Shown here: positions 1-64,000 of the stretch, piece by piece
Position numbering within the stretch: position 1 is the stretch's first letter
Layout of the letters: every line of letters begins with the position of its first letter
NCBI GenBank assembly: GCA_020161435.1
Contig: JAIUNV010000001.1
Coordinates: forward strand, 62,001 to 126,000
DNA: 64,000 nt
Origin: Bacteroidota bacterium
GTDB lineage: Bacteria; Bacteroidota; Bacteroidia; Chitinophagales; Chitinophagaceae
Direction of reading: 5' to 3'
Translations under genes and position numbers: made by a program
The notes under the pieces: generated by a model
The model's input: only the letters and a program-made list of their open reading frames with translations
Told to the model about the DNA's origin: nothing
Database searches by the model: none

Positions 1-793
1 CAATGCCCATATCCATGCCGGCTTTAATGGCATGATACAAGAACACACTGTGCATCGCTTCACGAACGTGATCGTTGCCACGGAAAGAAAACGACAGGTT
101 GCTCACACCACCACTTACTTTGGTCAAAGGCATCAACTGTTTGATGCGGCGGGTAGCATTGATGAAATCAACCCCATAGTTGTTGTGCTCTTCGAGGCCG
201 GTGGCTACGGCAAAAATGTTGGGGTCGAAAATGATGTCCTGCGGATCGAAGCCCACTTGCTCAGTGAGAATTTTATACGCCCGGTGGCAGATTTCCACTT
301 TGCGGTCTTCGGTATCAGCCTGGCCCACTTCGTCGAATGCCATTACAATCACCGCAGCGCCATAGTCGCGGCAGATGTATGCCTGCTCTATGAACTTGGC
401 TTCGCCTTCCTTCATCGAAATAGAGTTGACGATGCACTTGCCTTGTACGCATTTCAAACCCGCTTCAATAATCTCAAACTTAGAAGAATCGATCATGACG
501 GGAATGCGGGCTATGTCGGGTTCGCTTTGCAACAGGTTGAGGAAAGTAACCATGGCCTGTACCCCATCGAGCAGGGCATCGTCCATGTTTACGTCGATGA
601 TTTGGGCACCGTTTTCTACCTGCTGGCGGGCTACGCTCAGGGCTTCTTCGTATTTGTTTTCCCGTATGAGACGGGCAAACATTTTGGAACCCGTTACATT
701 GGTTCTTTCACCAACGTTTACAAAGTTCGTTTCGGGCCGAACCACCAAAGGTTCGAGGCCGGCTAAGCGGAGGTATGGTTTGATGACAGTCAT
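1..793 (-). CDS. metH: Methionine synthase, pterin/cobalamin part (N-terminal portion, cut by window edge)
   Basis: This is the second half of a split cobalamin-dependent methionine synthase, which transfers a methyl group from methyltetrahydrofolate via B12 to homocysteine. About 264 codons are visible; the gene continues past base 1. The N-terminus reads [20 protein letters not shown] followed by [10 protein letters not shown], the hallmark start of the pterin-binding domain, and continues with [31 protein letters not shown] and [11 protein letters not shown]. The B12-binding and reactivation domains would lie outside the window. The ATG at 793 is directly before this domain, so the protein begins cleanly at a domain boundary, which argues for a natural split rather than decay. 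The homocysteine-binding half is encoded 490 bp upstream on the same strand. No internal stop is seen in the visible part. Confidence 0.93.
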
Positions 794-800
794 GTTTTTT

Positions 801-841
801 ACCACAGAGGAATCAGAGGTTGGCACAGAGTTGCGCAGAGC
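801..841 (+). repeat. Left arm of imperfect inverted repeat (CACAGAG-type)
   Basis: The sequence begins ACCACAGAGG and contains further CAGAGG and CACAGAG words. It matches, in inverted orientation, the segment at 1230-1269: about 31 of 40 aligned positions agree. The two arms bracket the GxxExxY gene. The same word family recurs at 4737-4870. Confidence 0.8.
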
Positions 842-846
842 AAATC

Positions 847-1221
847 TTAATACACAATTCGTTTGATTCCATCTTTTAAATGTTTACAATGAAAGTTGAG
901 CAGGAGACCAACCTTACAACCAGAAAGTTTCAGGTAAGTGATGACTTGCGCAACATGAACATCCGTTAATGCTTCTACAGCTTTTGTTTCTATTACAACT
1001 TTGTTTTCAACCAAAAGATCTAGTCTGTATCCTACATCCAGTTTCACAGATTCATACATCAGCGGTAGTCCTTTTTCCTTTTCAGTATAAAGACCTGCTT
1101 TGTTTAACTCGTAATACAAGCACTCTTTATAACTTGATTCCAACAAACCTGGCCCTAATGCTGTGTGTACTTTAAATGCACAACCCAATATTTCTTCTGT
1201 TAGCTGATTGATGAATTCCAT
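847..1221 (-). CDS. GxxExxY family protein (PD-(D/E)XK nuclease fold)
   Basis: A 124-residue protein carrying the family signature GLLESSY at residues 25-31. The core of a PD-(D/E)XK-like active site follows: Asp68 in YRLDLLVE and the IETK stretch at 77-80 (Glu78, Lys80), then the helix [10 protein letters not shown]. The length is typical of the family. Members are widely distributed and have no established physiological role; nuclease activity is inferred from the fold. The gene sits alone between the two halves of methionine synthase and is bracketed by inverted CACAGAG-type repeats at 801-841 and 1230-1269, so it looks like a small inserted cassette rather than part of the methionine pathway. 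The ATG at 1221 gives a complete N-terminus ([13 protein letters not shown]). Confidence 0.88.
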
Positions 1222-1229
1222 GTAAATAC

Positions 1230-1269
1230 TTTGTGTGACTCTGTGTGAACCTCAGTTGCCTCTGTGGTT
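1230..1269 (-). repeat. Right arm of imperfect inverted repeat (CACAGAG-type)
   Basis: Read on the minus strand the segment starts ACCACAGAGG and contains GAGGTT, CACAGAGT and CACA words in the same order as the left arm at 801-841. The arm lies between the start of the GxxExxY gene and the end of the upstream homocysteine methyltransferase gene. Confidence 0.8.
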
Positions 1270-1283
1270 AAATGTCTTTATGG

Positions 1284-2300
1284 TTACAAAGCCTTCTCCA
1301 CTACCGGCACTTCTCTCGGCTTCAGGCTTTTGACGTGCTGGGCAATGTGGCGGATGTGGTCGGGTGTGGTGCCGCAGCAACCGCCTACAATGTTTACATA
1401 CCCTTCTTTGGCCCACTCTTCTATAAAGTGAGCCGTTTCGTGTGGTTGTTCGTCGTACTCACCCATGGCGTTGGGCAGGCCGGCGTTGGGGTAAGCACTG
1501 GTGAAGCAGCTGGCAATCTGGCTCAGTTCTTCGATGTGGCTGCGCATTTCCTGCGCCCCCAGGGCACAGTTGAGGCCCACACTCAGCGGACGGGCATGCG
1601 CCACACTGGTGTAAAAAGCTTCCAGCGTTTGACCACTCAGGGTGCGGCCGCTGGCATCGGTAATGGTACCGCTGATGCTGATGGGCAGCTCGGGCTTACC
1701 GCTGTCGCGGAAATATTTTTTCACCGCTACAATAGCCGCCTTGGCATTAAGGGTATCAAAAATGGTTTCGATGAGGAGCAGGTCTACGCCGCCTTCTACC
1801 AATGCCTGCACCTGTGTGTAATAGGCTTCCATGGCTTCGTCGAACCTGAGGGCCCGGTAGCCGGGGTTGTTCACATCGGGGCTGAGCGATAAGGTTTTGT
1901 TCATGGGGCCAATGGCGCCGGCTACAAATTTGGGCGTGGTGTCGCCGGTTTCGGCACGGTACTCTTCAATGGCCTGGCGGGCACATTGGGCAGCGGCTAC
2001 GTTGAGCTCATGTGCAAGGCTTTCCATGCCGTAATCGGCGAGTGATACCACCTGGCAGTTGAAGGTGTTGGTTTCAATAATATCGGCGCCGGCCTGCAGG
2101 TATTGCTTGTGAATGCCCACAATGATGTGCGGCTGCGTAAGGCACAACAGGTCGTTGTTGCCTTTGAGATCGCTGGGCCAATCTTTGAAACGTTCGCCGC
2201 GATAGTCGGCTTCTTCGAGTTTGTGACGCTGTATCATGGTGCCCATGGCGCCATCAATGACTAAAATGCGTTTGCTGAGTTCTTCGCGTATGTTGCTCAT
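1284..2300 (-). CDS. metH: Homocysteine S-methyltransferase domain protein (MetH N-terminal half)
   Basis: A 338-residue protein equivalent to the first domain of MetH, which binds homocysteine and zinc in a TIM barrel. Visible marks are the N-terminal [13 protein letters not shown], the substrate-loop motif ETNTFNCQ, the first zinc-ligand region [11 protein letters not shown] and the paired cysteines of the C-terminal [13 protein letters not shown]. It stops shortly after this motif, where a full-length MetH would run into the pterin domain. I chose the ATG at 2300 ([11 protein letters not shown]); the open frame extends 49 codons further upstream but that part resembles no protein. The partner half starts at 793. 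Splitting of MetH into these two polypeptides occurs elsewhere in Bacteroidota, so activity is expected if both halves are made. Confidence 0.93.
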
Positions 2301-2333
2301 AGTATGTTCAGGTTTGCACTGCAGCTGAAGTGT

Positions 2334-2349
2334 CCCGATAGCTATCGGG
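2334..2349. repeat. Perfect 16-bp palindrome CCCGATAGCTATCGGG
   Basis: The 16 bases are exactly self-complementary, and the flanks (GTGT before, GACAC after) extend the pairing with one unpaired base. It lies 34 bp upstream of the chosen start at 2300, so it would form a hairpin in the 5' leader of that transcript. From memory this word is frequent in intergenic DNA of many Bacteroidota; copy number in this genome cannot be judged from one window. Confidence 0.75.
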
Positions 2350-2487
2350 AGACACAACCGGTGCTGTAAAGTAGTACCACTGCTTGTGACCACAGTATTA
2401 AAATGCTGAACTATAAACGAGGGAAAATCCGGAGTGGAAGTACACATCGTTTATTAGTTCGGTGAAGATGCTGTTTCGTTTGTGGTG

Positions 2488-2502
2488 CTTCGACAAGCTC
2501 AG
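2488..2502. repeat. Dispersed word CTTCGACAAGCTCAG (single arm)
   Basis: This 15-mer is one arm of a sequence that I recall as strongly over-represented between genes in many bacteria, usually paired with its complement CTGAGCTTGTCGAAG to form a hairpin. Only one arm is present here, so it would not fold by itself. Confidence 0.5.
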
Positions 2503-2604
2503 CATAACAAACTACTTACCCAGCAGGCCGAACAATAAACAAATCCGCCTGCCGGATGGCAAAGGTATTGCAAAATGCTGAATGGGCGGGTTTGCTAAAA
2601 ACGG

Positions 2605-2632
2605 AAAACCGCTGCCTTGCGACAACGGTTTT
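2605..2632 (-). terminator. Weak putative terminator of the DUF5777-like gene
   Basis: AAAACCG at 2605-2611 pairs with CGGTTTT at 2626-2632, 11 bp beyond the stop of the minus-strand beta-barrel gene. The stem is short and the loop long, so this is tentative. Confidence 0.35.
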
Positions 2633-2642
2633 ATAAGTTAGG

Positions 2643-3554
2643 TTACCATTTTGGGGGCTTCGATTTCTTTTTGCCGCCAATTTGAAATACCCGGCTGATG
2701 TTGAAACCAAAATGAGTATCATCACCGAAAAAGTTGCCGGTGGTTTCAGTCAGGAAGGGCTTTTCAGCAATCCCTTGTCCGTTGGTAAAAATCAATTGGA
2801 AAACGTGACCACCAGTTTCAATATCAAAACCAATGGCCAGTGAGTTGCGGGTATTGGCAAATTTGTAGTCGCTCAGGTTGTAGTAGTATTCTACATTGAG
2901 GCTGGTGCTCTTGGTGAGCTTAAAGCGGCCACCGGCACCGAGTGAAATAATATCGTTGGGATCGGTAGATGTAGGCACAATATTGTAGTGCGTAAATGTA
3001 GGCATCAACTGCAGCGACAAACCTTCGGTAAACTTACGGGCCACTAACAGTTGCATGGTGTATGCCATACGGTCGGTAAAGTTGGGTTTGTACGGCAGCG
3101 AGGCGGCATAGTCATCCGTACGAATCATGCCCGCTACTACCACGGCCACAGATACGGGCATGCCCGAAGATTTTTGCTCCAAAAATTTGTACTTCACAAA
3201 TCCATCGAGTTGCTTTTGATAACTGGTGCGGCCAATGCCCACCATCAATTTATCAGTAATGCCATAATCGAGACCTAAACGAATAAAAGCCTGATCGAGA
3301 CCGAACATTTCTTTAATGCCACTATTGAGCTTACCAATGCGGTGTTGAATTTTAAAATCGAGAACACCAGCGGGCAATGATTCTACACTGTGACCGTTGG
3401 AAATACGGGTGGTTTTAATTGTTGCCAACACCACTTCTGGTCCTTTCTTTTCTTCCTTTTTAGTTTCCTGCTCCAGCAGTTTATCCAGGTCTACATCTTG
3501 AGCAAATACAGGTGCAGTAAGCAATACAGCAGCAGCTAACAATATGTGTTTCAT
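2643..3554 (-). CDS. DUF5777-like outer-membrane beta-barrel protein
   Basis: A 303-residue exported protein. The start at 3554 gives a clean signal peptide (MKHILLAAAVLLTAPVFAQ); the frame is open upstream to 3623 and beyond because it is continuous with a decayed lipoprotein fragment. After a charged linker (EQETKKEEKKG) the protein shows alternating strands typical of a barrel, with family-like motifs such as FKIQHRIGKLNSG, FGLDQAFIRLGLDYGITD and VGIGRTSYQK, and it ends in a strand (FNISRVFQIG) followed by a lysine-rich tail. Function is unknown; in related genomes, as I recall, such barrels lie beside small haem-binding lipoproteins, which fits the cytochrome pieces immediately upstream. 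A role in the outer membrane is inferred. Confidence 0.8.
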   Translation of the reverse strand: MKHILLAAAVLLTAPVFAQDVDLDKLLEQETKKEEKKGPEVVLATIKTTRISNGHSVESLPAGVLDFKIQHRIGKLNSGIKEMFGLDQAFIRLGLDYGITDKLMVGIGRTSYQKQLDGFVKYKFLEQKSSGMPVSVAVVVAGMIRTDDYAASLPYKPNFTDRMAYTMQLLVARKFTEGLSLQLMPTFTHYNIVPTSTDPNDIISLGAGGRFKLTKSTSLNVEYYYNLSDYKFANTRNSLAIGFDIETGGHVFQLIFTNGQGIAEKPFLTETTGNFFGDDTHFGFNISRVFQIGGKKKSKPPKW

Positions 3555-3617
3555 TGTCGGGGGCAATTCAGACTTGAAAAAAGTATAGAAGAGATACGGG
3601 CAAAAGCAGGTACACAG

Positions 3618-3764
3618 GGGCAATACTTTGGCGCTGAAAGTAGCACCTGTTGTATCGCAGGCAGTAGCCGGAGGATATACAATATCTGCCTAATCGTAGT
3701 AGCAAGATGGCAGGAAAAGTGCAACCAACCCCATCATCAGGAACATTAAAGATTTATACTTCAT
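3618..3764 (-). pseudogene. Decayed N-terminal half of a lipoprotein cytochrome
   Basis: From the ATG at 3764 the frame encodes a lipoprotein signal peptide ending in the lipobox LPSC, then YYD, then a TAG stop at 3692-3690. Reading through that stop gives ADIVYPPATACDTTGATFSA and KVLP, which is how small haem-binding lipoproteins of this type normally continue before their CxxCH motif. The TAG could be a single C-to-T change from CAG. The similarity ends at about 3618 and the CxxCH half is missing here; such a half lies immediately upstream at 3779-4090. I read this as the remnant of one copy of a duplicated gene. Confidence 0.6.
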
Positions 3765-3778
3765 AAATACGCTATCGT

Positions 3779-4090
3779 TTAGTTGTTGAGGGCGCCGGCA
3801 GCCACCCATTTTTTTATTGTGGCCAGCTGGCAACTGATGAGCTTGTAGCCCTGTGGCATGGCTGAAAAGCCAGTGAGGTAATTGATGGAACCCATGAGCC
3901 GACCGTTGGTAACAGCAGCTTTTACACCGGCATGTGTAGAGAAGTTGTAACCACCACTGGCAAGGGCACTGCTATGGCAACCAAGGCAGGCCGTGTTGAT
4001 AATAGGCGCAACAGATTTACTGTAAGTAACTGTGGCTGTTTTGCCCAACAGGGAAAAAACGGCCCCGAACAGGAACTTACTGCCGAACAA
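3779..4090 (-). CDS. Cytochrome c-like domain protein, N-terminally truncated
   Basis: A 103-residue open frame containing one haem-attachment motif, CLGCH, in the context YSKSVAPIINTACLGCHSS, followed by GGYNFSTHAGVKAAV, a possible distal ligand Met in SAMPQGYK, and an ending KKWVAAGALNN typical of small monohaem domains. No ATG is available: the frame begins at a TTG at 4090 that overlaps the last 14 bases of recR, and there is no lipobox or convincing signal peptide, although a c-type cytochrome must be exported to receive haem. The matching N-terminal half, complete with lipobox, lies just downstream at 3618-3764. The gene is therefore probably a fragment; expression from the recR transcript is possible. 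Confidence 0.6.
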   Translation of the reverse strand: MFGSKFLFGAVFSLLGKTATVTYSKSVAPIINTACLGCHSSALASGGYNFSTHAGVKAAVTNGRLMGSINYLTGFSAMPQGYKLISCQLATIKKWVAAGALNN

Positions 4091-4694
4091 AGTTTTCGAC
4101 CGGCAGGCGGTTTTGCAGGCTGCGGGCCAAGGTCATTTCATCGGCATATTCCAGTTCGCCACCAAAGGCAATGCCCCTCGAAATAGCGGTGACTTTAACC
4201 GGCAAGTGGGCCAGTTTTTTCTGGATGAAATAAATACTGGTGTCGCCCTGTATGTTGGGGTTGAGGGCAAAAATGATTTCGCTGACGTGGTTGTTGGTAG
4301 CCCGTTGTATGAGGGTGTCAATGTTCAACTGATCAGGCCCAATGCCATCGAGTGGCGAAATAACACCGCCCAATACATGGTAGGTACCGTTGTATTGCTG
4401 CGTGGCTTCTATGGCCATTACATCGCGGATGCTTTCTACTACACAAATCAACTCTTGCTTGCGGGCAGGTGTAGCACAAATGTTACACAAGGCATGGTCG
4501 CTTACATTGTGGCATTGCTGACAAAACTGAATTTCCCGCCGCATTTTGCTGATGGTTTCGGCAAACATGTCTACCTGTGCGGGGTCGGTTTTTAGTAAAT
4601 GCAATACCAGCCGCAGGGCTGTTTTTTTGCCAATACCCGGCAGCCTCGAAAACTCGGCCACTGCATTTTCTAATAAGGTAGAAGAGAAGTTCAT
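4077..4694 (-). CDS. recR: Recombination mediator protein RecR
   Basis: A 205-residue protein of standard RecR length, acting with RecF and RecO to load RecA at single-strand gaps. The helix-hairpin-helix is visible as FSRLPGIGKKTALR (about residues 15-28), followed by the zinc finger CQQC...CNIC (about 58-72) and the Toprim domain with ICVVES and LGGVISPLDG, ending in the RGIAFGGELEYADEMT motif. The ATG at 4694 gives MNFSSTLLENAVAEF. Downstream it overlaps the truncated cytochrome frame; upstream is a stretch of CACAGAG-type repeats. Confidence 0.96.
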   Translation of the reverse strand: MNFSSTLLENAVAEFSRLPGIGKKTALRLVLHLLKTDPAQVDMFAETISKMRREIQFCQQCHNVSDHALCNICATPARKQELICVVESIRDVMAIEATQQYNGTYHVLGGVISPLDGIGPDQLNIDTLIQRATNNHVSEIIFALNPNIQGDTSIYFIQKKLAHLPVKVTAISRGIAFGGELEYADEMTLARSLQNRLPVENFVRQ

Positions 4695-4736
4695 GAATTG
4701 GGGCGCAAGATAAGTTGAATTGATAGCAAGTTTTTA

Positions 4737-4870
4737 ACCACAGAGGGAAAGGAGGCGGGCACAGCGGAACATGGAGGATTTTTTTTGAACCACTAACTCT
4801 CAAAGATTACACAAGAAGCACAAAGCTTTTACCACAGAGGAAATGGAGGTAAGAGCAGAAGAACACGGAG
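4737..4870. repeat. Three degenerate tandem units of the CACAGAG-type repeat
   Basis: Units begin at about 4737 (ACCACAGAGGGAAAGGAGG), 4788 (a strongly diverged unit, ACCACTAACTCTCAAAG) and 4831 (ACCACAGAGGAAATGGAGG), spaced about 43-51 bp. They share the word family that flanks the GxxExxY gene at 801-1269, but no such gene lies between them. The region separates recR from the Ig-like lipoprotein and holds no credible coding sequence. Confidence 0.75.
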
Positions 4871-4950
4871 TTCTTGCCAACCACAAACTGCATACTCCTT
4901 GACCTTAACCTTGGCGATTGGCCTTTCGCTTTCAGCCTTCGGCCTTAAGC

Positions 4951-6363
4951 CTACAACTCAATATCAAACTCATTTTCCCAGCCGGCCTTGATACTGAATT
5001 TTTGCTCAATGGCCAGCACTACTTCGGGTTGCATTTTTTTCCAGTAATCGCCGGTATCCCACTTGCCGTTTTGATTGGCGTCGTACAAAATACGGAGCAC
5101 ATACTCCCCGGGTTTAAACAGTTTAATGGATACTTTATTGCTGGTAAGCACCGTGGTATTTACAACTGCGTTGGCTTCTACCCACTGCAGCACAGGGTGC
5201 AACGAAAGATCGAGGTTGGTAAAATTCATTTTCAGCGAACCGTATTCCCGTTCGCTTTTGGTTTTAAACAGCACCGTATCGGTTTTTGTATTGATGTTGC
5301 CTAAAGTATCGGTTACAAACCCACGACCTATGCGCAAAAAAAAGTGTTCTTCTTCCTTCCAGGGGTATTTCAGTACCACCCGGTTTTCTGCAGTATCTAG
5401 CGTTAGGCGGTAGTTGGTTTTGGCTACGCCGTTGGTATCAGCCAATAGTAATTTGCTGCTATCAATAGTGGCAATGGGTTTTGAAAACCGAAACTCCAAA
5501 TTGGTCAGTAAATCTTGTGGCGCATTTTCATTTGCAGTAGTTGTTACTTGTACCAGCTTGTCTTCTTTCTTACGGTTGTTGTTATCTGTGGCAGCAGGGG
5601 TGGCTTTTTTCGGTACTTCTTTTTCTGCCTCAAAAGCCCGCAATGCTATGGGTGTAGTATTGGTGCCAGTTGTTACAAGGCTACCATGAAACGCAAACTT
5701 GGTGCGGTTGCTGCTGTAGCGGCGCAGGCCTTCGTCTTTCAGTGCAAAAAGATAAAAGCTACCGGCTGGCAGTTGCTCAAACAAAAACTCACCTTTTCCA
5801 TTGGGTTTGGTTACAAAGCGGGGCTTTATTTTGGCCACTGCCGAGTCATCCGGGTCGGAGTGCAACAGTATGGATAAAGTGCTGTCGGGCAAGCCCGTTT
5901 CTGCGTCCGTTACAATACCGCTCAGCTGCAAGCTGTCGATGTAACTGCCCGTGCTAAACACATATTTAAAATTGCGCAGCGGGTTCCCTTCGTTTACATC
6001 TTTTAAGGCATTGCCAAACTGAAAACTATAGGTAGTGTTGGGCTGCAGAGTATCTTTTATTTTAATATACACATGGCGCAGCCGGCCATAAATGTCGGGC
6101 ATGCGTTCATACGGCGGGTTTACAATTAACTCTTGTTGCAGGTTATCGAGTTGCACGTATTCATCAAACTCAAGGGTAATATTTGTACCATCAAACCGGG
6201 TGCTTTGGTTGATGGGGGTTGCCTTTATAAGTACAGGGGCCAGTGTATCTTTTGGCCCACCCGTAGGTGGTATAATATTGGCACAACCCGGCACCAATGT
6301 AGCCCACCACGCAAGTGTCGGCAGCACCAGCAGCCATTTGTAATAAGAAAAAGCTTTGTTCAT
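4951..6363 (-). CDS. Ig-like domain (Big_5/SbsA type) lipoprotein
   Basis: A 470-residue probable lipoprotein. The start at 6363 gives a basic/hydrophobic leader ending in the lipobox VPGC. It is followed by IIPPTGGPKDTLAPV, which is characteristic of this Bacteroidota family, and then an SbsA-like Ig domain (TNITLEFDEYVQLDN). A central carboxypeptidase-regulatory-like segment (LPAGSFYLFALKDEG) and a second Ig-like domain (NLEFRFSKPIATIDSSKLLL) precede a C-terminal strand-rich region (EYVLRILYDANQNGKWDTGD). The protein is probably anchored in the outer membrane; its role is unknown. It is monocistronic and divergent from the SRPBCC gene, with 133 bp between the two starts. Confidence 0.85.
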   Translation of the reverse strand: MNKAFSYYKWLLVLPTLAWWATLVPGCANIIPPTGGPKDTLAPVLIKATPINQSTRFDGTNITLEFDEYVQLDNLQQELIVNPPYERMPDIYGRLRHVYIKIKDTLQPNTTYSFQFGNALKDVNEGNPLRNFKYVFSTGSYIDSLQLSGIVTDAETGLPDSTLSILLHSDPDDSAVAKIKPRFVTKPNGKGEFLFEQLPAGSFYLFALKDEGLRRYSSNRTKFAFHGSLVTTGTNTTPIALRAFEAEKEVPKKATPAATDNNNRKKEDKLVQVTTTANENAPQDLLTNLEFRFSKPIATIDSSKLLLADTNGVAKTNYRLTLDTAENRVVLKYPWKEEEHFFLRIGRGFVTDTLGNINTKTDTVLFKTKSEREYGSLKMNFTNLDLSLHPVLQWVEANAVVNTTVLTSNKVSIKLFKPGEYVLRILYDANQNGKWDTGDYWKKMQPEVVLAIEQKFSIKAGWENEFDIEL

Positions 6364-6496
6364 GCAGGTTGCAAACTTACAGGTGTACACAATGCCAAGG
6401 CTTGCAGCAAAGTGTGAAAATGTTTTACGGGCGTTAAATGACCCGTTTATTCTTCCGGGCGTTCAACATTCAGCATCGCTGGTTTGTATTGCTATC

Positions 6497-6994
6497 ATGT
6501 CTAAAGTATACTCACTGAAAACCGTGCAAAAAATGCCTATCTCGTTGGAGCAGGCATGGGATTTTTTTAGCAAACCCGACAACCTGAAAGACATTACGCC
6601 TTCCAACCTGGGCTTTGTTATTCGCAGCAAACACCATGGGGTGCGAATGTATCCGGGCCAGATTATTGAATACACCGTGAGCCCCGTGCTGGGCATACCG
6701 CTCTACTGGATGACCGAAATTACCCATGTACAAGACCAACGTTTTTTTGTAGATGAGCAACGCTTTGGCCCTTACAGCCTGTGGCATCATCAGCATCATT
6801 TTACACCCATAGATGGTGGTGTAGAAATGACGGACATTGTACATTACAAATTACCAATGTGGGTGCTGGGCGATATAGCGCATGGCTTATTTGTAAAAGC
6901 ACAGCTCCGGCAAATTTTTGCCCACCGTTTTCAAAAAACAACAGAACTGTTTGGCGAATGGCCCGGCCAGAAAATGGATGTACAATTTTCTTAA
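6497..6994 (+). CDS. SRPBCC family protein (START/polyketide-cyclase fold)
   Basis: A 165-residue cytoplasmic protein with the helix-grip fold pattern: VQKMPISLEQAWDFFSKPDN at the N-terminus, a central IIEYTVSPVLGIPLYWMTEI, a FFVDEQRFGPYSLWHHQHHF strand pair and the GVEMTDIVHYKLP segment before a long C-terminal helix. Related proteins are often annotated as ligand-binding SRPBCC or cell-division-inhibitor-like; the ligand is unknown. The ATG at 6497 is preferred over the upstream in-frame ATG because the domain begins right after it. It converges on murI with 7 bp between the stops. Confidence 0.85.
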   Translation: MSKVYSLKTVQKMPISLEQAWDFFSKPDNLKDITPSNLGFVIRSKHHGVRMYPGQIIEYTVSPVLGIPLYWMTEITHVQDQRFFVDEQRFGPYSLWHHQHHFTPIDGGVEMTDIVHYKLPMWVLGDIAHGLFVKAQLRQIFAHRFQKTTELFGEWPGQKMDVQFS

Positions 6995-7001
6995 TGCTGT
7001 T

Positions 7002-7832
7002 TTACACCAAGCTTACGTGCTGCGATTGCACGGCGGTGCCGTAAAAAACAGAGGCTTGTTCATCAAAACTGCGGGTATCGTCGGTAGTGTAAAAGTGCCG
7101 CAGCGCATGCTTTGAAATACGATGCTCCATCTGCGGATGCCGTTGTAAATAATCCACCAGACTATTGGCCACAATATCGCCCTGCGATACAATACGTGTT
7201 CCGGTTGGTGCGTATTGTTGTATTTTTTGTTGCAGCAAAGGATAATGCGTACAAGCCAGCAGCAGTGTGTCTATGGCTGCGTCTTGAGCTAACAGTTGCT
7301 GCAAATATTCTTGCACAAAAAAATCGGCACCGGCACTGTTGTGTTCATTGTTTTCTACCAGTGGTACCCACATGGGGCAGGCCTGCTGAAATACTTGTAA
7401 CTGCGGCCAAAACTTTTCAATTTCTATTGGGTATGAGTTGGAAGTAACAGTACCCTTTGTACCGAGTATACCCACCTTTCCGGTTTGCGAAAACTGCCCG
7501 ATGATTTCAGTGGTTGGTCTTATTACCCCGAGCACACGGTTGCCGGAGTCGGGCATTTTGGGCAAATCCTGTTGTTGTATGGTACGCAATGCTTTGGCAC
7601 TGGCGGTGTTGCAAGCCAATATCACCAACGGACAACCTTGTGCAAAAAACCACTGTACACACTGCCAGGTGTATTCGTACACAGTATCAAAACTGCGTGG
7701 GCCGTAAGGGCTTCGGGCATTGTCGCCGAGGTAGAGGTAATCGTACTGCGGCAGTTGCTGCACAATGCTTTTAAACACGGTGAGCCCGCCATAACCAGAA
7801 TCGAAAATACCAATGGGAGATTTTGCCTGCAT
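7002..7832 (-). CDS. murI: Glutamate racemase
   Basis: A 276-residue enzyme that makes D-glutamate for peptidoglycan. The N-terminal IGIFDSGYGGLTV contains the catalytic-site aspartate and serine. The two catalytic cysteines are Cys74 in LACNTASAKAL and Cys194 in LACTHYPLL. LGDNARSPYG and VGILGTKGTV are also as expected. It lies 9 bp downstream of the ABA4-like gene on the same strand, so the two are probably co-transcribed. Confidence 0.96.
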   Translation of the reverse strand: MQAKSPIGIFDSGYGGLTVFKSIVQQLPQYDYLYLGDNARSPYGPRSFDTVYEYTWQCVQWFFAQGCPLVILACNTASAKALRTIQQQDLPKMPDSGNRVLGVIRPTTEIIGQFSQTGKVGILGTKGTVTSNSYPIEIEKFWPQLQVFQQACPMWVPLVENNEHNSAGADFFVQEYLQQLLAQDAAIDTLLLACTHYPLLQQKIQQYAPTGTRIVSQGDIVANSLVDYLQRHPQMEHRISKHALRHFYTTDDTRSFDEQASVFYGTAVQSQHVSLV

Positions 7833-7841
7833 ACCTGCTGT

Positions 7842-8282
7842 TTACTGCGCCGTATGCGCCGACCAATACTGACCGGTACGCCACCAACGCACCACAAAGT
7901 AAAGCAATACACCCACCGGACCGAGCATGAAAGTAAATACCAAACACAGCGACAACTGCCATCTTGAAACGGCATGCTGCTGCGCATTGCCCACCATCCA
8001 TAAACCAGCCAGCAAATCGAAGGCGAGGTAGTGAATCCAACCGGTGAGTACCGCACCTGCTGAGCCTTGCAACGACTGCAAGCCCGCCAGCGTTTGAAAA
8101 GATTGCATATCGGTTGGGCCGAGGTTTTGATACAAGCAAACAACATACGTAATACACAATGCTACTACTACACTGCCTGCCAGCACAGTAGTCGTTTCGG
8201 GCCGGCGATACATGAGCAGCAGGTACAGCCATGCCACAAGGGCCAGCAGGTTAACGACTTGATAAACCAATTCGTAATTCAT
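7842..8282 (-). CDS. ABA4-like (DUF4281) membrane protein
   Basis: A 146-residue integral membrane protein with four hydrophobic segments. The middle of the protein shows WIHYLAFDLLAGLW, and the last segment FTFMLGPVGVLLYFVVRWW; both are characteristic of the ABA4-like family named after the plant neoxanthin-synthesis protein. The bacterial function is not established. I prefer the ATG at 8282, though an in-frame ATG at 8306 is possible. It is the first gene of a two-gene unit with murI and is divergent from the beta-helix lipoprotein. Confidence 0.85.
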   Translation of the reverse strand: MNYELVYQVVNLLALVAWLYLLLMYRRPETTTVLAGSVVVALCITYVVCLYQNLGPTDMQSFQTLAGLQSLQGSAGAVLTGWIHYLAFDLLAGLWMVGNAQQHAVSRWQLSLCLVFTFMLGPVGVLLYFVVRWWRTGQYWSAHTAQ

Positions 8283-8348
8283 GGAAGGATTGTTTACTTT
8301 GAACAAACAGCCAACGGTAGTTCTGGTAAAGATAGGTGGCTGTCATTC

Positions 8349-9587
8349 ATGCAAAATATTCAACAGATGGTTCTCCTTCGCATTCGTCAGGTTTTCTTTT
8401 TATTGGGTTTGATGGCCACGCTGGGTTGTGCGGCGCAGCGCAATAAAAAAGCTACAACAGCTTCTTCACAAAGTGAAATCCGTTGGAGCAACTACCGGGG
8501 TTCGTTTACGCAGTTTATACAGCAGGCCATCCGGCAAAATGCGGTGGCTATTGTAGATAAAGATGTAACACCGCCCGAACCTGTAATCATTGAAGGCAAC
8601 CTTACCTTAAAGGGCACTGGCGTTACTATTTACAATAAGCACAAGCAGCTGTTTGTGGTAGGTAGTGGTGTACATCATTTCAGTCATTTTACAGTGCAAC
8701 AATCGCATGCAGAGGCAAGTGCTTTTTTATCGAACATTCAACCCAAACTGGTGTGGACGAATACACTGGATGATGTGCACATCAACGGTGGGCAGTATGG
8801 CTACAACAGCAGCCGCGGTGGCTTGTACGACGAAAAACAAGACAGTGTATTGGCGTGGAGCGGCACTACTATTCTCAACAGCACCTTCAATGTACGGTAC
8901 ATTGCCATTGCTGTGTTTTCGCAAGACGGGCCCTGCAAATATTTGCATATGCGCAATGTACAAATGAGCACTGCCGAATCACACAACCTCTATATTCATC
9001 CCAACGTGAGCCTACGTTTTGATAGTGTGGTGAGTGTAAAAGCGGGCAAGCTGGCCATGCATCATTTTAGTGGTGGCAATGAGCAGTTTTATTACACCGC
9101 CCGTTACTTAGAAATGAACAAGGTGTCTGCTCCAAGTAAGGCTGCTTGGGAAATGGTGAATCCTAAATCCGGATATATTCAAATCAGCAACAGTCAACTA
9201 GCGCCCTATACAACAGCCGGTGTTCAAGTACCAAAGGTTTCGGCCATCAATTGCACTTTTTACAATAGCGGAAATGGCATTATGTTTTCCGGAATAATTG
9301 AAAACTGTACCGGAGATATTTGGAGCGGCGGCAAAGGCGAACTACTCATTAAAAACAGTAGGTTTAAAGATCTTATCATGCGGCCCGGTGGAAAAGTGGT
9401 GGCAGACAATTCGCAGTTTGATATGATTTATCTGAGTGACAAAGGCGCCGACTATACACTTGAACTTGACCGCTGCACCGTTGGCGGAATTGTGGATGGC
9501 AACTCTGGAAAGGGGCAGGTAAAAATGAAAAACTCGCAACTAAAAAGCAACCGCCCAATCCGTCAGGGCATTCTAATACAACAATAA
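8349..9587 (+). CDS. Right-handed beta-helix lipoprotein of unknown function
   Basis: A 412-residue protein with a lipoprotein signal peptide ending in the lipobox MATLGC. The rest is a chain of short strand-turn units rich in Asn and Gly, for example VIIEGNLTLKGTGVTIYNKH, DDVHINGGQYGYNSSRG, TTILNSTFNVRYIAIAV and LELDRCTVGGIVDGNSGKG, typical of a parallel beta-helix. No catalytic motif of pectate lyases is evident. ATGs at 8349 and 8367 are both compatible with the signal peptide. An outer-membrane location is inferred. It converges on the response-regulator gene. Confidence 0.75.
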   Translation: MQNIQQMVLLRIRQVFFLLGLMATLGCAAQRNKKATTASSQSEIRWSNYRGSFTQFIQQAIRQNAVAIVDKDVTPPEPVIIEGNLTLKGTGVTIYNKHKQLFVVGSGVHHFSHFTVQQSHAEASAFLSNIQPKLVWTNTLDDVHINGGQYGYNSSRGGLYDEKQDSVLAWSGTTILNSTFNVRYIAIAVFSQDGPCKYLHMRNVQMSTAESHNLYIHPNVSLRFDSVVSVKAGKLAMHHFSGGNEQFYYTARYLEMNKVSAPSKAAWEMVNPKSGYIQISNSQLAPYTTAGVQVPKVSAINCTFYNSGNGIMFSGIIENCTGDIWSGGKGELLIKNSRFKDLIMRPGGKVVADNSQFDMIYLSDKGADYTLELDRCTVGGIVDGNSGKGQVKMKNSQLKSNRPIRQGILIQQ

Positions 9588-9603
9588 CCTAACGTGCTTA
9601 CAC

Positions 9604-10290
9604 TTACGTTACAAACCGGTAGCCCACACCTTTTATGGTGAGTATTTCCAATGCAGGATCGTCTTTGAGATAGCTACGGATTTTGGTGATGTACACATCC
9701 AGATTACGGCTGTTGAAAATGCTGTCGTTTCCCCAGATGGCATTGAGCAAATCCCGTCGTTCGATGATGTGGTTGCGATGCTCAAACAAGTACAACAGCA
9801 ACTCACTTTCGCGGTACGATAGTTTACGTTCTTCCTGCTGAAAGTGTAATACCTGCCTAGGTTTGTTGAATTGATACTGACCAATAGCAATGGTATCAGC
9901 ATCTGCTTTTTCTGTTTGCTGCTGGCCTGTCAATTGCAACAGGTTGTTGATTCTCGCTATCAGTTCTTCCATGCTGAAGGGCTTGCGCAAATAATCATTG
10001 CCACCTTCGCCAAAACCTTTTACTACATCTTCGGTTTGGGTTTTGGCCGTTAAAAACAAAATAGGCACGGTGGCATTTTGCTGGCGTATTTCCCGTGCCA
10101 GCGTAAATCCGTCTTTGTTGGGTAGCATTACATCCAGCACACAAATAGCGGGCTGAGCTTTTAGATAAGCCTGCATTACTTTGGCACCATCGTCTTCCAT
10201 CACCACGGCATAGCCGCGGCTCTCGAGTGTTTCCTTTACAATCTTGCCCAGAAACACTTCATCTTCTACATATAAAATGGTTGGCATCAT
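9604..10290 (-). CDS. Response regulator, OmpR/PhoB family
   Basis: A 228-residue two-domain regulator. The receiver domain has the acidic pocket VEDE at 8-11, the phosphoacceptor Asp53 in CVLDVMLPNKDG, the switch residue Thr in FLTAK and the conserved Lys in LRKPFS. The C-terminal winged helix shows KLSYRESELLLYLFEHRN and ends DVYITKIRSYLKDDPALEIL and TIKGVGYRFVT, as in OmpR-type DNA-binding domains. The gene starts 9 bp after the stop of the histidine kinase, so the two form one operon. A target is not visible; the GLPGLI gene, divergent from the kinase, is a reasonable candidate. Confidence 0.93.
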   Translation of the reverse strand: MMPTILYVEDEVFLGKIVKETLESRGYAVVMEDDGAKVMQAYLKAQPAICVLDVMLPNKDGFTLAREIRQQNATVPILFLTAKTQTEDVVKGFGEGGNDYLRKPFSMEELIARINNLLQLTGQQQTEKADADTIAIGQYQFNKPRQVLHFQQEERKLSYRESELLLYLFEHRNHIIERRDLLNAIWGNDSIFNSRNLDVYITKIRSYLKDDPALEILTIKGVGYRFVT

Positions 10291-10299
10291 GGTATGAAT

Positions 10300-11748
10300 T
10301 TACGCCGACTGCAGTTCAATCACAAAACAAGCTCCGTGTGGTTGCACCGGCTCTACCCGAATGCTACCGCCATGTTTTTTTATCACTTCGGCTACATAGC
10401 TCAGGCCAAGGCCATAGCCTTTAATGTTGTGCGTATCGCCATGCGGCACCCGAAAGAATTTATCGAATACTTTATCGCTATACTCTGCAGGTATCCCCTC
10501 GCCTTTATCGCTTACACGTAGCTGCACACGGCCGTCGGTTTGCGTTATGTGAATGTCGATAGAAGGATGATCGCCACTGTATTTAAGCGCATTATCCAGC
10601 AGGTTGTACAGCACACTTTGCAGGTGCAGTGCATCTGCTTTTACCATAACTGCAGGTGCGGCATGCAGCTCACAATGTGCATGTGCTTTTTCCAATTGCA
10701 ACCGCATGCTGCTCACTACCTGTTGTGCCAGCGCAGTCAGGTCTGTTACTGTTTGTTGCAGCTCCATTTTGTCTTGCTCAAACATCGATACCCGCAGCAC
10801 TTTATCTACCAGTAGGTTAAGCCGTTGCAGTTCGCCTGCCGATATATCAAGGTATTCCTGTGTACGTTTCGGATCGTTGAGTGCATGAAAACTTTTCAAT
10901 GCTTCGATGGCTACACCTACGGTGGCTATCGGCGTTTTCAACTCATGCGTCATGTTGCTGATAAAATCGTTTTTCAGCAAGGCCAGCCGTTGTTGTGTTT
11001 TCAAGCTTTTGTACAAAAACAGAAATGCAGTAATGGTAATGCCAAGCATGGCCAGTGAAAAAAAGATAGGCCACATCATTTTGGGAATAACCATCCAAAA
11101 AACACTGTCGAAGCTGGCGGCTACAATTTTCATTCCCGGTATAGAAGGCCCACGCCGCATACCAGGCGAGGGGTCATTTTCCCGACGCTGTTGTTCTTTG
11201 GCCGAGAGCAAACGAATGCTGAATGGAAAAGTCAAATCATTTTCATCCAACGCTTTGCTGTAAGATTTTTGCAAAGCCGGTAAGTCTTTTTCTGTTCCAA
11301 AAAAAGGGGCCTGTACTACGAGCTTCGACAGATCATCGCGGTTATCATTTCTCCGCTCCGCATCCAACGCTACCATACGTACCCCACCTGTACGGCGGCC
11401 CGTATCGGGTGGCGGTATGTTGATGCTTACCTGAATTTGTCCATCATTTTTTTTACCCAACACAGTATCGGTAACAAAAATGGCCCGTCGTTCTTTGCTG
11501 CCGGAGTCGGCAAACACAAATCTGCTTCGCGTTGAATCGTTCGACAAAAACTGCAGTTGTCTCCGCACCGAAGTTTCCCGAAGCACAATACCCAGCTCCC
11601 TGCGCAGACTCTGGTATTCGTCGCGGTAGGTTTTGCGTAGCCAATACCCCTGAAACAATACCAGCAGTACAATGCTGAGTACCATCAGCCAGCCGGCAGT
11701 GCGTATTTTTCGTTGTTGCGTCAATTGATAAAAGGTTAAGTCATTCAA
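10300..11748 (-). CDS. Sensor histidine kinase
   Basis: A 482-residue membrane kinase. Transmembrane helices are at about residues 19-36 and 224-246 and enclose a roughly 190-residue periplasmic sensor region without a recognised domain. The phosphoacceptor His268 lies in NMTHELKTPIATVGVAIEAL. The ATPase domain carries the N box YNLLDNALKYSG, the G1 box VSDKGEGIPAEY, the F box FDKFFRV and the G2 box GYGLGLSYVAEVIKKHGG. All catalytic motifs are intact. It is encoded upstream of, and probably co-transcribed with, the response regulator, and its start is 116 bp from the divergent GLPGLI gene. Confidence 0.94.
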   Translation of the reverse strand: MNDLTFYQLTQQRKIRTAGWLMVLSIVLLVLFQGYWLRKTYRDEYQSLRRELGIVLRETSVRRQLQFLSNDSTRSRFVFADSGSKERRAIFVTDTVLGKKNDGQIQVSINIPPPDTGRRTGGVRMVALDAERRNDNRDDLSKLVVQAPFFGTEKDLPALQKSYSKALDENDLTFPFSIRLLSAKEQQRRENDPSPGMRRGPSIPGMKIVAASFDSVFWMVIPKMMWPIFFSLAMLGITITAFLFLYKSLKTQQRLALLKNDFISNMTHELKTPIATVGVAIEALKSFHALNDPKRTQEYLDISAGELQRLNLLVDKVLRVSMFEQDKMELQQTVTDLTALAQQVVSSMRLQLEKAHAHCELHAAPAVMVKADALHLQSVLYNLLDNALKYSGDHPSIDIHITQTDGRVQLRVSDKGEGIPAEYSDKVFDKFFRVPHGDTHNIKGYGLGLSYVAEVIKKHGGSIRVEPVQPHGACFVIELQSA

Positions 11749-11864
11749 ATGTATTTCGCCCGGTTATCCTGCTGCACATTCCTTTAACCTAAATTAACTA
11801 CGCACTCATCACTCTTAACCCGTTTGTGCGGGGCAGCCCTGTAGCTTTGGTAAAAATTGATTCT

Positions 11865-12731
11865 ATGAAATGTAATTGGATAGGCATTGCCTTACTGGCT
11901 GTGTCGGTATCGGCCACGGCACAGGTAAAAGAAGGCACAGTGATTTATGAAAGAAAAATAAACATGCACAAACGCCTGCCACCAGAAGCCGAGCAAATGC
12001 GGGCCATGATACCCGAATTTCAGACCAGCAAAATGGAGCTGAGTTTTAACACCACTCAATCGCTGTATAAAAATGTGGTAGAGCCAACCAACGAACTACC
12101 TACCGGCGATGGTGCAGGTGGCGGTGGCATGCGTGGTGGTATGATGTTTCGCTTTGGTGGCGGCAACCCCAACGATGAAACTTTTCGCGACTACGATAAA
12201 GAACTGATTGTAGAAAGCCGTGAGCTGGGGCCAAAAAAATATTTGATTGACGATACGCTTCGCCCCATGAAGTGGAAGCTGGAGCAAGATACCATGACCA
12301 TTAACGGGTACCTGTGCTACAAAGCCACTACAGTAACCAGTGCCTTTGGCATGGGCGGTATGCGGCCCGCAGGTGCCGGGCAACAGCGCCCCGGTGGCGA
12401 TAGTGCACAAGCCGGCAATCAGCAGCGCCGTTTCAACATACCTGCTGAGCAAAAAGTAGAAGCCTGGTTTACACAGGATATTGAAACCAGCGCCGGCCCC
12501 GATAATTACTTTGGCCTGCCCGGTTTAATATTGAAAGTAGTGGTAGATGAAGGTACCATTACCTACACGGCATTGAGTGTAAACACACAAGCAAAAGCAA
12601 ATGTGAAAACACCCACTTCAGGTAAAAAAATTACCCGTCAGGAATACATGAAAATGATGCAACAGCAGTTTCAGGGCATGCGTCCTCCAGGCGGTGGCGG
12701 CGGCGGTCAGCGCATCATCATCAACCAATAA
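11865..12731 (+). CDS. GLPGLI family protein
   Basis: A 288-residue exported protein. The start at 11865 gives a signal peptide (MKCNWIGIALLAVSVSATAQ). The family-defining motif appears as DNYFGLPGLILKVVVDEGTI near the C-terminus. Two glycine-rich segments, GAGGGGMRGGMMFRFGGG near residue 90 and RPPGGGGGGQ at the end, are unusual additions. The order of strands and the motif KVEAWFTQDIETSAGP agree with the family, which is common in Bacteroidota and is probably envelope-associated, with no known function. Some members are encoded near TonB-dependent receptors; here the neighbour is a two-component system. Confidence 0.92.
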   Translation: MKCNWIGIALLAVSVSATAQVKEGTVIYERKINMHKRLPPEAEQMRAMIPEFQTSKMELSFNTTQSLYKNVVEPTNELPTGDGAGGGGMRGGMMFRFGGGNPNDETFRDYDKELIVESRELGPKKYLIDDTLRPMKWKLEQDTMTINGYLCYKATTVTSAFGMGGMRPAGAGQQRPGGDSAQAGNQQRRFNIPAEQKVEAWFTQDIETSAGPDNYFGLPGLILKVVVDEGTITYTALSVNTQAKANVKTPTSGKKITRQEYMKMMQQQFQGMRPPGGGGGGQRIIINQ

Positions 12732-12754
12732 GTTGCTACATATTCACTGTATAC

Positions 12755-12790
12755 AAAAACGGTCGCTCATGTAGAGCGACCGTTTTTTTT
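12755..12790. terminator. Bidirectional hairpin terminator between convergent genes
   Basis: CGGTCGCTC (12760-12768) pairs perfectly with GAGCGACCG (12774-12782) around a 5-base loop, with five or more A before and eight T after. It serves both the GLPGLI gene (plus) and the BI-1 family gene (minus). Confidence 0.9.
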
Positions 12791-12810
12791 AAATGGGACT
12801 TATTTTTTTC

Positions 12811-13569
12811 TTAATCTCTGCTGCTGAAGCGACTCAGTAAACGCAGGATTTCGAGGTACAACCAAACCAACGTTACTATCAAACCAAATGCACCGTACCA
12901 CTCCATGTACTTGGGTGCGCCTTGTGCAGCTCCTTGTTCAATCATGTCGAAATCGAGGATGAGGTTCAGCGCAGCAATGGCTACCACAAACAGGCTGATG
13001 CCAATGCCCAACATAGAGCTATTATGCATGAAGGCTACTTCTACACCAAACATGCGTACTACCATTACAATAAGGTAAAAAATAGCAATGCCGGCAGTAG
13101 CAGTAAAAATGATAGACCTGAAACGCTCTGTGGCTTTGATGATGCGGAAATTGTACAGCAAAAACATAGCCAATGCAGTGCCCATGGTGAGGCCTACAGC
13201 GTTGGTTATAATGTTGGGCATGTTTTCTGAAAAAGCAAAATTGTACATGGCAGATATGGCGCCAATAAACAGGCCTTCGAGTATAGCGTATGCCGGTGCC
13301 AGGTATGGCGACCATTCTTTTTTAAACGTCATAACCAGTGCCAATACCAAACCGCCAATAGCTCCTACCCACAAGTAAGTGGTTACGCTTTGCTGTTTGT
13401 AAAAGGCATTCCAGGTAAATAATGCGGCACCCAATAAGAGCAGCAGCATAAAGCCAAGCTTGTTCATAGTGCCACGGGCCGTCATGGCACCACCGCCGGA
13501 GCCGGCAATAGACAAGCCCTGAAAAGATTTTTCGCCCAGAGTGGGATTACCCGATTTGAATAAAGACAT
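12811..13569 (-). CDS. Bax inhibitor-1/YccA family membrane protein
   Basis: A 252-residue polytopic membrane protein with seven hydrophobic segments. Typical marks are the N-terminal GNPTLGEKSF, AYAILEGLFIGAISAMYNFA in the middle and the late segment LILDFDMIEQGAAQGAPKYM and EWYGAFGLIVTLVWLYLEIL, where the two acidic residues of DFD match the di-aspartyl sensor of this family, followed by LRLLSRF. Bacterial members are pH-sensitive calcium-leak channels in the one case studied structurally; the role here is inferred only. The ATG at 13569 is chosen over a GTG two codons upstream. Confidence 0.93.
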   Translation of the reverse strand: MSLFKSGNPTLGEKSFQGLSIAGSGGGAMTARGTMNKLGFMLLLLLGAALFTWNAFYKQQSVTTYLWVGAIGGLVLALVMTFKKEWSPYLAPAYAILEGLFIGAISAMYNFAFSENMPNIITNAVGLTMGTALAMFLLYNFRIIKATERFRSIIFTATAGIAIFYLIVMVVRMFGVEVAFMHNSSMLGIGISLFVVAIAALNLILDFDMIEQGAAQGAPKYMEWYGAFGLIVTLVWLYLEILRLLSRFSSRD

Positions 13570-13658
13570 AATCACTTCAATTTTAAGATTGCTAAACTAA
13601 TGGTTTTGTTGTTAACCCTGCTGTAATGTAACCGAATGCCACCGTAAGCCGATGGCGC

Positions 13659-16142
13659 TTAAAACGCCAGCCTGAAACTGCCAAAAACCCCAAACCGGCT
13701 GGTACGGTTTTGTGGCAATGGTGTTGGTGCCACTCGCCACACTAAATCGAGGCGCAGCACTTTAAAAATATTGTCGACACCCGTGCCCACCTCTGCATAG
13801 GTTTTTCCTTGCAGCTCCTGAAAAGGATGGCCCTGCACAAAATTGAGCTGGCGGTTAGCATCGCTCAAACTGCCCCACAAAGTTTTGATGTTCCAAAACT
13901 GGCGCAGTTTCATTTTTCGGGTAAAGCCAATGTACTTAAACAAGCCGCTGCCAAAGTTTTGCTCAAAGCCCAACCCCGCATACTGATCGTTGATGTATTC
14001 AAAACGATTCATGAGGTTGAAGGCATATTTGTTGTAATAATAAATCTCATTGCCCGGCGCTACATCCAGCAGCATGTAAGGAAGGGTGCCAAATACTTTG
14101 CCCACATACCCCGAGTATTCAATGGAGCCAAATGGGGCCACTTTATGAAAACCATTTACCCTGAAATTGAGTTTGTGGTAATCGTAATTACTGTTGAGCA
14201 CACCAGCCCAGCCTTTTGAATAACGGAGTTCGGCTATGGGATAATCGCTGCCAAGGCTGGTACGCAGGTAATTGCCATTCAAAAACCGTTCGAGGTAAGC
14301 AAAACGAACTGCTACCGTTGTTTCAAAATTGTTGAGTGCTTCGCCTTTGCCAGCTGTAAAATTACTTTTCAGCGGAATGTTTTTCAGCGGTTCATACTTG
14401 GTGCGGCGGGCTTCCAGTTTGAGCGACCAACCTTTTTCGTTGCTGGTAAAATATTCAATTTCCTGCCGCTCCACCTGCATAAACTTGATGGGAATATCGG
14501 GCTTGCGAATGGCCAGTGTAAAAATGTTGTCGAGGCTTACTTCATCGTAATAATTCTGTCCGTTGTCCAAATCATTTAGGTAAGATACATGCAGCATCTT
14601 CCGCGGATTTTTTTCGAAGAAATAATACATCTCCGCTTTGCCCTTGAGTTTTTTATCGCCAAAGCCGTAAGCCAGATAGCCGTGCAGATACATGTTTTTA
14701 TTGAAGCCCGGCGTAGTGCCCAAATCAAAGCGGGTACGCAGGCCCTCCCAGGCATTCAGGCTTATCCAGTTAAACCACGGGCCTATTTCAAAATTGCCAA
14801 GGGGCTTGTAACCTGTGGTAAGAAACGACACCGTGTTGTAATACTGTTTGAAGATGGGCATTTGCTGCAGCGTATCAATCATTTTGTAAATGGCCAGCTC
14901 ATTTTTGTTAAGCTCTTCGTGTCGGGCATCGGTCCAAAAACCTTCGTTTTTTGCTTCCGAACCCGGCAATACAATCACCTGTTCGGGCAAGGTATTTTTG
15001 GTCAGCTGTTGCAGTACCGCATCATTATTTACCAGCACATTTCTGTATGTGGTGGTTTTGCGGCCCTTCATGCCGCTTTTGTTTTTGCCAATGGGATATA
15101 TATCGGCAATGAATTTATCTTTCGATAAAAACCACACCGAATCATTGATAAGCCGGTAGTCCTGATAAATGCTCAGGTTCTCTATAAAGTTGACAGTAGA
15201 AGTTGCATCAATACGAAGTTGGATACGCTGCACGGCAAAGGTGGAATCGTGTATCCAGGCATCGCCTTCAAAAGTGCTTTCGCCTTTGCGCTTTGGCGAA
15301 AACAGCCAGTGGTAATAGCGCCTGCCATTGAGCATCACCGTATCGGCTATGCGGTAGTTGTAATACGCATCGCCATTATCACTCAGCGGGCTTACAAACT
15401 GCTTATCAAACACCGGAATGAAGTTGTTGTACACGTTTACATTCTGATACATGCTACCCAGTTGTCGGGTTACACTTTCATTGTCGATGCCGTTGGTTTT
15501 GCTGGCTTTTATTTCTTCTCTTCTGCGTTTAGGATTGCTGCTGTACCAATAATCGCTGATGGTTTCAGCCAGATAAATGGGCAAAAATGGCGGGCCGTCT
15601 TCGGTGGTATCTAAATTATCGAGCACAAAGGCAAACGGTTTCAGCAGCTTCATTTCTTTGAGCTTGTCGGCATTTATCTTGTTGAGGTCGAGCTCTAGTT
15701 TATTGTGTACTTCGTAGCTGAAGTTGCTAAAGCGGCTTCGGTCGTTGTAGGGTTTGCGCCGCACAACTTTACGCCACAAAATGAGGCCCCAGTTGGCCTT
15801 GGTTTTTACCAGTACTCCACCCGAAACCTCTCTTTCTAAATTGACAATGATTGGTTTACTCAAATTGAGCTCCGCAATAGCCAATGCTTTGCGGAAGTAG
15901 CCCACATAGGTTATAAACAACGAGTCGGCTGCAAAGCCGGTGATGTCGATGCTGAATGTACCCAACGAATCGGTAACTGCGCCTTTGCGGGCAGGATACA
16001 CTTCGACCGATGCGAAGGGGATGGGCTCTTCATTGTGACTGTCTTTCACAATGCCGCGAATGAGTGTGGTTTGCGCTAAGGCTACTTGTGCAACAAATCC
16101 TACACACAAAAGCAGCAGCAGCTTTGCGCCAAAAATTTTCAT
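13659..16142 (-). CDS. DUF5686 and carboxypeptidase-like regulatory domain protein
   Basis: An 827-residue outer-membrane protein. The signal peptide ends VAQVALAQ. Residues about 30-110 form a carboxypeptidase-regulatory-like domain (IRGIVKDSHNEEPIPFASVE, VYPARKGAVTDSLGTFSIDI). The remainder matches DUF5686, with ANWGLILWRKVVRRKPYNDR and the closing strands of a C-terminal beta-barrel (FRLAF at the end). Such proteins occur across Bacteroidota and their substrate is unknown. The ATG at 16142 sits only 6 bases after a TAATTTTG promoter box, suggesting a leaderless or nearly leaderless transcript. It is divergent from the M28 peptidase gene. Confidence 0.9.
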   Translation of the reverse strand: MKIFGAKLLLLLCVGFVAQVALAQTTLIRGIVKDSHNEEPIPFASVEVYPARKGAVTDSLGTFSIDITGFAADSLFITYVGYFRKALAIAELNLSKPIIVNLEREVSGGVLVKTKANWGLILWRKVVRRKPYNDRSRFSNFSYEVHNKLELDLNKINADKLKEMKLLKPFAFVLDNLDTTEDGPPFLPIYLAETISDYWYSSNPKRRREEIKASKTNGIDNESVTRQLGSMYQNVNVYNNFIPVFDKQFVSPLSDNGDAYYNYRIADTVMLNGRRYYHWLFSPKRKGESTFEGDAWIHDSTFAVQRIQLRIDATSTVNFIENLSIYQDYRLINDSVWFLSKDKFIADIYPIGKNKSGMKGRKTTTYRNVLVNNDAVLQQLTKNTLPEQVIVLPGSEAKNEGFWTDARHEELNKNELAIYKMIDTLQQMPIFKQYYNTVSFLTTGYKPLGNFEIGPWFNWISLNAWEGLRTRFDLGTTPGFNKNMYLHGYLAYGFGDKKLKGKAEMYYFFEKNPRKMLHVSYLNDLDNGQNYYDEVSLDNIFTLAIRKPDIPIKFMQVERQEIEYFTSNEKGWSLKLEARRTKYEPLKNIPLKSNFTAGKGEALNNFETTVAVRFAYLERFLNGNYLRTSLGSDYPIAELRYSKGWAGVLNSNYDYHKLNFRVNGFHKVAPFGSIEYSGYVGKVFGTLPYMLLDVAPGNEIYYYNKYAFNLMNRFEYINDQYAGLGFEQNFGSGLFKYIGFTRKMKLRQFWNIKTLWGSLSDANRQLNFVQGHPFQELQGKTYAEVGTGVDNIFKVLRLDLVWRVAPTPLPQNRTSRFGVFGSFRLAF

Positions 16143-16148
16143 AGGGTG

Positions 16149-16156
16149 CAAAATTA
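16149..16156 (-). promoter_or_regulatory. -7 box TAATTTTG before the DUF5686 gene
   Basis: On the minus strand the sequence TAATTTTG matches the Bacteroidota -7 consensus TAnnTTTG exactly. The ATG follows after only 6 bases, so transcription would start at or next to the start codon. No -33 TTTG stands at the expected spacing; the nearest is about 26 bp upstream. Confidence 0.45.
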
Positions 16157-16297
16157 ACCGAATGGTGAAGCCGACTTGTAACCAAACACACAGGAAAGCC
16201 GCTTGTTTAGTCAAAGTTTTGAAAAAAATAGACCACTATAGCAGCTGCAGTTGCGCCACTGTACATTTGCAATCAATAAAATCACTGGATGTTCATC

Positions 16298-17965
16298 ATG
16301 AAAATTGTCCGATTTGCCCGGCTTATTACCTGCATAGTTGTATTGCTTGCTGCCGTACAAGTGCAGGCGCAATCAAAAAAACAACGCAAGGCCATTGCCG
16401 CCGCCAACACACAAATTGAAAATAACCTCAAAACCTTTGTAGGCATTTTAGCCAGCGATAGCCTCGAAGGCCGCCGCACCGGTACCACCGGCGAGGCAAA
16501 AGCAGTAGCATATATCGAAAACTACTACAAACAATTGGGTATAGCCGGCGCCAACAATGGCAGCTACCTGCAGCCATTTGTAGTAGATGAGGGCAAAACG
16601 CCCAACGCCAGCCAGCTTCAGTTGGATGACCATGTGCTGAAAGCAGGCGTAGATTTTTTTCCGCTACCATGGAGTGGCTTACAAAATATTGATGCAGAAA
16701 GTGCTGCCGCCCTGCAAGAAATTGGTAGCCCTTGGTGGTACGATTTGAAAGAAGACCTCGAAGCCAACAAAAACAATCCGCACTTACTGCCGGAGCAACT
16801 CATTAGAGATAAAGCAACAGCTGCTGCTAAAATTGGCGCTACTGCGCTGCTGGTATATAACACTGCAGTAGGTGAAGAAGTAATTAAATACAATGCCAAA
16901 GACCGCTCCGATGCCGCAGCCATTCCTGTGTTTTACATTCAAAAAGAGGCGGTGCATAAATACAAAATAGATACCGACGCTTCATTTCATGTAAAAGCAA
17001 AAGCTGTATTTACTCAGCAAAAAAGAAATGGCACCAATGTAGCTGCGTTCATCAACAACAATGCAGCACAAACCATTATACTAGGTGCACACCTCGATCA
17101 CCTGGGGTATGGAGAAGATGCTAACAGCCGCCACACCGGCGATGCCGCTATACACAACGGTGCCGATGACAATGCCAGCGGTACGGCAGCCCTGATGGAA
17201 GTGGCCCGTTTGCTGAAAGAAAAACCTAATCAATCATTCAACTATTTGCTGCTGCACTTTAGTGGCGAAGAACTTGGCCTGTACGGAAGTAAATTTTACA
17301 CCGAGCATCCGTTGGTCGATTTTAAGCAGGTGAATTACATGATAAACATGGACATGGTGGGCCGCCTCAACCCCGAAAGCAAAGTGCTCACCATTGGTGG
17401 TATTGGTACTTCGCCTGCCTGGTCATCAGTTTTAAAAATGAATGAGCAAACAGATTTCAGCATCAAGATAGACAGCAGCGGCACCGGCCCCAGCGATCAT
17501 ACTTCTTTCTATCGCAAAGATCTGCCTGTGCTGTTTTTCTTTACCGGATTGCATACCGATTACCATAAGCCCAGCGACGATGCGCATTTGATTAACTATA
17601 GTGGTATGCGCCATATTGTACAATACATCAGCCGCATCATTGATAATACACCAGTGGCAGAAAAACTGGCATTTACCAAAACCAAAGAACAACAAATGGG
17701 TGGTGGCCGTTTCAAGGTTTCTATCGGCATTATGCCCGACTATACTTTTAGCGGACAAGGAGTAAAAGCCGATGGCATTATAGATGGAAGACCGGCACAA
17801 AAAGCAGGTGTGCAAGCAGGTGATGTGATTATTCAGTTGGGTGAGCACCTCATTACCAGTGTAGAAACATACATGCAAGCCCTAAACCGTTTTGATAAAG
17901 GACAGCAAACCACGGTAACCATCAAGCGGGGCAGTGAGATTAAAGAGTTTGCCATTAGTTTTTAA
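16298..17965 (+). CDS. M28 family metallopeptidase with PA and PDZ domains
   Basis: A 555-residue exported aminopeptidase-like enzyme with signal peptide MKIVRFARLITCIVVLLAAV and a VQAQ cleavage region. A protease-associated insert covers about residues 90-230. The zinc-binding set of M28 is complete: LGAHLDHLG (His, Asp), NGADDNASGTAALMEVARLL (bridging Asp), HFSGEELGLYGS (catalytic and binding Glu), MINMDMVGRL (Asp) and GLHTDYHKPSD (His). The last 90 residues form a PDZ domain (GVKADGIIDGRPAQKAGVQA) with GDVIIQLG. An in-frame ATG at 16289 would add three residues. It is followed by the IPExxxVDY gene after 12 bp, and a TACATTTG box stands at 16262-16269. Confidence 0.93.
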   Translation: MKIVRFARLITCIVVLLAAVQVQAQSKKQRKAIAAANTQIENNLKTFVGILASDSLEGRRTGTTGEAKAVAYIENYYKQLGIAGANNGSYLQPFVVDEGKTPNASQLQLDDHVLKAGVDFFPLPWSGLQNIDAESAAALQEIGSPWWYDLKEDLEANKNNPHLLPEQLIRDKATAAAKIGATALLVYNTAVGEEVIKYNAKDRSDAAAIPVFYIQKEAVHKYKIDTDASFHVKAKAVFTQQKRNGTNVAAFINNNAAQTIILGAHLDHLGYGEDANSRHTGDAAIHNGADDNASGTAALMEVARLLKEKPNQSFNYLLLHFSGEELGLYGSKFYTEHPLVDFKQVNYMINMDMVGRLNPESKVLTIGGIGTSPAWSSVLKMNEQTDFSIKIDSSGTGPSDHTSFYRKDLPVLFFFTGLHTDYHKPSDDAHLINYSGMRHIVQYISRIIDNTPVAEKLAFTKTKEQQMGGGRFKVSIGIMPDYTFSGQGVKADGIIDGRPAQKAGVQAGDVIIQLGEHLITSVETYMQALNRFDKGQQTTVTIKRGSEIKEFAISF

Positions 17966-17977
17966 TACCTTTTCGCT

Positions 17978-18415
17978 GTGGCTAAGCTGATTTTAGATAA
18001 CGACCAGGTTGCGGAAGACTTTTTCGAACACGCCCGGCTATTCGGCATTCAATGCCCCGTGTCGCCACATAAATTTGTGTGGCTCATCAACAATCATTTT
18101 GGCTACGACTTTCGACTTCAAACAGACACAGACATTACTGTAGATAAAAAAACTAAGAAATTCAATTTTCCACTTTACGAATACAACGAACAATTTTTGG
18201 CAGCGAGGCATTTTATCTATTCCAACAAATCGGACGGTGAGTATTTACTACCTGAATTGAAACACACCGATTTTTTATGGTTGGTAATCAATGAAAGCAA
18301 CAACGCAGGATTTTTAGAATTGCTGGGAACTGAACTCCGAAAAGTAAATCAGGTACAATTGGTGACCTTGCTCAATAACGATAAGTTTAAAAACAAACTG
18401 CAACTGCTGCAATAA
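17978..18415 (+). CDS. IPExxxVDY family protein
   Basis: A 145-residue cytoplasmic protein beginning at a GTG. The N-terminus (FGIQCPVSPHKFVWLINNHF followed by GYDFRL) and the central variant LPELKHTDFLWLVI, which replaces the usual IPExxxVDY stretch, fit this Bacteroidota family. Its function is unknown. It begins 12 bp after the M28 peptidase stop and ends 24 bp before the pterin dehydratase, forming a three-gene unit. Assignment is by general resemblance; the divergence of the signature motif lowers certainty. Confidence 0.7.
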   Translation: MAKLILDNDQVAEDFFEHARLFGIQCPVSPHKFVWLINNHFGYDFRLQTDTDITVDKKTKKFNFPLYEYNEQFLAARHFIYSNKSDGEYLLPELKHTDFLWLVINESNNAGFLELLGTELRKVNQVQLVTLLNNDKFKNKLQLLQ

Positions 18416-18439
18416 CCTTTTCCCTCAACACACTAGCGT

Positions 18440-18673
18440 ATGTGGCAAGAAACCAACCATCAACTCTACCGCAAATTTCAATTTGCCAACTTTAGTGAAG
18501 CCTTCGCCTTTATGACCCGTGTGGCTATTGAAGCAGAAAAAATGGATCATCATCCACTGTGGACCAATGTATGGAACACGGTAGAAATTTGGCTCAGCAC
18601 CCACGATGCGGGCAATGTGGTAACGGATAAAGACCGTACGCTGGCAGCACGTATAGATGCGTTGCTGGCGTAA
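18440..18673 (+). CDS. phhB: 4a-hydroxytetrahydrobiopterin dehydratase (PCD/DCoH)
   Basis: A 77-residue protein, slightly short for the family. It carries the catalytic core [20 protein letters not shown] with its paired histidines, then [13 protein letters not shown]. The enzyme regenerates tetrahydropterin after aromatic amino acid hydroxylation; no phenylalanine hydroxylase is in this window, and some members instead act in molybdopterin metabolism. It ends one base before the stop of the convergent gene, with no space for a terminator. Confidence 0.93.
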
Positions 18674-19447
18674 TTATTTCCAACGATAGTAAAGATTGGT
18701 GCTGCCTCTAAACTGCAAAGCCCCGTTGTAAAAATTGGCAAACGGAGAAGCCAGGTCTACAGCAAAAGGCTGCAGCCCCATGCTAATACCGAACTTTTGT
18801 TTGATGATAGGAATCGTCATGTTGATTTCCGGAGCAAACAGGCAGCTGAAGGTTTTCAATTCCTTTTCGTATTCATTTTCCAACATGCGTAGTTCGGCTA
18901 CAGTGGGTGCACCGCTACTGCCCGGCACACCAATGGGATCGGCATGGCTACGCTTGTGTATAGCAATACCCGGTGCCAGTAAGGCCCGCACATGAAATTG
19001 TATGGCCGTTTTCGGATTTTTATTGAGGTTAAAATCGTAAGCCAGCGGCATCGTTAATGCCAGCACGTTATTACTCACACTACTGATACGAAAAGTATCG
19101 GGCAGCGGCCGACCACCAAACGGAATGATGAGTATGGATAAAAAAGCATCACCCAAATTGGAGCTGTTCATAGAAAAAGCATCGTAGCGCAAACCAAGCC
19201 CCGTGTACAAGCGGTGGCGGCTGCCATTGCTCCATTCAATCATCGCCGGCAAGTGCATAGAAAATGAGATGGTACCATTGCCCTGCCTTCTGTCGAAGAT
19301 GAGTTTGTTGTTGGTTTCGTAGGCGTGAATACCGATAGATGGTGCAAAGGCGGCTTCAATACCTACGGGTTTCCATTGTGCCCATGTAACTGAAGCAGCA
19401 CAAAAAACCATCGTAACAATCAACAAACCTTTCTTCATCATAGCCAT
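18674..19447 (-). CDS. Exported protein of unknown function, probable outer-membrane barrel
   Basis: A 257-residue protein with a signal peptide (MKKGLLIVTMVFCAASVTWA). The body has alternating strands such as FSMHLPAMIEWSNGSRHRLY, TGLGLRYDAFSM and INMTIPIIKQKFGISMGLQP and ends in an aromatic strand (FRGSTNLYYRWK), features of small outer-membrane barrels. I recognise no family. It starts 5 bp after the selD stop and so is probably translated from the same transcript, though no functional link to selenium is apparent. Confidence 0.65.
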   Translation of the reverse strand: MAMMKKGLLIVTMVFCAASVTWAQWKPVGIEAAFAPSIGIHAYETNNKLIFDRRQGNGTISFSMHLPAMIEWSNGSRHRLYTGLGLRYDAFSMNSSNLGDAFLSILIIPFGGRPLPDTFRISSVSNNVLALTMPLAYDFNLNKNPKTAIQFHVRALLAPGIAIHKRSHADPIGVPGSSGAPTVAELRMLENEYEKELKTFSCLFAPEINMTIPIIKQKFGISMGLQPFAVDLASPFANFYNGALQFRGSTNLYYRWK

Positions 19448-19452
19448 TCATT

Positions 19453-20517
19453 TTATGGTTGTACAACTATTCGTTTTTCACCTGCAGCAGTAAGCTCACC
19501 TATGGGTTGCAACACTGCAGCAGCTAAGCCGTTTGCAGTTAATACTTCCTGTACTTGTGCTACCGCATCGGGTGCTACTGCTATCAGCAAACCGCCATTG
19601 GTTTGCGGATCGGGCAGCAGCTTGAATGCCTCCATCACATTTACACCGGGTTCAAATTTTACCTGTGTGCTGTAGGCATTCCAGTTGCGATAGGTAGCAT
19701 CGGGCACTGCATTTTGCTGCAGGTATGCTGGCACACCTTCCAATACTGACAGCTGTTGGTACTGTATCGTTGCACCAAGGTGGCTGCCTTCACACATTTC
19801 TATCAAATGGCCCAGCAATCCAAAACCCGTTACATCGGTCATAGCATGTACTGCGTCTATTTTTCCCAAAGCCATCCCCGCCTGGTTGAGTTGGGTAATG
19901 GTTTGCAACAGCAAGTCATAATGTGCTGGTTGCAACAAGCCCCGCTTTTGCGCTGTAGATAAAATGCCAATGCCCAAGGGTTTGGTGAGCAACAATACAT
20001 CGCCTTCTTGCGCCTTGTTGTTTTGCTTGATGTTGGCCTTTGCCACCAACCCATTTACGGCCAACCCAAAAAACGGTTCGGGGCTATCAATGCTATGGCC
20101 GCCAGCCAGCGGTATACCTGCGGCCTCGCAAACAGCACGGCCACCTTCGAGCACTTGAGCGGCCATTGCTGCAGGTAGTTTTTGCGTGGGCCAACCCAGC
20201 ACTGCAATCGCCATCAAAGGCTTGCCACCCATGGCGTACACATCGCTAATGGCGTTGGCGGCAGCTATGCGGCCAAAGTCGAATGCATCATCAACAATGG
20301 GCATAAAAAAATCTGTGGTGCTAATGAGGCAATCGCCATTGCCAAGGTCGTACACAGCTGCATCGTCTTTGCTGCTATTGCCTACCAGCAAGGCTGGAAA
20401 AGCAGTAGTAGCCGTTTTGCTTTGCAACATTTCTTCCAGCACAGCAGGTGCTATTTTGCAGCCGCAGCCTGCGCCGCTGGCAAAGGCCGTTAGTTTGATT
20501 GCTTCCTGTTCACTCAT
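19453..20517 (-). CDS. selD: Selenide, water dikinase
   Basis: A 354-residue ATP-dependent enzyme that makes selenophosphate. The active-site loop reads ASGAGCGCKI, with Cys18 in the position that is selenocysteine in some bacteria and Lys21 as the catalytic lysine. Further marks are STTDFFMPIVDDAFDFGRIA and AANAISDVYAMGG, as well as DVTGFGLLGHLIEM and DPQTNGGLL. No selA, selB, selenocysteine tRNA or selU is present in the window, so the downstream use of selenophosphate here is unknown. The gene is followed after 5 bp by an exported protein of unknown function and preceded by the terminator of the M16 operon. Confidence 0.95.
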   Translation of the reverse strand: MSEQEAIKLTAFASGAGCGCKIAPAVLEEMLQSKTATTAFPALLVGNSSKDDAAVYDLGNGDCLISTTDFFMPIVDDAFDFGRIAAANAISDVYAMGGKPLMAIAVLGWPTQKLPAAMAAQVLEGGRAVCEAAGIPLAGGHSIDSPEPFFGLAVNGLVAKANIKQNNKAQEGDVLLLTKPLGIGILSTAQKRGLLQPAHYDLLLQTITQLNQAGMALGKIDAVHAMTDVTGFGLLGHLIEMCEGSHLGATIQYQQLSVLEGVPAYLQQNAVPDATYRNWNAYSTQVKFEPGVNVMEAFKLLPDPQTNGGLLIAVAPDAVAQVQEVLTANGLAAAVLQPIGELTAAGEKRIVVQP

Positions 20518-20541
20518 GTTAACCGATTTTATGACGCAAAG

Positions 20542-20565
20542 AAAAAGAGGCCGAAGCCTCTTTTT
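20542..20565 (-). terminator. Terminator of the M16 peptidase operon
   Basis: Read on the minus strand, AAAAAGAGGC pairs perfectly with GCCTCTTTTT around the very stable tetraloop TTCG. It lies 17 bp past the stop of the second M16 gene and 25 bp before the selD start. Confidence 0.9.
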
Positions 20566-20581
20566 ACATGATTGGTGTTAT

Positions 20582-22651
20582 TTATAATTCCGATGCGGAA
20601 AGTCCTGCATTAATTTTCACTTCTGTAATGCTGATGTCTTGTTTCATTACTCCCAGGTCAATCACAATTTGTACCGGAATTTTCACGCCGTTGTACTCCT
20701 TGTACTCTTTGTAAAATGTAATTACATTAAGCTTACCCATGGGGCCGCCATCCTGCTGGCGAACATCCTTCAATTTCAATCCTGTTTGTACATCGTAAAA
20801 CGCATGGAAACTGGCACCTTCAGGTGTTACTATTTCAATATCGTAAGCATCTTTACCATCAACGCTTTCAATGCCTTTGAGGTTCAGTTTTACCGCGGTG
20901 TTGCTCAGGTAGTAACGTTCTTCGTACATCGCGGCTTTAGCATCCAGTTGTGCTTTTCCATCGGCACCTACATCTTGTTTGGCGCCCTGCATAGCCACCG
21001 TATATTCTGTGCCGTTTTTGCTTTGCTTCATCAGTTCCATGGGGCCCATTTTTACAGCTGCACTGTAACCACCGGGCATTACATGCTTTTGTTCGTACTG
21101 CATAGCTTGTCCCATAATTGATACACTACCTATGAGTGTGGCATCTTTAATAGCAGCAATGGCTGTTTCGCCGCCGTAAGCTTCAATGGCTTTTTGTAAA
21201 ACACTGGTAGCAGTTACGTTTGCGTCCACTTTCTTTTCAGTAGGTGGTGCTACTTCGTTGCCATTGATGTCGAAGAATTTCACTTCGCCATACTTGCTCA
21301 GGCCTGCAGCAATCTCTTTTGCGTTACCTACTATGGTAATCACCAAATTGTTTACAGGCACATACTTATTGGCCATAGCCTGCACATTGGCCGGTGTAAC
21401 GGCGTTGAGCTTGGTGAGGTAAGTACGGTAGTAATCTTTGGGCAAATTATAGCGGGCTACGTTCAAGGCAAAGCTGGCTACTGTGCCAGCATTTTCGAGG
21501 CTGCGGGCAAAGCCACCGCTCATGTAGTTTTTCAAGGCGGTCACTTCACTATCGCTGGCTGCTTCGTTGCGTATGCGGTTGAACTCATACAAAAACTGAC
21601 CAACGGCGCTGTCCGTTTTTTCGTTGCGTACCGAAGCACTAGCACGGAAACTACCCACCAGTCGGTCGGTGCTTACACCACCACCGGCACCGTAAGTGAA
21701 GGCATATTTCTCCCGCAAGTTTTGGTTGAGGCGGCTGCTGAAACCACCACCCAATACATTGCCCATTACGCTAGTCGGAATGGCATCAGGAGTACCGGGT
21801 TGCAGGTTTACCGGTGAGCTGATGCTGATGACGCTTTGCACCGAACTTGGCCGGTCTACCACAGCAATCAAGGTTTTAGCAGGCTGCTTTACTTCGGCAT
21901 ATTGTTTTTTTGGTACGTCGCCACGGGTCCAGCTGCCAAAGTGTTCGGTGGCCAGCTTCATGGCTTCGTTGGTAGTAATATCACCTACAAAAATGAGGTA
22001 CGCAATATTGGGCTTCCAATAAGTGCTGTGGTAGTTTTTAATGTCGGCAACGGTTACATTTTTTACGGTTTGTTCTGTTTCAAACTCGCCGTAAGGATGG
22101 CTCTTGCCATACACCAGCATGCCACTTACGTTGCCGGCAATGCTGTTTGGGTCGTCTTTGGCTTGAGCCAAACCACTCAGTGTTTGGGTGCGAATTTTTT
22201 CGAGCTCAGTATTGCTAAATGCCGGACGTAATGCCACATCGGCCATTAGCTGCAATAGTTTGGGAAAATTGCCTTTGAGTGATGAAGCAGATACAGAAGT
22301 GGCACTGGCACCCAGTTCGCCGCCCAAAAAGTCAACACTTTCATCGAGGGTGGCTTTGTCCATTTTGCTGGTACCGCGGCGCATCAGCGAACCGGCCATA
22401 CTGAGCATCCCTGCTTTATCACCTTCTACCAGCGGGTCGCGGTCGATGGTGAGGGTGGCAGAAACCTGTGGCAGCTTGGTATTGGTTACTACAAAAACTT
22501 TAAGGCCATTGGGCAACGTAAAGCTGGCCGGATCGCCAATATTAATAACCGGTGCAGGACCGGGCTTGGGTGCTTTGGTACGGTCGATGGTTTGTGCTTG
22601 CAGGAGCATGGTGCTACATAAAGCAATGCACGATAGAAAAGTATATTTCAT
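20582..22651 (-). CDS. M16 family peptidase-like protein, catalytically inactive partner
   Basis: A 689-residue exported protein with signal peptide ending SCIALCSTMLLQAQ. Residues about 35-480 have the M16 two-domain pattern (FTLPNGLKVFVVTNTKLPQV, GGGFSSRLNQNLREKYAFTY), but the HxxEH zinc motif is missing: where it belongs the protein reads GMLSMAGSLMRRGTSK. The last 190 residues are an added region resembling a periplasmic outer-membrane-lipoprotein-sorting fold (GLKLKDVRQQDGGPMGKLNV). In many M16 pairs the inactive subunit supports substrate binding by the active one. The active partner is encoded 51 bp upstream on the same strand. Confidence 0.9.
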   Translation of the reverse strand: MKYTFLSCIALCSTMLLQAQTIDRTKAPKPGPAPVINIGDPASFTLPNGLKVFVVTNTKLPQVSATLTIDRDPLVEGDKAGMLSMAGSLMRRGTSKMDKATLDESVDFLGGELGASATSVSASSLKGNFPKLLQLMADVALRPAFSNTELEKIRTQTLSGLAQAKDDPNSIAGNVSGMLVYGKSHPYGEFETEQTVKNVTVADIKNYHSTYWKPNIAYLIFVGDITTNEAMKLATEHFGSWTRGDVPKKQYAEVKQPAKTLIAVVDRPSSVQSVISISSPVNLQPGTPDAIPTSVMGNVLGGGFSSRLNQNLREKYAFTYGAGGGVSTDRLVGSFRASASVRNEKTDSAVGQFLYEFNRIRNEAASDSEVTALKNYMSGGFARSLENAGTVASFALNVARYNLPKDYYRTYLTKLNAVTPANVQAMANKYVPVNNLVITIVGNAKEIAAGLSKYGEVKFFDINGNEVAPPTEKKVDANVTATSVLQKAIEAYGGETAIAAIKDATLIGSVSIMGQAMQYEQKHVMPGGYSAAVKMGPMELMKQSKNGTEYTVAMQGAKQDVGADGKAQLDAKAAMYEERYYLSNTAVKLNLKGIESVDGKDAYDIEIVTPEGASFHAFYDVQTGLKLKDVRQQDGGPMGKLNVITFYKEYKEYNGVKIPVQIVIDLGVMKQDISITEVKINAGLSASEL

Positions 22652-22702
22652 GATTGAAGTTCAATTAAAGTATAGAAAGAAAACAAAGTCAACACAAATA
22701 GA

Positions 22703-24046
22703 TTACGGCTTTGGATTGGTGCTACCCTGCTGCGATTTTGGTACATAGTACAATACCACACGGTTGTCTTTTACCAAATACTTTTTGGCCACATTGCGCA
22801 GGTCTTCCCGTGTTACTTTGCGGTAGCGTTCTATTTCTGTATTGATGAGGTTGGCATCGCCAAAATATACTTCGTAGTTGGCCAGGCTTTCAGCAATACC
22901 AGCTACCGATGAATTCTGCCGGATGAAATTGCTCTCTATCTGATTGCGTACTTTTTCAAACTCCCGTTCGTCTACCAAATTGGTTTGTACTTCTGCCACC
23001 AGTGAGTCGATGGATTGCTCTACCACCTCGGGCTTCACACCCATATTGGTAATGGCGAAGTTGATGAAGAGGCCGGCATCTTCCAGAAAGAAAGGGAAGG
23101 CGCCTGCCGCTACGGCTTCTTCTTTTTCATCTACCAATACTTTGTTCATGCGGCTGCTTTCGCCACCACTCAGCAAAGTGCTCAGTACATTAAAAGCGTA
23201 ATATTCATCGGAGCCCTGCTTGGGAGCACGGTAACCCTGAATAACAGCAGGCAGTTGAATATTGTCCTGAATCACATCCCGCACTTCTTTGGCCAATGGT
23301 GGCTCTTGTACTTTAGGGCGGGGCACTTCGGCGCCACGGGGTATGGGGCCAAAGTATTGTTCGATTTTCTTTTTGGTGCTGGCTACGTCAAAGTCGCCGG
23401 CAATGCTCAGCACGGCATTGTTGGGTACATAAAAACGTTTGTAAAAAGATACAAACTCATTGAGCTTGGCCGCTTCCAAATGGTCCATACTACCAATAGG
23501 TTGCCAGCGGTAGGGGTGTTTGGTAAAGGCTCGCTTAAACAGGTTTTCTACCATGGTGCCGTATGGCTGGTTATCAATACGCTGGCGTTTTTCTTCTTTC
23601 ACTACCTGGCGCTGTGTTTCTACACCCTTATCGGTGATTTCTGCATGCATGAGGCGTTCACTTTCGAGCCACAGGCCAAGGTCGAGTTGGTTGCTTGGCA
23701 GCAGGTCGTAATAAAAGGTTCTGTCCTGGCTGGTGTTGGCATTGTTATCGCCACCGGCATTGGTAATGTACTTATCAAAGTCGCCACGCTTCAGGTTTTT
23801 GCTGCCTTCAAACAACAGGTGCTCGAAGAAATGCGCAAAGCCGGTACGGGCTGTGTCTTCATTTTTAGAACCCACATGGTACAATACCGATACCACCACA
23901 ACGGGTACCGATTTATCCTGATGCAAAATCACTTTCAGGCCATTGGGTAGGGTGTATTTTTCAAAAGCAATATTAGGCGCCTGGCCAATGGCCAGAGCTG
24001 TTGTGGCGAGCAGGGCAGTAGCCATAACTCCTTTTTTCCATTTCAT
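22703..24046 (-). CDS. M16 family zinc metallopeptidase, active partner
   Basis: A 447-residue exported peptidase. The inverted zinc motif HFFEH is present in the stretch TGFAHFFEHLLFEGSKN, with the third ligand Glu expected in EKRQRIDNQPYG and its preceding helix. The start at 24046 gives a signal peptide (MKWKKGVMATALLATTALAI) cut after GQA. The C-terminal half contains the usual arginine/tyrosine region around LLSGGESSRMNKVLVDEKE. It is the first gene of a two-gene unit with the inactive M16 partner. Its substrate is unknown; periplasmic peptide degradation is the common role. Confidence 0.93.
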   Translation of the reverse strand: MKWKKGVMATALLATTALAIGQAPNIAFEKYTLPNGLKVILHQDKSVPVVVVSVLYHVGSKNEDTARTGFAHFFEHLLFEGSKNLKRGDFDKYITNAGGDNNANTSQDRTFYYDLLPSNQLDLGLWLESERLMHAEITDKGVETQRQVVKEEKRQRIDNQPYGTMVENLFKRAFTKHPYRWQPIGSMDHLEAAKLNEFVSFYKRFYVPNNAVLSIAGDFDVASTKKKIEQYFGPIPRGAEVPRPKVQEPPLAKEVRDVIQDNIQLPAVIQGYRAPKQGSDEYYAFNVLSTLLSGGESSRMNKVLVDEKEEAVAAGAFPFFLEDAGLFINFAITNMGVKPEVVEQSIDSLVAEVQTNLVDEREFEKVRNQIESNFIRQNSSVAGIAESLANYEVYFGDANLINTEIERYRKVTREDLRNVAKKYLVKDNRVVLYYVPKSQQGSTNPKP

Positions 24047-24189
24047 ATATATCCCGGTTTTAAATAATGTGCAATTAGCGGTGCGAAAATTAGGTAGAAG
24101 CGGCTGAATACTGATGTCACTCATCACAAAAACCGGTACATTAACAGCCTCTTTTATCAAACAGCCAATTCTATTAAAGGTTAGCTACC

Positions 24190-25551
24190 ATGAACAGAAA
24201 AATTTATTCGCTTGGGTTATGCCTGGGCATGGCTGCCGCAGCAGTTGCACAAGACGACGCTGCCAAGCTCAAACAATTGTCTGACGAAATTATGCTGCAC
24301 AGCACAGCCTATGAAAATCTCCGCTACTTGTGCAAGCAGGTTGGTCCACGCCTGAGCGGCTCGCCACAGGCGCAAAAGTCGGTAGAAGCCACTGCCCGTA
24401 TGCTCAAAGAAGCCGGTGCAGATACGGTGTACCTGCAGCCCTGCATGGTGCCGCATTGGGAGCGGGGCGCCAAAGAGCAAGGCGTGGTTACGTATGGCGG
24501 TAAACAAAAAGCGCTTAATGTGTGTGCACTGGGCATGAGCATTGGCACACCAACCGCCGGCATCAAAGCCGGTGTAATTGAGGTGCGCAATTTTGAAGAA
24601 CTCGAAAAGCTGCCCGATGCTACCGTAAAAGGCAAGATTGTTTTCTTTAACTACCCCATGCGCCCCGAGCTGATACAAGGTGGCTATGGCGATGCCGTTC
24701 GCTACCGCAGCAATGGCCCCGTGGCGGCCGCCAAAAAAGGCGCCGTAGCCGTGATGATTCGCAGTGTAACCCACTCGCTGGACAATTACCCGCATACCGG
24801 CACCACCCGCTACGATGATGCCGTAAAAAAAATTCCGGCCTTTGCCTGCAGCACCATGGATGCCGAGTGGCTGAGCAAGCAACTGAAATTGCGCATGCCG
24901 GTGCAACTGTTTTTAAAATCGAATTGTAAGCAAGGCCCCGATGTGCTGAGCTACAACGTAGTAGGCGAAATTCGCGGCAGCGAAAAACCCGAAGAAATTA
25001 TTACCGCAGGTGGCCACCTCGATAGCTGGGACCTGGGCGAAGGTGCTCACGATGATGGGGCAGGTTGTGTACAAAGCATTGAAGTGATACGTGCTATAAA
25101 AGCGTTGGGGCTCAAACCCAAACGCACCATTCGTGCTGTAATGTTTATGAACGAAGAAAATGGCCTGCGGGGTGGCAATGCTTATGCTGAGTTTGCCAAA
25201 AAGCTGAATGAAAATCACATTTTTGCAGTAGAAAGCGATGCCGGTGGTTTTGGTGTGCAAACCCTTGGTATCAGCGGCCAGCCGCATCAGTATGCAAAAA
25301 TTAAAAGCTGGGAAAAATTATTCAAACCCTTTGGTATTTATGAACTGAGTGAAGGTGGTGGCGGTGCAGATATTGGTCCGCTGAAACCATTGGGCACAGT
25401 GCTGAGTGGTGTAAACCCGGGCACACAGCGCTACTTCGATCATCACCATGCTGCCAACGATGTGTTTGAAGCAGTACATAAACGGGAGCTGGAGTTGGGT
25501 GCGTTCAGCATGGTTGCCATTTGCTGGCTGGTCAGCGAATATGGTTTGTAA
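24190..25551 (+). CDS. M28 family peptidase (carboxypeptidase Q-like)
   Basis: A 453-residue exported metallopeptidase with signal peptide MNRKIYSLGLCLGMAAAAVA. A protease-associated insert spans about residues 120-250. The zinc site is complete: AGGHLDSWDLGEGAHDDGAG (His, Asp and bridging Asp), FMNEENGLRGGNAYAEF (Glu pair), VESDAGGFG (Asp) and RYFDHHHAANDVFE (His). The arrangement resembles human plasma glutamate carboxypeptidase. It is monocistronic, divergent from the M16 operon and ended by a strong terminator. Confidence 0.93.
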   Translation: MNRKIYSLGLCLGMAAAAVAQDDAAKLKQLSDEIMLHSTAYENLRYLCKQVGPRLSGSPQAQKSVEATARMLKEAGADTVYLQPCMVPHWERGAKEQGVVTYGGKQKALNVCALGMSIGTPTAGIKAGVIEVRNFEELEKLPDATVKGKIVFFNYPMRPELIQGGYGDAVRYRSNGPVAAAKKGAVAVMIRSVTHSLDNYPHTGTTRYDDAVKKIPAFACSTMDAEWLSKQLKLRMPVQLFLKSNCKQGPDVLSYNVVGEIRGSEKPEEIITAGGHLDSWDLGEGAHDDGAGCVQSIEVIRAIKALGLKPKRTIRAVMFMNEENGLRGGNAYAEFAKKLNENHIFAVESDAGGFGVQTLGISGQPHQYAKIKSWEKLFKPFGIYELSEGGGGADIGPLKPLGTVLSGVNPGTQRYFDHHHAANDVFEAVHKRELELGAFSMVAICWLVSEYGL

Positions 25552-25573
25552 ACCATTTTCTTTTTTTCTATAC

Positions 25574-25603
25574 AAAAAGCCACGCTGCAAGGGGTGGCTT
25601 TTT
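25574..25603 (+). terminator. Terminator of the M28 peptidase gene
   Basis: AAAAAGCCAC (25574-25583) pairs with GTGGCTTTTT (25594-25603) around a 10-base loop, 22 bp after the stop codon. Confidence 0.85.
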
Positions 25604-25763
25604 GCTTGTATTGCCTGCACATATTTTATACATTTTGGCACTATTGATACGTGGTTGGTCACGGTTTATGAAAAGATGCCGCACAGGGTTTGTTTATTCG
25701 GGTACTTTGAAGGGATAACAGCTACTTTAGCAAGACCATTTACGTACCCGTTATAGTCAAACT

Positions 25764-28700
25764 ATGCATATAATTTCCTGCGCATGGCGGTCGCTGTGCT
25801 TTCTCGTGTTCAGTTGCTTCTTCATTCCCTTTTTTGCCATTGCACAACAAGCGCCCGGCCCCGTTGCACTCTTCAACAGCGGTGATATTATGCAAGATGC
25901 CAGCAAGCAGTTTGAAGAAAAAAACTACAAAGGCGCCATTGGCCTGTATAATAGCATTCCTAAAAGCGATACCAATTACAACAACGCATTGTATGAGTTG
26001 AGCTACGCTTACTATGCCGATAGCCAGTACGATAAATCGTTGCAAACTGCAGCAGAAGGCATCCGGCTTTTTCCTGAAATGAAGGGCAGGTTTATGTTGC
26101 TGCAAGCCAGTGTGCTCGATGATATGGATAAGAAAACTGAAGCCATTCAAATGTATACACAATGTATTCAGCTCAATGTGTTTGACTACACCGCCTATTA
26201 CAACCGTGCTGTTACTTACAATCAAACGAAGCAATACGACAGTGCATTTGCCGATTTAAAAAAGTGCCTGCTCATCAATCCGTTTTATGCATCGGGCCAC
26301 TACCTCATGGCCATGCACTACCTGCGCAATGGCAATGTTGTAGCCAGTGTACTGGCCCTGCAATCCTACCTCATCATTGCCCCCGAAGGCCGCTACCTCA
26401 ACAGCAGCATACAATGGCTGAGTAAAATAGCCAAGGCATCAGACGATGTAATGGAATATGCTGCTAAAGCCGACGATAGCCAGCTGGGTAGTTTTGCCCC
26501 TATACAAGCGGTGCTACTCTCGAAAGCCGCACTGGACAAGAGTTATAAGCTCAAAACAAGTTTAGAAGACAACATAGTGCGGCAGGTGCAGGTGGTAAAT
26601 GAACAGCTGCAATACGATGCCGGCAACGATGATTTTGCGCAGCAGGTATACGTCCCTTTTTTGAAGCAGTTGATGGAAAAAAACTTCTTTGAACCACATG
26701 TGTACACCATGTTTGGCGGGCTCGATATTGCCGACATTCAAAACTGGAACAAACGCAACAAAAAAGTAACGGAACCCTATTTTGCTTTTGCCAACGATTA
26801 CCTACGCCTCATTCGCACCACACAAGAAATGATGTACAGCAAGCGGGCACAATGCACCCAATGCTACTTGTATGAAGATGGCTACATAAATGGAAAAGGC
26901 CCATGCAATAACCAAGATTTGAGCCAGTACCATGGCAGCTGGCAGTTGTATTATGAAAACGGACAACTGAAAGAGAAAGGCCAGTTTGATGAACAACAAA
27001 ACCGCCAAGGCGAGTGGGTAACCTATCACGAAAATGGACAGCTCAAAGAAGTATCGCAATACAAAGACAACTTACTGAATGGCCTTTCTAAAGGATGGCA
27101 CGAAAACGGCAACCCATGGTTTGAATACACACTGCATATGGGCAAAACCGAAGGCAAAGCCATTACCTATTTTTACAACGGCCTTACACGCAGTGAGCAG
27201 CAATACAAGAACGATGTAAAAGACGGTGAAGAAATTGAATACACCTATCAGGGCATTCTTTTTGCCAAGGCCAATTACAAAGAAGGCAAAAAGCAGGGCC
27301 TAACCACCTTGTATCATCCGGGTGGAAAAGTGCGGGAACATCTGAGCTATACCGATGGTGTAGAAGATGGCAAATACCAGTCTTTTTACTTAGACGGACA
27401 ACCATTTGAAACCGGCACTTATGTAGCCGGAAAACGGACAGGGCTCTGGACTTCGCTACACGAAAACGGTAAGCCCAAAGACAGCACCACTTACAGCGAT
27501 AATGAAGTAACAGGGCCTTTCAGCGAATACTTCGACAACGGCAACATAAGCCGCAAAGGCAATTACAGTAAGAAAAAACTAGACGGACTACTCTACGATT
27601 ATGCCAGCGACGGCAAGCTGTACAGCATGAGCTTGTTTGACAACGGCAGGCTTCGTGAAATAACTTACTATAACAAAGCCGGAGCTGTGATCAGCAGCAC
27701 CAATACAAAGGGCGATAAAAACCTGATTGTATCTTATTCGGCCAAAGGCTACAAATACGCAGAAGGGTATTATAACAAAGAAGGCTATCGCAATGGTAGT
27801 TACACTACTTTTTTTCCCAACGGAAAAGTGCGGGAGCAATCCACCTACAGCGAAGGCGAACTCGACGGGCTGAGTACAGAACGCTTGTTTACCGGCCAGC
27901 CCTGGAAGGAACTTACATACAAAAAAGGCAAACAGGATGGCTATTACAAAAGCTATTTCACCAGCGGCAAACTGTCTTCCGAAGGCTGGATGGTGGCCGA
28001 TGAAAAACAACAATTGTTTCGCTTTTACAACATCAACGGCAGCTACGATGTAGACGAGTATTATTTAGACAATGATCTGAATGGTTTCAGCACTTCGTAT
28101 TACCCAAACAATAAGCCTTCGTTTGTGTATCGCTACGACCACAGCTGGCTGATGGGCTGGGAGCAATACGATAGCAGCGGCAAGCTGTTGAGCACCGCCA
28201 ATTTTCCGGCTGGTAAAGGCGCTTACGAAACCAGGCACTTCAATGGCAGTGTAATGGTTCGTGCTGCCTACGAAGCGTATCAATTGCACGGCAAATACGA
28301 ATCATTTTACTACAATGGCAAGCCCCGGCTTAGCATGCAGTACCGCTATGGCAAATCATACGACTCGGCCATTACCCGGTATTTCAATGGAAAAATTGAA
28401 AGCCGCGGACTGATGGTAAACAACGAAAAACACGGCAAGTGGCAGTACTATTTTGAAGATGGCAAGCTAAGAGAAACCGAGCTCAACAAACATGGCGAAC
28501 TGCATGGCGAAAATATTTTTTACCACCCCGATGGCAGCATCGATAAATCATCGGTATACAAAGAAGGTGCCCTGCACGGCAACACCAACCTGTACAATGC
28601 AGCCGGCGAACTGATGATACAAATTCACTACGAAAATGGCTATGTAGTAAGCTATAGCTACACCGGTAAAGATGGCAAACTGGTACCCGCTATCAACATC

Positions 28701-29084
28701 AATCCTGAAAAAGATTCAGCCATTGGCTACTACAAAAACGGCGTAAAAAGTGCGGTGCTGCATTTTGAAAATGAAGACGAGCATGGCGAAAGAACGCTGT
28801 ACCACAATACAGGTGCCGTATATTCCGTTGAACAGCGACACATTGGTTATGTACATGGTGTAAGAAAAACCTACTTCGCCAATGGAAAACTGCAGAAAGA
28901 AGAATCTTTTTACCATGGCCGGAATGAAGGTCCGCTCAAAGAGTACTTTCCATCAGGCAAGTTGAAATCAGAAAAAACATTTGTAAACGATGACCCCCAC
29001 GGCACCTGGAAATATTACTCGGAAGCAGGTTTAGTAACCGAAACACGGGTGTATTTTCATGGCCTGCTTTTATCAGTACAATAA
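25764..29084 (+). CDS. Giant TPR plus MORN/YwqK-repeat exported protein
   Basis: A 1106-residue protein with a signal peptide ending FFAIAQ. Residues about 40-235 form tetratricopeptide repeats (KQFEEKNYKGAIGLYNSIPK, LQTAAEGIRLFPE, YNRAVTYNQTKQYDSAFADL). A cysteine cluster, CTQCYLYEDGYINGKGPC, lies near residue 372. From about residue 390 to the end there are roughly 28 units of about 24 residues of the MORN_2/YwqK type, for example GSWQLYYENGQLKEKGQF, GKWQYYFEDGKLRETELN and GPLKEYFPSGKLKSEKTF; a few units are degenerate. The automatic label for such repeats, toxin-antitoxin YwqK antitoxin, is not supported by any toxin gene nearby. The next gene starts 4 bp after the stop. A structural or binding role at the cell surface or in the periplasm is inferred. 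Confidence 0.88.
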   Translation: MHIISCAWRSLCFLVFSCFFIPFFAIAQQAPGPVALFNSGDIMQDASKQFEEKNYKGAIGLYNSIPKSDTNYNNALYELSYAYYADSQYDKSLQTAAEGIRLFPEMKGRFMLLQASVLDDMDKKTEAIQMYTQCIQLNVFDYTAYYNRAVTYNQTKQYDSAFADLKKCLLINPFYASGHYLMAMHYLRNGNVVASVLALQSYLIIAPEGRYLNSSIQWLSKIAKASDDVMEYAAKADDSQLGSFAPIQAVLLSKAALDKSYKLKTSLEDNIVRQVQVVNEQLQYDAGNDDFAQQVYVPFLKQLMEKNFFEPHVYTMFGGLDIADIQNWNKRNKKVTEPYFAFANDYLRLIRTTQEMMYSKRAQCTQCYLYEDGYINGKGPCNNQDLSQYHGSWQLYYENGQLKEKGQFDEQQNRQGEWVTYHENGQLKEVSQYKDNLLNGLSKGWHENGNPWFEYTLHMGKTEGKAITYFYNGLTRSEQQYKNDVKDGEEIEYTYQGILFAKANYKEGKKQGLTTLYHPGGKVREHLSYTDGVEDGKYQSFYLDGQPFETGTYVAGKRTGLWTSLHENGKPKDSTTYSDNEVTGPFSEYFDNGNISRKGNYSKKKLDGLLYDYASDGKLYSMSLFDNGRLREITYYNKAGAVISSTNTKGDKNLIVSYSAKGYKYAEGYYNKEGYRNGSYTTFFPNGKVREQSTYSEGELDGLSTERLFTGQPWKELTYKKGKQDGYYKSYFTSGKLSSEGWMVADEKQQLFRFYNINGSYDVDEYYLDNDLNGFSTSYYPNNKPSFVYRYDHSWLMGWEQYDSSGKLLSTANFPAGKGAYETRHFNGSVMVRAAYEAYQLHGKYESFYYNGKPRLSMQYRYGKSYDSAITRYFNGKIESRGLMVNNEKHGKWQYYFEDGKLRETELNKHGELHGENIFYHPDGSIDKSSVYKEGALHGNTNLYNAAGELMIQIHYENGYVVSYSYTGKDGKLVPAININPEKDSAIGYYKNGVKSAVLHFENEDEHGERTLYHNTGAVYSVEQRHIGYVHGVRKTYFANGKLQKEESFYHGRNEGPLKEYFPSGKLKSEKTFVNDDPHGTWKYYSEAGLVTETRVYFHGLLLSVQ

Positions 29085-29088
29085 ACGT

Positions 29089-31008
29089 ATGATGCAATTG
29101 AAACAATGGATACTGGCCACAGCGCTGTGCAGCATGGCCGGTGTGAGCCAGGCGCAATCCCTGCAAGAGGTGCAGGCCCGTTATCCCAACGAAGCCGCTG
29201 TATTTCTTAATTACAAAACCGAGCTACGGCTGTTTTTGCAAAACGACACCCCCGCTGCCGAACGCAAGCAGGTAAACGACCTGATGATTCTGAGCGAAAA
29301 AAATGCCGGTCTGTTTGCACGAAGCGCAGTGTACCACAGTGGCTTTAATGAGCTCACCGGTATGGAGGCGTACACCTTGCTGCCGGGATCGAAAAAGAGA
29401 ATACCCATTGGGCAAACGAAAACACAAAGCAGCACCAGCCGTTCCGTTTTTTATGATGATGTAAAAGAAACCAGCTTCGATTATCCGGCACTTACACAAG
29501 GAGCCATTGCACATATCGAATACACACAGCTGTTAAAAGAAGCGCATCTCATTACGCCTTTTAGTTATGGTGCCGGCATTCCTGGCTGGAACGTAACGTT
29601 TACTGCCATTGTGCCGGAAAACATCGAGATAAAATACATCGTAAAAAATGACCCCAAAGGCCTGCTGAAATTAAGCACGGAAAAAAAGCGGGGCACTACT
29701 TACTATACATGGAGTATGCAGCATGTAAAAAACGAAGACAGTTATGGCGATGCTCCTGACGACCGCTATTACGAACCGCATGTAATTGTTTACATCAGCA
29801 AATACAACAACAGCGCCGGCCAGCAAACCTTTGTACAATCGGTTGATGATTTATACCGCTGGAATGCATCGTTTACCAAAACCCTCAACCAAACAGAAGA
29901 CCCTGCACTCAAAGCCATTACCGATTCGCTGGTAAAACCATTGAGCTCTTCTCTGCAAAAAGCAGAAGCCATTTATAAGTGGGTTCAAAACCACATTCGG
30001 TATGTAGCTTTTGAAAACGGGCTTGAAGGCTTTCGGCCACGGCAGGCTGCTGAAGTATGCAGCAAACGCTATGGCGATTGTAAAGACATGAGCAGCATTA
30101 TTACGCAAATGCTGCGTATGGCGGGTATAGAAGCTTATTACACATGGATAGGCACCAGAGATATTCCTTACACCTATCATGATGTGCCGCTACCCATTGT
30201 AGATAACCACATGATTTCAGTTGCCCGTATAGATGGTCGTTGGTATTTTATTGATGGCACATCGCCCAGCAGCACCATTTACCTGCCACCCAGTTCTATA
30301 CAAAACAAACAGGCGCTGGTGGGCATCAGCGATACTAAATATGAAATATTAACAGTGCCCGTAGCAGAGCCCGTTGTATCTATGGTAGAAGACAGCACGT
30401 TTTTTCATTTTACACCCGATGGTATTGCCGGTAAAGAAAAAGTATTGTACAAAGGCTACTATGCCGAAGACGTACACAACGCCCTGCTATACCGCGATGA
30501 AAAACGCCTGAAGGAGTATGTAAAAACCCGCATGGGCAAAGCCAGCAATAAGTTTATGCTGGGCGAATACAAGGTAAGCAAGCAAGATGCACCTACACTT
30601 GAAGCCAGTATTGTGGCCGATTTTGAAGTGCCGGGCTATGGTAAAAAAGTAGGCAATGAGTATTACATTAACCTCCATTTGGAAAAGCTTTTTGAAAACC
30701 AACTGATTGATACTGCCAAGCGTAAAGTGCCCAAGCAGTTTGAATATCAGGGCCATGTTATTTCGCACCACATACTTAGCATTCCGGAGGGGTATAAGGT
30801 AAGTTATCATCCTGAAAACTTTGAAGCGGAAACGAAATTCTACAAACTGAAAGTGCGGTATACCAAACAGCAAAACAGCATTATTGCCACACAAGAACTT
30901 ACCACAAAAGTGCTGCTGCTGGAACCAGCACAGTTTGCCGAGTGGAATACCCAAATGCCCCGCATACAAGCACATTACAAAGAACAAATTGTTCTCGAAA
31001 AAAATTAA
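29089..31008 (+). CDS. DUF3857 and transglutaminase-domain protein (intact triad)
   Basis: A 639-residue exported protein. The start at 29089 gives a signal peptide (MMQLKQWILATALCSMAGVS). Residues about 35-230 match DUF3857. A transglutaminase-like domain follows with the full papain-type triad: Cys in RYGDCKDMSSIITQMLRMAG, His in VDNHMISVARI and Asp in YFIDGTSPSS. The segment AEAIYKWVQNHIRYVAFEN before it is typical. The remaining C-terminal region is strand-rich. It is the middle gene of a three-gene operon, 4 bp after the MORN-repeat gene and 11 bp before a degenerate relative. A cysteine-protease or crosslinking role in the periplasm is inferred; the substrate is unknown. Confidence 0.92.
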   Translation: MMQLKQWILATALCSMAGVSQAQSLQEVQARYPNEAAVFLNYKTELRLFLQNDTPAAERKQVNDLMILSEKNAGLFARSAVYHSGFNELTGMEAYTLLPGSKKRIPIGQTKTQSSTSRSVFYDDVKETSFDYPALTQGAIAHIEYTQLLKEAHLITPFSYGAGIPGWNVTFTAIVPENIEIKYIVKNDPKGLLKLSTEKKRGTTYYTWSMQHVKNEDSYGDAPDDRYYEPHVIVYISKYNNSAGQQTFVQSVDDLYRWNASFTKTLNQTEDPALKAITDSLVKPLSSSLQKAEAIYKWVQNHIRYVAFENGLEGFRPRQAAEVCSKRYGDCKDMSSIITQMLRMAGIEAYYTWIGTRDIPYTYHDVPLPIVDNHMISVARIDGRWYFIDGTSPSSTIYLPPSSIQNKQALVGISDTKYEILTVPVAEPVVSMVEDSTFFHFTPDGIAGKEKVLYKGYYAEDVHNALLYRDEKRLKEYVKTRMGKASNKFMLGEYKVSKQDAPTLEASIVADFEVPGYGKKVGNEYYINLHLEKLFENQLIDTAKRKVPKQFEYQGHVISHHILSIPEGYKVSYHPENFEAETKFYKLKVRYTKQQNSIIATQELTTKVLLLEPAQFAEWNTQMPRIQAHYKEQIVLEKN

Positions 31009-31019
31009 ACACGTTCATC

Positions 31020-32987
31020 ATGATACGATCTGCAATCCTTGCATTATTTACTTGTACTGTTTTACTATTCGCCACTCAGCAGGCAGTGGCACAAAGCCAA
31101 CCCTACCAATGGAAAGCCACTCCAGCACTGCATGAGCTACCCGCACAGTATGCCAACGAAAATGCTGTGATCATTATGGATCAGCGGCTACACACATTTT
31201 TATCCGACGAAAAAGAAGGCTTGCTGTTGTATACCACGCTGCATAAAATCATCAGGGTAAACAAGGAGCAGGGTGTAGAAATGTTCAACAAAGTGTATGT
31301 GCCGGTGGCTTACGATGCCGAAGTACAAGAAATACAAGCCCGTGTAATTACGCCTGCTGGCAAAGTCATCAACCTGCCTGCCGATAAAGTATTAGACGAA
31401 GAAGAAGATGGCAGGCTCTACAAAAAGTTTGCACTGGAAGGCGTAGAGAAAGGCAGCGAGGTGGAATACATTGCCCGCATCAAACGCAATGCTTCATTTT
31501 TCGGACTGGAAGTATTTCAATCGCCGGTACCCTGTGCAGAAGCCCGTTTTACACTTACTATTCCGGCTTATCTCGTTTTTACCTGCAAAGGGTACAATGG
31601 TTTTGAAATGGCCGCCGATACAGTAATTGGTGAGCAGCGCATTAGCTATGGCAGTTGCAGCAACATAGCAGTAGTAGAAAATGAAAAGTATGCGCAAACA
31701 GCACAACACTTAAAAAATGTGCAGTACAAACTGTCGTACAATCTGAGCAAAGACAAAGACGTTCGTTTGTTTACCTGGAATCAGTTGGCAAAAAACATTT
31801 TCGACCGCTACAGTAAGCCCGAAGAAAAAGAAGTGAAGGCCATTGCTGCTTTTCTCAAATCGAGTAAGATAAATGGCGAAACAGAAGAAGCAAAAATCAT
31901 TGCCCTCGAAGATTATCTGAAAAACAACATCAGCATCAACGAACAAGGTATTGGTGATGATGCTGAGCTGATAGAAAAAATAGTAAAAACCAAAGTAGCC
32001 AGCAACGAAGGCTTTACCAAACTGTTTGCCCTGTGCTTGCAGCAAATGGATATCAAGTATCAAATTGTTTTTCCCAGCAAAAGAGATGACATACCGCTGG
32101 ATGAAAAACTGGAAAACTACCGGTTGATTGAAGACCCGGTGTTTTATTTTCCTGGCACGGGCAAGTATCTGGAGCCAACAAATATTTCGTTTCGCTACCC
32201 TTACATACAGCCCAACTGGGCTGCCACCAAAGGATTGTTTTTGCAAAATACCAGCATTGGCAATTTCAATACAGCATATGCATCTTTTAAAAACATTGCT
32301 ATTCTTCCGTACGAGCAAAGCAGCCACAACATGGAGGTTAAACTACGCTTTAACAGCAACCTCGATTCGGTACTGATGCATAGCAAACAAATTTTTACAG
32401 GCTATGGTGCCAGCATGTATCGGCCTGCTTTTCATTTTTTGCCAAAAGATAAAATTCAAGACTTCACTCAAGAGCTGATGCAGAGTGTGTCGAACAGCAA
32501 AAACATCCGTAATATTAAAGTAGCCAACGACGCATTTGCCGATGGATACAGCAATAAGCCACTTACTATTGAAGGCGATATCAGTAGTGCAGAACTGTTT
32601 GAAATAGCCGGTAATAAATTGCTACTGAAAATAGGTGATGTGATAGGGCCACAAGTGCAGATGTATCAGGAAAAGCCACGCCAGTTGCCGGTTTCAGTAG
32701 AGTACCCTCATGCCCTAGACCGCAAAATTGAACTCACCATACCAGATGGCTACAGCATCAAAAATCCGGATGACCTGAAATTTTTCATTACTGAAAAAGC
32801 AAATGAAGAAGGTACCATGGGTTTCATTTCTACCTACAAAATAGAAGGACAAAAACTGCTGATAGACATACATGAATATTACAAAGAAACAGCGTACAGC
32901 ATGGAGCAGTTTGATGCATTTCAGAAAGTGATAAATGCCGCTGCAGACTTTAATAAAGTGGTGCTGGTGCTGGAAAAAAAGAAGTAA
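31020..32987 (+). CDS. DUF3857 protein with degenerate transglutaminase domain
   Basis: A 655-residue exported protein related to its upstream neighbour. The start at 31020 gives a signal peptide (MIRSAILALFTCTVLLFATQ). The N-terminal DUF3857 domain is clear (LLLYTTLHKIIRVNKEQGVE, VITPAGKVINLPADKV). In the transglutaminase-like part the catalytic cysteine region is replaced by KTKVASNEGFTKLFALCLQQ, and the His and Asp of the triad are also not found in place (the matching segment ends FYFPGTGKYLEPTN), so it is probably inactive. Pairing with an active paralogue 11 bp upstream suggests that the two act together. The operon ends in a perfect 18-bp terminator. Confidence 0.9.
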   Translation: MIRSAILALFTCTVLLFATQQAVAQSQPYQWKATPALHELPAQYANENAVIIMDQRLHTFLSDEKEGLLLYTTLHKIIRVNKEQGVEMFNKVYVPVAYDAEVQEIQARVITPAGKVINLPADKVLDEEEDGRLYKKFALEGVEKGSEVEYIARIKRNASFFGLEVFQSPVPCAEARFTLTIPAYLVFTCKGYNGFEMAADTVIGEQRISYGSCSNIAVVENEKYAQTAQHLKNVQYKLSYNLSKDKDVRLFTWNQLAKNIFDRYSKPEEKEVKAIAAFLKSSKINGETEEAKIIALEDYLKNNISINEQGIGDDAELIEKIVKTKVASNEGFTKLFALCLQQMDIKYQIVFPSKRDDIPLDEKLENYRLIEDPVFYFPGTGKYLEPTNISFRYPYIQPNWAATKGLFLQNTSIGNFNTAYASFKNIAILPYEQSSHNMEVKLRFNSNLDSVLMHSKQIFTGYGASMYRPAFHFLPKDKIQDFTQELMQSVSNSKNIRNIKVANDAFADGYSNKPLTIEGDISSAELFEIAGNKLLLKIGDVIGPQVQMYQEKPRQLPVSVEYPHALDRKIELTIPDGYSIKNPDDLKFFITEKANEEGTMGFISTYKIEGQKLLIDIHEYYKETAYSMEQFDAFQKVINAAADFNKVVLVLEKKK

Positions 32988-33008
32988 TCCACACTTCATT
33001 ATTTACAT

Positions 33009-33048
33009 AAAAAGAGGCTTTGCAATAACGATTGCAAAGCCTCTTTTT
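33009..33048 (+). terminator. Terminator of the MORN/DUF3857 operon
   Basis: Eighteen bases starting AAAAAGAGGCTTTGC (33009-33026) pair perfectly with 33031-33048 around the 4-base loop AACG, ending in five T. It is the longest perfect hairpin in the window. Confidence 0.93.
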
Positions 33049-33069
33049 ACAGAAGTAGGGGCATAAAAA

Positions 33070-33090
33070 AACACTGTTTTATACAGTGTT
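33070..33090 (-). terminator. Terminator of the 381-residue secreted protein gene
   Basis: AACACTGT (33070-33077) pairs with ACAGTGTT (33083-33090). On the minus strand it is followed by a run of T (complement of 33064-33070) and lies 27 bp past the gene's stop. Confidence 0.75.
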
Positions 33091-33116
33091 CTTAACGATG
33101 CTTTTCGGTAAGTACA

Positions 33117-34262
33117 TTAAGAACAAGGGCCCTTGCTGGGCTTGCAATATTTAATCACGTTTACTTCAATCTTTGGCGCTAACCGTGGGTTGGTGGCTTT
33201 CAAATCAACCAGTGATTTGTACACTCCGTTGGGCGACCAAGGGATGTTGATGAGCTCTGTAGGATTGAGTGGATTGATGCCCGTAGTAGATACTGAAGCA
33301 AGCGAATTAGGCCGTACTGCATTGAGGCTTGAACCAATAAAATTGGCGCAGTTAAAGGCATCAATTTCATACCGCATCCGGGCATTGAACCGAATTTGAT
33401 TCAGGAAGGCTTTGAACTCAGCAGCGTTCCAACCATCCAGGGTAATGGAGGCATTGTACTCATGTCCGGTGGCAGAAGAACCATCGTCGGCCAGCTTGCT
33501 GGTAACCGGCGACAGCGACACCGACTTATAATCGCTGGCCGGATAGAAGCCCAGTGTTTGGCTGATGGTTTGAGTGCCAACCGTTTTAGAAATGGTCACA
33601 AACACATGGCCTACACTCAAACCCGTTTGTGCCAGGTTGATTAATGAGTTGGGGTTGGCATCCACCGGAATATCTACCATTACTTTAATGGTAAACTGGG
33701 CGCCGGCATCGGGCAGGTTATCAAAGCATTTCAGGTAGTCTTCTATATTGATGCCAGCTTTATTCGTTTCTGCCTCGTCGTCCTCTTCTTCTATTTCTTC
33801 AAGGCCCGATTGATCATTTATGGTAGCAGCGCTATCGGCTATTGCAACCATTTCAGCATTTGCCCCGGCCATACCGGAAAACTGATTTACCAATTGACTG
33901 GCAATGCTGGCTACTTCTTGCAGCTGTCCGGCGGTATTTGCTACACTACTGGCGGTAAGCAATACTGCCGGTTTCTTTTCCCGAATGCTACGAGGCGATG
34001 GCTGGCGTAAACGAGGTGAAGCGGAAGTGGTAAGTGGAGTAGAAACAGCAGAAACGGATGCAGCAGATGTGGTGGTACCAACAGCAGGTGTAGGAACATA
34101 AAAATGTACCCCCACAATATTGTGCTGGAGGTACTCCAATTTTGTTGCTTGCTGCCACGTTCCCCTCTTCCCCTCTGCTCCCTTTGTTACAAGTGTTGGC
34201 TTTTTCCCCGTAAACCACGCTGCGGCCTGCAAGAACAGTAATATTACTACCACTCTCTGCAT
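33117..34262 (-). CDS. Secreted protein with possible permuted papain-like (NlpC/P60-type) domain
   Basis: A 381-residue protein I cannot assign to a named family. It has a signal peptide (MQRVVVILLFLQAAAWFTG), a Ser/Thr/Pro-rich linker at about 56-100, an acidic stretch (GLEEIEEEDDEAE at 153-165) and a folded C-terminal half. There, His219 in LSVGHVFVTISKTVG is followed by LGFYPASDY and then Cys305 in YEIDAFNCANFIGSSLNAV. The order His, then an Asn-Cys about 85 residues later, recalls permuted papain-fold domains, but this is pattern reading only. The gene has its own terminator. The open 290 bp upstream (34263-34552) shows no further gene. Confidence 0.6.
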   Translation of the reverse strand: MQRVVVILLFLQAAAWFTGKKPTLVTKGAEGKRGTWQQATKLEYLQHNIVGVHFYVPTPAVGTTTSAASVSAVSTPLTTSASPRLRQPSPRSIREKKPAVLLTASSVANTAGQLQEVASIASQLVNQFSGMAGANAEMVAIADSAATINDQSGLEEIEEEDDEAETNKAGINIEDYLKCFDNLPDAGAQFTIKVMVDIPVDANPNSLINLAQTGLSVGHVFVTISKTVGTQTISQTLGFYPASDYKSVSLSPVTSKLADDGSSATGHEYNASITLDGWNAAEFKAFLNQIRFNARMRYEIDAFNCANFIGSSLNAVRPNSLASVSTTGINPLNPTELINIPWSPNGVYKSLVDLKATNPRLAPKIEVNVIKYCKPSKGPCS

Positions 34263-34552
34263 GGCGAGTTATTTTATTCAAAGCAACGCCATGATATACA
34301 TTCAAAAATTTGACAAATGTCAAAATCGTGTGGATAATACGCCTCCAGGCTGATCAATTTTGGAAATTGTCAGCTTTTTCGGGGTTCAACAGAGACCAGA
34401 TACGGAATTTCGGGCGGTTACTGCCAGCTGTTGGAGGGGAAATCAACAGGGGGAACAGGCAGGTGCCAAAAGGCCATTTGGTCGAAGAGTTTAGTGTTTT
34501 TACATATTTCTGTAGTCATCCAGCCAATGAATACAGTGCTTAATTGGGGTTT

Positions 34553-35239
34553 TTATTTTAATTGTACATCCCACTCCAAAAATGAATTGGAACTGCCTTC
34601 ATCATGAAGCTCTTCATTTTTACAATAGGGGTTATAGTACTGCACTTTAAGTTTTGTTTTGGGTGTTTTCCAATCGGTAAGTGCCGCATCAAAGGTGGCC
34701 ATGCCCAGCAGGCCGCAAAAAATGTACGATTCGATGCTGGTAAGCCGCTCAGCGCCGCCGGTGGCCGTTTTGCTGTATACGCCGCTGGTGGTAACAGCAG
34801 GTATGCCCAACCGGTTAATGATAGATTGGGAGGGGGCCGAGGGGTTGAGGCCGCCACGCAGCGAGTACTCCTGCAACACGCCGGTGGCATAGTTGAGGTT
34901 GCGCACTGCTACCGGAAAGTTGCCGCCATGCAGGGTAGTGTAAGCAATGTCGTTTCGAAAAACCGAACCCACTACGTTGTTGCTCACATTTACCAGCACA
35001 AATGAGTACAGTGAGTCTTGCTCATTGTAAAAAGGAATTTTGCAGGCTACAATGTCGGCCGAAGGATGGGCAATTTTTTCAAGTTGACTAAAATCAAGTT
35101 GGTCGAACTCAGCAACGGGGATTTGCTTTTTGAGCGTAAGAACCACCTTTGATTCCAGCGAATTAACCGGGTATTTCACCAGCTCTTTATGGCAGGCTGT
35201 AAGTGCCCCCAACAAGAGTATGTATACCAGTTTTCGCAT
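34553..35239 (-). CDS. Lipoprotein of unknown function
   Basis: A 228-residue protein with a short lipoprotein signal peptide, MRKLVYILLLGALTAC, followed by HKELVKYPVNS. The body has no recognised domain; it contains a DSLYSFVLVNVSNNVVGSVF strand region and three late cysteines (FCGLLGM, PYCKNEE). Several such single-copy lipoproteins occur near secreted proteins in Bacteroidota. It lies between the Crp/Fnr regulator and the secreted 381-residue protein on the same strand, but with gaps of 100 and 290 bp, so co-transcription is uncertain. Confidence 0.65.
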   Translation of the reverse strand: MRKLVYILLLGALTACHKELVKYPVNSLESKVVLTLKKQIPVAEFDQLDFSQLEKIAHPSADIVACKIPFYNEQDSLYSFVLVNVSNNVVGSVFRNDIAYTTLHGGNFPVAVRNLNYATGVLQEYSLRGGLNPSAPSQSIINRLGIPAVTTSGVYSKTATGGAERLTSIESYIFCGLLGMATFDAALTDWKTPKTKLKVQYYNPYCKNEELHDEGSSNSFLEWDVQLK

Positions 35240-35340
35240 GCTTTAAATTTTAATCAAAGCAAGTAAAAACTTGGTTACAAATACTTGTTATAAATCAAAA
35301 TCGGTGGTTGAGAAAAGTCAAAAAAACCTGTTGCGAATTA

Positions 35341-35919
35341 TCAAATTTTTTCTGAGCGAATGCGGCTCAGTGTTTCCAGATTAACGCCGATAAACGTAGC
35401 AATATCGCCCAGTCTGGCCCGTTGCATAATGTCGGGATGCTTCTCTAACAGGTAGTGATATTTTTCTTTTGAAGTGCGTTTACGAAGCATAAACAAACGC
35501 TCTTCACTCATTACATAATACTTCTCTGTAATAACCCTGCCGCAAATATTAAATTCAGGAAAATACTGGTAGGCATATTGCAAATCATCGTATGTAATTG
35601 CATGCACCATTACAGGTTCCAATGCTTCTATTACTTCGTTGGATGGCGTTTGGCTAAAAAAGCTGGCAACAGAAATAATTACATCACCTTCTTTCATAAA
35701 CCATGAGGTGATTTTTTCGCCGTCTTTGTAGTAGTAAGACCGTACAATACCTTTTTCTACAAAACCAATAAAGCTGCTCACCTGCCCTTCTTTCAGCAGC
35801 AGTTCACCGGCTTCGTAAGTCTTTGTTTCCAGTTTGGTATTCAAAAAATCCAGTAGCTCCTCAGACAGGGGTACTATGGAATTAAGCAACTGGATAAGTT
35901 GGTTGTTTATCACGCTCAA
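35341..35919 (-). CDS. Crp/Fnr family transcriptional regulator
   Basis: A 192-residue regulator with an N-terminal cyclic-nucleotide-binding-like barrel (KTYEAGELLLKEGQVSSFIG, VEKGIVRSYYYKDGEKITSW, FMKEGDVI) and a C-terminal winged helix (ARLGDIATFIGVNLETLSRI). The cysteine cluster of true Fnr is absent. No ATG start exists; the frame begins with TTG at 35919 or GTG at 35913. Its ligand and targets are unknown. The divergent neighbour is the thioredoxin-like gene at 36138. Confidence 0.9.
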   Translation of the reverse strand: MSVINNQLIQLLNSIVPLSEELLDFLNTKLETKTYEAGELLLKEGQVSSFIGFVEKGIVRSYYYKDGEKITSWFMKEGDVIISVASFFSQTPSNEVIEALEPVMVHAITYDDLQYAYQYFPEFNICGRVITEKYYVMSEERLFMLRKRTSKEKYHYLLEKHPDIMQRARLGDIATFIGVNLETLSRIRSEKI

Positions 35920-36137
35920 TAATTTTATGGGGCTAAAAATACATTTTCAGTAATTCTCATGGAGATACATTTTATCAAATCCTGTTGATTAGATACAAGG
36001 AAGATACAAAATTGTTACTGCCAACACTATGCCGAATTGCAAGATGAGTTATCACCACATGGTTAATTACACCTTGCCAAGGTTTTAACAACCAACGGGC
36101 TATTTTTACCCGACGTATTAATTATCCGTTTACAGGT

Positions 36138-37577
36138 ATGAAAAAATTTGTGTTATTCGTGGCCGGTATGGCTGCAGTGGCTTTGGTACAGGCGCAAAGT
36201 CCGGCACCGGCTACGCATATTAGTTTCGAAGTAAAGCCCTACAAAAACCAATGGGTGTACCTGGCGTACTATTATGGCGGCATCAAGGCGCTGGCTGATA
36301 GTGCTTTTTTAAATGCCGACAGCAAAGGCGTCATTAAAACCAGCAAACCTTTGCCTCAGGGCATTTACCTGCTGGCCTCTCCCAACAAAAGCATTTTGTT
36401 TGAAATGATGATGGGCGAAGACCAAACCTTTTCTGTACAAGCCGATACCAGCGATATTGAAGGCTCACTTAAGTTTAGCGGCAGTTCAGAAAACGATTTG
36501 TTTGCCAGCTACACCAATTTTTTGGCTCCCCGTGCCAAACAGGCCGACAGCTTGCAGCGAACAATGGGCAGCTTATCGCCGCAAGCAGCGCAGCAGGCAG
36601 GCAATACCCTGCAGCAGCTCAATCAGCAAATAATGCAATACCGGCAAAAGCTGATGGATGAACACCCGCAATCGCTGCTGGCCCTCATGTTTAAAACACT
36701 CAAAAACGTAAACTACCCACCCAAGCTGGCACAGCCGCTTACCCGGCAAGATACCATAGCCCAATACCGCTTTGGAAAAGATCACTATTGGGATGATGTA
36801 GACTTTATGGACGGACGACTGGTGAGAACGCCTGTGTTTGAAAACAAGCTGGCCGACTATCTCGAAAACTGGGTGTCGCCTGAAGCAGACAGCGTCATCT
36901 TCGAATTTAACTGGATGATTGCCCTCGGCAGAAACGACGATGAAATGTTCCGGTACCTCATCAGCTACTTTGTAGACCACTACATGTACCCCAAAATAAT
37001 GGGACAAGACAAAGTGTTTTTGCATGTATACGAGCAGTACCTGAGTGGCGATAAACCAAAGGCCGATTTTTTAAATGCTCAGCAAATGAAAATCATTCGC
37101 GACAGGGCATACATGCTCATGGCCAACCAACTAGGCACCAAAGCCTGGGATATGAACCTGCCCGACCCCACCGGAAAAATGCAAAGTATGTACAACCTGA
37201 AAGCAGCTTACACCATTGTTGCCTTTTGGGATGTGCACTGCGGCAAGTGCAAAGAAGACATGCCGAAAATGGATACCCTTTTTCAGCAAAAATGGAAAGC
37301 CAAAAATGTGCAGGTATATGCTGTAATGGTCAATGAATCGAGCCTGAACGATTGGAAACCCTTTATAGAAAAGCTCAACAGCAAGTGGATACATGTACAC
37401 CAGCCTGCCGACATGCGGGCTGCCGAAGAAAAAGCAGGTACACCCAACTTCAGGCAGTTGTATGATATGCGTAGCACACCTACCCTCTTTTTGCTGGATG
37501 CCGATAAAAGAATCATTGCTAAAAACATTGGCCTCAACGATCTCGATAAATTGTTAGAGCAAAAATTTTTGAAGTAA
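36138..37577 (+). CDS. TlpA-like thioredoxin-fold protein (DUF4369/DUF5106)
   Basis: A 479-residue exported protein with signal peptide MKKFVLFVAGMAAVALVQAQ. Residues about 25-130 resemble DUF4369 (VYLAYYYGGIKALADSAFLN), and a DUF5106-like helical middle covers about 130-335. The C-terminal thioredoxin domain carries the redox motif CGKC in YTIVAFWDVHCGKCKEDMPK and the cis-proline segment MRSTPTLFLLDADKRI. Such proteins reduce or isomerise disulfides in the periplasm. A SurA-like isomerase gene begins 21 bp downstream, giving an apparent envelope protein-folding unit. Confidence 0.92.
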   Translation: MKKFVLFVAGMAAVALVQAQSPAPATHISFEVKPYKNQWVYLAYYYGGIKALADSAFLNADSKGVIKTSKPLPQGIYLLASPNKSILFEMMMGEDQTFSVQADTSDIEGSLKFSGSSENDLFASYTNFLAPRAKQADSLQRTMGSLSPQAAQQAGNTLQQLNQQIMQYRQKLMDEHPQSLLALMFKTLKNVNYPPKLAQPLTRQDTIAQYRFGKDHYWDDVDFMDGRLVRTPVFENKLADYLENWVSPEADSVIFEFNWMIALGRNDDEMFRYLISYFVDHYMYPKIMGQDKVFLHVYEQYLSGDKPKADFLNAQQMKIIRDRAYMLMANQLGTKAWDMNLPDPTGKMQSMYNLKAAYTIVAFWDVHCGKCKEDMPKMDTLFQQKWKAKNVQVYAVMVNESSLNDWKPFIEKLNSKWIHVHQPADMRAAEEKAGTPNFRQLYDMRSTPTLFLLDADKRIIAKNIGLNDLDKLLEQKFLK

Positions 37578-37598
37578 ATAAGGATTGGACGCCCAACT

Positions 37599-39536
37599 AT
37601 GAAACACGTATTGACAACATGGATTGCTGCCGCAATAGTATGCACAGCCAGCCAGGTAGCCGTAGGGCAAACGCTTTTTACCTATGGTAAAAAAGCCGTT
37701 TCGCAGCAGGAGTTTCTCAAAGCCTTTCGCAAAAACCCCAGCAATGGTCCGGTGGTGCAAGCCATGCAAGAGTACCTGCCACTGTACATAAACTACAAAC
37801 TAAAAGTGCAGTATGCCTACGATGAGCAATTAGACACACTGCCCATGCAGCAAGATGAACTGTATCAATATCAACTCCAACTCACCGAAAGTTTTATAAA
37901 CAGGCAAAGCAACACCAATGAGTTAGTGGCAGAGGCACTCCGGCACAGCCAGCACGACAGGTTGGTTCGGCATATTGCATTTGCCTACCAGCCAGGCGAT
38001 GCAATAAGTGAGCAAAAAGCAAAGCAGCAATCGGCTGCGGCCCGCCAGCAATTGCAAAGCAAAGCACCATTTACAAAAGTGTTGCAGCAATACGAAACAG
38101 ACCCCGAAACCTTGCAACAAGGGGGCAGCCTCGGTTGGATTACCGCATTTTCACTACCATACATTTACGAAAAAGAAATTTACAGCATACAACCCGGCAC
38201 CACTACATCTCCCATCAAAGGGTCAGATGCCTACCACTTGTTTTGGGTAGAAAAAGAAAGACCTGCATTAGGCAAAAGAAAAGTAGCCCAGATTCTATTA
38301 TGGCAGCATGCATCTGCATCTGCCGATGAAAAAAAAGCAACCCGGGAACGGGCCGATTCCATACATCGGGAACTTCAGCATGGGCGGCTATCTTTTGAGC
38401 AAGCCGCACTGCTCTTTAGCAACGACCGCACCTCATATACCACCGGTGGCGTACTGCCAGTATTTGGTGTAGGCGAATACGATGCCGCCTTTGAACAACA
38501 GGCCTTTGCCCTTACCAGGCCGGGGCAGCTTTCTGCACCTTTCGAAACAGCGCATGGCCTGCATATACTCAAACTGCTCGAAAGCATTGCTGCACCCACC
38601 GGCCCCGATGATGAAGAAGCGGTAACGGCCTTACAACAAAAACTACTCAGTACAGACAGGGCAGACATTGCCCGTCAGGCTTTTTTGAAAACGGTGATGA
38701 AGAAAATGCAGCTCCGCGAAGAAAACATCAATAAAAATGCGTTATGGCTATTTACAGATTCGGCCATTCGCAACGGTAGCACCAAGGGTATGCCTGTTCA
38801 AAACAGCACATTGTTATTTAGTATTGGCAAAGAACAAACCCTTGCCGAAAACTGGGTGATGTACAACAGGGCTGCGGGCATTGTACCAACGGCTGCTTAT
38901 GCTGCCCGTTACGAGGCTTACATACAACAAACCGCCAACAACTATTACCGCGAAAACATTACACAGTACGAACCAGATTTTGCAGAACAATTGCAGGAGT
39001 TTAAAGACGCCAACCTGCTGTTTGCTGCCATGGAAAAACAAGTATGGTCGAAGGCCGCCAACGATACCCTGGCTCTGCAACAATACTACAACAGCAATAA
39101 GGCAAAATATGTATGGCAAGCTGGTGCAGCAGCATTGATGATAACAGCTACTGATTCAGCAGCAGCCGTAGCCTATCAAACAAAACTAATGCAGCAACCT
39201 TCCAACTGGAAAGCATTGGCAGAAAGCATGAATGAGCAAATCATTACCGATAGTAGCCGCTTTGAAACAAGCCAGCTGCCATCTATGGCAAACAGCAATT
39301 TTAAGCCGGGTACTTGCAGTAGCTTGCTTTACAATAGTATGGATAACAGTTACACATTTGTGTACATTTTTGCAGCCATGCCCGGCGGCGATATCAGAAG
39401 TTTTGACGAAGTCAAAGGATGGGTGATTAACGATTATCAGCAGGTGCTGGAGCAACAATGGCTTAGCAATTTGCGCAAAAAATACCCCGTAAAAATAAAC
39501 GACGCAGTTTGGCAAACACTGCTGAAAACTAAATGA
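37599..39536 (+). CDS. Periplasmic parvulin-type peptidylprolyl isomerase (SurA-like)
   Basis: A 645-residue exported protein. After the signal peptide (MKHVLTTWIAAAIVCTASQV) there is a helical chaperone-like region. The first parvulin domain is at about 125-215 (VRHIAFAYQPG, GGSLGWITAFSLP) and the second at about 225-330 (RKVAQILLWQH, TGGVLPVFGVGEY, FETAHGLHILKLLES). The long C-terminal part has no recognised domain. The family helps outer-membrane proteins fold. It follows the TlpA-like gene by 21 bp and precedes a small Spy-like gene by 37 bp. Confidence 0.93.
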   Translation: MKHVLTTWIAAAIVCTASQVAVGQTLFTYGKKAVSQQEFLKAFRKNPSNGPVVQAMQEYLPLYINYKLKVQYAYDEQLDTLPMQQDELYQYQLQLTESFINRQSNTNELVAEALRHSQHDRLVRHIAFAYQPGDAISEQKAKQQSAAARQQLQSKAPFTKVLQQYETDPETLQQGGSLGWITAFSLPYIYEKEIYSIQPGTTTSPIKGSDAYHLFWVEKERPALGKRKVAQILLWQHASASADEKKATRERADSIHRELQHGRLSFEQAALLFSNDRTSYTTGGVLPVFGVGEYDAAFEQQAFALTRPGQLSAPFETAHGLHILKLLESIAAPTGPDDEEAVTALQQKLLSTDRADIARQAFLKTVMKKMQLREENINKNALWLFTDSAIRNGSTKGMPVQNSTLLFSIGKEQTLAENWVMYNRAAGIVPTAAYAARYEAYIQQTANNYYRENITQYEPDFAEQLQEFKDANLLFAAMEKQVWSKAANDTLALQQYYNSNKAKYVWQAGAAALMITATDSAAAVAYQTKLMQQPSNWKALAESMNEQIITDSSRFETSQLPSMANSNFKPGTCSSLLYNSMDNSYTFVYIFAAMPGGDIRSFDEVKGWVINDYQQVLEQQWLSNLRKKYPVKINDAVWQTLLKTK

Positions 39537-39573
39537 ACATGCATACCTTACTGCTGGTATTCAGTATTGTTTC

Positions 39574-39948
39574 ATGAAAAAATTATACATGCGGATAGCC
39601 AAAATATGGATACTGATCATCACGGCCTGTTGCATTCAATTTGCTGCACAGGCACAACCTAAGCCAGGCCAGCAATTGCCAGTGGCAGAGCGAGTTTCAC
39701 GTACGCTGGAACGATTAAAACCAGAACTATACTTAAACCCTCAACAGGTAAAAGACATGACACCGGTGTACCGCAACTTTTATACAGATATGGATAAACT
39801 GCGTAGCAACGTACAACAACCCACAGCAGAAGAAAGAACCCAATTGATAGACAAAAGAGACGCAAAGTTGAAAACCATTTTGCAAGCCACTCAGTTTGCA
39901 AAACTCAAGGCACTCGAGGAAGATGCTCAAAGAAAAAACGTTCCATAA
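39574..39948 (+). CDS. Small periplasmic helical protein, Spy/CpxP-like
   Basis: A 124-residue protein with a signal peptide ending AAQAQ. The mature part is entirely helical and charged, with LNPQQVKDMTPVYRNFYTDM and LKTILQATQFAKLKALEEDA resembling the LTxxQ repeats of Spy/CpxP periplasmic chaperones. Assignment is by resemblance. It closes the folding-factor unit 36138-39948 and is followed by a strong terminator. Confidence 0.65.
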   Translation: MKKLYMRIAKIWILIITACCIQFAAQAQPKPGQQLPVAERVSRTLERLKPELYLNPQQVKDMTPVYRNFYTDMDKLRSNVQQPTAEERTQLIDKRDAKLKTILQATQFAKLKALEEDAQRKNVP

Positions 39949-39961
39949 AGGGCTACTGAAT

Positions 39962-39998
39962 AAAAAATGCCGGACAACAGAATTGTCCGGCATTTTTT
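39962..39998 (+). terminator. Terminator after the Spy-like gene
   Basis: Sixteen bases at 39962-39977 (AAAAAATGCCGGACAA) pair perfectly with 39983-39998 around the loop CAGAA, ending in six T. Confidence 0.93.
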
Positions 39999-40070
39999 AT
40001 GTAAGCGGTTACCGCTCTTGCTTATTAGGTTATATCTTCTACATTCCATTTTACTTAAATCTGCCACCAC

Positions 40071-40469
40071 ATGAAAAACGCCATCAGTTGGTTTGAAATT
40101 CCTGCCAGCAATCTCGACCGTGCCCAACTATTTTACGAAACCATTTTGCAAACCAAGCTTGTAGACATGAACATGCCGGGTATGCCCATGCGAATGTTTC
40201 CGGTTGACGACCCTATGGATCCGCATGCTGTAAGCGGCGCCCTGGTGCATGCCCCCGGTTTTCATGAACCCGCAGCAATTGGCAGCATGGTGTACCTGAA
40301 TGCCAACCCCGATGTACAATTGGTACTCGATAGAGTAGCTGCCGCAGGTGGTAGCATTGTAGTGCCCAAAACCCTTATCTCAGAAGAGATTGGTCATATG
40401 GCGGTGCTCATCGATTCGGAAGGCAACCGCGTAGCATTGCACTCGGTACCTCCAGGTATGGCCATTTAA
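40071..40469 (+). CDS. VOC (glyoxalase/bleomycin-resistance) family protein
   Basis: A 132-residue cytoplasmic protein with two beta-alpha-beta-beta-beta modules: ISWFEIPASNLDRAQLFYET at the start and VYLNANPDVQLVLDRVAAAG followed by GHMAVLIDSEGNRVALHS at the end. Candidate metal ligands are visible, but the substrate cannot be inferred. The gene follows a terminator and is probably the first of a short plus-strand unit with the DUF6265 gene 25 bp downstream. Confidence 0.93.
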   Translation: MKNAISWFEIPASNLDRAQLFYETILQTKLVDMNMPGMPMRMFPVDDPMDPHAVSGALVHAPGFHEPAAIGSMVYLNANPDVQLVLDRVAAAGGSIVVPKTLISEEIGHMAVLIDSEGNRVALHSVPPGMAI

Positions 40470-40494
40470 TTTTTCATTGTAAAAAGTAATACAG

Positions 40495-40971
40495 TTGAAA
40501 ATTCAACACGCTATCTGTCTTGTGTTTGTGTTGCTGGTTACAAACCAAGCAATACAAGCACAAACTGAGCAACCAATGCAAGCGTTACGAGTACTTACAG
40601 GCAGCTGGAAAATGCAAACCCAGAAGGGTGAAATTTGGGAACGCTGGCAGCAAGAACAACAGCAATTGAAGGGCGTTAGTTTTTCTGTAAAAGCAAAAGA
40701 CACCACTCAATTGGAAGATGTAATACTGGGCATACACAATGGCAAACTCAGTTATGCACCCCGCACCAGTGGCGATGCTGAATCGAAACGGGTGTATTTC
40801 ACACTTGTAAAACAAACTGCCATGCGGTTTGAATTTGAAAACCTGCAACACGATTTTCCGCAACGGATTGTGTACAACTTCATCGGTACCGATTCGCTGC
40901 ATGCTTTGATAGAAGGACCCATCAATGGCAGCCTTCAGCAGCAGCATTATTACTACAAAAGAGTGCAGTAA
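40495..40971 (+). CDS. DUF6265 family exported protein
   Basis: A 158-residue protein starting at a TTG, as no ATG precedes the signal peptide (KIQHAICLVFVLLVTNQAIQ cut near AQT). The mature part reads LTGSWKMQTQKGEIWERWQQ, then FEFENLQHDFPQRIVYNF, which is the characteristic HDFPQRI stretch of this family of calycin-like small proteins. Function is unknown. Its stop is 2 bp from the stop of the convergent amidohydrolase gene. Confidence 0.8.
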   Translation: MKIQHAICLVFVLLVTNQAIQAQTEQPMQALRVLTGSWKMQTQKGEIWERWQQEQQQLKGVSFSVKAKDTTQLEDVILGIHNGKLSYAPRTSGDAESKRVYFTLVKQTAMRFEFENLQHDFPQRIVYNFIGTDSLHALIEGPINGSLQQQHYYYKRVQ

Positions 40972-40973
40972 AC

Positions 40974-42062
40974 TTACTCTTTCGGAAACAAACTTTTATC
41001 GATGTTGGGAATGATGCGAAACGCATTTTTATAATACACTTTTCGCAGCACTGCATCACTCAGTCCCATGCCATACATTGGCCAAAATGCATGGTACTTT
41101 TTATGGTAAGGAAAATACTCGTCGTTGGTTTCTAACACCCGAAAGTAAGTGGCGTATTCCTCAGGTACCCAGCTGTCTTTGCCAAACAAAATGCGGTCCT
41201 GATATTTATCGAAAAAAGCCTTGGCCATGCGTGGCTGGCGGCCCAGCTCTGCTATCACCGCACCAAACTCCACTACCACATTGGGCAGCCTGGTAAGTAT
41301 TGAATCCAGCTTGGCCAAATTGTTAGGATACCAACCAAAATGTGCTGCTATAAAAGTGGTTTTCGGATGCTTGGCAAACATGCGGTGTTGCTCGTCTATC
41401 AGTGTTTGCCATGGTGCGGGGTTATCAACGGCCCGCTTACGGTTGGGGTGTGTTTTCAACTCCAGCAACCGTTCGTTGTTGTTATCCATCGGTTCCCAAA
41501 ACGAAGCCGGATCGGCTGTGTGTATGAGCACCGGAATGCCAAGCTGGCCGCAGGTTTGCCAAATGGCATCCAGTCGCACATCATCTACCGTTACTCTTTT
41601 TCCATCGGTATCTTTTACACTAAATCCGAGGTTTTTAAAAATCTTCAAACCATTAGCTCCATTAGCCACATCGGCTTTCAATTGTGCTACTGCCTTTTCG
41701 GTCCAGTTGGCACTGCCAACACCGTTAAAATCGATATTGGCAAACACAATAAACCGTCCCGGTTGTGTGGTCCTGATGGCATCGGTTTTCTTTTTCAAAG
41801 CATCACCATTGCCACCGCTCAGGTTTACCATTACCTGCATGTTGAGCTTGTTCATCACGCCCACCAATTGCTGCAGATCGGCTTCGCCCATATTCCACTG
41901 ATGATTGTGTACATCAATAAACGGGAACTTAGCCCGCTGCAACGGTTGGCCGGGCACCACAAGCGTTGATGGTGGATTGTATTTTTCAAAATCGATGGTT
42001 TGTGCAGCAAGCGGTAGTGCCGAACCCAACAGCAGGGCGGCAAAAAACAATGGCTTCATCAT
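40974..42062 (-). CDS. Exported amidohydrolase (Amidohydro_2 type)
   Basis: A 362-residue protein. Two adjacent ATGs at 42062 and 42059 give a signal peptide (MMKPLFFAALLLGSALPLAA). The TIM-barrel metal sites are visible: FIDVHNHQWNMGEAD, KIFKNLGF, IPVLIHTADPASFWEP, FIAAHFGWYPNNL and RILFGKDSWVPEEY with the catalytic Asp. The substrate is unknown; relatives include decarboxylases and lactonases. It is encoded 61 bp downstream of a thioesterase on the same strand. Confidence 0.9.
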   Translation of the reverse strand: MMKPLFFAALLLGSALPLAAQTIDFEKYNPPSTLVVPGQPLQRAKFPFIDVHNHQWNMGEADLQQLVGVMNKLNMQVMVNLSGGNGDALKKKTDAIRTTQPGRFIVFANIDFNGVGSANWTEKAVAQLKADVANGANGLKIFKNLGFSVKDTDGKRVTVDDVRLDAIWQTCGQLGIPVLIHTADPASFWEPMDNNNERLLELKTHPNRKRAVDNPAPWQTLIDEQHRMFAKHPKTTFIAAHFGWYPNNLAKLDSILTRLPNVVVEFGAVIAELGRQPRMAKAFFDKYQDRILFGKDSWVPEEYATYFRVLETNDEYFPYHKKYHAFWPMYGMGLSDAVLRKVYYKNAFRIIPNIDKSLFPKE

Positions 42063-42123
42063 AGTACTAAAATAGATATGGCTTACCTGTACAGCAAACC
42101 GCTGATAAAACAAGCATCCTCAT

Positions 42124-42579
42124 TTACATGCTGATGCCTTTGGCCAAAGCACCGTAAGCAATGGCACACATTTCATTTTTATCGTTGAACAGTTCTACTG
42201 TGCCAAACACCCGGTTGCCCACTACTTTTTGCGTAATGGCGGTAGCCGTAAGGCTGCTGGTACGAAAAGGCTTAAGGTAATGAACGGTAAGCTGTGCAGT
42301 GGCCGTCATGCCATCTTTATAGTGCAGCAAACCCAGCAGGCCCAGGGCCAAATCGGCAATGGCTGCAATGGTGCCGCCGTGTACCGCATCGCTGCCAATG
42401 CCCCCCAAATGATAGTCTTCTACTTTGGCAATGTGCACCTGAGGTTGCTCGGGATTGCTCAGGCTGATGCTGGCACCAATATGCTGCAGTTGAATGGATT
42501 TATTGAAGAGTTCTTCCAGCTCTTTCCACTTTCCCGTGGTGGCCAGCGTACGATATTTATACAATTGGGTAAGGTTCAT
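42124..42579 (-). CDS. PaaI-like hotdog-fold thioesterase
   Basis: A 151-residue protein with the hotdog helix region GSDAVHGGTIAAIADLALGL, whose HGG and following acidic residue form the usual active site, and a second strand block TAQLTVHYLKPFRTSSLTAT. It probably hydrolyses acyl-CoA thioesters. The ATG at 42579 is the only reasonable start. The 265 bp between it and the divergent T9SS protein gene hold no further gene. Confidence 0.92.
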   Translation of the reverse strand: MNLTQLYKYRTLATTGKWKELEELFNKSIQLQHIGASISLSNPEQPQVHIAKVEDYHLGGIGSDAVHGGTIAAIADLALGLLGLLHYKDGMTATAQLTVHYLKPFRTSSLTATAITQKVVGNRVFGTVELFNDKNEMCAIAYGALAKGISM

Positions 42580-42844
42580 GGCAAATTTTTTTTCGAATCG
42601 GTTTTAAAAATACATTGATTTTCAGGATGAAACTGAATTGGTTGGGAACCCACCCCAAAATTTTAGCACTAAAAGTTCATTGTTGCGCTTTTGATATTAT
42701 ACCTTTAATTTCTGAATTAGTAGACCACACCCTTTACCCAACGCCTACACAGCGTAGATTGTCCCTAAACCAACCCCTTATCTGTAAACCCTAGACGTAT
42801 CCGAGAGCTTCATCTGTACATGATGCTGCCAACGTATATGTTGC

Positions 42845-43678
42845 ATGCCCTTAAACCTCATGACAAAGTCATTTTTCGGTGGCTTGGTCGCAGTGCTGTT
42901 GCTGCTGCAATCGAATATCATCCAAGCCCAAACGGGTCAATTTTATCGTTCTCGTGTAACCGGAGAATGGGCTGTAGCCAGTACCTGGGAATGGAGCAAT
43001 GCCATTAATGGCACCTATACAATAGCAACTGCTGCGCCTAATAACACAGCCAATAGCATTCTCATACAGAATGGCCATACAGTTACTATAGAAAGCAGTG
43101 TTTCTATAGATGAAACCACGGTAGCAATCGGCGGAACGCTAAGATGGGTAAAGGGAAACCTTAATGTAGTTGGAAGTTCAAATAACGGACTAACTATAAT
43201 CGGCATGTTTGAAGATGCCAGCAACAGTGCTGGCCTTCCCTCAGTAACATCTCCTTCGGGAATTGTTGTAACGCCAGGTGGAATATTGCGAGTAATTGTC
43301 GAAAAAAACAAAAAAGATGGTTACGCCAGTAATAATATTAACGATGGACTGAAAGAGAAAATTAACTGGCAGCATGGCTCCATTTTTGATTGGGCTGTAG
43401 ACCTCGCTTTCGAAGATGATAATACCATCTATTTTCCAAATGCTGCAGAAGGGACCATTCCCATTTTTCGCATTACAGGAAGCTCCGGCACTGACCCTTT
43501 CAGTATGATTGGTAAGGGAAATCCACTTGTTATAAATGGCTTATTAGAAGTAAACAAAGCGGTGCAGTTACAACTGGCAGGTCAAAAAACTTTCCGCAAC
43601 GGCATCATTGGTACCGCAAACCTCACCATGAATGCCGGGTGTGGTAAAATATTGATCATTGAGCCACTTCCGTTATAG
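42845..43678 (+). CDS. T9SS-secreted surface protein, N-terminal part of a frameshifted gene
   Basis: A 277-residue reading frame with signal peptide ending NIIQAQ. It carries the module EWAVASTWEWSNAINGTYTI and SILIQNGHTVTIESSVSIDE, which is shared with the intact paralogue at 45872, and reaches FRNGIIGTANLTMNAGCGKI before a premature TAG at 43676-43678. The reading continues in the next frame as TSVIGGTGSIILNANGLDVS, so one base is missing or two are extra between 43663 and 43675. Together with 43789-45621 it would form a protein of about 925 residues. A 5' leader of about 140 nt follows a TACCTTTA box at 42700-42707. Confidence 0.8.
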   Translation: MPLNLMTKSFFGGLVAVLLLLQSNIIQAQTGQFYRSRVTGEWAVASTWEWSNAINGTYTIATAAPNNTANSILIQNGHTVTIESSVSIDETTVAIGGTLRWVKGNLNVVGSSNNGLTIIGMFEDASNSAGLPSVTSPSGIVVTPGGILRVIVEKNKKDGYASNNINDGLKEKINWQHGSIFDWAVDLAFEDDNTIYFPNAAEGTIPIFRITGSSGTDPFSMIGKGNPLVINGLLEVNKAVQLQLAGQKTFRNGIIGTANLTMNAGCGKILIIEPLPL

Positions 43679-43788
43679 GTGGAACTGGCAGCATTATACT
43701 CAATGCCAACGGGCTGGATGTTTCTTCGGCAGCCTGCACCCTTATCAGCAATAAAACAATTAATCAAACCAGCGGAAGTAATGGCACC

Positions 43789-45621
43789 ATGCGCCTCATG
43801 AGCAATGCCACCCTTATAGCTCAAACATTTGAAATGAGCGGCACTGCCATTTTTCACCAGCAAGACAATGCGCATTTAAAAACAGCACATGCCAATGGCG
43901 TTTCGGGTAGCATTCAAAACAACACCTACACCCATGGTAACTACTGCCATTTCACCTTCAACGGTGCTGCCAACCAAATAACCGGTGCACGTATGCCCGC
44001 TACAGTAGGCGATGTATTCATTGAAAACAGTGGCACTGAGGGTAGCAACAACAATGTATCGGTAACCAATACGGGCCTGCAAACCATACAAGGCAACCTC
44101 ACTATTATGTATGGTCAGTTTAATTTGAACATGACCCCCGGAGCCAACCTGGATTTACACGGCAATTTTAACCGCTATGTAAAGGGCACTTACAACGATA
44201 ATAACCGCACTACCACCTTTAACGGAAGCAAGCACAGCGAAATTAATACGCCCCTTGTACTACCTGCCTCCGGTAGTAATCCTACAGTGAAAGATTTTGG
44301 CGTAGCCGTTGTAAACAAAAATGCTGGCTACAAAGTCATTTTAAATACCTCTACCGGCATCGATAAAAAATTAACTTTAATCAATGGTATTGTGGATGCC
44401 ATTGCCTATCCGCTCTACATTAAAAATCCGGCTCCGGATGGTGCTGCCGATGGAGCTACCGGTGGAAGCATAAACTCATTTATAAATGGTGCTTTGTACC
44501 GGTACACCTCTCCGCTGATTACCGGGGCTTATCATTTTCCCATTGGTAAGAGTGACGCAAGCAAATACAGGCCCGTTACATTTACCAGTACCACAGAACC
44601 CTTGTATCTATCGCCGGGTGCGGTGTACAAAGCTGAATTTTTTGGAGCAAGCAATACCACACCAAGCACTATTGCCAGTGAGTATTTTTTGAATACCCTT
44701 CAGGGCATTTTGAAAGATGAATACTGGCAATTCGACAAAATACAAGGAAGCGACTCAGCTAAAGGAAAAATAGCCATAGCCTATACTTTTCCGGGAGCAG
44801 GAAATCATTGGAGAGATGCGGCCAATGGTATAACTTCTCCTGCTACGTTAGATGCAGCAGTACAATGTCCAACATGTTATGTAGCCGTGGTTAAGCGTAG
44901 TGCCGATATTGGTGCAGGTACCTGGAACTTTACCAAAATGCCAAATTCATTCGACGTGTATGGCAATCCACCCGAAGCCAGGCCCACCACCGAAAGCGGC
45001 TACCTTATCAGCGGTGAGTTATCGAGCTTTAGCCCCTTTACCATTGGTTTTTCTTACGACTATATATTGGGTCGTGCCAGCCTGCCCGTAAAGCTGCTCA
45101 GCTTCACCGGCAGTGCCAAGGGCCAGCAGGGCATACTCAAATGGAGCATAGATAGCGATAAAGATTTGAGCGGTTTTGTACTGGAGCAAAGCAGCAATGG
45201 CCGGCAGTATCTGCCAGCAAAAACCATTGGCCCCAAGGGCATCAGCTACAGCAACCAAACCGTACAACTGAAGCCCGGTACCAATTACCTCCGCCTGAAA
45301 GTGCAGGAAAAATCTGGCAACAGCTACTACAGCCCGGTGCTGCTGTTGAATGGCAGTGCGGCAGCCACCGTAATAGTAGGGATGCAACAAACGGTGGTAC
45401 AGCAAACAGCTACGGCATTGGTTCAGTCTGCCGGCAGCCAATTGGCCGAAGTAATGCTGATAGACCTGAGCGGCAAGCAACTGCTGAGCAAATCAGTAGT
45501 CCTGCAAATGGGAATTAACCAGATACTACTGCCCGTGGACAATCTGCAAAAAGGCCTTTATATAGTACTGGTACGTACCCGGGATGGCGTACAGCGCAGC
45601 CTTCGGTTTGTAAAAGAATAG
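43789..45621 (+). CDS. T9SS-secreted surface protein, C-terminal part of a frameshifted gene
   Basis: A 610-residue frame, homologous in order to the C-terminal part of the next gene. Its first in-frame ATG is internal to the ancestral protein; the open frame reaches back to 43663 after a TGA at 43660. It contains strand-rich adhesin-like repeats (AHANGVSGSIQNNTYTHGNY), the segment ILKDEYWQFDKIQGSDSAKG, a fibronectin-like module (LPVKLLSFTGSAKGQQGILK) and a T9SS type A sorting domain (VMLIDLSGKQLLSKSVVLQM, LQKGLYIVLVRTRDGVQRSL). Without the first part there is no signal peptide, so this product alone could not be exported. Confidence 0.85.
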   Translation: MRLMSNATLIAQTFEMSGTAIFHQQDNAHLKTAHANGVSGSIQNNTYTHGNYCHFTFNGAANQITGARMPATVGDVFIENSGTEGSNNNVSVTNTGLQTIQGNLTIMYGQFNLNMTPGANLDLHGNFNRYVKGTYNDNNRTTTFNGSKHSEINTPLVLPASGSNPTVKDFGVAVVNKNAGYKVILNTSTGIDKKLTLINGIVDAIAYPLYIKNPAPDGAADGATGGSINSFINGALYRYTSPLITGAYHFPIGKSDASKYRPVTFTSTTEPLYLSPGAVYKAEFFGASNTTPSTIASEYFLNTLQGILKDEYWQFDKIQGSDSAKGKIAIAYTFPGAGNHWRDAANGITSPATLDAAVQCPTCYVAVVKRSADIGAGTWNFTKMPNSFDVYGNPPEARPTTESGYLISGELSSFSPFTIGFSYDYILGRASLPVKLLSFTGSAKGQQGILKWSIDSDKDLSGFVLEQSSNGRQYLPAKTIGPKGISYSNQTVQLKPGTNYLRLKVQEKSGNSYYSPVLLLNGSAAATVIVGMQQTVVQQTATALVQSAGSQLAEVMLIDLSGKQLLSKSVVLQMGINQILLPVDNLQKGLYIVLVRTRDGVQRSLRFVKE

Positions 45622-45647
45622 TACAATTGGTGATTTGATTTTGAGGT

Positions 45648-45676
45648 AAAAGCCGTTCCCCTGTGGAGCGGCTTTT
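45648..45676 (+). terminator. Terminator of the frameshifted T9SS gene
   Basis: AAAAGCCGTTCC (45648-45659) pairs with GGAGCGGCTTTT (45665-45676), with one G-U pair, around the loop CCTGT. It lies 26 bp after the stop codon. Confidence 0.8.
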
Positions 45677-45765
45677 CCATTTGAAAGAAGGTTACAAAAA
45701 AATAACCCTTCTACACAGCAGTAAAAATCCGGGTTCAACCATTATCTTTATCACTACCCAAAAAC

Positions 45766-45786
45766 AAGGACTCCTAAAGAGTCCTT
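45766..45786 (+). promoter_or_regulatory. Hairpin in the 5' leader of the large T9SS gene
   Basis: AAGGACTC (45766-45773) pairs perfectly with GAGTCCTT (45779-45786) around CTAAA. There is no T run, so it is not an ordinary terminator. It lies between a TATCTTTA box at 45743-45750 (one mismatch to TAnnTTTG) and the start at 45872, i.e. within the likely untranslated leader. Confidence 0.5.
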
Positions 45787-45871
45787 ACCTGTTACTTACC
45801 CCTGTTGATTTCCACCCTTAGCTGCCTCCTTTTTGATGCAGCCCGCAACCCTTAAACCCCCAGCACTGATC

Positions 45872-48800
45872 ATGCTCCGGAAAATTATTGGATTATTTTA
45901 TTGTGTAGCACTGGCTGCTTCCATCGCTGTCCAAGCTCAAGATAATGTCTCAATGGCCCTGAGGGGCAGCATAAATGGGTTTGCAGAAGCAGCCATGACA
46001 TACCGTTCTGGTTTTGATAGTTGGATTGTAACCGTTCAGGCGGGATCTGCCAATGCCAATGCTGGTTTTTTATTCAGCCCTGTAGGAGCCTCTTTTAATC
46101 CGAAATGGGCCAATGGCGCTAGTGTTTCATTAAATACTAAGAGCATTTGGTATGACAATGGCTCAGATGGCATATACAATCAAACATCTGGCAGTTATTA
46201 CACTTTTATCAGTAGCGATCGCCCATCTGGTACCAATGCCGAAGGCTATGTATTTGAAACAAGTGCAACGCCAACCTCTGTAACGAATGTAACACAGGCA
46301 CCAATAAGTAGTTCTGTAACTGCAGGACAAGCAGTAGTTGTAACAGCAACTACAGGTGCTGCACTGCCAAGCGGTCAAAAAGTATATCTACGATATGCTC
46401 CGGGAGGAAATTATAGTTCAGCCGTGGTGTTGGAAATGACATACACCAGTGGCAACGATTATACAGCCACCATACCCGGTACTGTAAATACAGCTGGCAG
46501 TACTCAAAGCTATTATGTATTTACAAGTGGCACCAACACTCCATCCAATGCTGATGCCGATTTAGCTACCATCAACCTCAACAATAATGGCGGTAGTAAT
46601 TATAGCTATACGGTATTAAACCCGAGTGCAGTTTATGTGCACAATTTCGATAACCCGCCTCCAAGTAGTGCTAACTATCCCTACAACGTCAGTCCACTTA
46701 CAAGTACCGGAACACCAACAGGAGTACTCGCTACAAATTTGAATAATTCGTCTTGGACAAGTAGTACTGGAACATTCACAAATTATGGCGGGGCGTCCGG
46801 ACAGTCGATGGTTATTCAGCCGGCAAATGGAGTAGCAAGTACAATTTCTCTTTCACTTACTGTTGCATCAGGCTATTCCTTGAGTATTACATCCTATAGT
46901 TTTTGGCGCCAAAGAAGTAGCAATAATGGACCACAAATAAGTTCTATTACAGTAAACGGTACCTCTATTACAGGCGCTACTATTACTGCACCTTTAGCGG
47001 GAGCAAATACAGGAAACTTAAATCCCTCCGTTGCTTTGAATGGTCTTTCTGGTAACATAACTATAGTACTAAATTTAACTGCCACTACTGCAGCGGGTAC
47101 AAACCTACGTATTGATGATTTCACCCTCAACGGCAACGTAGTTGCCTTGCCTGGTGCGGCCAGTAACAGCAGCGACATCATTGATAATACAAGTTATGCA
47201 ACCGGTTCTGCAGAATTCAACAGTAACCCATCGTACATTTTATTTACAGATGGTACTGCTACAACAGCTGGCAAAATAATCCCTATGAAATTCAAAATAA
47301 GGGATGGCGGAGTAATGCTTAATGATGCAGATAATTTACCCACTACTTTAACGGGTATTGCATTCAATGTGACCAATACATCTGGTACGAATCGTATAAA
47401 TTTTATCAAACAAGCCATACTTACCACCAGTGGCGGTACAGTAATTGGTACGTCCAGTATCAACGCATCACAAATTATTTTCACGGGTCTTACAGATGCT
47501 GCATTTACCGTACCCGACAACTCTGAATCTGCCTCCAATCTCCATCTTCGCGTTTCCTTCAATGAAGCTAATGTCATCGATAATGAAAAATTGGTATTTA
47601 CCGTCGCTTCTGCCACAACAGGTGCCGGGAGCTCTGCTTTTTATTATCCAAATGGCGGAGGTGCTCAAACAGATAATGATAACGGAAACGATCGTAACCG
47701 CATCGAAGTAATTGCCACGGCATTGGCATTTGTGCAACAGCCGGGCAATACTGGTTTTGGCCAAACCATGACACCCAACCCCACCGTACAGGCCATAGAT
47801 GCCAACGGAAAAAGAGATCTTGATTTTGCCAATGGCATTGTACTTACTTCTTATGGTACCATGACTGGCGCACCCATCAGCGTAAATGCCGGCAGTGGAT
47901 TATCTACCTACACATCTGTAGTACATACGGCAGTCCAAAGTGGTGTACAACTCACAGCAAGTTATGCAGGCCTTACGAGTGTTGTAAGTAATCCTTTTAA
48001 TATTACTGTTACAGCTGGCACTACCGACCATTTTCGCACAGCAGCTGGATTTAGCACAGGCAACTGGAATTCAACAAGCACTTGGGAGTCATCGCCCGAC
48101 AATAGCACATGGGTGGCGGCTACACAAATACCTAACAGTGCGGCTGGCAGCGTTACCATTCGTACAGGTACCGTTACAGTGAGTACTTCACAATCAGCCA
48201 AATTACTAACGATTCAAGCTGGTGCTGTGTTAGTACATAATGCTGGAACCACTTTTACCATTGCAGATGATGGCAGCGCCAATCACGACATTGTGGTACA
48301 AGGTAGATATGAAATAAACGGAGAGCAGCCAACTCTTAATTCAGGAGCCACAGGAATCATTTACACCAACGCAGAGGTGAGAGCAAATGACAACTTTGGT
48401 TCTCCGGGTACCAGTGATGACTTTGCCAGAAATACTTCTATTTCTTGGCAGCACAATTCACTTTACAATTGGAATACAACTAATGCCTTTGAAACATCGG
48501 CTGCTACTTATTTCCCCAATACACCCGAAGGCACTATTCCCATATTCAGAATATCTGCAAGTACCAATGCCGGAGCTGGTGGTACCACTACTATCAATGG
48601 TATATTGGAAATTGCCGGCAGTGCAACATTTACCTGGAACAATGCCGGAGATAAAGTTTTCAGAAATGGTATTCAGGGATCTGGTACATTAATTCAAAAC
48701 TCAGGCAACTGTGGCAGATATGTAATAAATGGAAATACCTCTGTGTTAGGTGTTACCTCCTGGCTTTCCCTTCGCAACAATCCAGGAAGTGGAATTGTGA

Positions 48801-51205
48801 TTCAAAGCGGCGTTTGCACCATACTCAATAATACAATTACAAACAGTGGTCCGGTTTCAGTGAGCAATGGCTCTACGTTGGTGGCTGGTACTTATGTCAT
48901 GAGTGGTAGTGCCTCTTTTACTTTGAATGCCGGCGCCACATTTAGTTCTGCCCATGTCAATGGTGTAAATGGAAATATTACAGTAACTGATACAAAATCT
49001 TTTGTCTCTGGCAGCAACTACATTTTTAATGGCTCGGTGAATCAAACAACCGGTACCCTAATGGCGGGCACAGTGGGTTCGCTCACCATCAACAACAGTG
49101 GCACGGCCAGCAACAATTTTGTTGCGCTTTCCAACAACAATACTACCGCTACCACCTTCAACATGCAGGCGGGTATTTTTAGAGCAGGTAGCGGCAATAC
49201 CTTACGCATAGCTGCCGGCGGTACGGTAAATGGAAGTGGCGGCCATGTATCTACCGACGTCAATGGCGAAGGCGGTACCATTCAAATGTTGGGTGCAGGC
49301 AATATTACTGGTACACCAAGACTCTGGATAGTAGCCATTGGTAACAGTGGCACAGGCGTATCTTTTACCAACAATGCCCCTATTTATCACCAGTGCATTA
49401 TCGGCAGCAATGGCTTTGTAACCAATGCACCCACTTATCAATCTGGCTCAACGCTCATTTACCGAACCAATGGAACCTATGCCCGCAATGTTGAGTGGGG
49501 TAATACCGCTGGCTTACCCGGCTATCCGCATCACGTTACAGTTGATGGAAATACCATTGTTGATTTGTTTACCAATAGCATAACTCCAGCTACGTTGGCT
49601 ATTGGTGGTAACCTTCAGTTAGGCAGTAGCAATGGCTATGGCAGAATGTACCTGAACAACAATATGAACAAGCCGCTGGAAGTGCTGGGCGATGTAACAA
49701 TCGGTAATGGAATTGCCGCAGCAAACACCAGCGTGTTAGCCCTCGAAGATTCTCAGCCAGGTGGTGATTTAATTTTACACGGCAATTATACCAGGCATAT
49801 AGGTAGCATTTTTTCTGGCTACAATAGAGCTGTCTTTTTGAGAGGTTCAAACAACAGTTCCATTCGTGTATTGCCTCCACAACCTGCATCATCTGGCACC
49901 ACTATCGATGAAATATTCCCTTATGTATTTGTTCAAAAATCAAACCCTGATGCTGAAATTACCATGAACTGTACTGTGGGGGTAAATGATCAACTCGATC
50001 TTACCGGAAACGGGCTCATCACTTCCACAACAGGCAACTATCTCGTCATCATTAATAAAAACAGCGATGCCATTATTGGCGGAAGTGCTACTTCTTTTGT
50101 AAATGGTCCATTAATCAGAAGAACAGCCAGCACCCCAAACAACTATCATTATCCTGTAGGTAAAAAAACAGGAACAGGAAGAGTCTATCGCCCATTGAGG
50201 TTTAGCACCATGAATAATTTGGGCAACGGTGATGAATTTACCGGCGAGTATTTTTCGTTTACAGATGCTACCCCTTCGGCTGGTCAAGATGATCTTTTCG
50301 GAAGTACCATAGGTGGCATCCTTAAAAATGAATACTGGCAGTTTGATAGAATACCAAGCAGTATTGCAACAGGTAAGCTTGCCATCACATACCAGTTTCC
50401 GGGTACTACAGGCGAATGGAGAGATGCTGCCGGAGGTGATTCTCCCCCGTGTGCTGATTGCAACGTAGCTGTGGTGAAAAGAAGCACAAATGCAGGAAAC
50501 TCTGGCAACTGGTACTTCACCAAAACCGACAACAATTTTGATGACATAAGCACAGATTACCCAGAAGCACGATACTACAATCAATCCGGCTTCATACAGA
50601 GTGGTGAGCTTAGCAGTTTCAGCCCCTTTACCATTGGCTTCAATTTCAATACCATTTTAGGTACACTGCCGGTAAAACTGTTGGCGTTCAACGGTAGTAT
50701 GCAGCTTCAAAAAGCCAATCTGCAATGGCAAATAGACAGCGATAAAGATGTGCTGCATTTCGAATTGCAACACAGTACCAATGGCACTGCCTTTACAACG
50801 GTGCATACATTGCTGCCAGCTGGCAATACTTACAGCAGCAACCATCTGGTAAGCATGCCGGGCAGGCATTTTTACCGCCTGAAAGTAAAAGAGAAAAACG
50901 GCCGCAGTTTCTACAGCAAAGTTGTGGTGCTGGTAGCGGGCAATAGTGCCACATTCATCAGCGGAATGCAAAGTACAGTGGTAAGCCAGCAAGCTGTTGT
51001 GAACCTGTGGTCGCAGCAAAACCAGACAGCTCAAACCAGCCTCTACGATGCCAGCGGCAAACTCCTGGCTCAGCAACAGCAGCAATTGCTGCGTGGCGAT
51101 AATCAACTGAAAGTGGCAGCACAACCATTACCAAAAGGAATATACTTCTTGCAAGTGCAAACCGCCGATGGTGTTCGCCAAACATTGCGCTGGCTGAAAC
51201 AATAG
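45872..51205 (+). CDS. Large T9SS-secreted surface protein with type A sorting domain
   Basis: A 1777-residue protein. The start at 45872 gives a signal peptide (MLRKIIGLFYCVALAASIAV followed by QAQ); an in-frame ATG at 45833 would add a non-hydrophobic extension. An N-terminal Ig-like module is visible (AGQAVVVTATTGAALPSGQK), then Ser/Thr/Asn-rich strand repeats. The module TGNWNSTSTWESSPDNSTWV is shared with the frameshifted upstream gene, followed by beta-helix-like repeats (ITNSGPVSVSNGSTLVAGTY, ATFSSAHVNGVNGNIT). The fibronectin-like LPVKLLAFNGSMQLQKANLQ and the T9SS type A signal (QTSLYDASGKLLAQQQQQLL, LPKGIYFLQVQTADGVRQTL) close the protein. The composition and length suggest an adhesin or gliding-related surface protein. 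It ends at a terminator at 51229. Confidence 0.93.
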   Translation: MLRKIIGLFYCVALAASIAVQAQDNVSMALRGSINGFAEAAMTYRSGFDSWIVTVQAGSANANAGFLFSPVGASFNPKWANGASVSLNTKSIWYDNGSDGIYNQTSGSYYTFISSDRPSGTNAEGYVFETSATPTSVTNVTQAPISSSVTAGQAVVVTATTGAALPSGQKVYLRYAPGGNYSSAVVLEMTYTSGNDYTATIPGTVNTAGSTQSYYVFTSGTNTPSNADADLATINLNNNGGSNYSYTVLNPSAVYVHNFDNPPPSSANYPYNVSPLTSTGTPTGVLATNLNNSSWTSSTGTFTNYGGASGQSMVIQPANGVASTISLSLTVASGYSLSITSYSFWRQRSSNNGPQISSITVNGTSITGATITAPLAGANTGNLNPSVALNGLSGNITIVLNLTATTAAGTNLRIDDFTLNGNVVALPGAASNSSDIIDNTSYATGSAEFNSNPSYILFTDGTATTAGKIIPMKFKIRDGGVMLNDADNLPTTLTGIAFNVTNTSGTNRINFIKQAILTTSGGTVIGTSSINASQIIFTGLTDAAFTVPDNSESASNLHLRVSFNEANVIDNEKLVFTVASATTGAGSSAFYYPNGGGAQTDNDNGNDRNRIEVIATALAFVQQPGNTGFGQTMTPNPTVQAIDANGKRDLDFANGIVLTSYGTMTGAPISVNAGSGLSTYTSVVHTAVQSGVQLTASYAGLTSVVSNPFNITVTAGTTDHFRTAAGFSTGNWNSTSTWESSPDNSTWVAATQIPNSAAGSVTIRTGTVTVSTSQSAKLLTIQAGAVLVHNAGTTFTIADDGSANHDIVVQGRYEINGEQPTLNSGATGIIYTNAEVRANDNFGSPGTSDDFARNTSISWQHNSLYNWNTTNAFETSAATYFPNTPEGTIPIFRISASTNAGAGGTTTINGILEIAGSATFTWNNAGDKVFRNGIQGSGTLIQNSGNCGRYVINGNTSVLGVTSWLSLRNNPGSGIVIQSGVCTILNNTITNSGPVSVSNGSTLVAGTYVMSGSASFTLNAGATFSSAHVNGVNGNITVTDTKSFVSGSNYIFNGSVNQTTGTLMAGTVGSLTINNSGTASNNFVALSNNNTTATTFNMQAGIFRAGSGNTLRIAAGGTVNGSGGHVSTDVNGEGGTIQMLGAGNITGTPRLWIVAIGNSGTGVSFTNNAPIYHQCIIGSNGFVTNAPTYQSGSTLIYRTNGTYARNVEWGNTAGLPGYPHHVTVDGNTIVDLFTNSITPATLAIGGNLQLGSSNGYGRMYLNNNMNKPLEVLGDVTIGNGIAAANTSVLALEDSQPGGDLILHGNYTRHIGSIFSGYNRAVFLRGSNNSSIRVLPPQPASSGTTIDEIFPYVFVQKSNPDAEITMNCTVGVNDQLDLTGNGLITSTTGNYLVIINKNSDAIIGGSATSFVNGPLIRRTASTPNNYHYPVGKKTGTGRVYRPLRFSTMNNLGNGDEFTGEYFSFTDATPSAGQDDLFGSTIGGILKNEYWQFDRIPSSIATGKLAITYQFPGTTGEWRDAAGGDSPPCADCNVAVVKRSTNAGNSGNWYFTKTDNNFDDISTDYPEARYYNQSGFIQSGELSSFSPFTIGFNFNTILGTLPVKLLAFNGSMQLQKANLQWQIDSDKDVLHFELQHSTNGTAFTTVHTLLPAGNTYSSNHLVSMPGRHFYRLKVKEKNGRSFYSKVVVLVAGNSATFISGMQSTVVSQQAVVNLWSQQNQTAQTSLYDASGKLLAQQQQQLLRGDNQLKVAAQPLPKGIYFLQVQTADGVRQTLRWLKQ

Positions 51206-51228
51206 CAGTTGCATAACCTACTATCTTT

Positions 51229-51259
51229 AAACCATCACCATTGCGTGATGGTTTTTTTT
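51229..51259 (+). terminator. Terminator between the T9SS gene and glpD
   Basis: AAACCATCAC (51229-51238) pairs perfectly with GTGATGGTTT (51245-51254) around CATTGC and is followed by T to 51259. The glpD start is only 4 bp beyond the T run. Confidence 0.88.
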
Positions 51260-51262
51260 ACG

Positions 51263-52891
51263 ATGCAAAGAGCCAACCATATTGATGCACTCTCCGGCCA
51301 GCTATTCGACATGGTAGTAATTGGTGGCGGTGCTACCGGCGCAGGCACCGCATTGGATGCTGCCAGCCGTGGCTACAAAGTACTGTTGCTGGAAAAAAAC
51401 GATTTCGGTGCCGCCACTTCTTCTAAAAGCACCAAGCTCATTCATGGTGGGGTGCGTTATCTCGAACAGGCTTTTAAAAAATTGAGTGTCGGCCAGTACC
51501 GCATGGTAAAAAAAGCCTTGCACGAAAGAACCACACTCCTCCGTTTAGCCCCACACATTACCCAACCATTGCAGCTCATTACGCCCTGCCGCACCTGGCT
51601 CGAAGCCTGTTATTATTATGTTGGTTTAAAACTGTACGATTTCATCAGCGGCAAATCCCATATTGGCAAAAGCCGCTGGATGAGCCAACAGCAGGCACTG
51701 CAAGCATTGCCTGCATTGGCCGCACAAAAAATGGTAGCAGCCGTAGCTTACTACGATGGGCAGCTCGATGATAGCCGCTACAATCTTGCATTGATACAAA
51801 CTGCTCAGCAATATGGCGCCATTTGCATCAACCATATATCGGTTACAGCATTACAAAAAAACGAAACCGGAAAAATAACGGGCTTGCATTGCAGCGACAC
51901 ACTTACCGGCAACAGCTATACATTAGCAACCAAAGTAGTCATCAATGCAACAGGTCCTTTTGCCGATCATATACGATTGATGGCAAATAAACAACTCACT
52001 CCCCGCATTAGAGTGAGCAAAGGCGTACACATGGTTTTGCCCCGAACAGTGTGGCCCGGTCAGTCGGCTATGCTCATTCCAAAAACTGCCGATGGCCGTA
52101 TCATTTTTGCCATTCCTTACAAACAGCATTTGCTGATTGGCACCACCGACGAAGAAGACAATCTTACTGAAAAAGCATTTGGCCCTTCTACAAAAGATGT
52201 GCAATACTTGCTCCAGTATTTAAATGATTATTTGCAACATCCGGTTACAGAAAATGAAGTGCTGGCTGGGTTTGGTGGTCAGCGGCCATTGGTACAACAA
52301 GCGGGTAGTAATTCCACCAAAGATCTTATCCGTGATCACGAAATAGAAATAGATGCACCATCAGGTTTAATAAGTGTGCTGGGTGGAAAATGGACCACTT
52401 ACCGGTTGATGGCGAAAGATGCTGTGGATGCAGCCGGCAACATGCTTGGTACACCACGTGCTTGTATTACTGCAACACTATCTTTGGTTGGCAGTCAACA
52501 ATACAATTCGACAACTGTAATTAATCAAGTAGATTTTTTACCCGATTTTATTGTACAACATTTACTAAAAACATACGGCGACCAAAGTATCGTCATCATT
52601 CAACTGGCAAGGCAACAGCCAGCACTTGCCGCATTAATTCTGCCCGGTTTACCATATACCTATGCAGAGCTTCAATACGTCGTTTCGAAAGAAATGGCAT
52701 TCACCATTGAAGATGTAATTAGCCGCAGATGGGGCGTAGATTTACTGAATTGGGAGATGGCCATTGAGCTGGCCAAGCCAGTGGGTAAATGGATGGGTGA
52801 ATACATGCAATGGACTACACAACAAGAAGCTCGTTATACAACCGAATACATGCAGCAAATTCAATTACTCATTCAACAATCAAGATTGTAA
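51263..52891 (+). CDS. glpD: FAD-dependent glycerol-3-phosphate dehydrogenase/oxidase
   Basis: A 542-residue flavoprotein that oxidises glycerol 3-phosphate to dihydroxyacetone phosphate. The dinucleotide-binding motif is VIGGGATGAGTALDAASRGY, followed by TSSKSTKLIHGGVRYLEQ, which is diagnostic of GlpD. IFAIPYKQHLLIGTTDEED and GGKWTTYRLMAKDAVD complete the substrate domain. I prefer the ATG at 51263 because upstream ATGs (51209, 51248) lie before or inside the preceding terminator hairpin. A TATCTTTA box at 51222-51229 would start transcription within that hairpin. An SDR gene begins 2 bp after the stop. Confidence 0.93.
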   Translation: MQRANHIDALSGQLFDMVVIGGGATGAGTALDAASRGYKVLLLEKNDFGAATSSKSTKLIHGGVRYLEQAFKKLSVGQYRMVKKALHERTTLLRLAPHITQPLQLITPCRTWLEACYYYVGLKLYDFISGKSHIGKSRWMSQQQALQALPALAAQKMVAAVAYYDGQLDDSRYNLALIQTAQQYGAICINHISVTALQKNETGKITGLHCSDTLTGNSYTLATKVVINATGPFADHIRLMANKQLTPRIRVSKGVHMVLPRTVWPGQSAMLIPKTADGRIIFAIPYKQHLLIGTTDEEDNLTEKAFGPSTKDVQYLLQYLNDYLQHPVTENEVLAGFGGQRPLVQQAGSNSTKDLIRDHEIEIDAPSGLISVLGGKWTTYRLMAKDAVDAAGNMLGTPRACITATLSLVGSQQYNSTTVINQVDFLPDFIVQHLLKTYGDQSIVIIQLARQQPALAALILPGLPYTYAELQYVVSKEMAFTIEDVISRRWGVDLLNWEMAIELAKPVGKWMGEYMQWTTQQEARYTTEYMQQIQLLIQQSRL

Positions 52892-52892
52892 T

Positions 52893-53612
52893 ATGGATTA
52901 CATACAACACAAAACCATTTTACTTACAGGCGCCAGTAAAGGTATTGGCAGAGCTACTGCATTGGCATTGGCACATCATAAGGTAAAGCTGGGTTTGGTG
53001 GCCCGCAGCGAACAAGATTTGATAACACTCCAAAAAGAAGTAGAAGCGTTGGGTTGCCAATGCGAAATTTTTGTAGGTGATGTTGCCGATGAATCTACTG
53101 CTGTAAAAGCTGTAGCCAAAATGCAGGATCGTTTTGGCAGTATTGATGTGCTCATCAACAATGCTGGCTATGGAAACAGCAAACCCTTTGAACAGTTTTC
53201 AGTACAAGAGTGGGACGACTTGTATGCCACCAATGTAAAAGGCACTTTCTTGTTGAGCAAAGCGGTGGCGCCTGCCATGAAACAACAACAAAGTGGACAC
53301 ATACTCATCATTGCCAGCGATGTAGCCAAACGTACTTATCCAACTGGTGCTTTGTATTGCAGCAGCAAGTTTGCACAGCATGCATTTGGCGATGCCATCC
53401 GCAAAGAACTGCGGCCACACAAAGTAAAAGTGAGCACCGTATACAGTGGTTTGGTAGACAGCTATTTTCACGCCGAACCACAAGGCGATGCTGCACACAA
53501 CTGGTGGCTAAAAAATGAAGACATGGCTCGTTCCATTGTGTTCATTATCAATCAACCGGCACATGTAGTTATTGATGAGTTTATGATTCATCCGCTGGAG
53601 CAAGACTACTAA
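52893..53612 (+). CDS. Short-chain dehydrogenase/reductase
   Basis: A 239-residue NAD(P)-dependent enzyme. The cofactor motif is TGASKGIGRATALALAHHKV, with NNAGYG and the catalytic set Ser in LIIASDVAKR, Tyr and Lys in YCSSK. This resembles 3-oxoacyl-ACP reductase-like SDRs, but the substrate cannot be told. The start at 52893 lies one base beyond the glpD stop, so the two genes are translationally close and probably co-transcribed. The 67 bp that follow lead to the ExbD gene. Confidence 0.93.
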   Translation: MDYIQHKTILLTGASKGIGRATALALAHHKVKLGLVARSEQDLITLQKEVEALGCQCEIFVGDVADESTAVKAVAKMQDRFGSIDVLINNAGYGNSKPFEQFSVQEWDDLYATNVKGTFLLSKAVAPAMKQQQSGHILIIASDVAKRTYPTGALYCSSKFAQHAFGDAIRKELRPHKVKVSTVYSGLVDSYFHAEPQGDAAHNWWLKNEDMARSIVFIINQPAHVVIDEFMIHPLEQDY

Positions 53613-53678
53613 CGCAGTTGGATGCAATAGCATTATGGAAGACTGATACAAGGTGCATCTCTGTTGTAAACACTGTTT

Positions 53679-54185
53679 ATGGCAGACATACAATTGAGCA
53701 GTAAAAAAGGCGGCCGCAACAGGCGCAGCACCCGGGTAGATCTCACCGCTATGGTCGACCTGGGTTTTTTATTGATTACCTTTTTCATTTTCACCACCAC
53801 CATGTCGCAATCGGTGGCCATGCAGTTGGTGATGCCTGCTGATGGACCGGATACCAAAGTAGCAGCAAGTGGTGCGGTTACTTTACTGGCGCATCAGCAA
53901 AAAGTGGTGATGGTATTGGGCGAAGACCTTGCTTCGGCAAAAAGTTTTTCGTGGCAACAACCAAAGGAATTGCGGCAGGCATTGATACAAGCAAAGCAAC
54001 AAGTAATGGCAGCCAATGGCAATGATGACAAACTTTTCGTGCTCATCAAACCCATGGACAACAGCAGCTTTGGGCAAGTCATTAATCTGTACGATGAAAT
54101 GACGATTTGCGGTATTAAACGCTACGCCATGGCCAATATAAACGAACAGGAAACTGTTTTAATGGCAAAACATGTTACACCTTAA
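53679..54185 (+). CDS. ExbD/TolR family protein
   Basis: A 168-residue inner-membrane protein. A short cytoplasmic basic segment (SSKKGGRNRRSTRVDLTAMV) precedes the single transmembrane helix DLGFLLITFFIFTTTMSQSV, whose first Asp is the proton-path residue conserved in ExbD. A periplasmic domain of about 120 residues follows. ExbD normally works with ExbB and TonB; neither is adjacent here, so its partner must lie elsewhere. The stop overlaps the stop of the convergent DUF3089 gene by 4 bases. Confidence 0.92.
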   Translation: MADIQLSSKKGGRNRRSTRVDLTAMVDLGFLLITFFIFTTTMSQSVAMQLVMPADGPDTKVAASGAVTLLAHQQKVVMVLGEDLASAKSFSWQQPKELRQALIQAKQQVMAANGNDDKLFVLIKPMDNSSFGQVINLYDEMTICGIKRYAMANINEQETVLMAKHVTP

Positions 54186-55240
54186 TGTACTTCTTGTTTG
54201 TAAGCTTTCACCCTATCCATTGCATTGTCGCGGATGTCTTTCCAAAACAAATTGATATCGCCAATGTGGTAGTTTTTGGTGGTGAAAAACCAGTTGCCCA
54301 AAAACCGCGGCTTGCTACTCCACAAAATATTGCCTTGTATTTGCGTGGCTACATTGTGTGGCTTCGGATGATTGAATTTGTACAACACAGCACCCTTGCT
54401 TTGGCTTCGGGGTACCGGCATTGTATCCATCATCCACGTAAGCGGATTTACTACCACTGCTTTAAAATTTTCCCGCTGCACAAATTCGGGTACGTGTCCT
54501 TTTTTAAACGTACGCCAGCTAACAAAACAACCCGTTTGGTTGGGCGTGGTACAGGCTGGCAATTGGGTAAAATATTGCTCGGGTACTGGTAAGCCAATAA
54601 TGTACGCAGCTATCAATTTTTTTTGAAGTGGTTTTTCTTCCACCTGCGCTTTCAGCAATCGGCCTGCATGCAATGTACCCTGGCTATGTGAGGCAATGAT
54701 GAAAGGCTTGTTGCCAATCGTTTGCAAAAACAACATAAATGCACGTTCGATATCGGCATAGGCAGTATCGAAAAATGATTGGGCAATGCTATCATTAATG
54801 TAAAACGAACTGATATGTGCCTGCCGATAGCGGGGCGCAAAGAGCTCAAACCTGTTAAACACACTTGCCTGATTGAGCATGCTGCTGTAATCTGTTTTAG
54901 CATTGAGTGCCGCATCGTTTACCGATGCATTCCAATACTGCATGCTGTAGGGTTTTCCTTCTACAGCAGCGGCATCGTTATAGGTAGTGGGATGTATGAA
55001 AAATACCGCCACCGATGTATCTGTTTTTTCAAGTGCAAATGGCTTCGGCGTAGAGTCGGCCAAATCCTTTTTGTAAGGATGCGCTGCCCAATAATACAGG
55101 CTTGCATAATTGGGTATGCTATCCGCCGTTGCCGGTGGCACATAGCTTTCCATGGGATATTTACTGCTGCTACAAGATTGCAACAATAGCAGAGGTACAA
55201 TGGCAATAGCCAACCATAACAGCAGTCGATTTTTTTGCAT
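54182..55240 (-). CDS. DUF3089 alpha/beta-hydrolase-like lipoprotein
   Basis: A 352-residue lipoprotein with leader MQKNRLLLWLAIAIVPLLLL and lipobox LQSC, followed by SSSKYPMESYVPP. The catalytic serine lies in the nucleophile elbow ASHSQGTLHAGRL. DVAVFFIHPTTYN-like sequence (SVAVFFIHPTTYND) and YRQAHISSF are typical of DUF3089. An acid-His pair is likely in the C-terminal part (INLFWKDIRDNAMDRV). The substrate is unknown. I chose the ATG at 55240; the open frame continues upstream only as an artefact across the divergent oxygenase gene. Confidence 0.9.
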   Translation of the reverse strand: MQKNRLLLWLAIAIVPLLLLQSCSSSKYPMESYVPPATADSIPNYASLYYWAAHPYKKDLADSTPKPFALEKTDTSVAVFFIHPTTYNDAAAVEGKPYSMQYWNASVNDAALNAKTDYSSMLNQASVFNRFELFAPRYRQAHISSFYINDSIAQSFFDTAYADIERAFMLFLQTIGNKPFIIASHSQGTLHAGRLLKAQVEEKPLQKKLIAAYIIGLPVPEQYFTQLPACTTPNQTGCFVSWRTFKKGHVPEFVQRENFKAVVVNPLTWMMDTMPVPRSQSKGAVLYKFNHPKPHNVATQIQGNILWSSKPRFLGNWFFTTKNYHIGDINLFWKDIRDNAMDRVKAYKQEVH

Positions 55241-55327
55241 GGCGTGTGTTGGTCTGAAATTTGTTCGTACTTTAACCAATAACAACAAGCCTGCTTGCAG
55301 GTTGTTCCTCAAAATTTTTGCTTTCAT

Positions 55328-56272
55328 ATGAGTATTCCAGTGGTAGACCTTGCCCAATTTAATCAGGGCAGCGATAGCGACCGCACTGCATTTGTTTATG
55401 AGTTGGGTCGTGCCTACGAAGATGTAGGTTTTGTAGCCGTCAAAAATCATGGCATTCCCGAAGAGTTGATTGATGAATTGTACAATTATGTGCAAACATT
55501 TTTCGGCATGCCGGGCGATGTAAAAAAGCAGTACGAAAAACCAGAACTGGCCGGCCAGCGGGGCTACACCAGTTTTGGAAAAGAACATGCCAAGGGCAGC
55601 GATGCGCCTGATCTGAAAGAGTTTTTTCAATATGGCCAAACGGTGGAAGACGACGATCCTGTAGCGGTAGAATATCCGGCTAATGTAACGGTAAATGAAG
55701 TGCCGCAGCTCACACCAACCCTTTACCGTGCCTATCGGCATTTCGAAAAAAGTGGTCGGGCTTTGTTGAAAGCCATCGCCATTTACCTCGGTCTCGATGA
55801 AGATTATTTTGAACCATATGTAGTGAATGGCAACAGCATTTTGCGGGCCATTCATTATCCGCCCATTACGCAAGAACCGAAGTCAGCTATTCGGGCAGAG
55901 CAACATGAAGACATCAACCTGATTACTTTGCTGGTAGGTGCCAGTGCAGAAGGCCTCCAGATTTTAAGCAAGCAGGGCGACTGGGTAGGCGTAACTGCGC
56001 TGCCTGGCCAAATTGTGGTAAATGTGGGCGACATGCTGCAGCGCCTTACCAACAACCGCCTTAAGAGTACCACACACCGGGTGGTAAATCCGCCAAGAGA
56101 AAAATGGGGGAGCAGCCGTTTCAGTATTCCCTTCTTTTTGCACCCAAAAAGCAGCATGAGCCTGGCCTGCCTCGACAATTGTATTGATGCCGACCACCCT
56201 AAAGCATATCCCGATGCTACTGCCGGAGAATATCTTGACGAACGCCTTCGGGAAATAGGATTGAAAAAATAA
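55328..56272 (+). CDS. 2OG-Fe(II) oxygenase, isopenicillin N synthase-like
   Basis: A 314-residue non-haem iron enzyme. The N-terminal non-haem domain shows IPVVDLAQF, DVGFVAVKNHGIPEELIDEL and RGYTSFGKEHAKGSDAPDLK. The iron facial triad is His-x-Asp in AEQHEDINLITLLVGASAEG and His in KSTTHRVVNPPREKWGSSRF, with RFSIPFF as the 2-oxoglutarate-binding Arg-x-Ser. The substrate is unknown. It is divergent from the DUF3089 gene with 87 bp between starts and ends at a terminator. Confidence 0.93.
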   Translation: MSIPVVDLAQFNQGSDSDRTAFVYELGRAYEDVGFVAVKNHGIPEELIDELYNYVQTFFGMPGDVKKQYEKPELAGQRGYTSFGKEHAKGSDAPDLKEFFQYGQTVEDDDPVAVEYPANVTVNEVPQLTPTLYRAYRHFEKSGRALLKAIAIYLGLDEDYFEPYVVNGNSILRAIHYPPITQEPKSAIRAEQHEDINLITLLVGASAEGLQILSKQGDWVGVTALPGQIVVNVGDMLQRLTNNRLKSTTHRVVNPPREKWGSSRFSIPFFLHPKSSMSLACLDNCIDADHPKAYPDATAGEYLDERLREIGLKK

Positions 56273-56294
56273 ATGCGTGATTTTTTATACTTAC

Positions 56295-56322
56295 AACCAA
56301 CCTCAAAAGGGTTGGTTTTTTC
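56295..56322 (+). terminator. Terminator of the 2OG-Fe(II) oxygenase gene
   Basis: AACCAACC (56295-56302) pairs with GGTTGGTT (56310-56317) around a 7-base loop and is followed by T, 23 bp after the stop. Confidence 0.85.
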
Positions 56323-56371
56323 ATGGCCAACATTATCAGGACCATAACTGTTTTACAGCAGGTATAACCTG

Positions 56372-56379
56372 TAATTTTG
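56372..56379 (+). promoter_or_regulatory. -7 box TAATTTTG before the small membrane protein gene
   Basis: Exact match to TAnnTTTG, 18 bp before the ATG at 56398. No clear -33 TTTG is present; TTTT at 56351-56354 is the nearest candidate. Confidence 0.5.
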
Positions 56380-56397
56380 CACATCAATTTGAACCTT

Positions 56398-56622
56398 ATG
56401 GCCAGTAGTTGGAAAAAAGTGGGAATGATAGCGGCAGTAATGTTGATGATTGCTGGCGGTGCAATGGCACAATGTTCTATTTGTACCAAAACTGCATCGC
56501 AGCTGGGTAAAAAAAGCGCCGAAGGATTGAATGGTGGTATTGTTTACCTAATGATTGTGCCATTTGTGGTAGGCGGATACATTGGTTACCGCTGGTGGCG
56601 TCAGGAAAAACAGCAACCCTAA
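56398..56622 (+). CDS. Small exported membrane protein with CSIC motif
   Basis: A 74-residue protein: signal peptide (WKKVGMIAAVMLMIAGGAMA), then QCSICTKTASQLGKKSAEGL, a single transmembrane helix (GGIVYLMIVPFVVGGYIGYR) and a short basic tail WWRQEKQQP. The CxxC immediately after the cleavage site could bind a metal or be redox active. I recall similar small proteins in other Bacteroidota without an assigned function. The start at 56398 follows a good promoter box. The stop overlaps the end of the convergent GNAT gene by 4 bases. Confidence 0.75.
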   Translation: MASSWKKVGMIAAVMLMIAGGAMAQCSICTKTASQLGKKSAEGLNGGIVYLMIVPFVVGGYIGYRWWRQEKQQP

Positions 56623-57164
56623 AATTGCATCCTCATCCAGTCTTTTTTAAGGAGCACAAATCGATGCTCATCATACTGTCGGCCGTTTTTAAACACCGCA
56701 TCCCGGGCAATGCATTCCAATTGAAAGCCTGCATGTTGCAACACTTTCATGCTGCCCACATTAAATTCAAATACACTTCCTTGCAGCCGTGTCAGCGGAA
56801 AATTTTGGAAAACATAATTGACCATGGCTTTTGCAGCACTAGTCATTATGCCCTTGCCCCAATAGGGTTTACCAAGCCAATAACCAAAGTCGGCACCGTA
56901 ACGGTACACATCGCTGAGTGGTGATATACCAATGGCACCAACAGCTTCGCCGTTCACTTCTATCGCTAGGTTCATAGGCAACGGTTTGGCTATTTCCATA
57001 CGTATAAAATCGATGGCATGCTGCATGGTATACGGATAGGGAAAATAATCCCGCAGGTTATATACAATATCAGGATTGTTGGCCAGTGTAGCAAATGCAG
57101 CGGCATCTCTTTCCTGCAAATTGCGCAGGGTGCAAGTAGTTGTTTGTATGCTAATGATTTTCAT
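56619..57164 (-). CDS. GNAT family N-acetyltransferase, RimJ-like
   Basis: A 181-residue enzyme of the Acetyltransf_3 type. It shows CTLRNLQERDAAAFATLANN at the start, AVGAIGISPLSDVYRYGADF with GYWLGKPYWGKGIMTSAAKA as the acetyl-CoA pyrophosphate loop, and RLQGSVFEFNVGSMKVLQHA with GFQLECIARDAVFKNGRQYD at the end. Ribosomal-protein or antibiotic acetylation is possible but cannot be decided. It is divergent from the gene at 57222. Confidence 0.94.
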   Translation of the reverse strand: MKIISIQTTTCTLRNLQERDAAAFATLANNPDIVYNLRDYFPYPYTMQHAIDFIRMEIAKPLPMNLAIEVNGEAVGAIGISPLSDVYRYGADFGYWLGKPYWGKGIMTSAAKAMVNYVFQNFPLTRLQGSVFEFNVGSMKVLQHAGFQLECIARDAVFKNGRQYDEHRFVLLKKDWMRMQF

Positions 57165-57191
57165 GATGCGTGTATTACCGTTTCGGCCAAT

Positions 57192-57199
57192 TACCTTTG
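57192..57199 (+). promoter_or_regulatory. -7 box TACCTTTG before the gene at 57222
   Basis: Exact match to TAnnTTTG, 22 bp before the ATG at 57222. No convincing -33 element is visible. Confidence 0.45.
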
Positions 57200-57221
57200 G
57201 ATTTCACAAAAGTATTGATGT

Positions 57222-57947
57222 ATGCGGTTGTTGCCTGTAACGTTATTGTTTGTTGTGTTGTGTTTGAACGTGCCCGGCGCAGCCGGCCAAAAAATTTTTT
57301 TGCAAGGCGTTGTAAAAGATAGTGTGCAAAATACAGGGCTTCGTTCTGCCAGTATCCGCAATGTATTTACCGGAACAACTGTTGTAAGCCGGAGTGATGG
57401 TAAATTTATTATTGCTGTAGAAAAAGGTAACATACTTGCAGTTGGAGCATCGGGGTATTTGAGTGATACACTTACTATCACAGACAGTATTCTTTCTTCT
57501 GGCTTTATTGTTTTGCAACTGCATGTGCTACCTGCTACACTGCCTGGTGTAACAGTAAGTGCTAAACTTAGTCCGTATCAAATTGATAGCATTTATCGCC
57601 GGAAAGCCTTTCTGGCAACGGTTGGCGAGGCTCGCATTACTACCGTTAGCCGAACAAACGAGTTGGGTTTTGGTGTAGGTATTAACATTGATCGCTTTAG
57701 CAAAAGAGAGAAAAACAAACGGACTGCCAGAACATTATTCGACATTACCGAAGAGGAAGCGTACATCAATTTCAGATGGAATGAAAACATCGTGAAAAAA
57801 TACACCAAACTCTCCGGAGATACGTTACTTGAATTTATGCAAACCTACCGTCCCACCTGGGATTGGTTAAGAAAACATCCGGCTGAAGAAGATGTGTTGT
57901 ACTACATCAACAAGTGTTTGAAAAGTTATTATAAGCGAAATGAATAA
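57222..57947 (+). CDS. Carboxypeptidase-like regulatory domain exported protein
   Basis: A 241-residue protein with signal peptide MRLLPVTLLFVVLCLNVPGA. Residues about 25-105 form a carboxypeptidase-regulatory-like beta-sandwich (FLQGVVKDSVQNTGLRSASI, TVVSRSDGKFIIAVEKGNIL). The segment LPGVTVSAKLSPYQIDSIYR then leads into an unusual basic helical C-terminus (RFSKREKNKRTARTLFDITE). The first part resembles the plug-linked domain of SusC-like receptors, but no barrel follows. Its function is unknown. It ends at a strong bidirectional hairpin. Confidence 0.75.
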   Translation: MRLLPVTLLFVVLCLNVPGAAGQKIFLQGVVKDSVQNTGLRSASIRNVFTGTTVVSRSDGKFIIAVEKGNILAVGASGYLSDTLTITDSILSSGFIVLQLHVLPATLPGVTVSAKLSPYQIDSIYRRKAFLATVGEARITTVSRTNELGFGVGINIDRFSKREKNKRTARTLFDITEEEAYINFRWNENIVKKYTKLSGDTLLEFMQTYRPTWDWLRKHPAEEDVLYYINKCLKSYYKRNE

Positions 57948-57952
57948 TACTA

Positions 57953-57984
57953 AAAAGGGAATCCAGTATGTCGGATTCCCTTTT
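57953..57984. terminator. Bidirectional terminator between convergent genes
   Basis: AAAAGGGAATCC (57953-57964) pairs perfectly with GGATTCCCTTTT (57973-57984) around an 8-base loop. It serves the plus gene ending at 57947 and the minus gene ending at 58007. Confidence 0.9.
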
Positions 57985-58006
57985 GCTTTACCCTATTTAC
58001 AATGAA

Positions 58007-58849
58007 TTATTTGCGGAGCGTAATTTTTCGCAACTCTGTTTCTTTACCAGGTTTCACTTCAATATTATTGATAGTGGTATCACGATATCCGTTTGAAGCA
58101 TTTACAAACAAAGAGTATGTACCCTCTTTCAAACCACGGATTTTAAAATCACCATCTTTATCAGGAATGGCGTAAGCGGTGTCTGCACTGTTGTACACAC
58201 TAATTACGGGCATTGCTTCGCGGGGTACTACTTCACCTTCTATTGAGCCTGTCTTTTTAATCGTAAACGGACGGAGCACCGGCACCAGATAAAACTGGCC
58301 ATCCCGAACTTTTACAATACTGCGGGCCACATCAAAATCGAGCCAGATGCGGCGGCGGCCATTGGCAAAATTGTCCCAATCGCTGTCGCGGAGTTTTATT
58401 TCCACTTCGCTGCGGTTGCCCGGCATCAGGTTGAGTGGATAGCGGATACCGTCTTTTACCAGATAATGACCTGTGCCCAATACCAATTTTACTTTTTTAA
58501 TTTTTCCGGCAGGTATGGTGCCCTGTGCTAACAGTGTATCTACGCCATTGCGTAAGCGCAGCAAGTCGTATTTACCCGGCTTTATATTGAGTGTGTGCCA
58601 TACATAGCAATTATCGTCATCATTATTATCATCATCGTCATCATCACTCAATGTGCAGGTGTCCAGTTTTACCCGCACTGCCTGAATGTCAATCAGCACA
58701 CTATCAAACACAGCAGGATCATCGGTAAGGTAGAGGCTTACCTGTTGAGTAGGAGTGTTACCGGTATCACTTATTTCTTTTTGGCAGGCCCACAGACTTA
58801 CTACGAGCAGTAGCACTACAGCAGCTACGTTTCTGATTTTCATTTGCAT
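58007..58849 (-). CDS. DUF4382 domain lipoprotein
   Basis: A 280-residue lipoprotein with a leader ending in the lipobox SLWAC. The DUF4382 domain shows VSLYLTDDPAVFDSVLIDIQ and AVRVKL, LLRLRNGVDTLLAQGTIPAG and KIKKVKLVLGTGHYLVKDG. A carboxypeptidase-like module closes the protein (IPDKDGDFKIRGLKEGTYSL). An acidic tract of twelve Asp/Asn residues follows TLSD at about residues 69-80 and is encoded by a near-perfect trinucleotide repeat. Such domains are found on many Bacteroidota surface lipoproteins; the acidic tract could bind calcium. The role is unknown. Confidence 0.9.
   Translation of the reverse strand: MQMKIRNVAAVVLLLVVSLWACQKEISDTGNTPTQQVSLYLTDDPAVFDSVLIDIQAVRVKLDTCTLSDDDDDDNNDDDNCYVWHTLNIKPGKYDLLRLRNGVDTLLAQGTIPAGKIKKVKLVLGTGHYLVKDGIRYPLNLMPGNRSEVEIKLRDSDWDNFANGRRRIWLDFDVARSIVKVRDGQFYLVPVLRPFTIKKTGSIEGEVVPREAMPVISVYNSADTAYAIPDKDGDFKIRGLKEGTYSLFVNASNGYRDTTINNIEVKPGKETELRKITLRK
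58611..58646 (-). repeat. GAY/AAY trinucleotide tract coding Asp/Asn
   Basis: On the minus strand this is a run of GAT, GAC and AAT/AAC codons inside the DUF4382 gene, encoding twelve consecutive Asp/Asn residues. Such tracts change length by slippage in steps of three without breaking the frame. Confidence 0.8.
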
Positions 58850-58949
58850 ACAATATTGTTTTTAGTTGAAGATGGATTGTGTTCTTCTTTACAAAACCAA
58901 AGATTGTACCAGAAGCTACGGCATATAACTGAAGGTTGTTAAAACGGGA

Positions 58950-58989
58950 AAAGGCGCTACCGAAACAGCTTGTTTACAGTAGCGCCTTT
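58950..58989 (-). terminator. Terminator of nadA
   Basis: AAAGGCGCTAC (58950-58960) pairs with GTAGCGCCTTT (58979-58989), with partial pairing inside the loop (CGAAACA with TGTTT). It lies 18 bp beyond the nadA stop on the minus strand; the following T run is short. Confidence 0.75.
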
Positions 58990-59007
58990 AACACTATGAG
59001 CAAATTT

Positions 59008-60018
59008 TTATCCGATAAGGCCTGCAGCCTTACTGATTTCGAGCATGCGTTCGATGGGTTTGAGTGCGGCTACCCGAAGCGATTCTTCCATAGTAAGCTC
59101 CGGCTGCTCATACTGAAGGCAGAGGTAGAGTTTTTCAAGGGTATTTAGTTTCATGTGCGGACACTCATTGCAGGCACAGGAATTATCTGGCGGGGCAGGA
59201 ATGAAAGTTTTGTGCGGTTGGTCTTTTTGCATTTGGTGCAAAATGCCGGTTTCAGTAGCTACAATGTAGGTTTGGCTGCTATCGGTTTGAGTATATTTCA
59301 ACAGCTGGGTAGTGCTGCCAATATAATCGGCTATCCGCAGCAGGGGTTCCTCACACTCCGGATGGGCAATCAGCTTGGCTTCGGGGTGACGGGTTTTGAG
59401 GCGGGTAATTTTTTCGAGGCTGAAAATTTCGTGGACCATGCAGGCGCCATTCCACAGCACCATGTTTCTGCCGGTCACTTTATTGAGGTAGGCACCCAGA
59501 TTTTTATCGGGAGCGAAAATTATTTTTTGATCGGCAGGCAGACTGTCGATGATGGCTTTAGCATTACTACTGGTGCATATGATATCACTCAATGCCTTCA
59601 TGCCGGCACTACAGTTGATGTAGGTGACCACAATATGATCGGGGTACTGTTCCTTCCATTTGGCAAACAAAGCGGGAGGAGCACTATCGCTAAGGCTGCA
59701 GCCGGCCTTTAAATCGGGGAGCACCACTTTTTTGGTGGGGTTGAGAATTTTTGCCGTTTCGGCCATAAAATGAACACCGGCAAATAAAATGATATCGGCA
59801 TTGGTATCCTTGGCCTTTTGTGCCAGGCCCAGGCTATCGCCTATATAGTCGGCTACATCCTGAATATCTGGCTCCTGATAATAGTGTGCCAGTACGATGG
59901 CGTTCTTTTCCTTTTTCAGGCGTTCGATTTCAGCAAACAGATCGAGGTTGGGATCTACGTTGATGTCGAGAAATCCTTTTTCCTGTAGCTCCATCTGTTG
60001 TGTGTTTATAACTGCCAT
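59008..60018 (-). CDS. nadA: Quinolinate synthase A
   Basis: A 336-residue [4Fe-4S] enzyme that condenses iminoaspartate with dihydroxyacetone phosphate in NAD biosynthesis. Visible marks are [20 protein letters not shown] with [30 protein letters not shown] and the cluster cysteines Cys107 in [10 protein letters not shown], Cys193 in [11 protein letters not shown] and one of the group [10 protein letters not shown] (281-286). The length is normal. An alternative ATG eight codons later is possible. No nadB or nadC is in the window. Confidence 0.96.
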
Positions 60019-60607
60019 AATATGTATTAATATTTATTATTTATAAATCTACCTACTATTATTAGGAGTGTGTATATCCGTATTTCTGTTTCTCAATGTG
60101 GGCTGTAAAGGTAATAGTGTGTTGTTGTTTTGTTTTATACACCATGTTATAAACGCTCCAAATACTACAGCGTATTGGGTTTGTTGCTCTTTTCCCCATT
60201 TTCTATTGCTTGTGTTAGTTTCTGATTTGTGAACTGATGTGGTTTTACCTGAGGTTGTGGATTGTTTTTTAGGTTATGGATTACCCGCGTACAATGGTGT
60301 TTTGTTGATTTAAATGGTCCTTTTTTTGTTCTTCTTTTTTCCCTTTTTCTGGTAGTGCTTTTACTGGTTTGTTCACTTTTATTTTCGCTTTTCAACAGGG
60401 TTTTCTAATTGCTGTTTCACATGCATGTTCCACTTGTTTTGTTCTTTGTCTTACTTCAAATTTTTTTTTTGCAATACTCTGGGTTGTTCACATTTTCACC
60501 TTTGTTTTGAAGCCTTGCCAGTATTGCCTTTTACCCGCTTTTCCACAATTTTTTCATAGGTCTGTTTCCCCTATTTTTGCCATCCTTTATAAACTATATA
60601 GTACTGT
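60019..60607. other. T-rich intergenic region between nadA and ppiD
   Basis: About 589 bp without a convincing gene. The plus strand is very rich in T, with many runs of TTTT or longer, and poor in A. A minus-strand open frame at 60165-60395 would encode a 76-residue protein made mainly of Lys, Arg, Asn and Gln; I regard it as a by-product of the skew. The right end carries a TATTTTTG promoter box at 60572-60579. One sequence fitting the DnaA-box consensus (TTTTCCACA near 60540) stands alone. Confidence 0.6.
60572..60579 (+). promoter_or_regulatory. -7 box TATTTTTG before ppiD
   Basis: Exact match to TAnnTTTG, 28 bp before the ATG at 60608, with a run of T at the -33 position rather than a clean TTTG. 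The T-rich context makes chance matches more likely. Confidence 0.4.
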
Positions 60608-62725
60608 ATGTCTATTATTCAAACGATTCGTGATAAGGCCGCACCTGTTACCATTGGTGTGATTGCCATTAGCCTTATTGGTTTTATCCTGATGGATGCC
60701 GGCCGTAGTGGTCTTGGTGGTGGGGTTAGTCCCAAAGATGCTGTTGTTTCTGTAAATGGTGTTGACCTGAGCTGGGAAGCCTTTCAGCAAAAGGTAAAAC
60801 TGAATGAAGAAATTCAGCAAATGCAGGGCAACGTGGTGGATGAAAATACCCGTCAGCAGATTTATACTGAAACCTACAACACCATCATTACCGATGAATT
60901 GTTGAATCAGGAATATGCCAAGTTGGGTATTGATGTTTCCGACAAAGAGTTTAATGACATGCTGTTTGGTAAAAACCCACCACAATGGCTTACACAACAG
61001 TTTACCAATGATAAAGGTGAATTTGATGTTGCTGCTGCTCGTCAGGCGATAAATGAATTGAAGAAAAACAAAGCGAATACGAACCGTGATATGGTGAATA
61101 ACCTGTACCTCAATCCTATGATTGAAGGAACCAAGCGGAATAAGTATGCTGCGTTGTTGCAAAACAGTTCTTATGTACCAAAATGGATGGCTGAAAAAAC
61201 AGTAGCTGACAATAGCCAAATGGCTAATATGAGTTACGTGGTTGCACCTTTCAGCAGTGTAAGTGATAGCGCTGTAAAAGTGAGTGATGCTGATATTATG
61301 GCTTATGCAAAAGCACATGCCAGTGAGTATGAAACAGAAGAAGGTAGCCGCAGCATTGCTTATGTAAGTTTTGACGCTTCACCAAGTACACAAGATACTG
61401 CCGATGTATACAATTCATTGGCAGCATTGAAAGCCGAATTTGAACAAACCACCGATGCAGGCGCTTTCGTTGCACGTAATGGAAGTACACTTCCTTATTT
61501 CGATGGTTACAATAGCAAAAACCGTATCCAGATTGCACAAAAGGATTCTATTATTGGTGCTGGTATTGGTAAAGTTTATGGTCCTTACCTCGATGTACAG
61601 AGTTATGTATTGAGTAAGGTTGTTGATATGAAAGTGTTGCCTGATAGTGTTAAGGCTCGTCATATTTTAATTGGTACAGTTGATCCTCGTACACAGCAGC
61701 CTACCAATGATCCTGTAGTAGCTAAGAAAAAAGCTGATAGTTTATTGGCTGCCATAAAAGCCGGTGCTGATTTTACTATGTTGGCTTTAATGAACAGCGA
61801 TGATGAAGGCAGTAAAATTAAAGGTGGCGATTTGGGTTATTTTGCCAACGGTGCTATGGTGAAGGAGTTCAACGATTTCTGCTTCGGTAAGCCAAAAGGA
61901 ACCATGGATATCGTACAAACTCAATTTGGTTATCATATTATTCAGGTAACAGATCAAAAGGATTTTAATCCTGCATACAAAATTGCTTACTTGGCAAAAA
62001 ACATAGATGCTAGTCAAACTACTATTAATGAAGCTCAACTGAAAGCAAATGCTTTTCTTTCAAAGAGTAAAGATTTGAAAAGTTTTGAAGCCACTCTTTC
62101 TGCTGATAAGCTGACGAAGAAAATAGCCCAGGATATTAAGGCTGCTGACTATCAGGTGGGTATGCTAGGAGTAAACCGCGAATTGGTGCGTGAAATTTAT
62201 AAGGCTGATGTAGGTGATGTTTTGCCTGAGCCTTTTGAACTGAACAATCAGTTTTTGGCCATCGCCATTACTGGTGAAGAGCCAAAAGGATTGCCCTCTG
62301 TAGGAAAGCTTCGTCCTATGATTGAATCTATTGTACGCAATGAATTGAAAGGTAAAATGCTGGCTGCCAAACTTGCTGGTGTAACTACTTTGGAAGCTGC
62401 TGCACAAAAGCTTAACGTTCCTGTTCTTCGGGCTGATAGTGTTTCATTTGTAAGCCCATTGCTGGGTGGCAGTGGTTATGATTTGAAAGCTGGTGGTTTT
62501 GGTTTTAACAAGAACAACATTGGTAAAATAAGTGCACCAATTATGGGTGGTTCTGGTGTATTTGTGGTGAAACCAGAAGCACAATTTGCTCAACCCGTTA
62601 CTACTTCTGTGGATGAAATGATGCAGACACTGATGAGTCAGCAAAAAGGTGCCCTTTTATATGGAAGTATGGAAGCACTGCGCAAAACCGCAAGTGTGAC
62701 CGATAACCGTACTAAGTTTTTATAG
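60608..62725 (+). CDS. ppiD: PpiD-like membrane-anchored peptidylprolyl isomerase
   Basis: A 705-residue protein anchored by an N-terminal helix (APVTIGVIAISLIGFILMDA). A SurA-type N-terminal chaperone region follows (VVSVNGVDLSWEAFQQKVKL), then a parvulin domain at about 345-455 (VKARHILIGTVDPRTQQPTN, GGDLGYFANGAMVKEFNDFC, FGYHIIQVTD). The C-terminal part (PFELNNQFLAIAITGEEPKG) may form a second, degenerate isomerase domain. The protein helps newly exported proteins fold at the inner membrane. Codons end in T noticeably more often than in genes before 60 kb, for example GCT for Ala and GTT for Val. It has its own terminator. Confidence 0.92.
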   Translation: MSIIQTIRDKAAPVTIGVIAISLIGFILMDAGRSGLGGGVSPKDAVVSVNGVDLSWEAFQQKVKLNEEIQQMQGNVVDENTRQQIYTETYNTIITDELLNQEYAKLGIDVSDKEFNDMLFGKNPPQWLTQQFTNDKGEFDVAAARQAINELKKNKANTNRDMVNNLYLNPMIEGTKRNKYAALLQNSSYVPKWMAEKTVADNSQMANMSYVVAPFSSVSDSAVKVSDADIMAYAKAHASEYETEEGSRSIAYVSFDASPSTQDTADVYNSLAALKAEFEQTTDAGAFVARNGSTLPYFDGYNSKNRIQIAQKDSIIGAGIGKVYGPYLDVQSYVLSKVVDMKVLPDSVKARHILIGTVDPRTQQPTNDPVVAKKKADSLLAAIKAGADFTMLALMNSDDEGSKIKGGDLGYFANGAMVKEFNDFCFGKPKGTMDIVQTQFGYHIIQVTDQKDFNPAYKIAYLAKNIDASQTTINEAQLKANAFLSKSKDLKSFEATLSADKLTKKIAQDIKAADYQVGMLGVNRELVREIYKADVGDVLPEPFELNNQFLAIAITGEEPKGLPSVGKLRPMIESIVRNELKGKMLAAKLAGVTTLEAAAQKLNVPVLRADSVSFVSPLLGGSGYDLKAGGFGFNKNNIGKISAPIMGGSGVFVVKPEAQFAQPVTTSVDEMMQTLMSQQKGALLYGSMEALRKTASVTDNRTKFL

Positions 62726-62743
62726 TATTCTTACTAAATAGGT

Positions 62744-62773
62744 AAAAACCTCGCCCAATGTGGCGAGGTTTTT
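62744..62773 (+). terminator. Terminator of ppiD
   Basis: AAAAACCTCGCC (62744-62755) pairs perfectly with GGCGAGGTTTTT (62762-62773) around the loop CAATGT, 18 bp after the stop. Confidence 0.93.
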
Positions 62774-62783
62774 GTTTTATGAG

Positions 62784-62813
62784 TTTGTACACTGTGTAGG
62801 ATTGATAATTTTG
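62784..62813 (+). promoter_or_regulatory. Complete Bacteroidota-type promoter before the DUF2480 gene
   Basis: TTTG at 62784-62787 and TAATTTTG at 62806-62813 match the -33 and -7 consensus exactly with an 18-bp spacer. The start codon at 62831 follows 17 bp later. It is the only site in the window where I found both elements intact. Confidence 0.7.
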
Positions 62814-62830
62814 TATTTCAAGTATGAGCA

Positions 62831-63343
62831 ATGGATGAGGTGATTATAAATCGTGTGGCTGAAAGTGCATTGACCAGTTTAGATCTGGCAGCGTATTATC
62901 CTGCAGAGCAAGAAACTGCTGTCTTTGATTTGAAGCCTTTTTTGTTCATGGAATTAATACTTCGTGAAAAGGACTTCCGTGCAAGTTTGAAGGAACACGA
63001 TTGGTCTGTTTATCTTAACAAATATGTTGCTGTTACTTGTACAGCAGATGCAATTATTCCAGTGTGGGCTTATATGTTGGCTGCCAGTTACCTAAGTGAA
63101 GTTGCTAAAGGCGTGTATCTCTCAGCAGGAAAAGATTTACCCAACACTGTTTTATTAGATCGTATTAGTCATATTGATGTTTCCATATTTGCTGATAAAA
63201 GGGTAGTTGTAAAAGGTTGTGGCGAATTGCCCATCAGTGAGGCTGCTTATCTTGCTATTACAGCAAAGCTTCGTCCGGTTGTTAAAAGCATTATGTACGG
63301 CGAGCCTTGCAGCACTGTGCCTATTTACAAAAACAAAGGTTAG
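62831..63343 (+). CDS. DUF2480 family protein
   Basis: A 170-residue cytoplasmic protein of a Bacteroidota-specific family. It shows NRVAESALTSLDLAAYYPAE, FDLKPFLFMELILREKDFRA and SLKEHDWSVYLNKYVAVTCT. The conserved ending VKGCGELPISEAAYLAITAK and SIMYGEPCSTVPIYKNK contains two cysteines often kept in the family. Its function is unknown. An earlier ATG at 62824 runs into a stop after four codons, so the start is 62831. Its stop overlaps the stop of the convergent corA gene. Confidence 0.92.
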   Translation: MDEVIINRVAESALTSLDLAAYYPAEQETAVFDLKPFLFMELILREKDFRASLKEHDWSVYLNKYVAVTCTADAIIPVWAYMLAASYLSEVAKGVYLSAGKDLPNTVLLDRISHIDVSIFADKRVVVKGCGELPISEAAYLAITAKLRPVVKSIMYGEPCSTVPIYKNKG

Positions 63344-64000
63344 TCTTCCACTTTTATTTTGCCTGGTCTGCTTTCATTTTGAAACCAACCTCTTCTGTAA
63401 AACCACAGTATCATTACTATTGGAATAATGATCATCACTGCTATCGTTCCATAAAATCCATAACTATGGTGTGCATACGGAATGATGTCAAAGTTCATTC
63501 CGAATACTCCGCCAATTACAGTTGCTGGTGCCATTATTGATGTAATGATGGCAAGGGTTTTCATCACTTCATTCATACGCAGGTTAATGTTATTTACATA
63601 CATATCCTGTAATCCTATAATCAAATCCCGATAATTATCAATCAAATCGTTGGCTTGTACCACATGGTCGTATACATCCTTAAAATATTTGGACGTACGT
63701 TCTTGTATCAGGTCAGATTCTGTTCTTATTAATGATGCTGCTACATCTTTTGTTGGTGCAATGTTCCTTTTTAGCAATATGATATCTTTCCTGAGTTGTG
63801 ATATTTTTTCGAAGGTATGCTTGCTGGTACGTTGCATAATCTGTTCTTCTATTTGTTCAATCTGATTGCCAAGTTGTTCTATCACCGCTAAGTAGCTATC
63901 TGTTATCAAATCAATCAATGCATAAAAAAGATAATCAGCTCCTTTCTCTCTTTCCCTGCTGGTACTTATTTTCAATCTTTTTCTGATAGGGTCAAACACA
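63340..64000 (-). CDS. corA: CorA-type magnesium transporter (C-terminal part, cut by window edge)
   Basis: About 220 residues of the C-terminal part of a CorA-family channel; the N-terminal cytoplasmic domain lies beyond base 64000. The visible region starts VFDPIRKRLKISTSREREKG and ADYLFYALIDLITDSY, continues with the long pore-lining helix (VNNINLRMNEVMKTLAIITS) and the signature GMNF in APATVIGGVFGMNFDIIPYA, and ends with the second transmembrane helix and a basic tail (WFYRRGWFQNESR). The apparent GTG start at 63999 is only the edge of the window. Confidence 0.93.
   Translation of the reverse strand, partial: VFDPIRKRLKISTSREREKGADYLFYALIDLITDSYLAVIEQLGNQIEQIEEQIMQRTSKHTFEKISQLRKDIILLKRNIAPTKDVAASLIRTESDLIQERTSKYFKDVYDHVVQANDLIDNYRDLIIGLQDMYVNNINLRMNEVMKTLAIITSIMAPATVIGGVFGMNFDIIPYAHHSYGFYGTIAVMIIIPIVMILWFYRRGWFQNESRPGKIKVED

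Follow-up and report, generated by a model that had tools for sequence, protein, structure and literature searches.

The GxxExxY gene that lies between the two halves of the split methionine synthase gene metH is probably (at roughly 60%, by our own estimate) the coding part of a compact mobile element, in which a PD-(D/E)XK nuclease recognises the inverted arms on either side of its own gene. The cassette, its mobility and the pairing of gene and arms are well supported by comparison of sequences: gene and arms are present at some sites and absent from the corresponding sites of relatives, arms also occur without the gene, and the word from which the arms are built changes together with the clade of the protein. 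The nuclease as the agent of the movement, and its mode of action, are parts that we infer. The window, meaning the whole stretch of DNA that was analysed (64,000 nucleotides, G000:C1:62001-126000), belongs to a genome of 4.19 Mb (G000) and holds the features listed here.

2-793, minus strand: metH2, the pterin-binding half of methionine synthase onward; ATG at 793, runs off the window
797-840, plus strand: left arm, downstream of the GxxExxY gene; inverted repeat with 1229-1272, four CACAGAG-like words about 10 nt apart
847-1221, minus strand: GxxExxY gene, 124 aa, predicted PD-(D/E)XK nuclease (D68, E78, K80); PF13366, TIGR04256
1229-1272, minus strand: right arm, upstream of the GxxExxY gene and adjoining the metH1 stop; inverted repeat with 797-840
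1284-2447, minus strand: metH1, the homocysteine-binding half of methionine synthase; listed frame, with the protein match starting near 2300
4733-4776, plus strand: arm copy without a gene, repeat family D1
4827-4870, plus strand: second gene-less arm copy, family D1; 94 nt on from the copy at 4733-4776 and in the same orientation

The metH1 stop and the metH2 start are 490 nt apart with GxxExxY as the sole gene inside, just as an earlier note on this DNA had described the gap. The imperfect inverted repeats that it placed at 801-841 and 1230-1269 (about 31 of 40 matching) are real and were redefined as the arms 797-840 and 1229-1272, which are 44 nt long, 77% complementary and 388 nt apart. 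Its claim of a split at a domain boundary agrees with the coverage of the metH model (positions 1-325 by metH1, 319-583 onward by metH2), and the gene-less arms that it saw at 4737-4870 are the two D1 copies. The idea of a minimal cassette, a single gene with an arm on either side, proved valid beyond the window locus, across the whole GxxExxY gene family.

The window protein is a full-length GxxExxY/PDDEXK_3 member (TIGR04256, 149.6 bits at a cut-off of 35; PF13366, 142.4 bits at a cut-off of 22), and these family entries give a protein name only. The catalytic residues D68, E78 and K80 are invariant in alignments of 30 and 46 sequences, as are G25 and E28 of the GxxExxY motif. The predicted structure (pLDDT 96.7, pTM 0.88) is nearest in fold to Cas4 SSO0001 (Z 10.4, rmsd 3.1, 98 aligned), followed at Z 6-8 by folds that include Hjc (Z 7.6, rmsd 3.0, 85 aligned), BglII and BamHI. 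As evidence, the modelled fold goes as far as a nuclease and no further; it is the PD-(D/E)XK fold of Cas4, lambda exonuclease, Hjc and restriction enzymes, to which identity is low, and a shared fold shows no function. Foldseek gave no match at E 0.001 or better, solved structures none by sequence at E 1, PHROGs none better than E 0.017, and Pfam and NCBIfam scans matched only PDDEXK_3/GxxExxY and no transposase family. A role as a defence gene was rejected, since PADLOC gave only a Cas4b model at E 0.04 and 12.4 bits. Cas4 carries Fe-S cysteines, whereas the 30-sequence GxxExxY alignment has no invariant Cys. The gene occurs in 101 of 198 genomes of the phylum, often in several copies, and in 39 of 60 genera of the window's bacterial family (0-15 matches per genome), where it is patchy and often decayed.

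Most members of the family have inverted flanks. The test sample comprised 60 genomes of the window's bacterial family, one per genus and 39 of them with a GxxExxY gene, in which 98 GxxExxY frames were found and 92 were usable; the upstream flank of each gene was scored against the reverse complement of its downstream flank, with mismatched flanks as the null. The score exceeded the 95% point of mismatched flanks for 71 of the 92 genes and the 99% point for 49, and 21 lay below every threshold, compared with 2 of 53 neighbouring ORFs and 2 of 26 metH1 genes above the equal cut-off (71/92 vs 2/53, Fisher p 1.4e-19). A replication set from elsewhere in the phylum, chosen from the match list before any flanks were seen (40 fetched, 39 with full flanks), gave 27 of 39 GxxExxY genes and 3 of 23 neighbours (p 1.9e-5). 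GxxExxY genes are thus flanked by arms above expectation, as the earlier note had proposed to check. Direct similarity between the flanks was also raised (31/92 above the same threshold), as expected from arrays of repeated words and clustered arms, and the inverted layout is in this respect not always clean. Among cross-phylum loci close to the window protein, 58 of 77 lay above the cut-off of the family test and 28 of 77 passed a stricter mismatched-flank control, the lower count being due to words that the arms of different elements have in common.

All five GxxExxY genes of G000 lie at unrelated sites and have inverted flanking repeats, each pair built from its own word (CACAGAGG in the window, CGGAT, a shorter CACAGAGG type, CAGAT and ACGAAT), and the window arm has about 20 further matches across the genome, from weak to strong. 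Across phyla, 116 arms of the window protein clade mostly contain two to four CRCARAG words each, spaced 9-12 nt in 168 of 212 cases with 10-11-10 and 9-12-9 as the commonest triples, and open with a head, for example TTTAACC or TGTCTGAACC. This spacing is near one helical turn, which suggests recognition on one face of the DNA. Among genera with a GxxExxY gene, 20 of 39 show a strict arm pattern, and among those without it 3 of 21 do (p 0.0057; one genome per genus); the reversed pattern, used as a control, was seen in 0 of 60 genomes, so that neither this pattern nor the flank controls show arms that are random with respect to GxxExxY genes. Of 30 loci with the pattern, gene-adjacent ones kept in, 18 could be placed relative to neighbouring genes (9 were unplaced and 3 not located); 8 were tandem, 5 convergent and 5 divergent, hence without orientation bias. 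For lone arms the partner scores in direct orientation were left unused because they overlap the query.

Several side observations concern the structure of arms. At two loci (L009 and L016) gene-less arm pairs form palindromes of about 80 bp, several of them in succession in L016 and one in L009 between what we take, from the translations, to be trpB and trpA. In three congeners that have inherited the same element (L005, L365 and L366) the left arm differs in the number of words, and word arrays seem to grow and shrink. In G067, opposite G000:C1:154224, arms of another type with TTGGCA words enclose a lone arm of the GxxExxY type; G000 lacks the insert, and arms are nested in arms here.

Protein clade and arm word change together. 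For 70 elements (2345 pairs), protein similarity and arm similarity between genomes correlate with a Spearman coefficient of 0.462 (reached in 0 of 2000 permutations), compared with 0.049 for protein similarity and the DNA just outside the arms. Vertical descent was rejected as the source of this correlation, because a coefficient of 0.44 remains when pairs at shared sites are left out (0 of 1000 permutations). All 21 proteins that carry the motif G[NST]G[FL]QE have arms built from GATT words, compared with 4 of 49 others. The CRCARAG grammar is mostly kept in loci close to the window protein, from Bacteroidota to Anaerolineales and a Methanosarcinales bin; the named cross-phylum loci come from Bacteroidota, Planctomycetota, Verrucomicrobia-like bins, Acidobacteria, Anaerolineales, Neomarinimicrobiota, proteobacteria and that Methanosarcinales bin, many being metagenome bins in which the taxon labels of single contigs may be wrong. 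The earlier note had tentatively linked the nuclease fold to the spread of the repeats; the co-variation bears out a link between nuclease and arms, and that the nuclease causes the spread is again what we infer.

This co-variation also bears on the view that the arms are the mobile entity, moved in trans by another enzyme, and that GxxExxY is a captured passenger. Gene-less arms do exist, also in the 3 of 21 genomes that have the pattern and lack GxxExxY, and genes of the PF05635 family have a parallel layout built from other words, so such arms need no PD-(D/E)XK gene. Against this view, the arm word follows the protein clade across genera and phyla, the PF05635 arms have a different grammar with a period of 7, and the lone ORF6N and YhcG/DUF1016 genes that occupy the metH gap in four cases are arm-less, scoring only 14-18. 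We therefore regard the passenger view as unlikely.

The history of the metH gap points to repeated arrivals of the cassette. A metH1 match was found in 59 of the 60 sampled genera, nearly always as a short frame of its own, two fragmented cases aside. Among 29 relatives with metH loci, one had no metH2 on the contig; the gaps of the 28 with both halves held a GxxExxY gene in 4, a lone arm in 2, arrays of other words in 1, a YhcG/DUF1016 gene in 2 and only a short gap in 19. The metH split is ancestral and the cassette entered an existing gap. Of the two possibilities raised in the earlier note, use of an existing gap stands, while a cassette that accompanied or caused the split is rejected, because metH1 is separate in nearly all genera and 19 of 28 relatives have the short gap only. 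The same 19 relatives provide the orthologous gaps without a cassette that it had suggested looking for, and a gene carried at this site by all relatives, its counter-case, was not found (4/28).

Within the genus the contents of the gap turn over. G061 carries the same element at 484 of 490 identical nt with flanks at 566 of 597, the element thus being more alike than the metH coding DNA (p 2.9e-4), and G060 carries an 84% relative. In G067 the metH flanks are close to those of G000 (294/300, 98%, and 280/297, 94%) with a different element inside (64% protein identity, CACAAAG words), a further element (53%) is present in G068, G062 and G064 have none, and G065 and G066 have an ORF6N gene. The GxxExxY proteins from metH gaps take four separate positions in the tree, as demanded by supported branches. 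Judged from these sequences, the gap is one that has been filled several times independently, even inside the genus; some of the exchange of elements between congeners could have come about by recombination through the flanks. Arm scores in GxxExxY-filled metH gaps are 26-64 in seven of nine cases, the other two (L049 and L052) being at null level with 20-21. As a separate observation, the gap holds an arm-less YhcG/DUF1016 or ORF6N gene in other relatives (L035, L038, L309 and L310), and the several kinds of lone gene found in it mark it as a hotspot for lone genes.

Mobility is also visible elsewhere. The site of a second G000 element, L005, presumably adjoining ruvX (our reading of the translation), is empty in three congeners (G064, G066 and G068); in G064 and G066 the two genes are 16-20 nt apart, and in G000 arms take up the whole distance between stop and start. 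At the empty L005 sites, which are too diverged, and in the metH comparisons no target-site duplication was legible. Over the 200-264 kb compared between G000 and G067, the differences listed were mostly unrelated indels and included no clean presence or absence of a gene-bearing element. A search of viral contigs gave one related GxxExxY locus only, and phage carriage was rejected on this ground; among 72,556 plasmid records 8 had GxxExxY matches, all below 60% identity.

Another explanation takes the arms to be regulatory or RNA parts of a resident gene (a terminator, a processing hairpin or a long RNA stem of the sort found in rRNA intervening sequences), with vertical descent and transfer by homologous recombination. 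Gene-bearing copies indeed lie in sense right after an upstream stop: in the family 71 copies were scored and 65 assigned, 62 of these having a co-oriented upstream neighbour, and across phyla, with 58 scored, the count was 49 of 54. Pooled, this makes 111 of 119 compared with 97 of 149 generic genes (p 1.9e-8), and the arms often start a few nt from the upstream stop codon or include it. Exchange at one site within a genus may moreover be recombination between flanks. Against this, gene-less arms are scattered over all three orientations, five copies occupy unrelated sites of one genome, the element and its flanks have different histories at the same metH site, and true empty sites exist (L005), which together make this explanation quite unlikely. 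Targeting at the RNA level is likewise not favoured as the cause of the sense orientation, given the lack of bias at the 18 placed loci; the co-orientation may instead reflect selection for read-through expression.

A role for GxxExxY as a free-standing homing endonuclease, with empty sites cut by the enzyme and the gene copied in during repair, is very improbable. The PD-(D/E)XK fold and the repeated occupation of one gap (metH) by different members would suit such an enzyme, but the members within one genome lie at unrelated sites, five in G000, without the single cognate insertion site of a homing endonuclease, the protein clade predicts an arm that is inside the element and missing from the empty site, and gene-less arms spread too. 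Chance proximity of abundant intergenic repeats is barely credible, the arms being dispersed repeats but the controls (2/53 neighbouring ORFs, 2/26 metH1 genes) and the replication (27/39 vs 3/23) effectively ruling it out.

In the compact mobile element that we favour, each arm would be a short array of words, most likely the recognition target of the nuclease; the window arms have about four CACAGAG-like words at a spacing of 9-12 nt. With one word per helical turn or so, an oligomer of the nuclease may bind the array along a single face of the DNA; the enzyme would then cut at or near the arms, after which host repair or recombination would copy the cassette, or the arm pair alone, elsewhere. 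Arms without a gene would be non-autonomous copies, and gene-bearing copies would persist mainly behind the stop of a co-oriented gene, probably owing to read-through expression.

The closest parallel is provided by RAYT genes and REP sequences (REPtrons and REPINs). In two papers on them, a lone nuclease gene lies between inverted cognate extragenic repeats, the repeat type is specific and co-evolves with the gene, gene-less copies occur elsewhere, and RAYT genes are described as mostly single-copy and stationary (PMC3116915, PMC6006769). Like these REPtrons, the GxxExxY gene lies between inverted copies of a dispersed extragenic repeat whose type is specific to the protein subclass. In contrast, GxxExxY belongs to the PD-(D/E)XK nucleases and has no HUH Y1 tyrosine transposase, its arms appear as arrays of 6-8 nt words whereas a REP has a GT[AG]G foot and a single palindromic stem, and, compared with RAYT genes as characterised in those papers, it has several copies per genome in a gene-bearing unit that changes sites. 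With an unrelated catalytic domain it is no member of the RAYT/REP group, and by analogy it may work like one. Insertion sequences and MITEs also resemble the cassette in having one gene between terminal inverted repeats and gene-less pairs of ends; they differ in that GxxExxY elements lack a DDE or HUH transposase, gave no legible target-site duplication in comparisons that include diverged empty sites, and have ends that are word arrays of highly variable sequence between members.

A likeness of a different kind is seen in the 23S rRNA intervening sequences and four-helix-bundle (PF05635) genes, where a short gene also lies between inverted word-array arms. Across the 60 genera, inverted flanks exceeded the same cut-off at 20 of 30 PF05635 loci (L146-L175), with a match of 0.56 at lag 7 and 0.53 at lag 14 over a base of 0.29. 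The PF05635 protein is an unrelated four-helix bundle, whereas the window protein matches only PDDEXK_3 in Pfam, and the PF05635 arms keep a strict period of 7, compared with 9-12 in GxxExxY arms; among 20 elements the correlation of protein and arm was not significant (Spearman 0.152, 74 of 1000 permutations). It is possible, and put forward only tentatively, that these are two unrelated uses of one plan. One would be a new class of mobile DNA, with a stand-alone PD-(D/E)XK nuclease that reads helically phased word arrays and mobilises both the cassette and gene-less arm pairs; the other would be the period-7 four-helix-bundle genes. If true, this would account for a large share of the short interspersed repeats in Bacteroidota and several other phyla.

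A search of the open-licence literature, including the names PF13366, TIGR04256 and PDDEXK_3, found no description of the pairing of GxxExxY genes with arms, and the papers that mention GxxExxY do not deal with repeats. The family is named, occurs in roughly one in two genomes sampled from the phylum and in other phyla, and no stated role was found for it. Pairing with cognate arms gives it a testable role and explains a set of dispersed intergenic repeats, and it adds, beside RAYT/REP, a case of a different nuclease fold tied to the spread of repeats. Since the protein clade predicts the arm word, recognition is directly testable by clade swaps.

Lastly, a palindrome of 15-16 bp, CCCGATAGCTATCGGG, occurs in G000:C1 at 64332 (about 2332 in the window), 195135 and 200880 and is absent at those sites in congener G067. 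The copy at 200880 lies within an arm-like word array, and CCCGATAGCTATCGGG looks like a very small mobile palindrome.

Follow-up and report, generated by a model that had tools for sequence, protein, structure and literature searches.

A conserved gene trio of Bacteroidota combines a TPR/MORN-ribbon protein with a triad-bearing and a triad-less DUF3857-transglutaminase-like protein

Why would a bacterium encode a very long repeat protein directly in front of two related proteins, one of which has kept a catalytic triad that the other has lost? This question is raised by a locus within a 64,000-nucleotide stretch of DNA from a Chitinophagaceae member of the Bacteroidota (assembly GCA_020161435.1), here called the window. 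Both related proteins contain DUF3857, a named domain of unknown function that is present in many Bacteroidota genomes. A preliminary description of the window had read the three genes as an operon for exported proteins and as a dedicated system. The locus is composed as follows:

25575..25603, no strand: terminator-like inverted repeat AAAAAGCCAC...GTGGCTTTTT, read by eye
25764..29084, forward strand: gene 1, exported TPR and MORN ribbon protein (1106 aa open reading frame)
29089..31008, forward strand: gene 2, DUF3857-transglutaminase-like protein with intact Cys-His-Asp triad (639 aa open reading frame)
31020..32987, forward strand: gene 3, DUF3857-transglutaminase-fold pseudoenzyme that has lost the triad (655 aa open reading frame)
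33008..33049, no strand: terminator (computed), a perfect 19-bp inverted repeat with the loop AACG (4 nt) and A/T-rich ends

The reading frames and their spacing, 4 bp between genes 1 and 2 and 11 bp between genes 2 and 3, are present exactly as they had been described. All three products begin with N-termini that read as signal-peptide-like, in agreement with the export claimed for them. We saw no obvious lipobox in any of the three products, and none of them matched the NCBIfam models of type IX secretion C-terminal sorting domains up to E 0.1. With signal-peptide-like starts, no lipobox and no type IX sorting domain, the periplasm is the simplest assignment, and the products are probably located there. 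The hairpin at 33008-33049 separates gene 3 from a convergent neighbour gene and has no longer perfect counterpart (loop 3-8) elsewhere in the window. It had correctly been announced as a perfect terminator hairpin, but with a stem of 18 bp instead of 19 bp. The repeat 5' of gene 1 lies between this gene and an upstream peptidase-like gene and has shorter overlapping forms at 25584-25598 and 25587-25605. A near-identical locus is found in Chitinophagaceae bacterium SJ477 (L122).

Is this gene order an accident of a single strain? Surveys at the level of genus, family and phylum reject this idea. Within the genus, full-length homologs of gene 1 were found in 7 of 10 genomes, and genes 1 and 3 occur together in 7/10, with gene 2 in between or at a contig end. 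This count of the order 1-2-3 goes with contig breaks in G003 and frame breaks in G001. A survey of 246 genomes of the family recovered gene 1 in 39 and gene 3 in 56 of them, and gene 3 was present in every one of the 39 genomes with gene 1 (hypergeometric 3e-32, counting genomes as independent and ignoring shared ancestry). A gene 2 match is absent among those listed for two of the 39, one with genes 1 and 3 at contig ends (G033) and one with fragment matches (G187). The 40 fetched loci that were mapped show mainly the order 1-2-3 with short gaps and varying neighbours; in orthologous operons the intergenic gaps are often -4 to +25 bp and the flanking genes change. A scan of named genomes and a phylum sample extended the distribution of the trio to Ferruginibacter, Segetibacter, Niastella, Parafilimonas, Lacibacter, Puia, Flavihumibacter, Taibaiella and Edaphocola and, outside the Chitinophagaceae, to Sporocytophaga and other genomes titled as Cytophagales and Flavobacteriales. 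The recurrence reaches down to ~27% identity.

We then have 111 deduplicated gene 3 loci, drawn from uneven genome samples and in many cases from metagenome assemblies. The order 1-2-3 was found in 65 of them, two more have gene 2 split in the reading, and one has genes 1 and 3 only. The pair stands without gene 1 in 22 loci, gene 3 has neither neighbour in 8, and 13 lie at a contig edge. Setting these 13 aside leaves 98 informative loci, and 65/98 show the order 1-2-3. For two loci (L073 and L078) gene 2 was assigned from search matches, since it was masked under greedy ORF calling. Gene 1 lies on another contig than the pair in one genome (G168), and gene 2 lies apart from genes 1 and 3 in another (G197), indicating that the gene set is retained even when it is unlinked. 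The proposal of a dedicated unit had been tied to the question whether the adjacency exists in the source strain only. It does not, and we conclude that genes 1-3 almost certainly form one functional unit. The distance matrices of the three genes correlate at 0.89, a value for which species history alone may be the source. A conserved fourth gene was not found among the surveyed loci. An SDR-like gene follows 3' of gene 3 in one subclade.

Pfam confirmed the domains that had been read from the letters, namely TPRs and MORN_2 in gene 1 and DUF3857 in genes 2 and 3. For gene 1, MORN_2 (PF07661) scored E 4.7e-52, with 168.2 bits for the whole protein against a cut-off of 29.6. The AlphaFold model of gene 1 (mean pLDDT 90.8, pTM 0.75) divides the protein into two parts:

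25878..26846, forward strand: helical TPR-like domain of gene 1, residues 39-361, from the helices of the AlphaFold model
26859..29078, forward strand: MORN ribbon of gene 1, residues 366-1105, with 62 predicted strands (DSSP on the model)

The best solved match of the TPR part is the MamA TPR structure (Z 17.3, rmsd 2.4 over 172 residues). The ribbon is predicted to be a single continuous run of ~30-31 two-strand units, which replaces the earlier count of about 28. In 60 distinct complete operons its length is 742.4 +/- 2.6 aa (range 736-750); gene 1 had been prefiltered to 1000-1200 aa for this count, limits wide enough to let through gains or losses of up to ~4 units. The spread is small compared with a unit of ~24 residues, hence the number of repeat units has stayed the same. 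This constancy was seen despite wide sequence divergence of the gene 1 orthologs, and an unvarying repeat number in strongly diverged orthologs is unusual among tandem-repeat proteins. It points to a job that depends on length, and a rigid scaffold of fixed length would be the best explanation for gene 1. Tandem DNA repeats were not found in gene 1, indicating that the repeats are old at the DNA level. The Cys cluster of the preliminary description does exist in the window's protein, but its conservation can be ruled out (C364 in 1/30 and C367 in 3/30 aligned sequences), and it therefore carries no weight.

Which known proteins does gene 1 resemble? Eukaryotic MORN1 (6T69, 6T4R and others) shares the MORN beta-hairpin repeat fold, with a local TM-score of ~0.5-0.6 on the target over ~200 residues. 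However, MORN1 has 15 repeats and is intracellular, whereas the gene 1 product is bacterial and exported, has ~30 repeats and also includes a TPR domain. Rhs/YD shell structures gave the top Foldseek E-values, yet with TM-scores of ~0.1 and an rmsd of ~30 A, and the RHS family is absent from the Pfam matches of gene 1. MORN_2 repeats are also found in YwqK-family antitoxins and in LIC20035-family adhesins. Matches to plasmid-borne YwqK-type proteins span only part of the ribbon, and we saw no linkage of YwqK-type or LIC20035-type proteins to DUF3857 pairs. Gene 1 could in principle be a surface adhesin of the LIC20035-like MORN_2 type, with genes 2 and 3 as mere companions in the operon, and it does match the LIC20035 adhesin model NF033566 in part. 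This score of 91.8 bits is far under the equivalog cut-off of 250, is accounted for by the MORN repeats alone, and led us to reject the assignment to NF033566. Furthermore, the fixed repeat number is unlike the variable repeat arrays of adhesins, and the conserved operon together with the 39/39 co-occurrence speaks against bystander genes. We therefore consider the adhesin reading very improbable.

Gene 2 matches DUF3857 (PF12969; E 3e-9, 37.5 bits against a cut-off of 24.6), Transglut_core (PF01841; E 3e-11, 43.8 bits against a cut-off of 23) and, weakly, DUF3858. Its triad Cys331-His374-Asp389 is invariant in 36/36 aligned sequences, and the cysteine lies in the context Gly-Asp-Cys331-Lys-Asp (motif YGDCKD). 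The codons of the predicted catalytic residues, each invariant in the 36 sequences, are:

30079..30081, forward strand: gene 2 codon of the predicted catalytic Cys331
30208..30210, forward strand: gene 2 codon of the predicted catalytic His374
30253..30255, forward strand: gene 2 codon of the predicted catalytic Asp389

Triad and fold are common to transglutaminases, proteases, amidases and other acyl-transfer enzymes. Consequently, gene 2 may act by either proteolysis or acyl transfer. One version of acyl transfer would be crosslinking, the example offered in the preliminary description, in which gene 2 joins ribbon proteins to one another or to the envelope via glutamine-lysine bonds, gene 3 serves as a substrate-binding subunit, and a covalent lattice arises at the surface or in the periplasm. 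The intact triad and the conserved linkage to a repeat protein speak for this. However, the same triad and fold occur in proteases and amidases, and similar active/dead pairs exist without a ribbon gene, so that we regard crosslinking as distinctly unlikely.

Gene 3 presents the opposite picture. DUF3857 (PF12969) is well recognised (E 3e-14, 54 bits against a cut-off of 24.6), whereas Transglut_core (PF01841) stays below threshold with 20.5 bits against a cut-off of 23. The Cys-His-Asp triad is missing in 39/39 aligned sequences, and the contrast between one active and one dead DUF3857 protein that had been proposed for this window thus holds throughout the alignments. Is gene 3 simply decaying? 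We reject this, since its homologs are full-length and have (nearly) invariant residues of their own (F377, R392 and P394 in the 39 aligned sequences). Gene 3 is a stable pseudoenzyme. According to its AlphaFold model (pLDDT 90.6) it is predicted to keep the transglutaminase fold despite the loss of the triad: over residues 250-426 the model resembles XPC in its transglutaminase fold (Z 10.6). Rad4/XPC likewise has this fold without catalysis, but it is a eukaryotic DNA-damage protein, and its catalytic loss is presumably independent.

The best solved match of the gene 3 model is 3KD4, with Z 20.6 over 472 residues. This is a match of the whole chain, yet at ~11% identity. 3KD4 is BDI_1141 of Parabacteroides distasonis, has a DUF3857-transglutaminase fold and was deposited as a putative protease. 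It is also the only PDB entry that the gene 2 profile matches by sequence (E 5e-9). In the profile alignment, however, the GDC of gene 2 is aligned to GTP, and 3KD4 thus appears to be without the catalytic Cys. By this alignment 3KD4 may itself represent the dead member of such a pair. A search for its genomic partner with a 275-aa fragment as query gave 0 matches in 247 sampled genomes at E 1e-20, and among the papers searchable outside most subscription journals we found none on its function. This structure bears on the idea that gene 2 acts as a protease in the periplasm and, by a LapG-like logic, trims a surface protein or sets it free, with gene 3 as regulator and gene 1 presenting the client. 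Transglutaminase-like cysteine proteases including LapG do belong to the same fold superfamily (PMC4866520), and the sole solved relative carries a protease label. With the Cys missing in the profile alignment, this label proves nothing, and no LapA-like client was recognised adjoining the operon. We consider the protease reading unlikely.

Active/dead pairs of DUF3857 proteins are not limited to this operon. The source genome contains a second adjacent dead-active pair on a different contig, and further DUF3857 pairs or triples occur in relatives and in distant Bacteroidota. Paralogous pairs such as those in L214-L219 resemble genes 2 and 3 in that a triad-bearing and a triad-less protein of ~630-680 aa and of common ancestry lie next to each other, but the dead gene is often first and no ribbon gene adjoins. 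In a tree of 88 sequences (SH-aLRT support only, midpoint root, lineage C with 3 + 3 sequences) the active and the dead members of lineage A, which is the gene 2-gene 3 operon, and of lineages B and C each form one clade. The dead clade of C is sister to that of A (SH-aLRT 100) and the active clade of C is sister to that of A (100); the active members of B branch outside those of A and C, with a support of 81 for the whole active side. Triad-bearing members of B mostly have Glu at the Asp position, unlike gene 2. The simplest reading of the tree is one ancient active/dead split with later duplication of the pair as a pair, and this indicates that active/dead pairing is an old, general and co-inherited property of Bacteroidota DUF3857 proteins.

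How does the ribbon protein relate to these pairs? It accompanies one of the three pair lineages (A), and at least two others lack an adjoining ribbon gene; the ribbon alone can therefore not explain the active/dead pairing. In addition, the 22 loci without an adjoining gene 1 and the whole genomes with the pair but without gene 1 at the E threshold used (for example G079 and G203) show that the pair can do without gene 1. One may therefore ask whether the pair is a heterodimer with a general housekeeping role in the envelope, and gene 1 a lineage-specific accessory with several losses and a largely independent action. The three pair lineages with their mirrored trees, and a gene 3 tree on which the pair-only label has to change at least nine times, speak for this. 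On the other hand, gene 1 of the same architecture and length stands beside the pair in distant loci titled as Cytophagales and Flavobacteriales (L168, L172, L182, L185, L198 and L203-L205), which argues for an old and stable component of lineage A. We assign little probability to the housekeeping reading.

Instead, we propose a periplasmic scaffold with an enzyme-pseudoenzyme pair as the overall explanation, to which we give an even chance of being right. Gene 1 would consist of a TPR docking domain and, after it, one rigid MORN beta-ribbon of ~62 strands and fixed length. Gene 2 would be a thiol enzyme of the transglutaminase/papain fold, and gene 3, derived from the same ancestor, would pair with gene 2 and position, activate or restrict it. 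TPR domain and ribbon would set the distance at which the enzyme pair, a client envelope protein or both are held, and gene 2 would cleave the client or act on it by acyl transfer. Here we infer the physical complex, the gene 2-gene 3 heterodimer and any reaction or client. MORN repeats of solved structure serve in protein-protein interaction and build extended assemblies (PMC7725318). A bolder form of the scaffold explanation, which we regard as doubtful, would make the MORN ribbon a ruler that spans the periplasm. The TPR end would carry the active enzyme with its obligate pseudoenzyme, one envelope reaction would be carried out at a set position, and the pair would be an ancient, repeatedly reused Bacteroidota module. 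It is the fixed ribbon length, and this feature alone, that suggests a ruler; we estimate ~30 nm, assuming flat stacking at ~4.8 A per strand.

That no such system had been described, as the preliminary description supposed, agrees with our search of papers outside most subscription journals, which found none that connects DUF3857 to transglutaminase and none that describes a transglutaminase-like partner of MORN repeats in bacteria. The locus unites three uncharacterised families as one testable system. It also corrects an assumption about 3KD4, the one solved DUF3857-transglutaminase structure, which is labelled a putative protease but appears to be without the catalytic Cys. That the trio has been retained in many Bacteroidota of soil and water speaks strongly for an undescribed system of the cell envelope. 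If the ruler reading is true, this system would be a new kind of bacterial envelope machine.

The DUF3857 N-terminal beta domain of gene 3, the transglutaminase-fold pseudoenzyme of the operon, occupies residues 44-250 of the structural model, and its predicted fold is similar, with Z scores of 10-12, to the M1 aminopeptidase N-terminal domain and to ribophorin I/OST1. The solved DUF3857 structure from Parabacteroides distasonis (PDB 3KD4, BDI_1141) is named a putative protease. In the profile alignment with gene 2, the triad-bearing member, GDC is aligned to GTP of this protein, and judged from its sequence 3KD4 appears to lack the catalytic Cys.

Gene 3 homologs were also found without adjoining gene 1 or gene 2, as lone pseudoenzymes, at four Runella loci (L192, L195, L196, L201). 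Genome G124 carries an additional, diverged gene 3 copy immediately 5' of gene 1, the repeat protein gene (locus L072, 4677-6662). In one subclade, gene 3 is directly followed, at a spacing of -1 to 15 bp, by an SDR-like gene of about 202-228 aa that is homologous among the loci (L076, L143, L146, L147, L155, L159). In a single-contig genome of the same genus (G001:C1:4235821-4241058) genes 1 and 2 are each split across separate frames, perhaps owing to sequencing errors. A Bacteroidota-type gene 2-gene 3 pair was recovered on a contig titled Bifidobacterium breve MAG (L187), which was probably mis-binned.

Within the window, two further long, perfect terminator-like hairpins were observed:

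Window 39960-40000, perfect terminator-like hairpin, 18 bp
Window 12755-12787, perfect terminator-like hairpin, 14 bp

The genome from which the window comes encodes another DUF3857 pair:

Locus L214 9057-13018 (about G000:C4:395056-399017), second adjacent DUF3857 pair

Here, the dead member (680 aa) precedes the triad-bearing member (633 aa) by 17 bp. Among the other loci collected, L217 (13885-19892) holds three consecutive DUF3857 genes, two dead and then one triad-bearing. In the triad-bearing L214 protein Glu replaces the triad Asp, a feature that it has in common with most members of lineage B, one of the other DUF3857 pair lineages.
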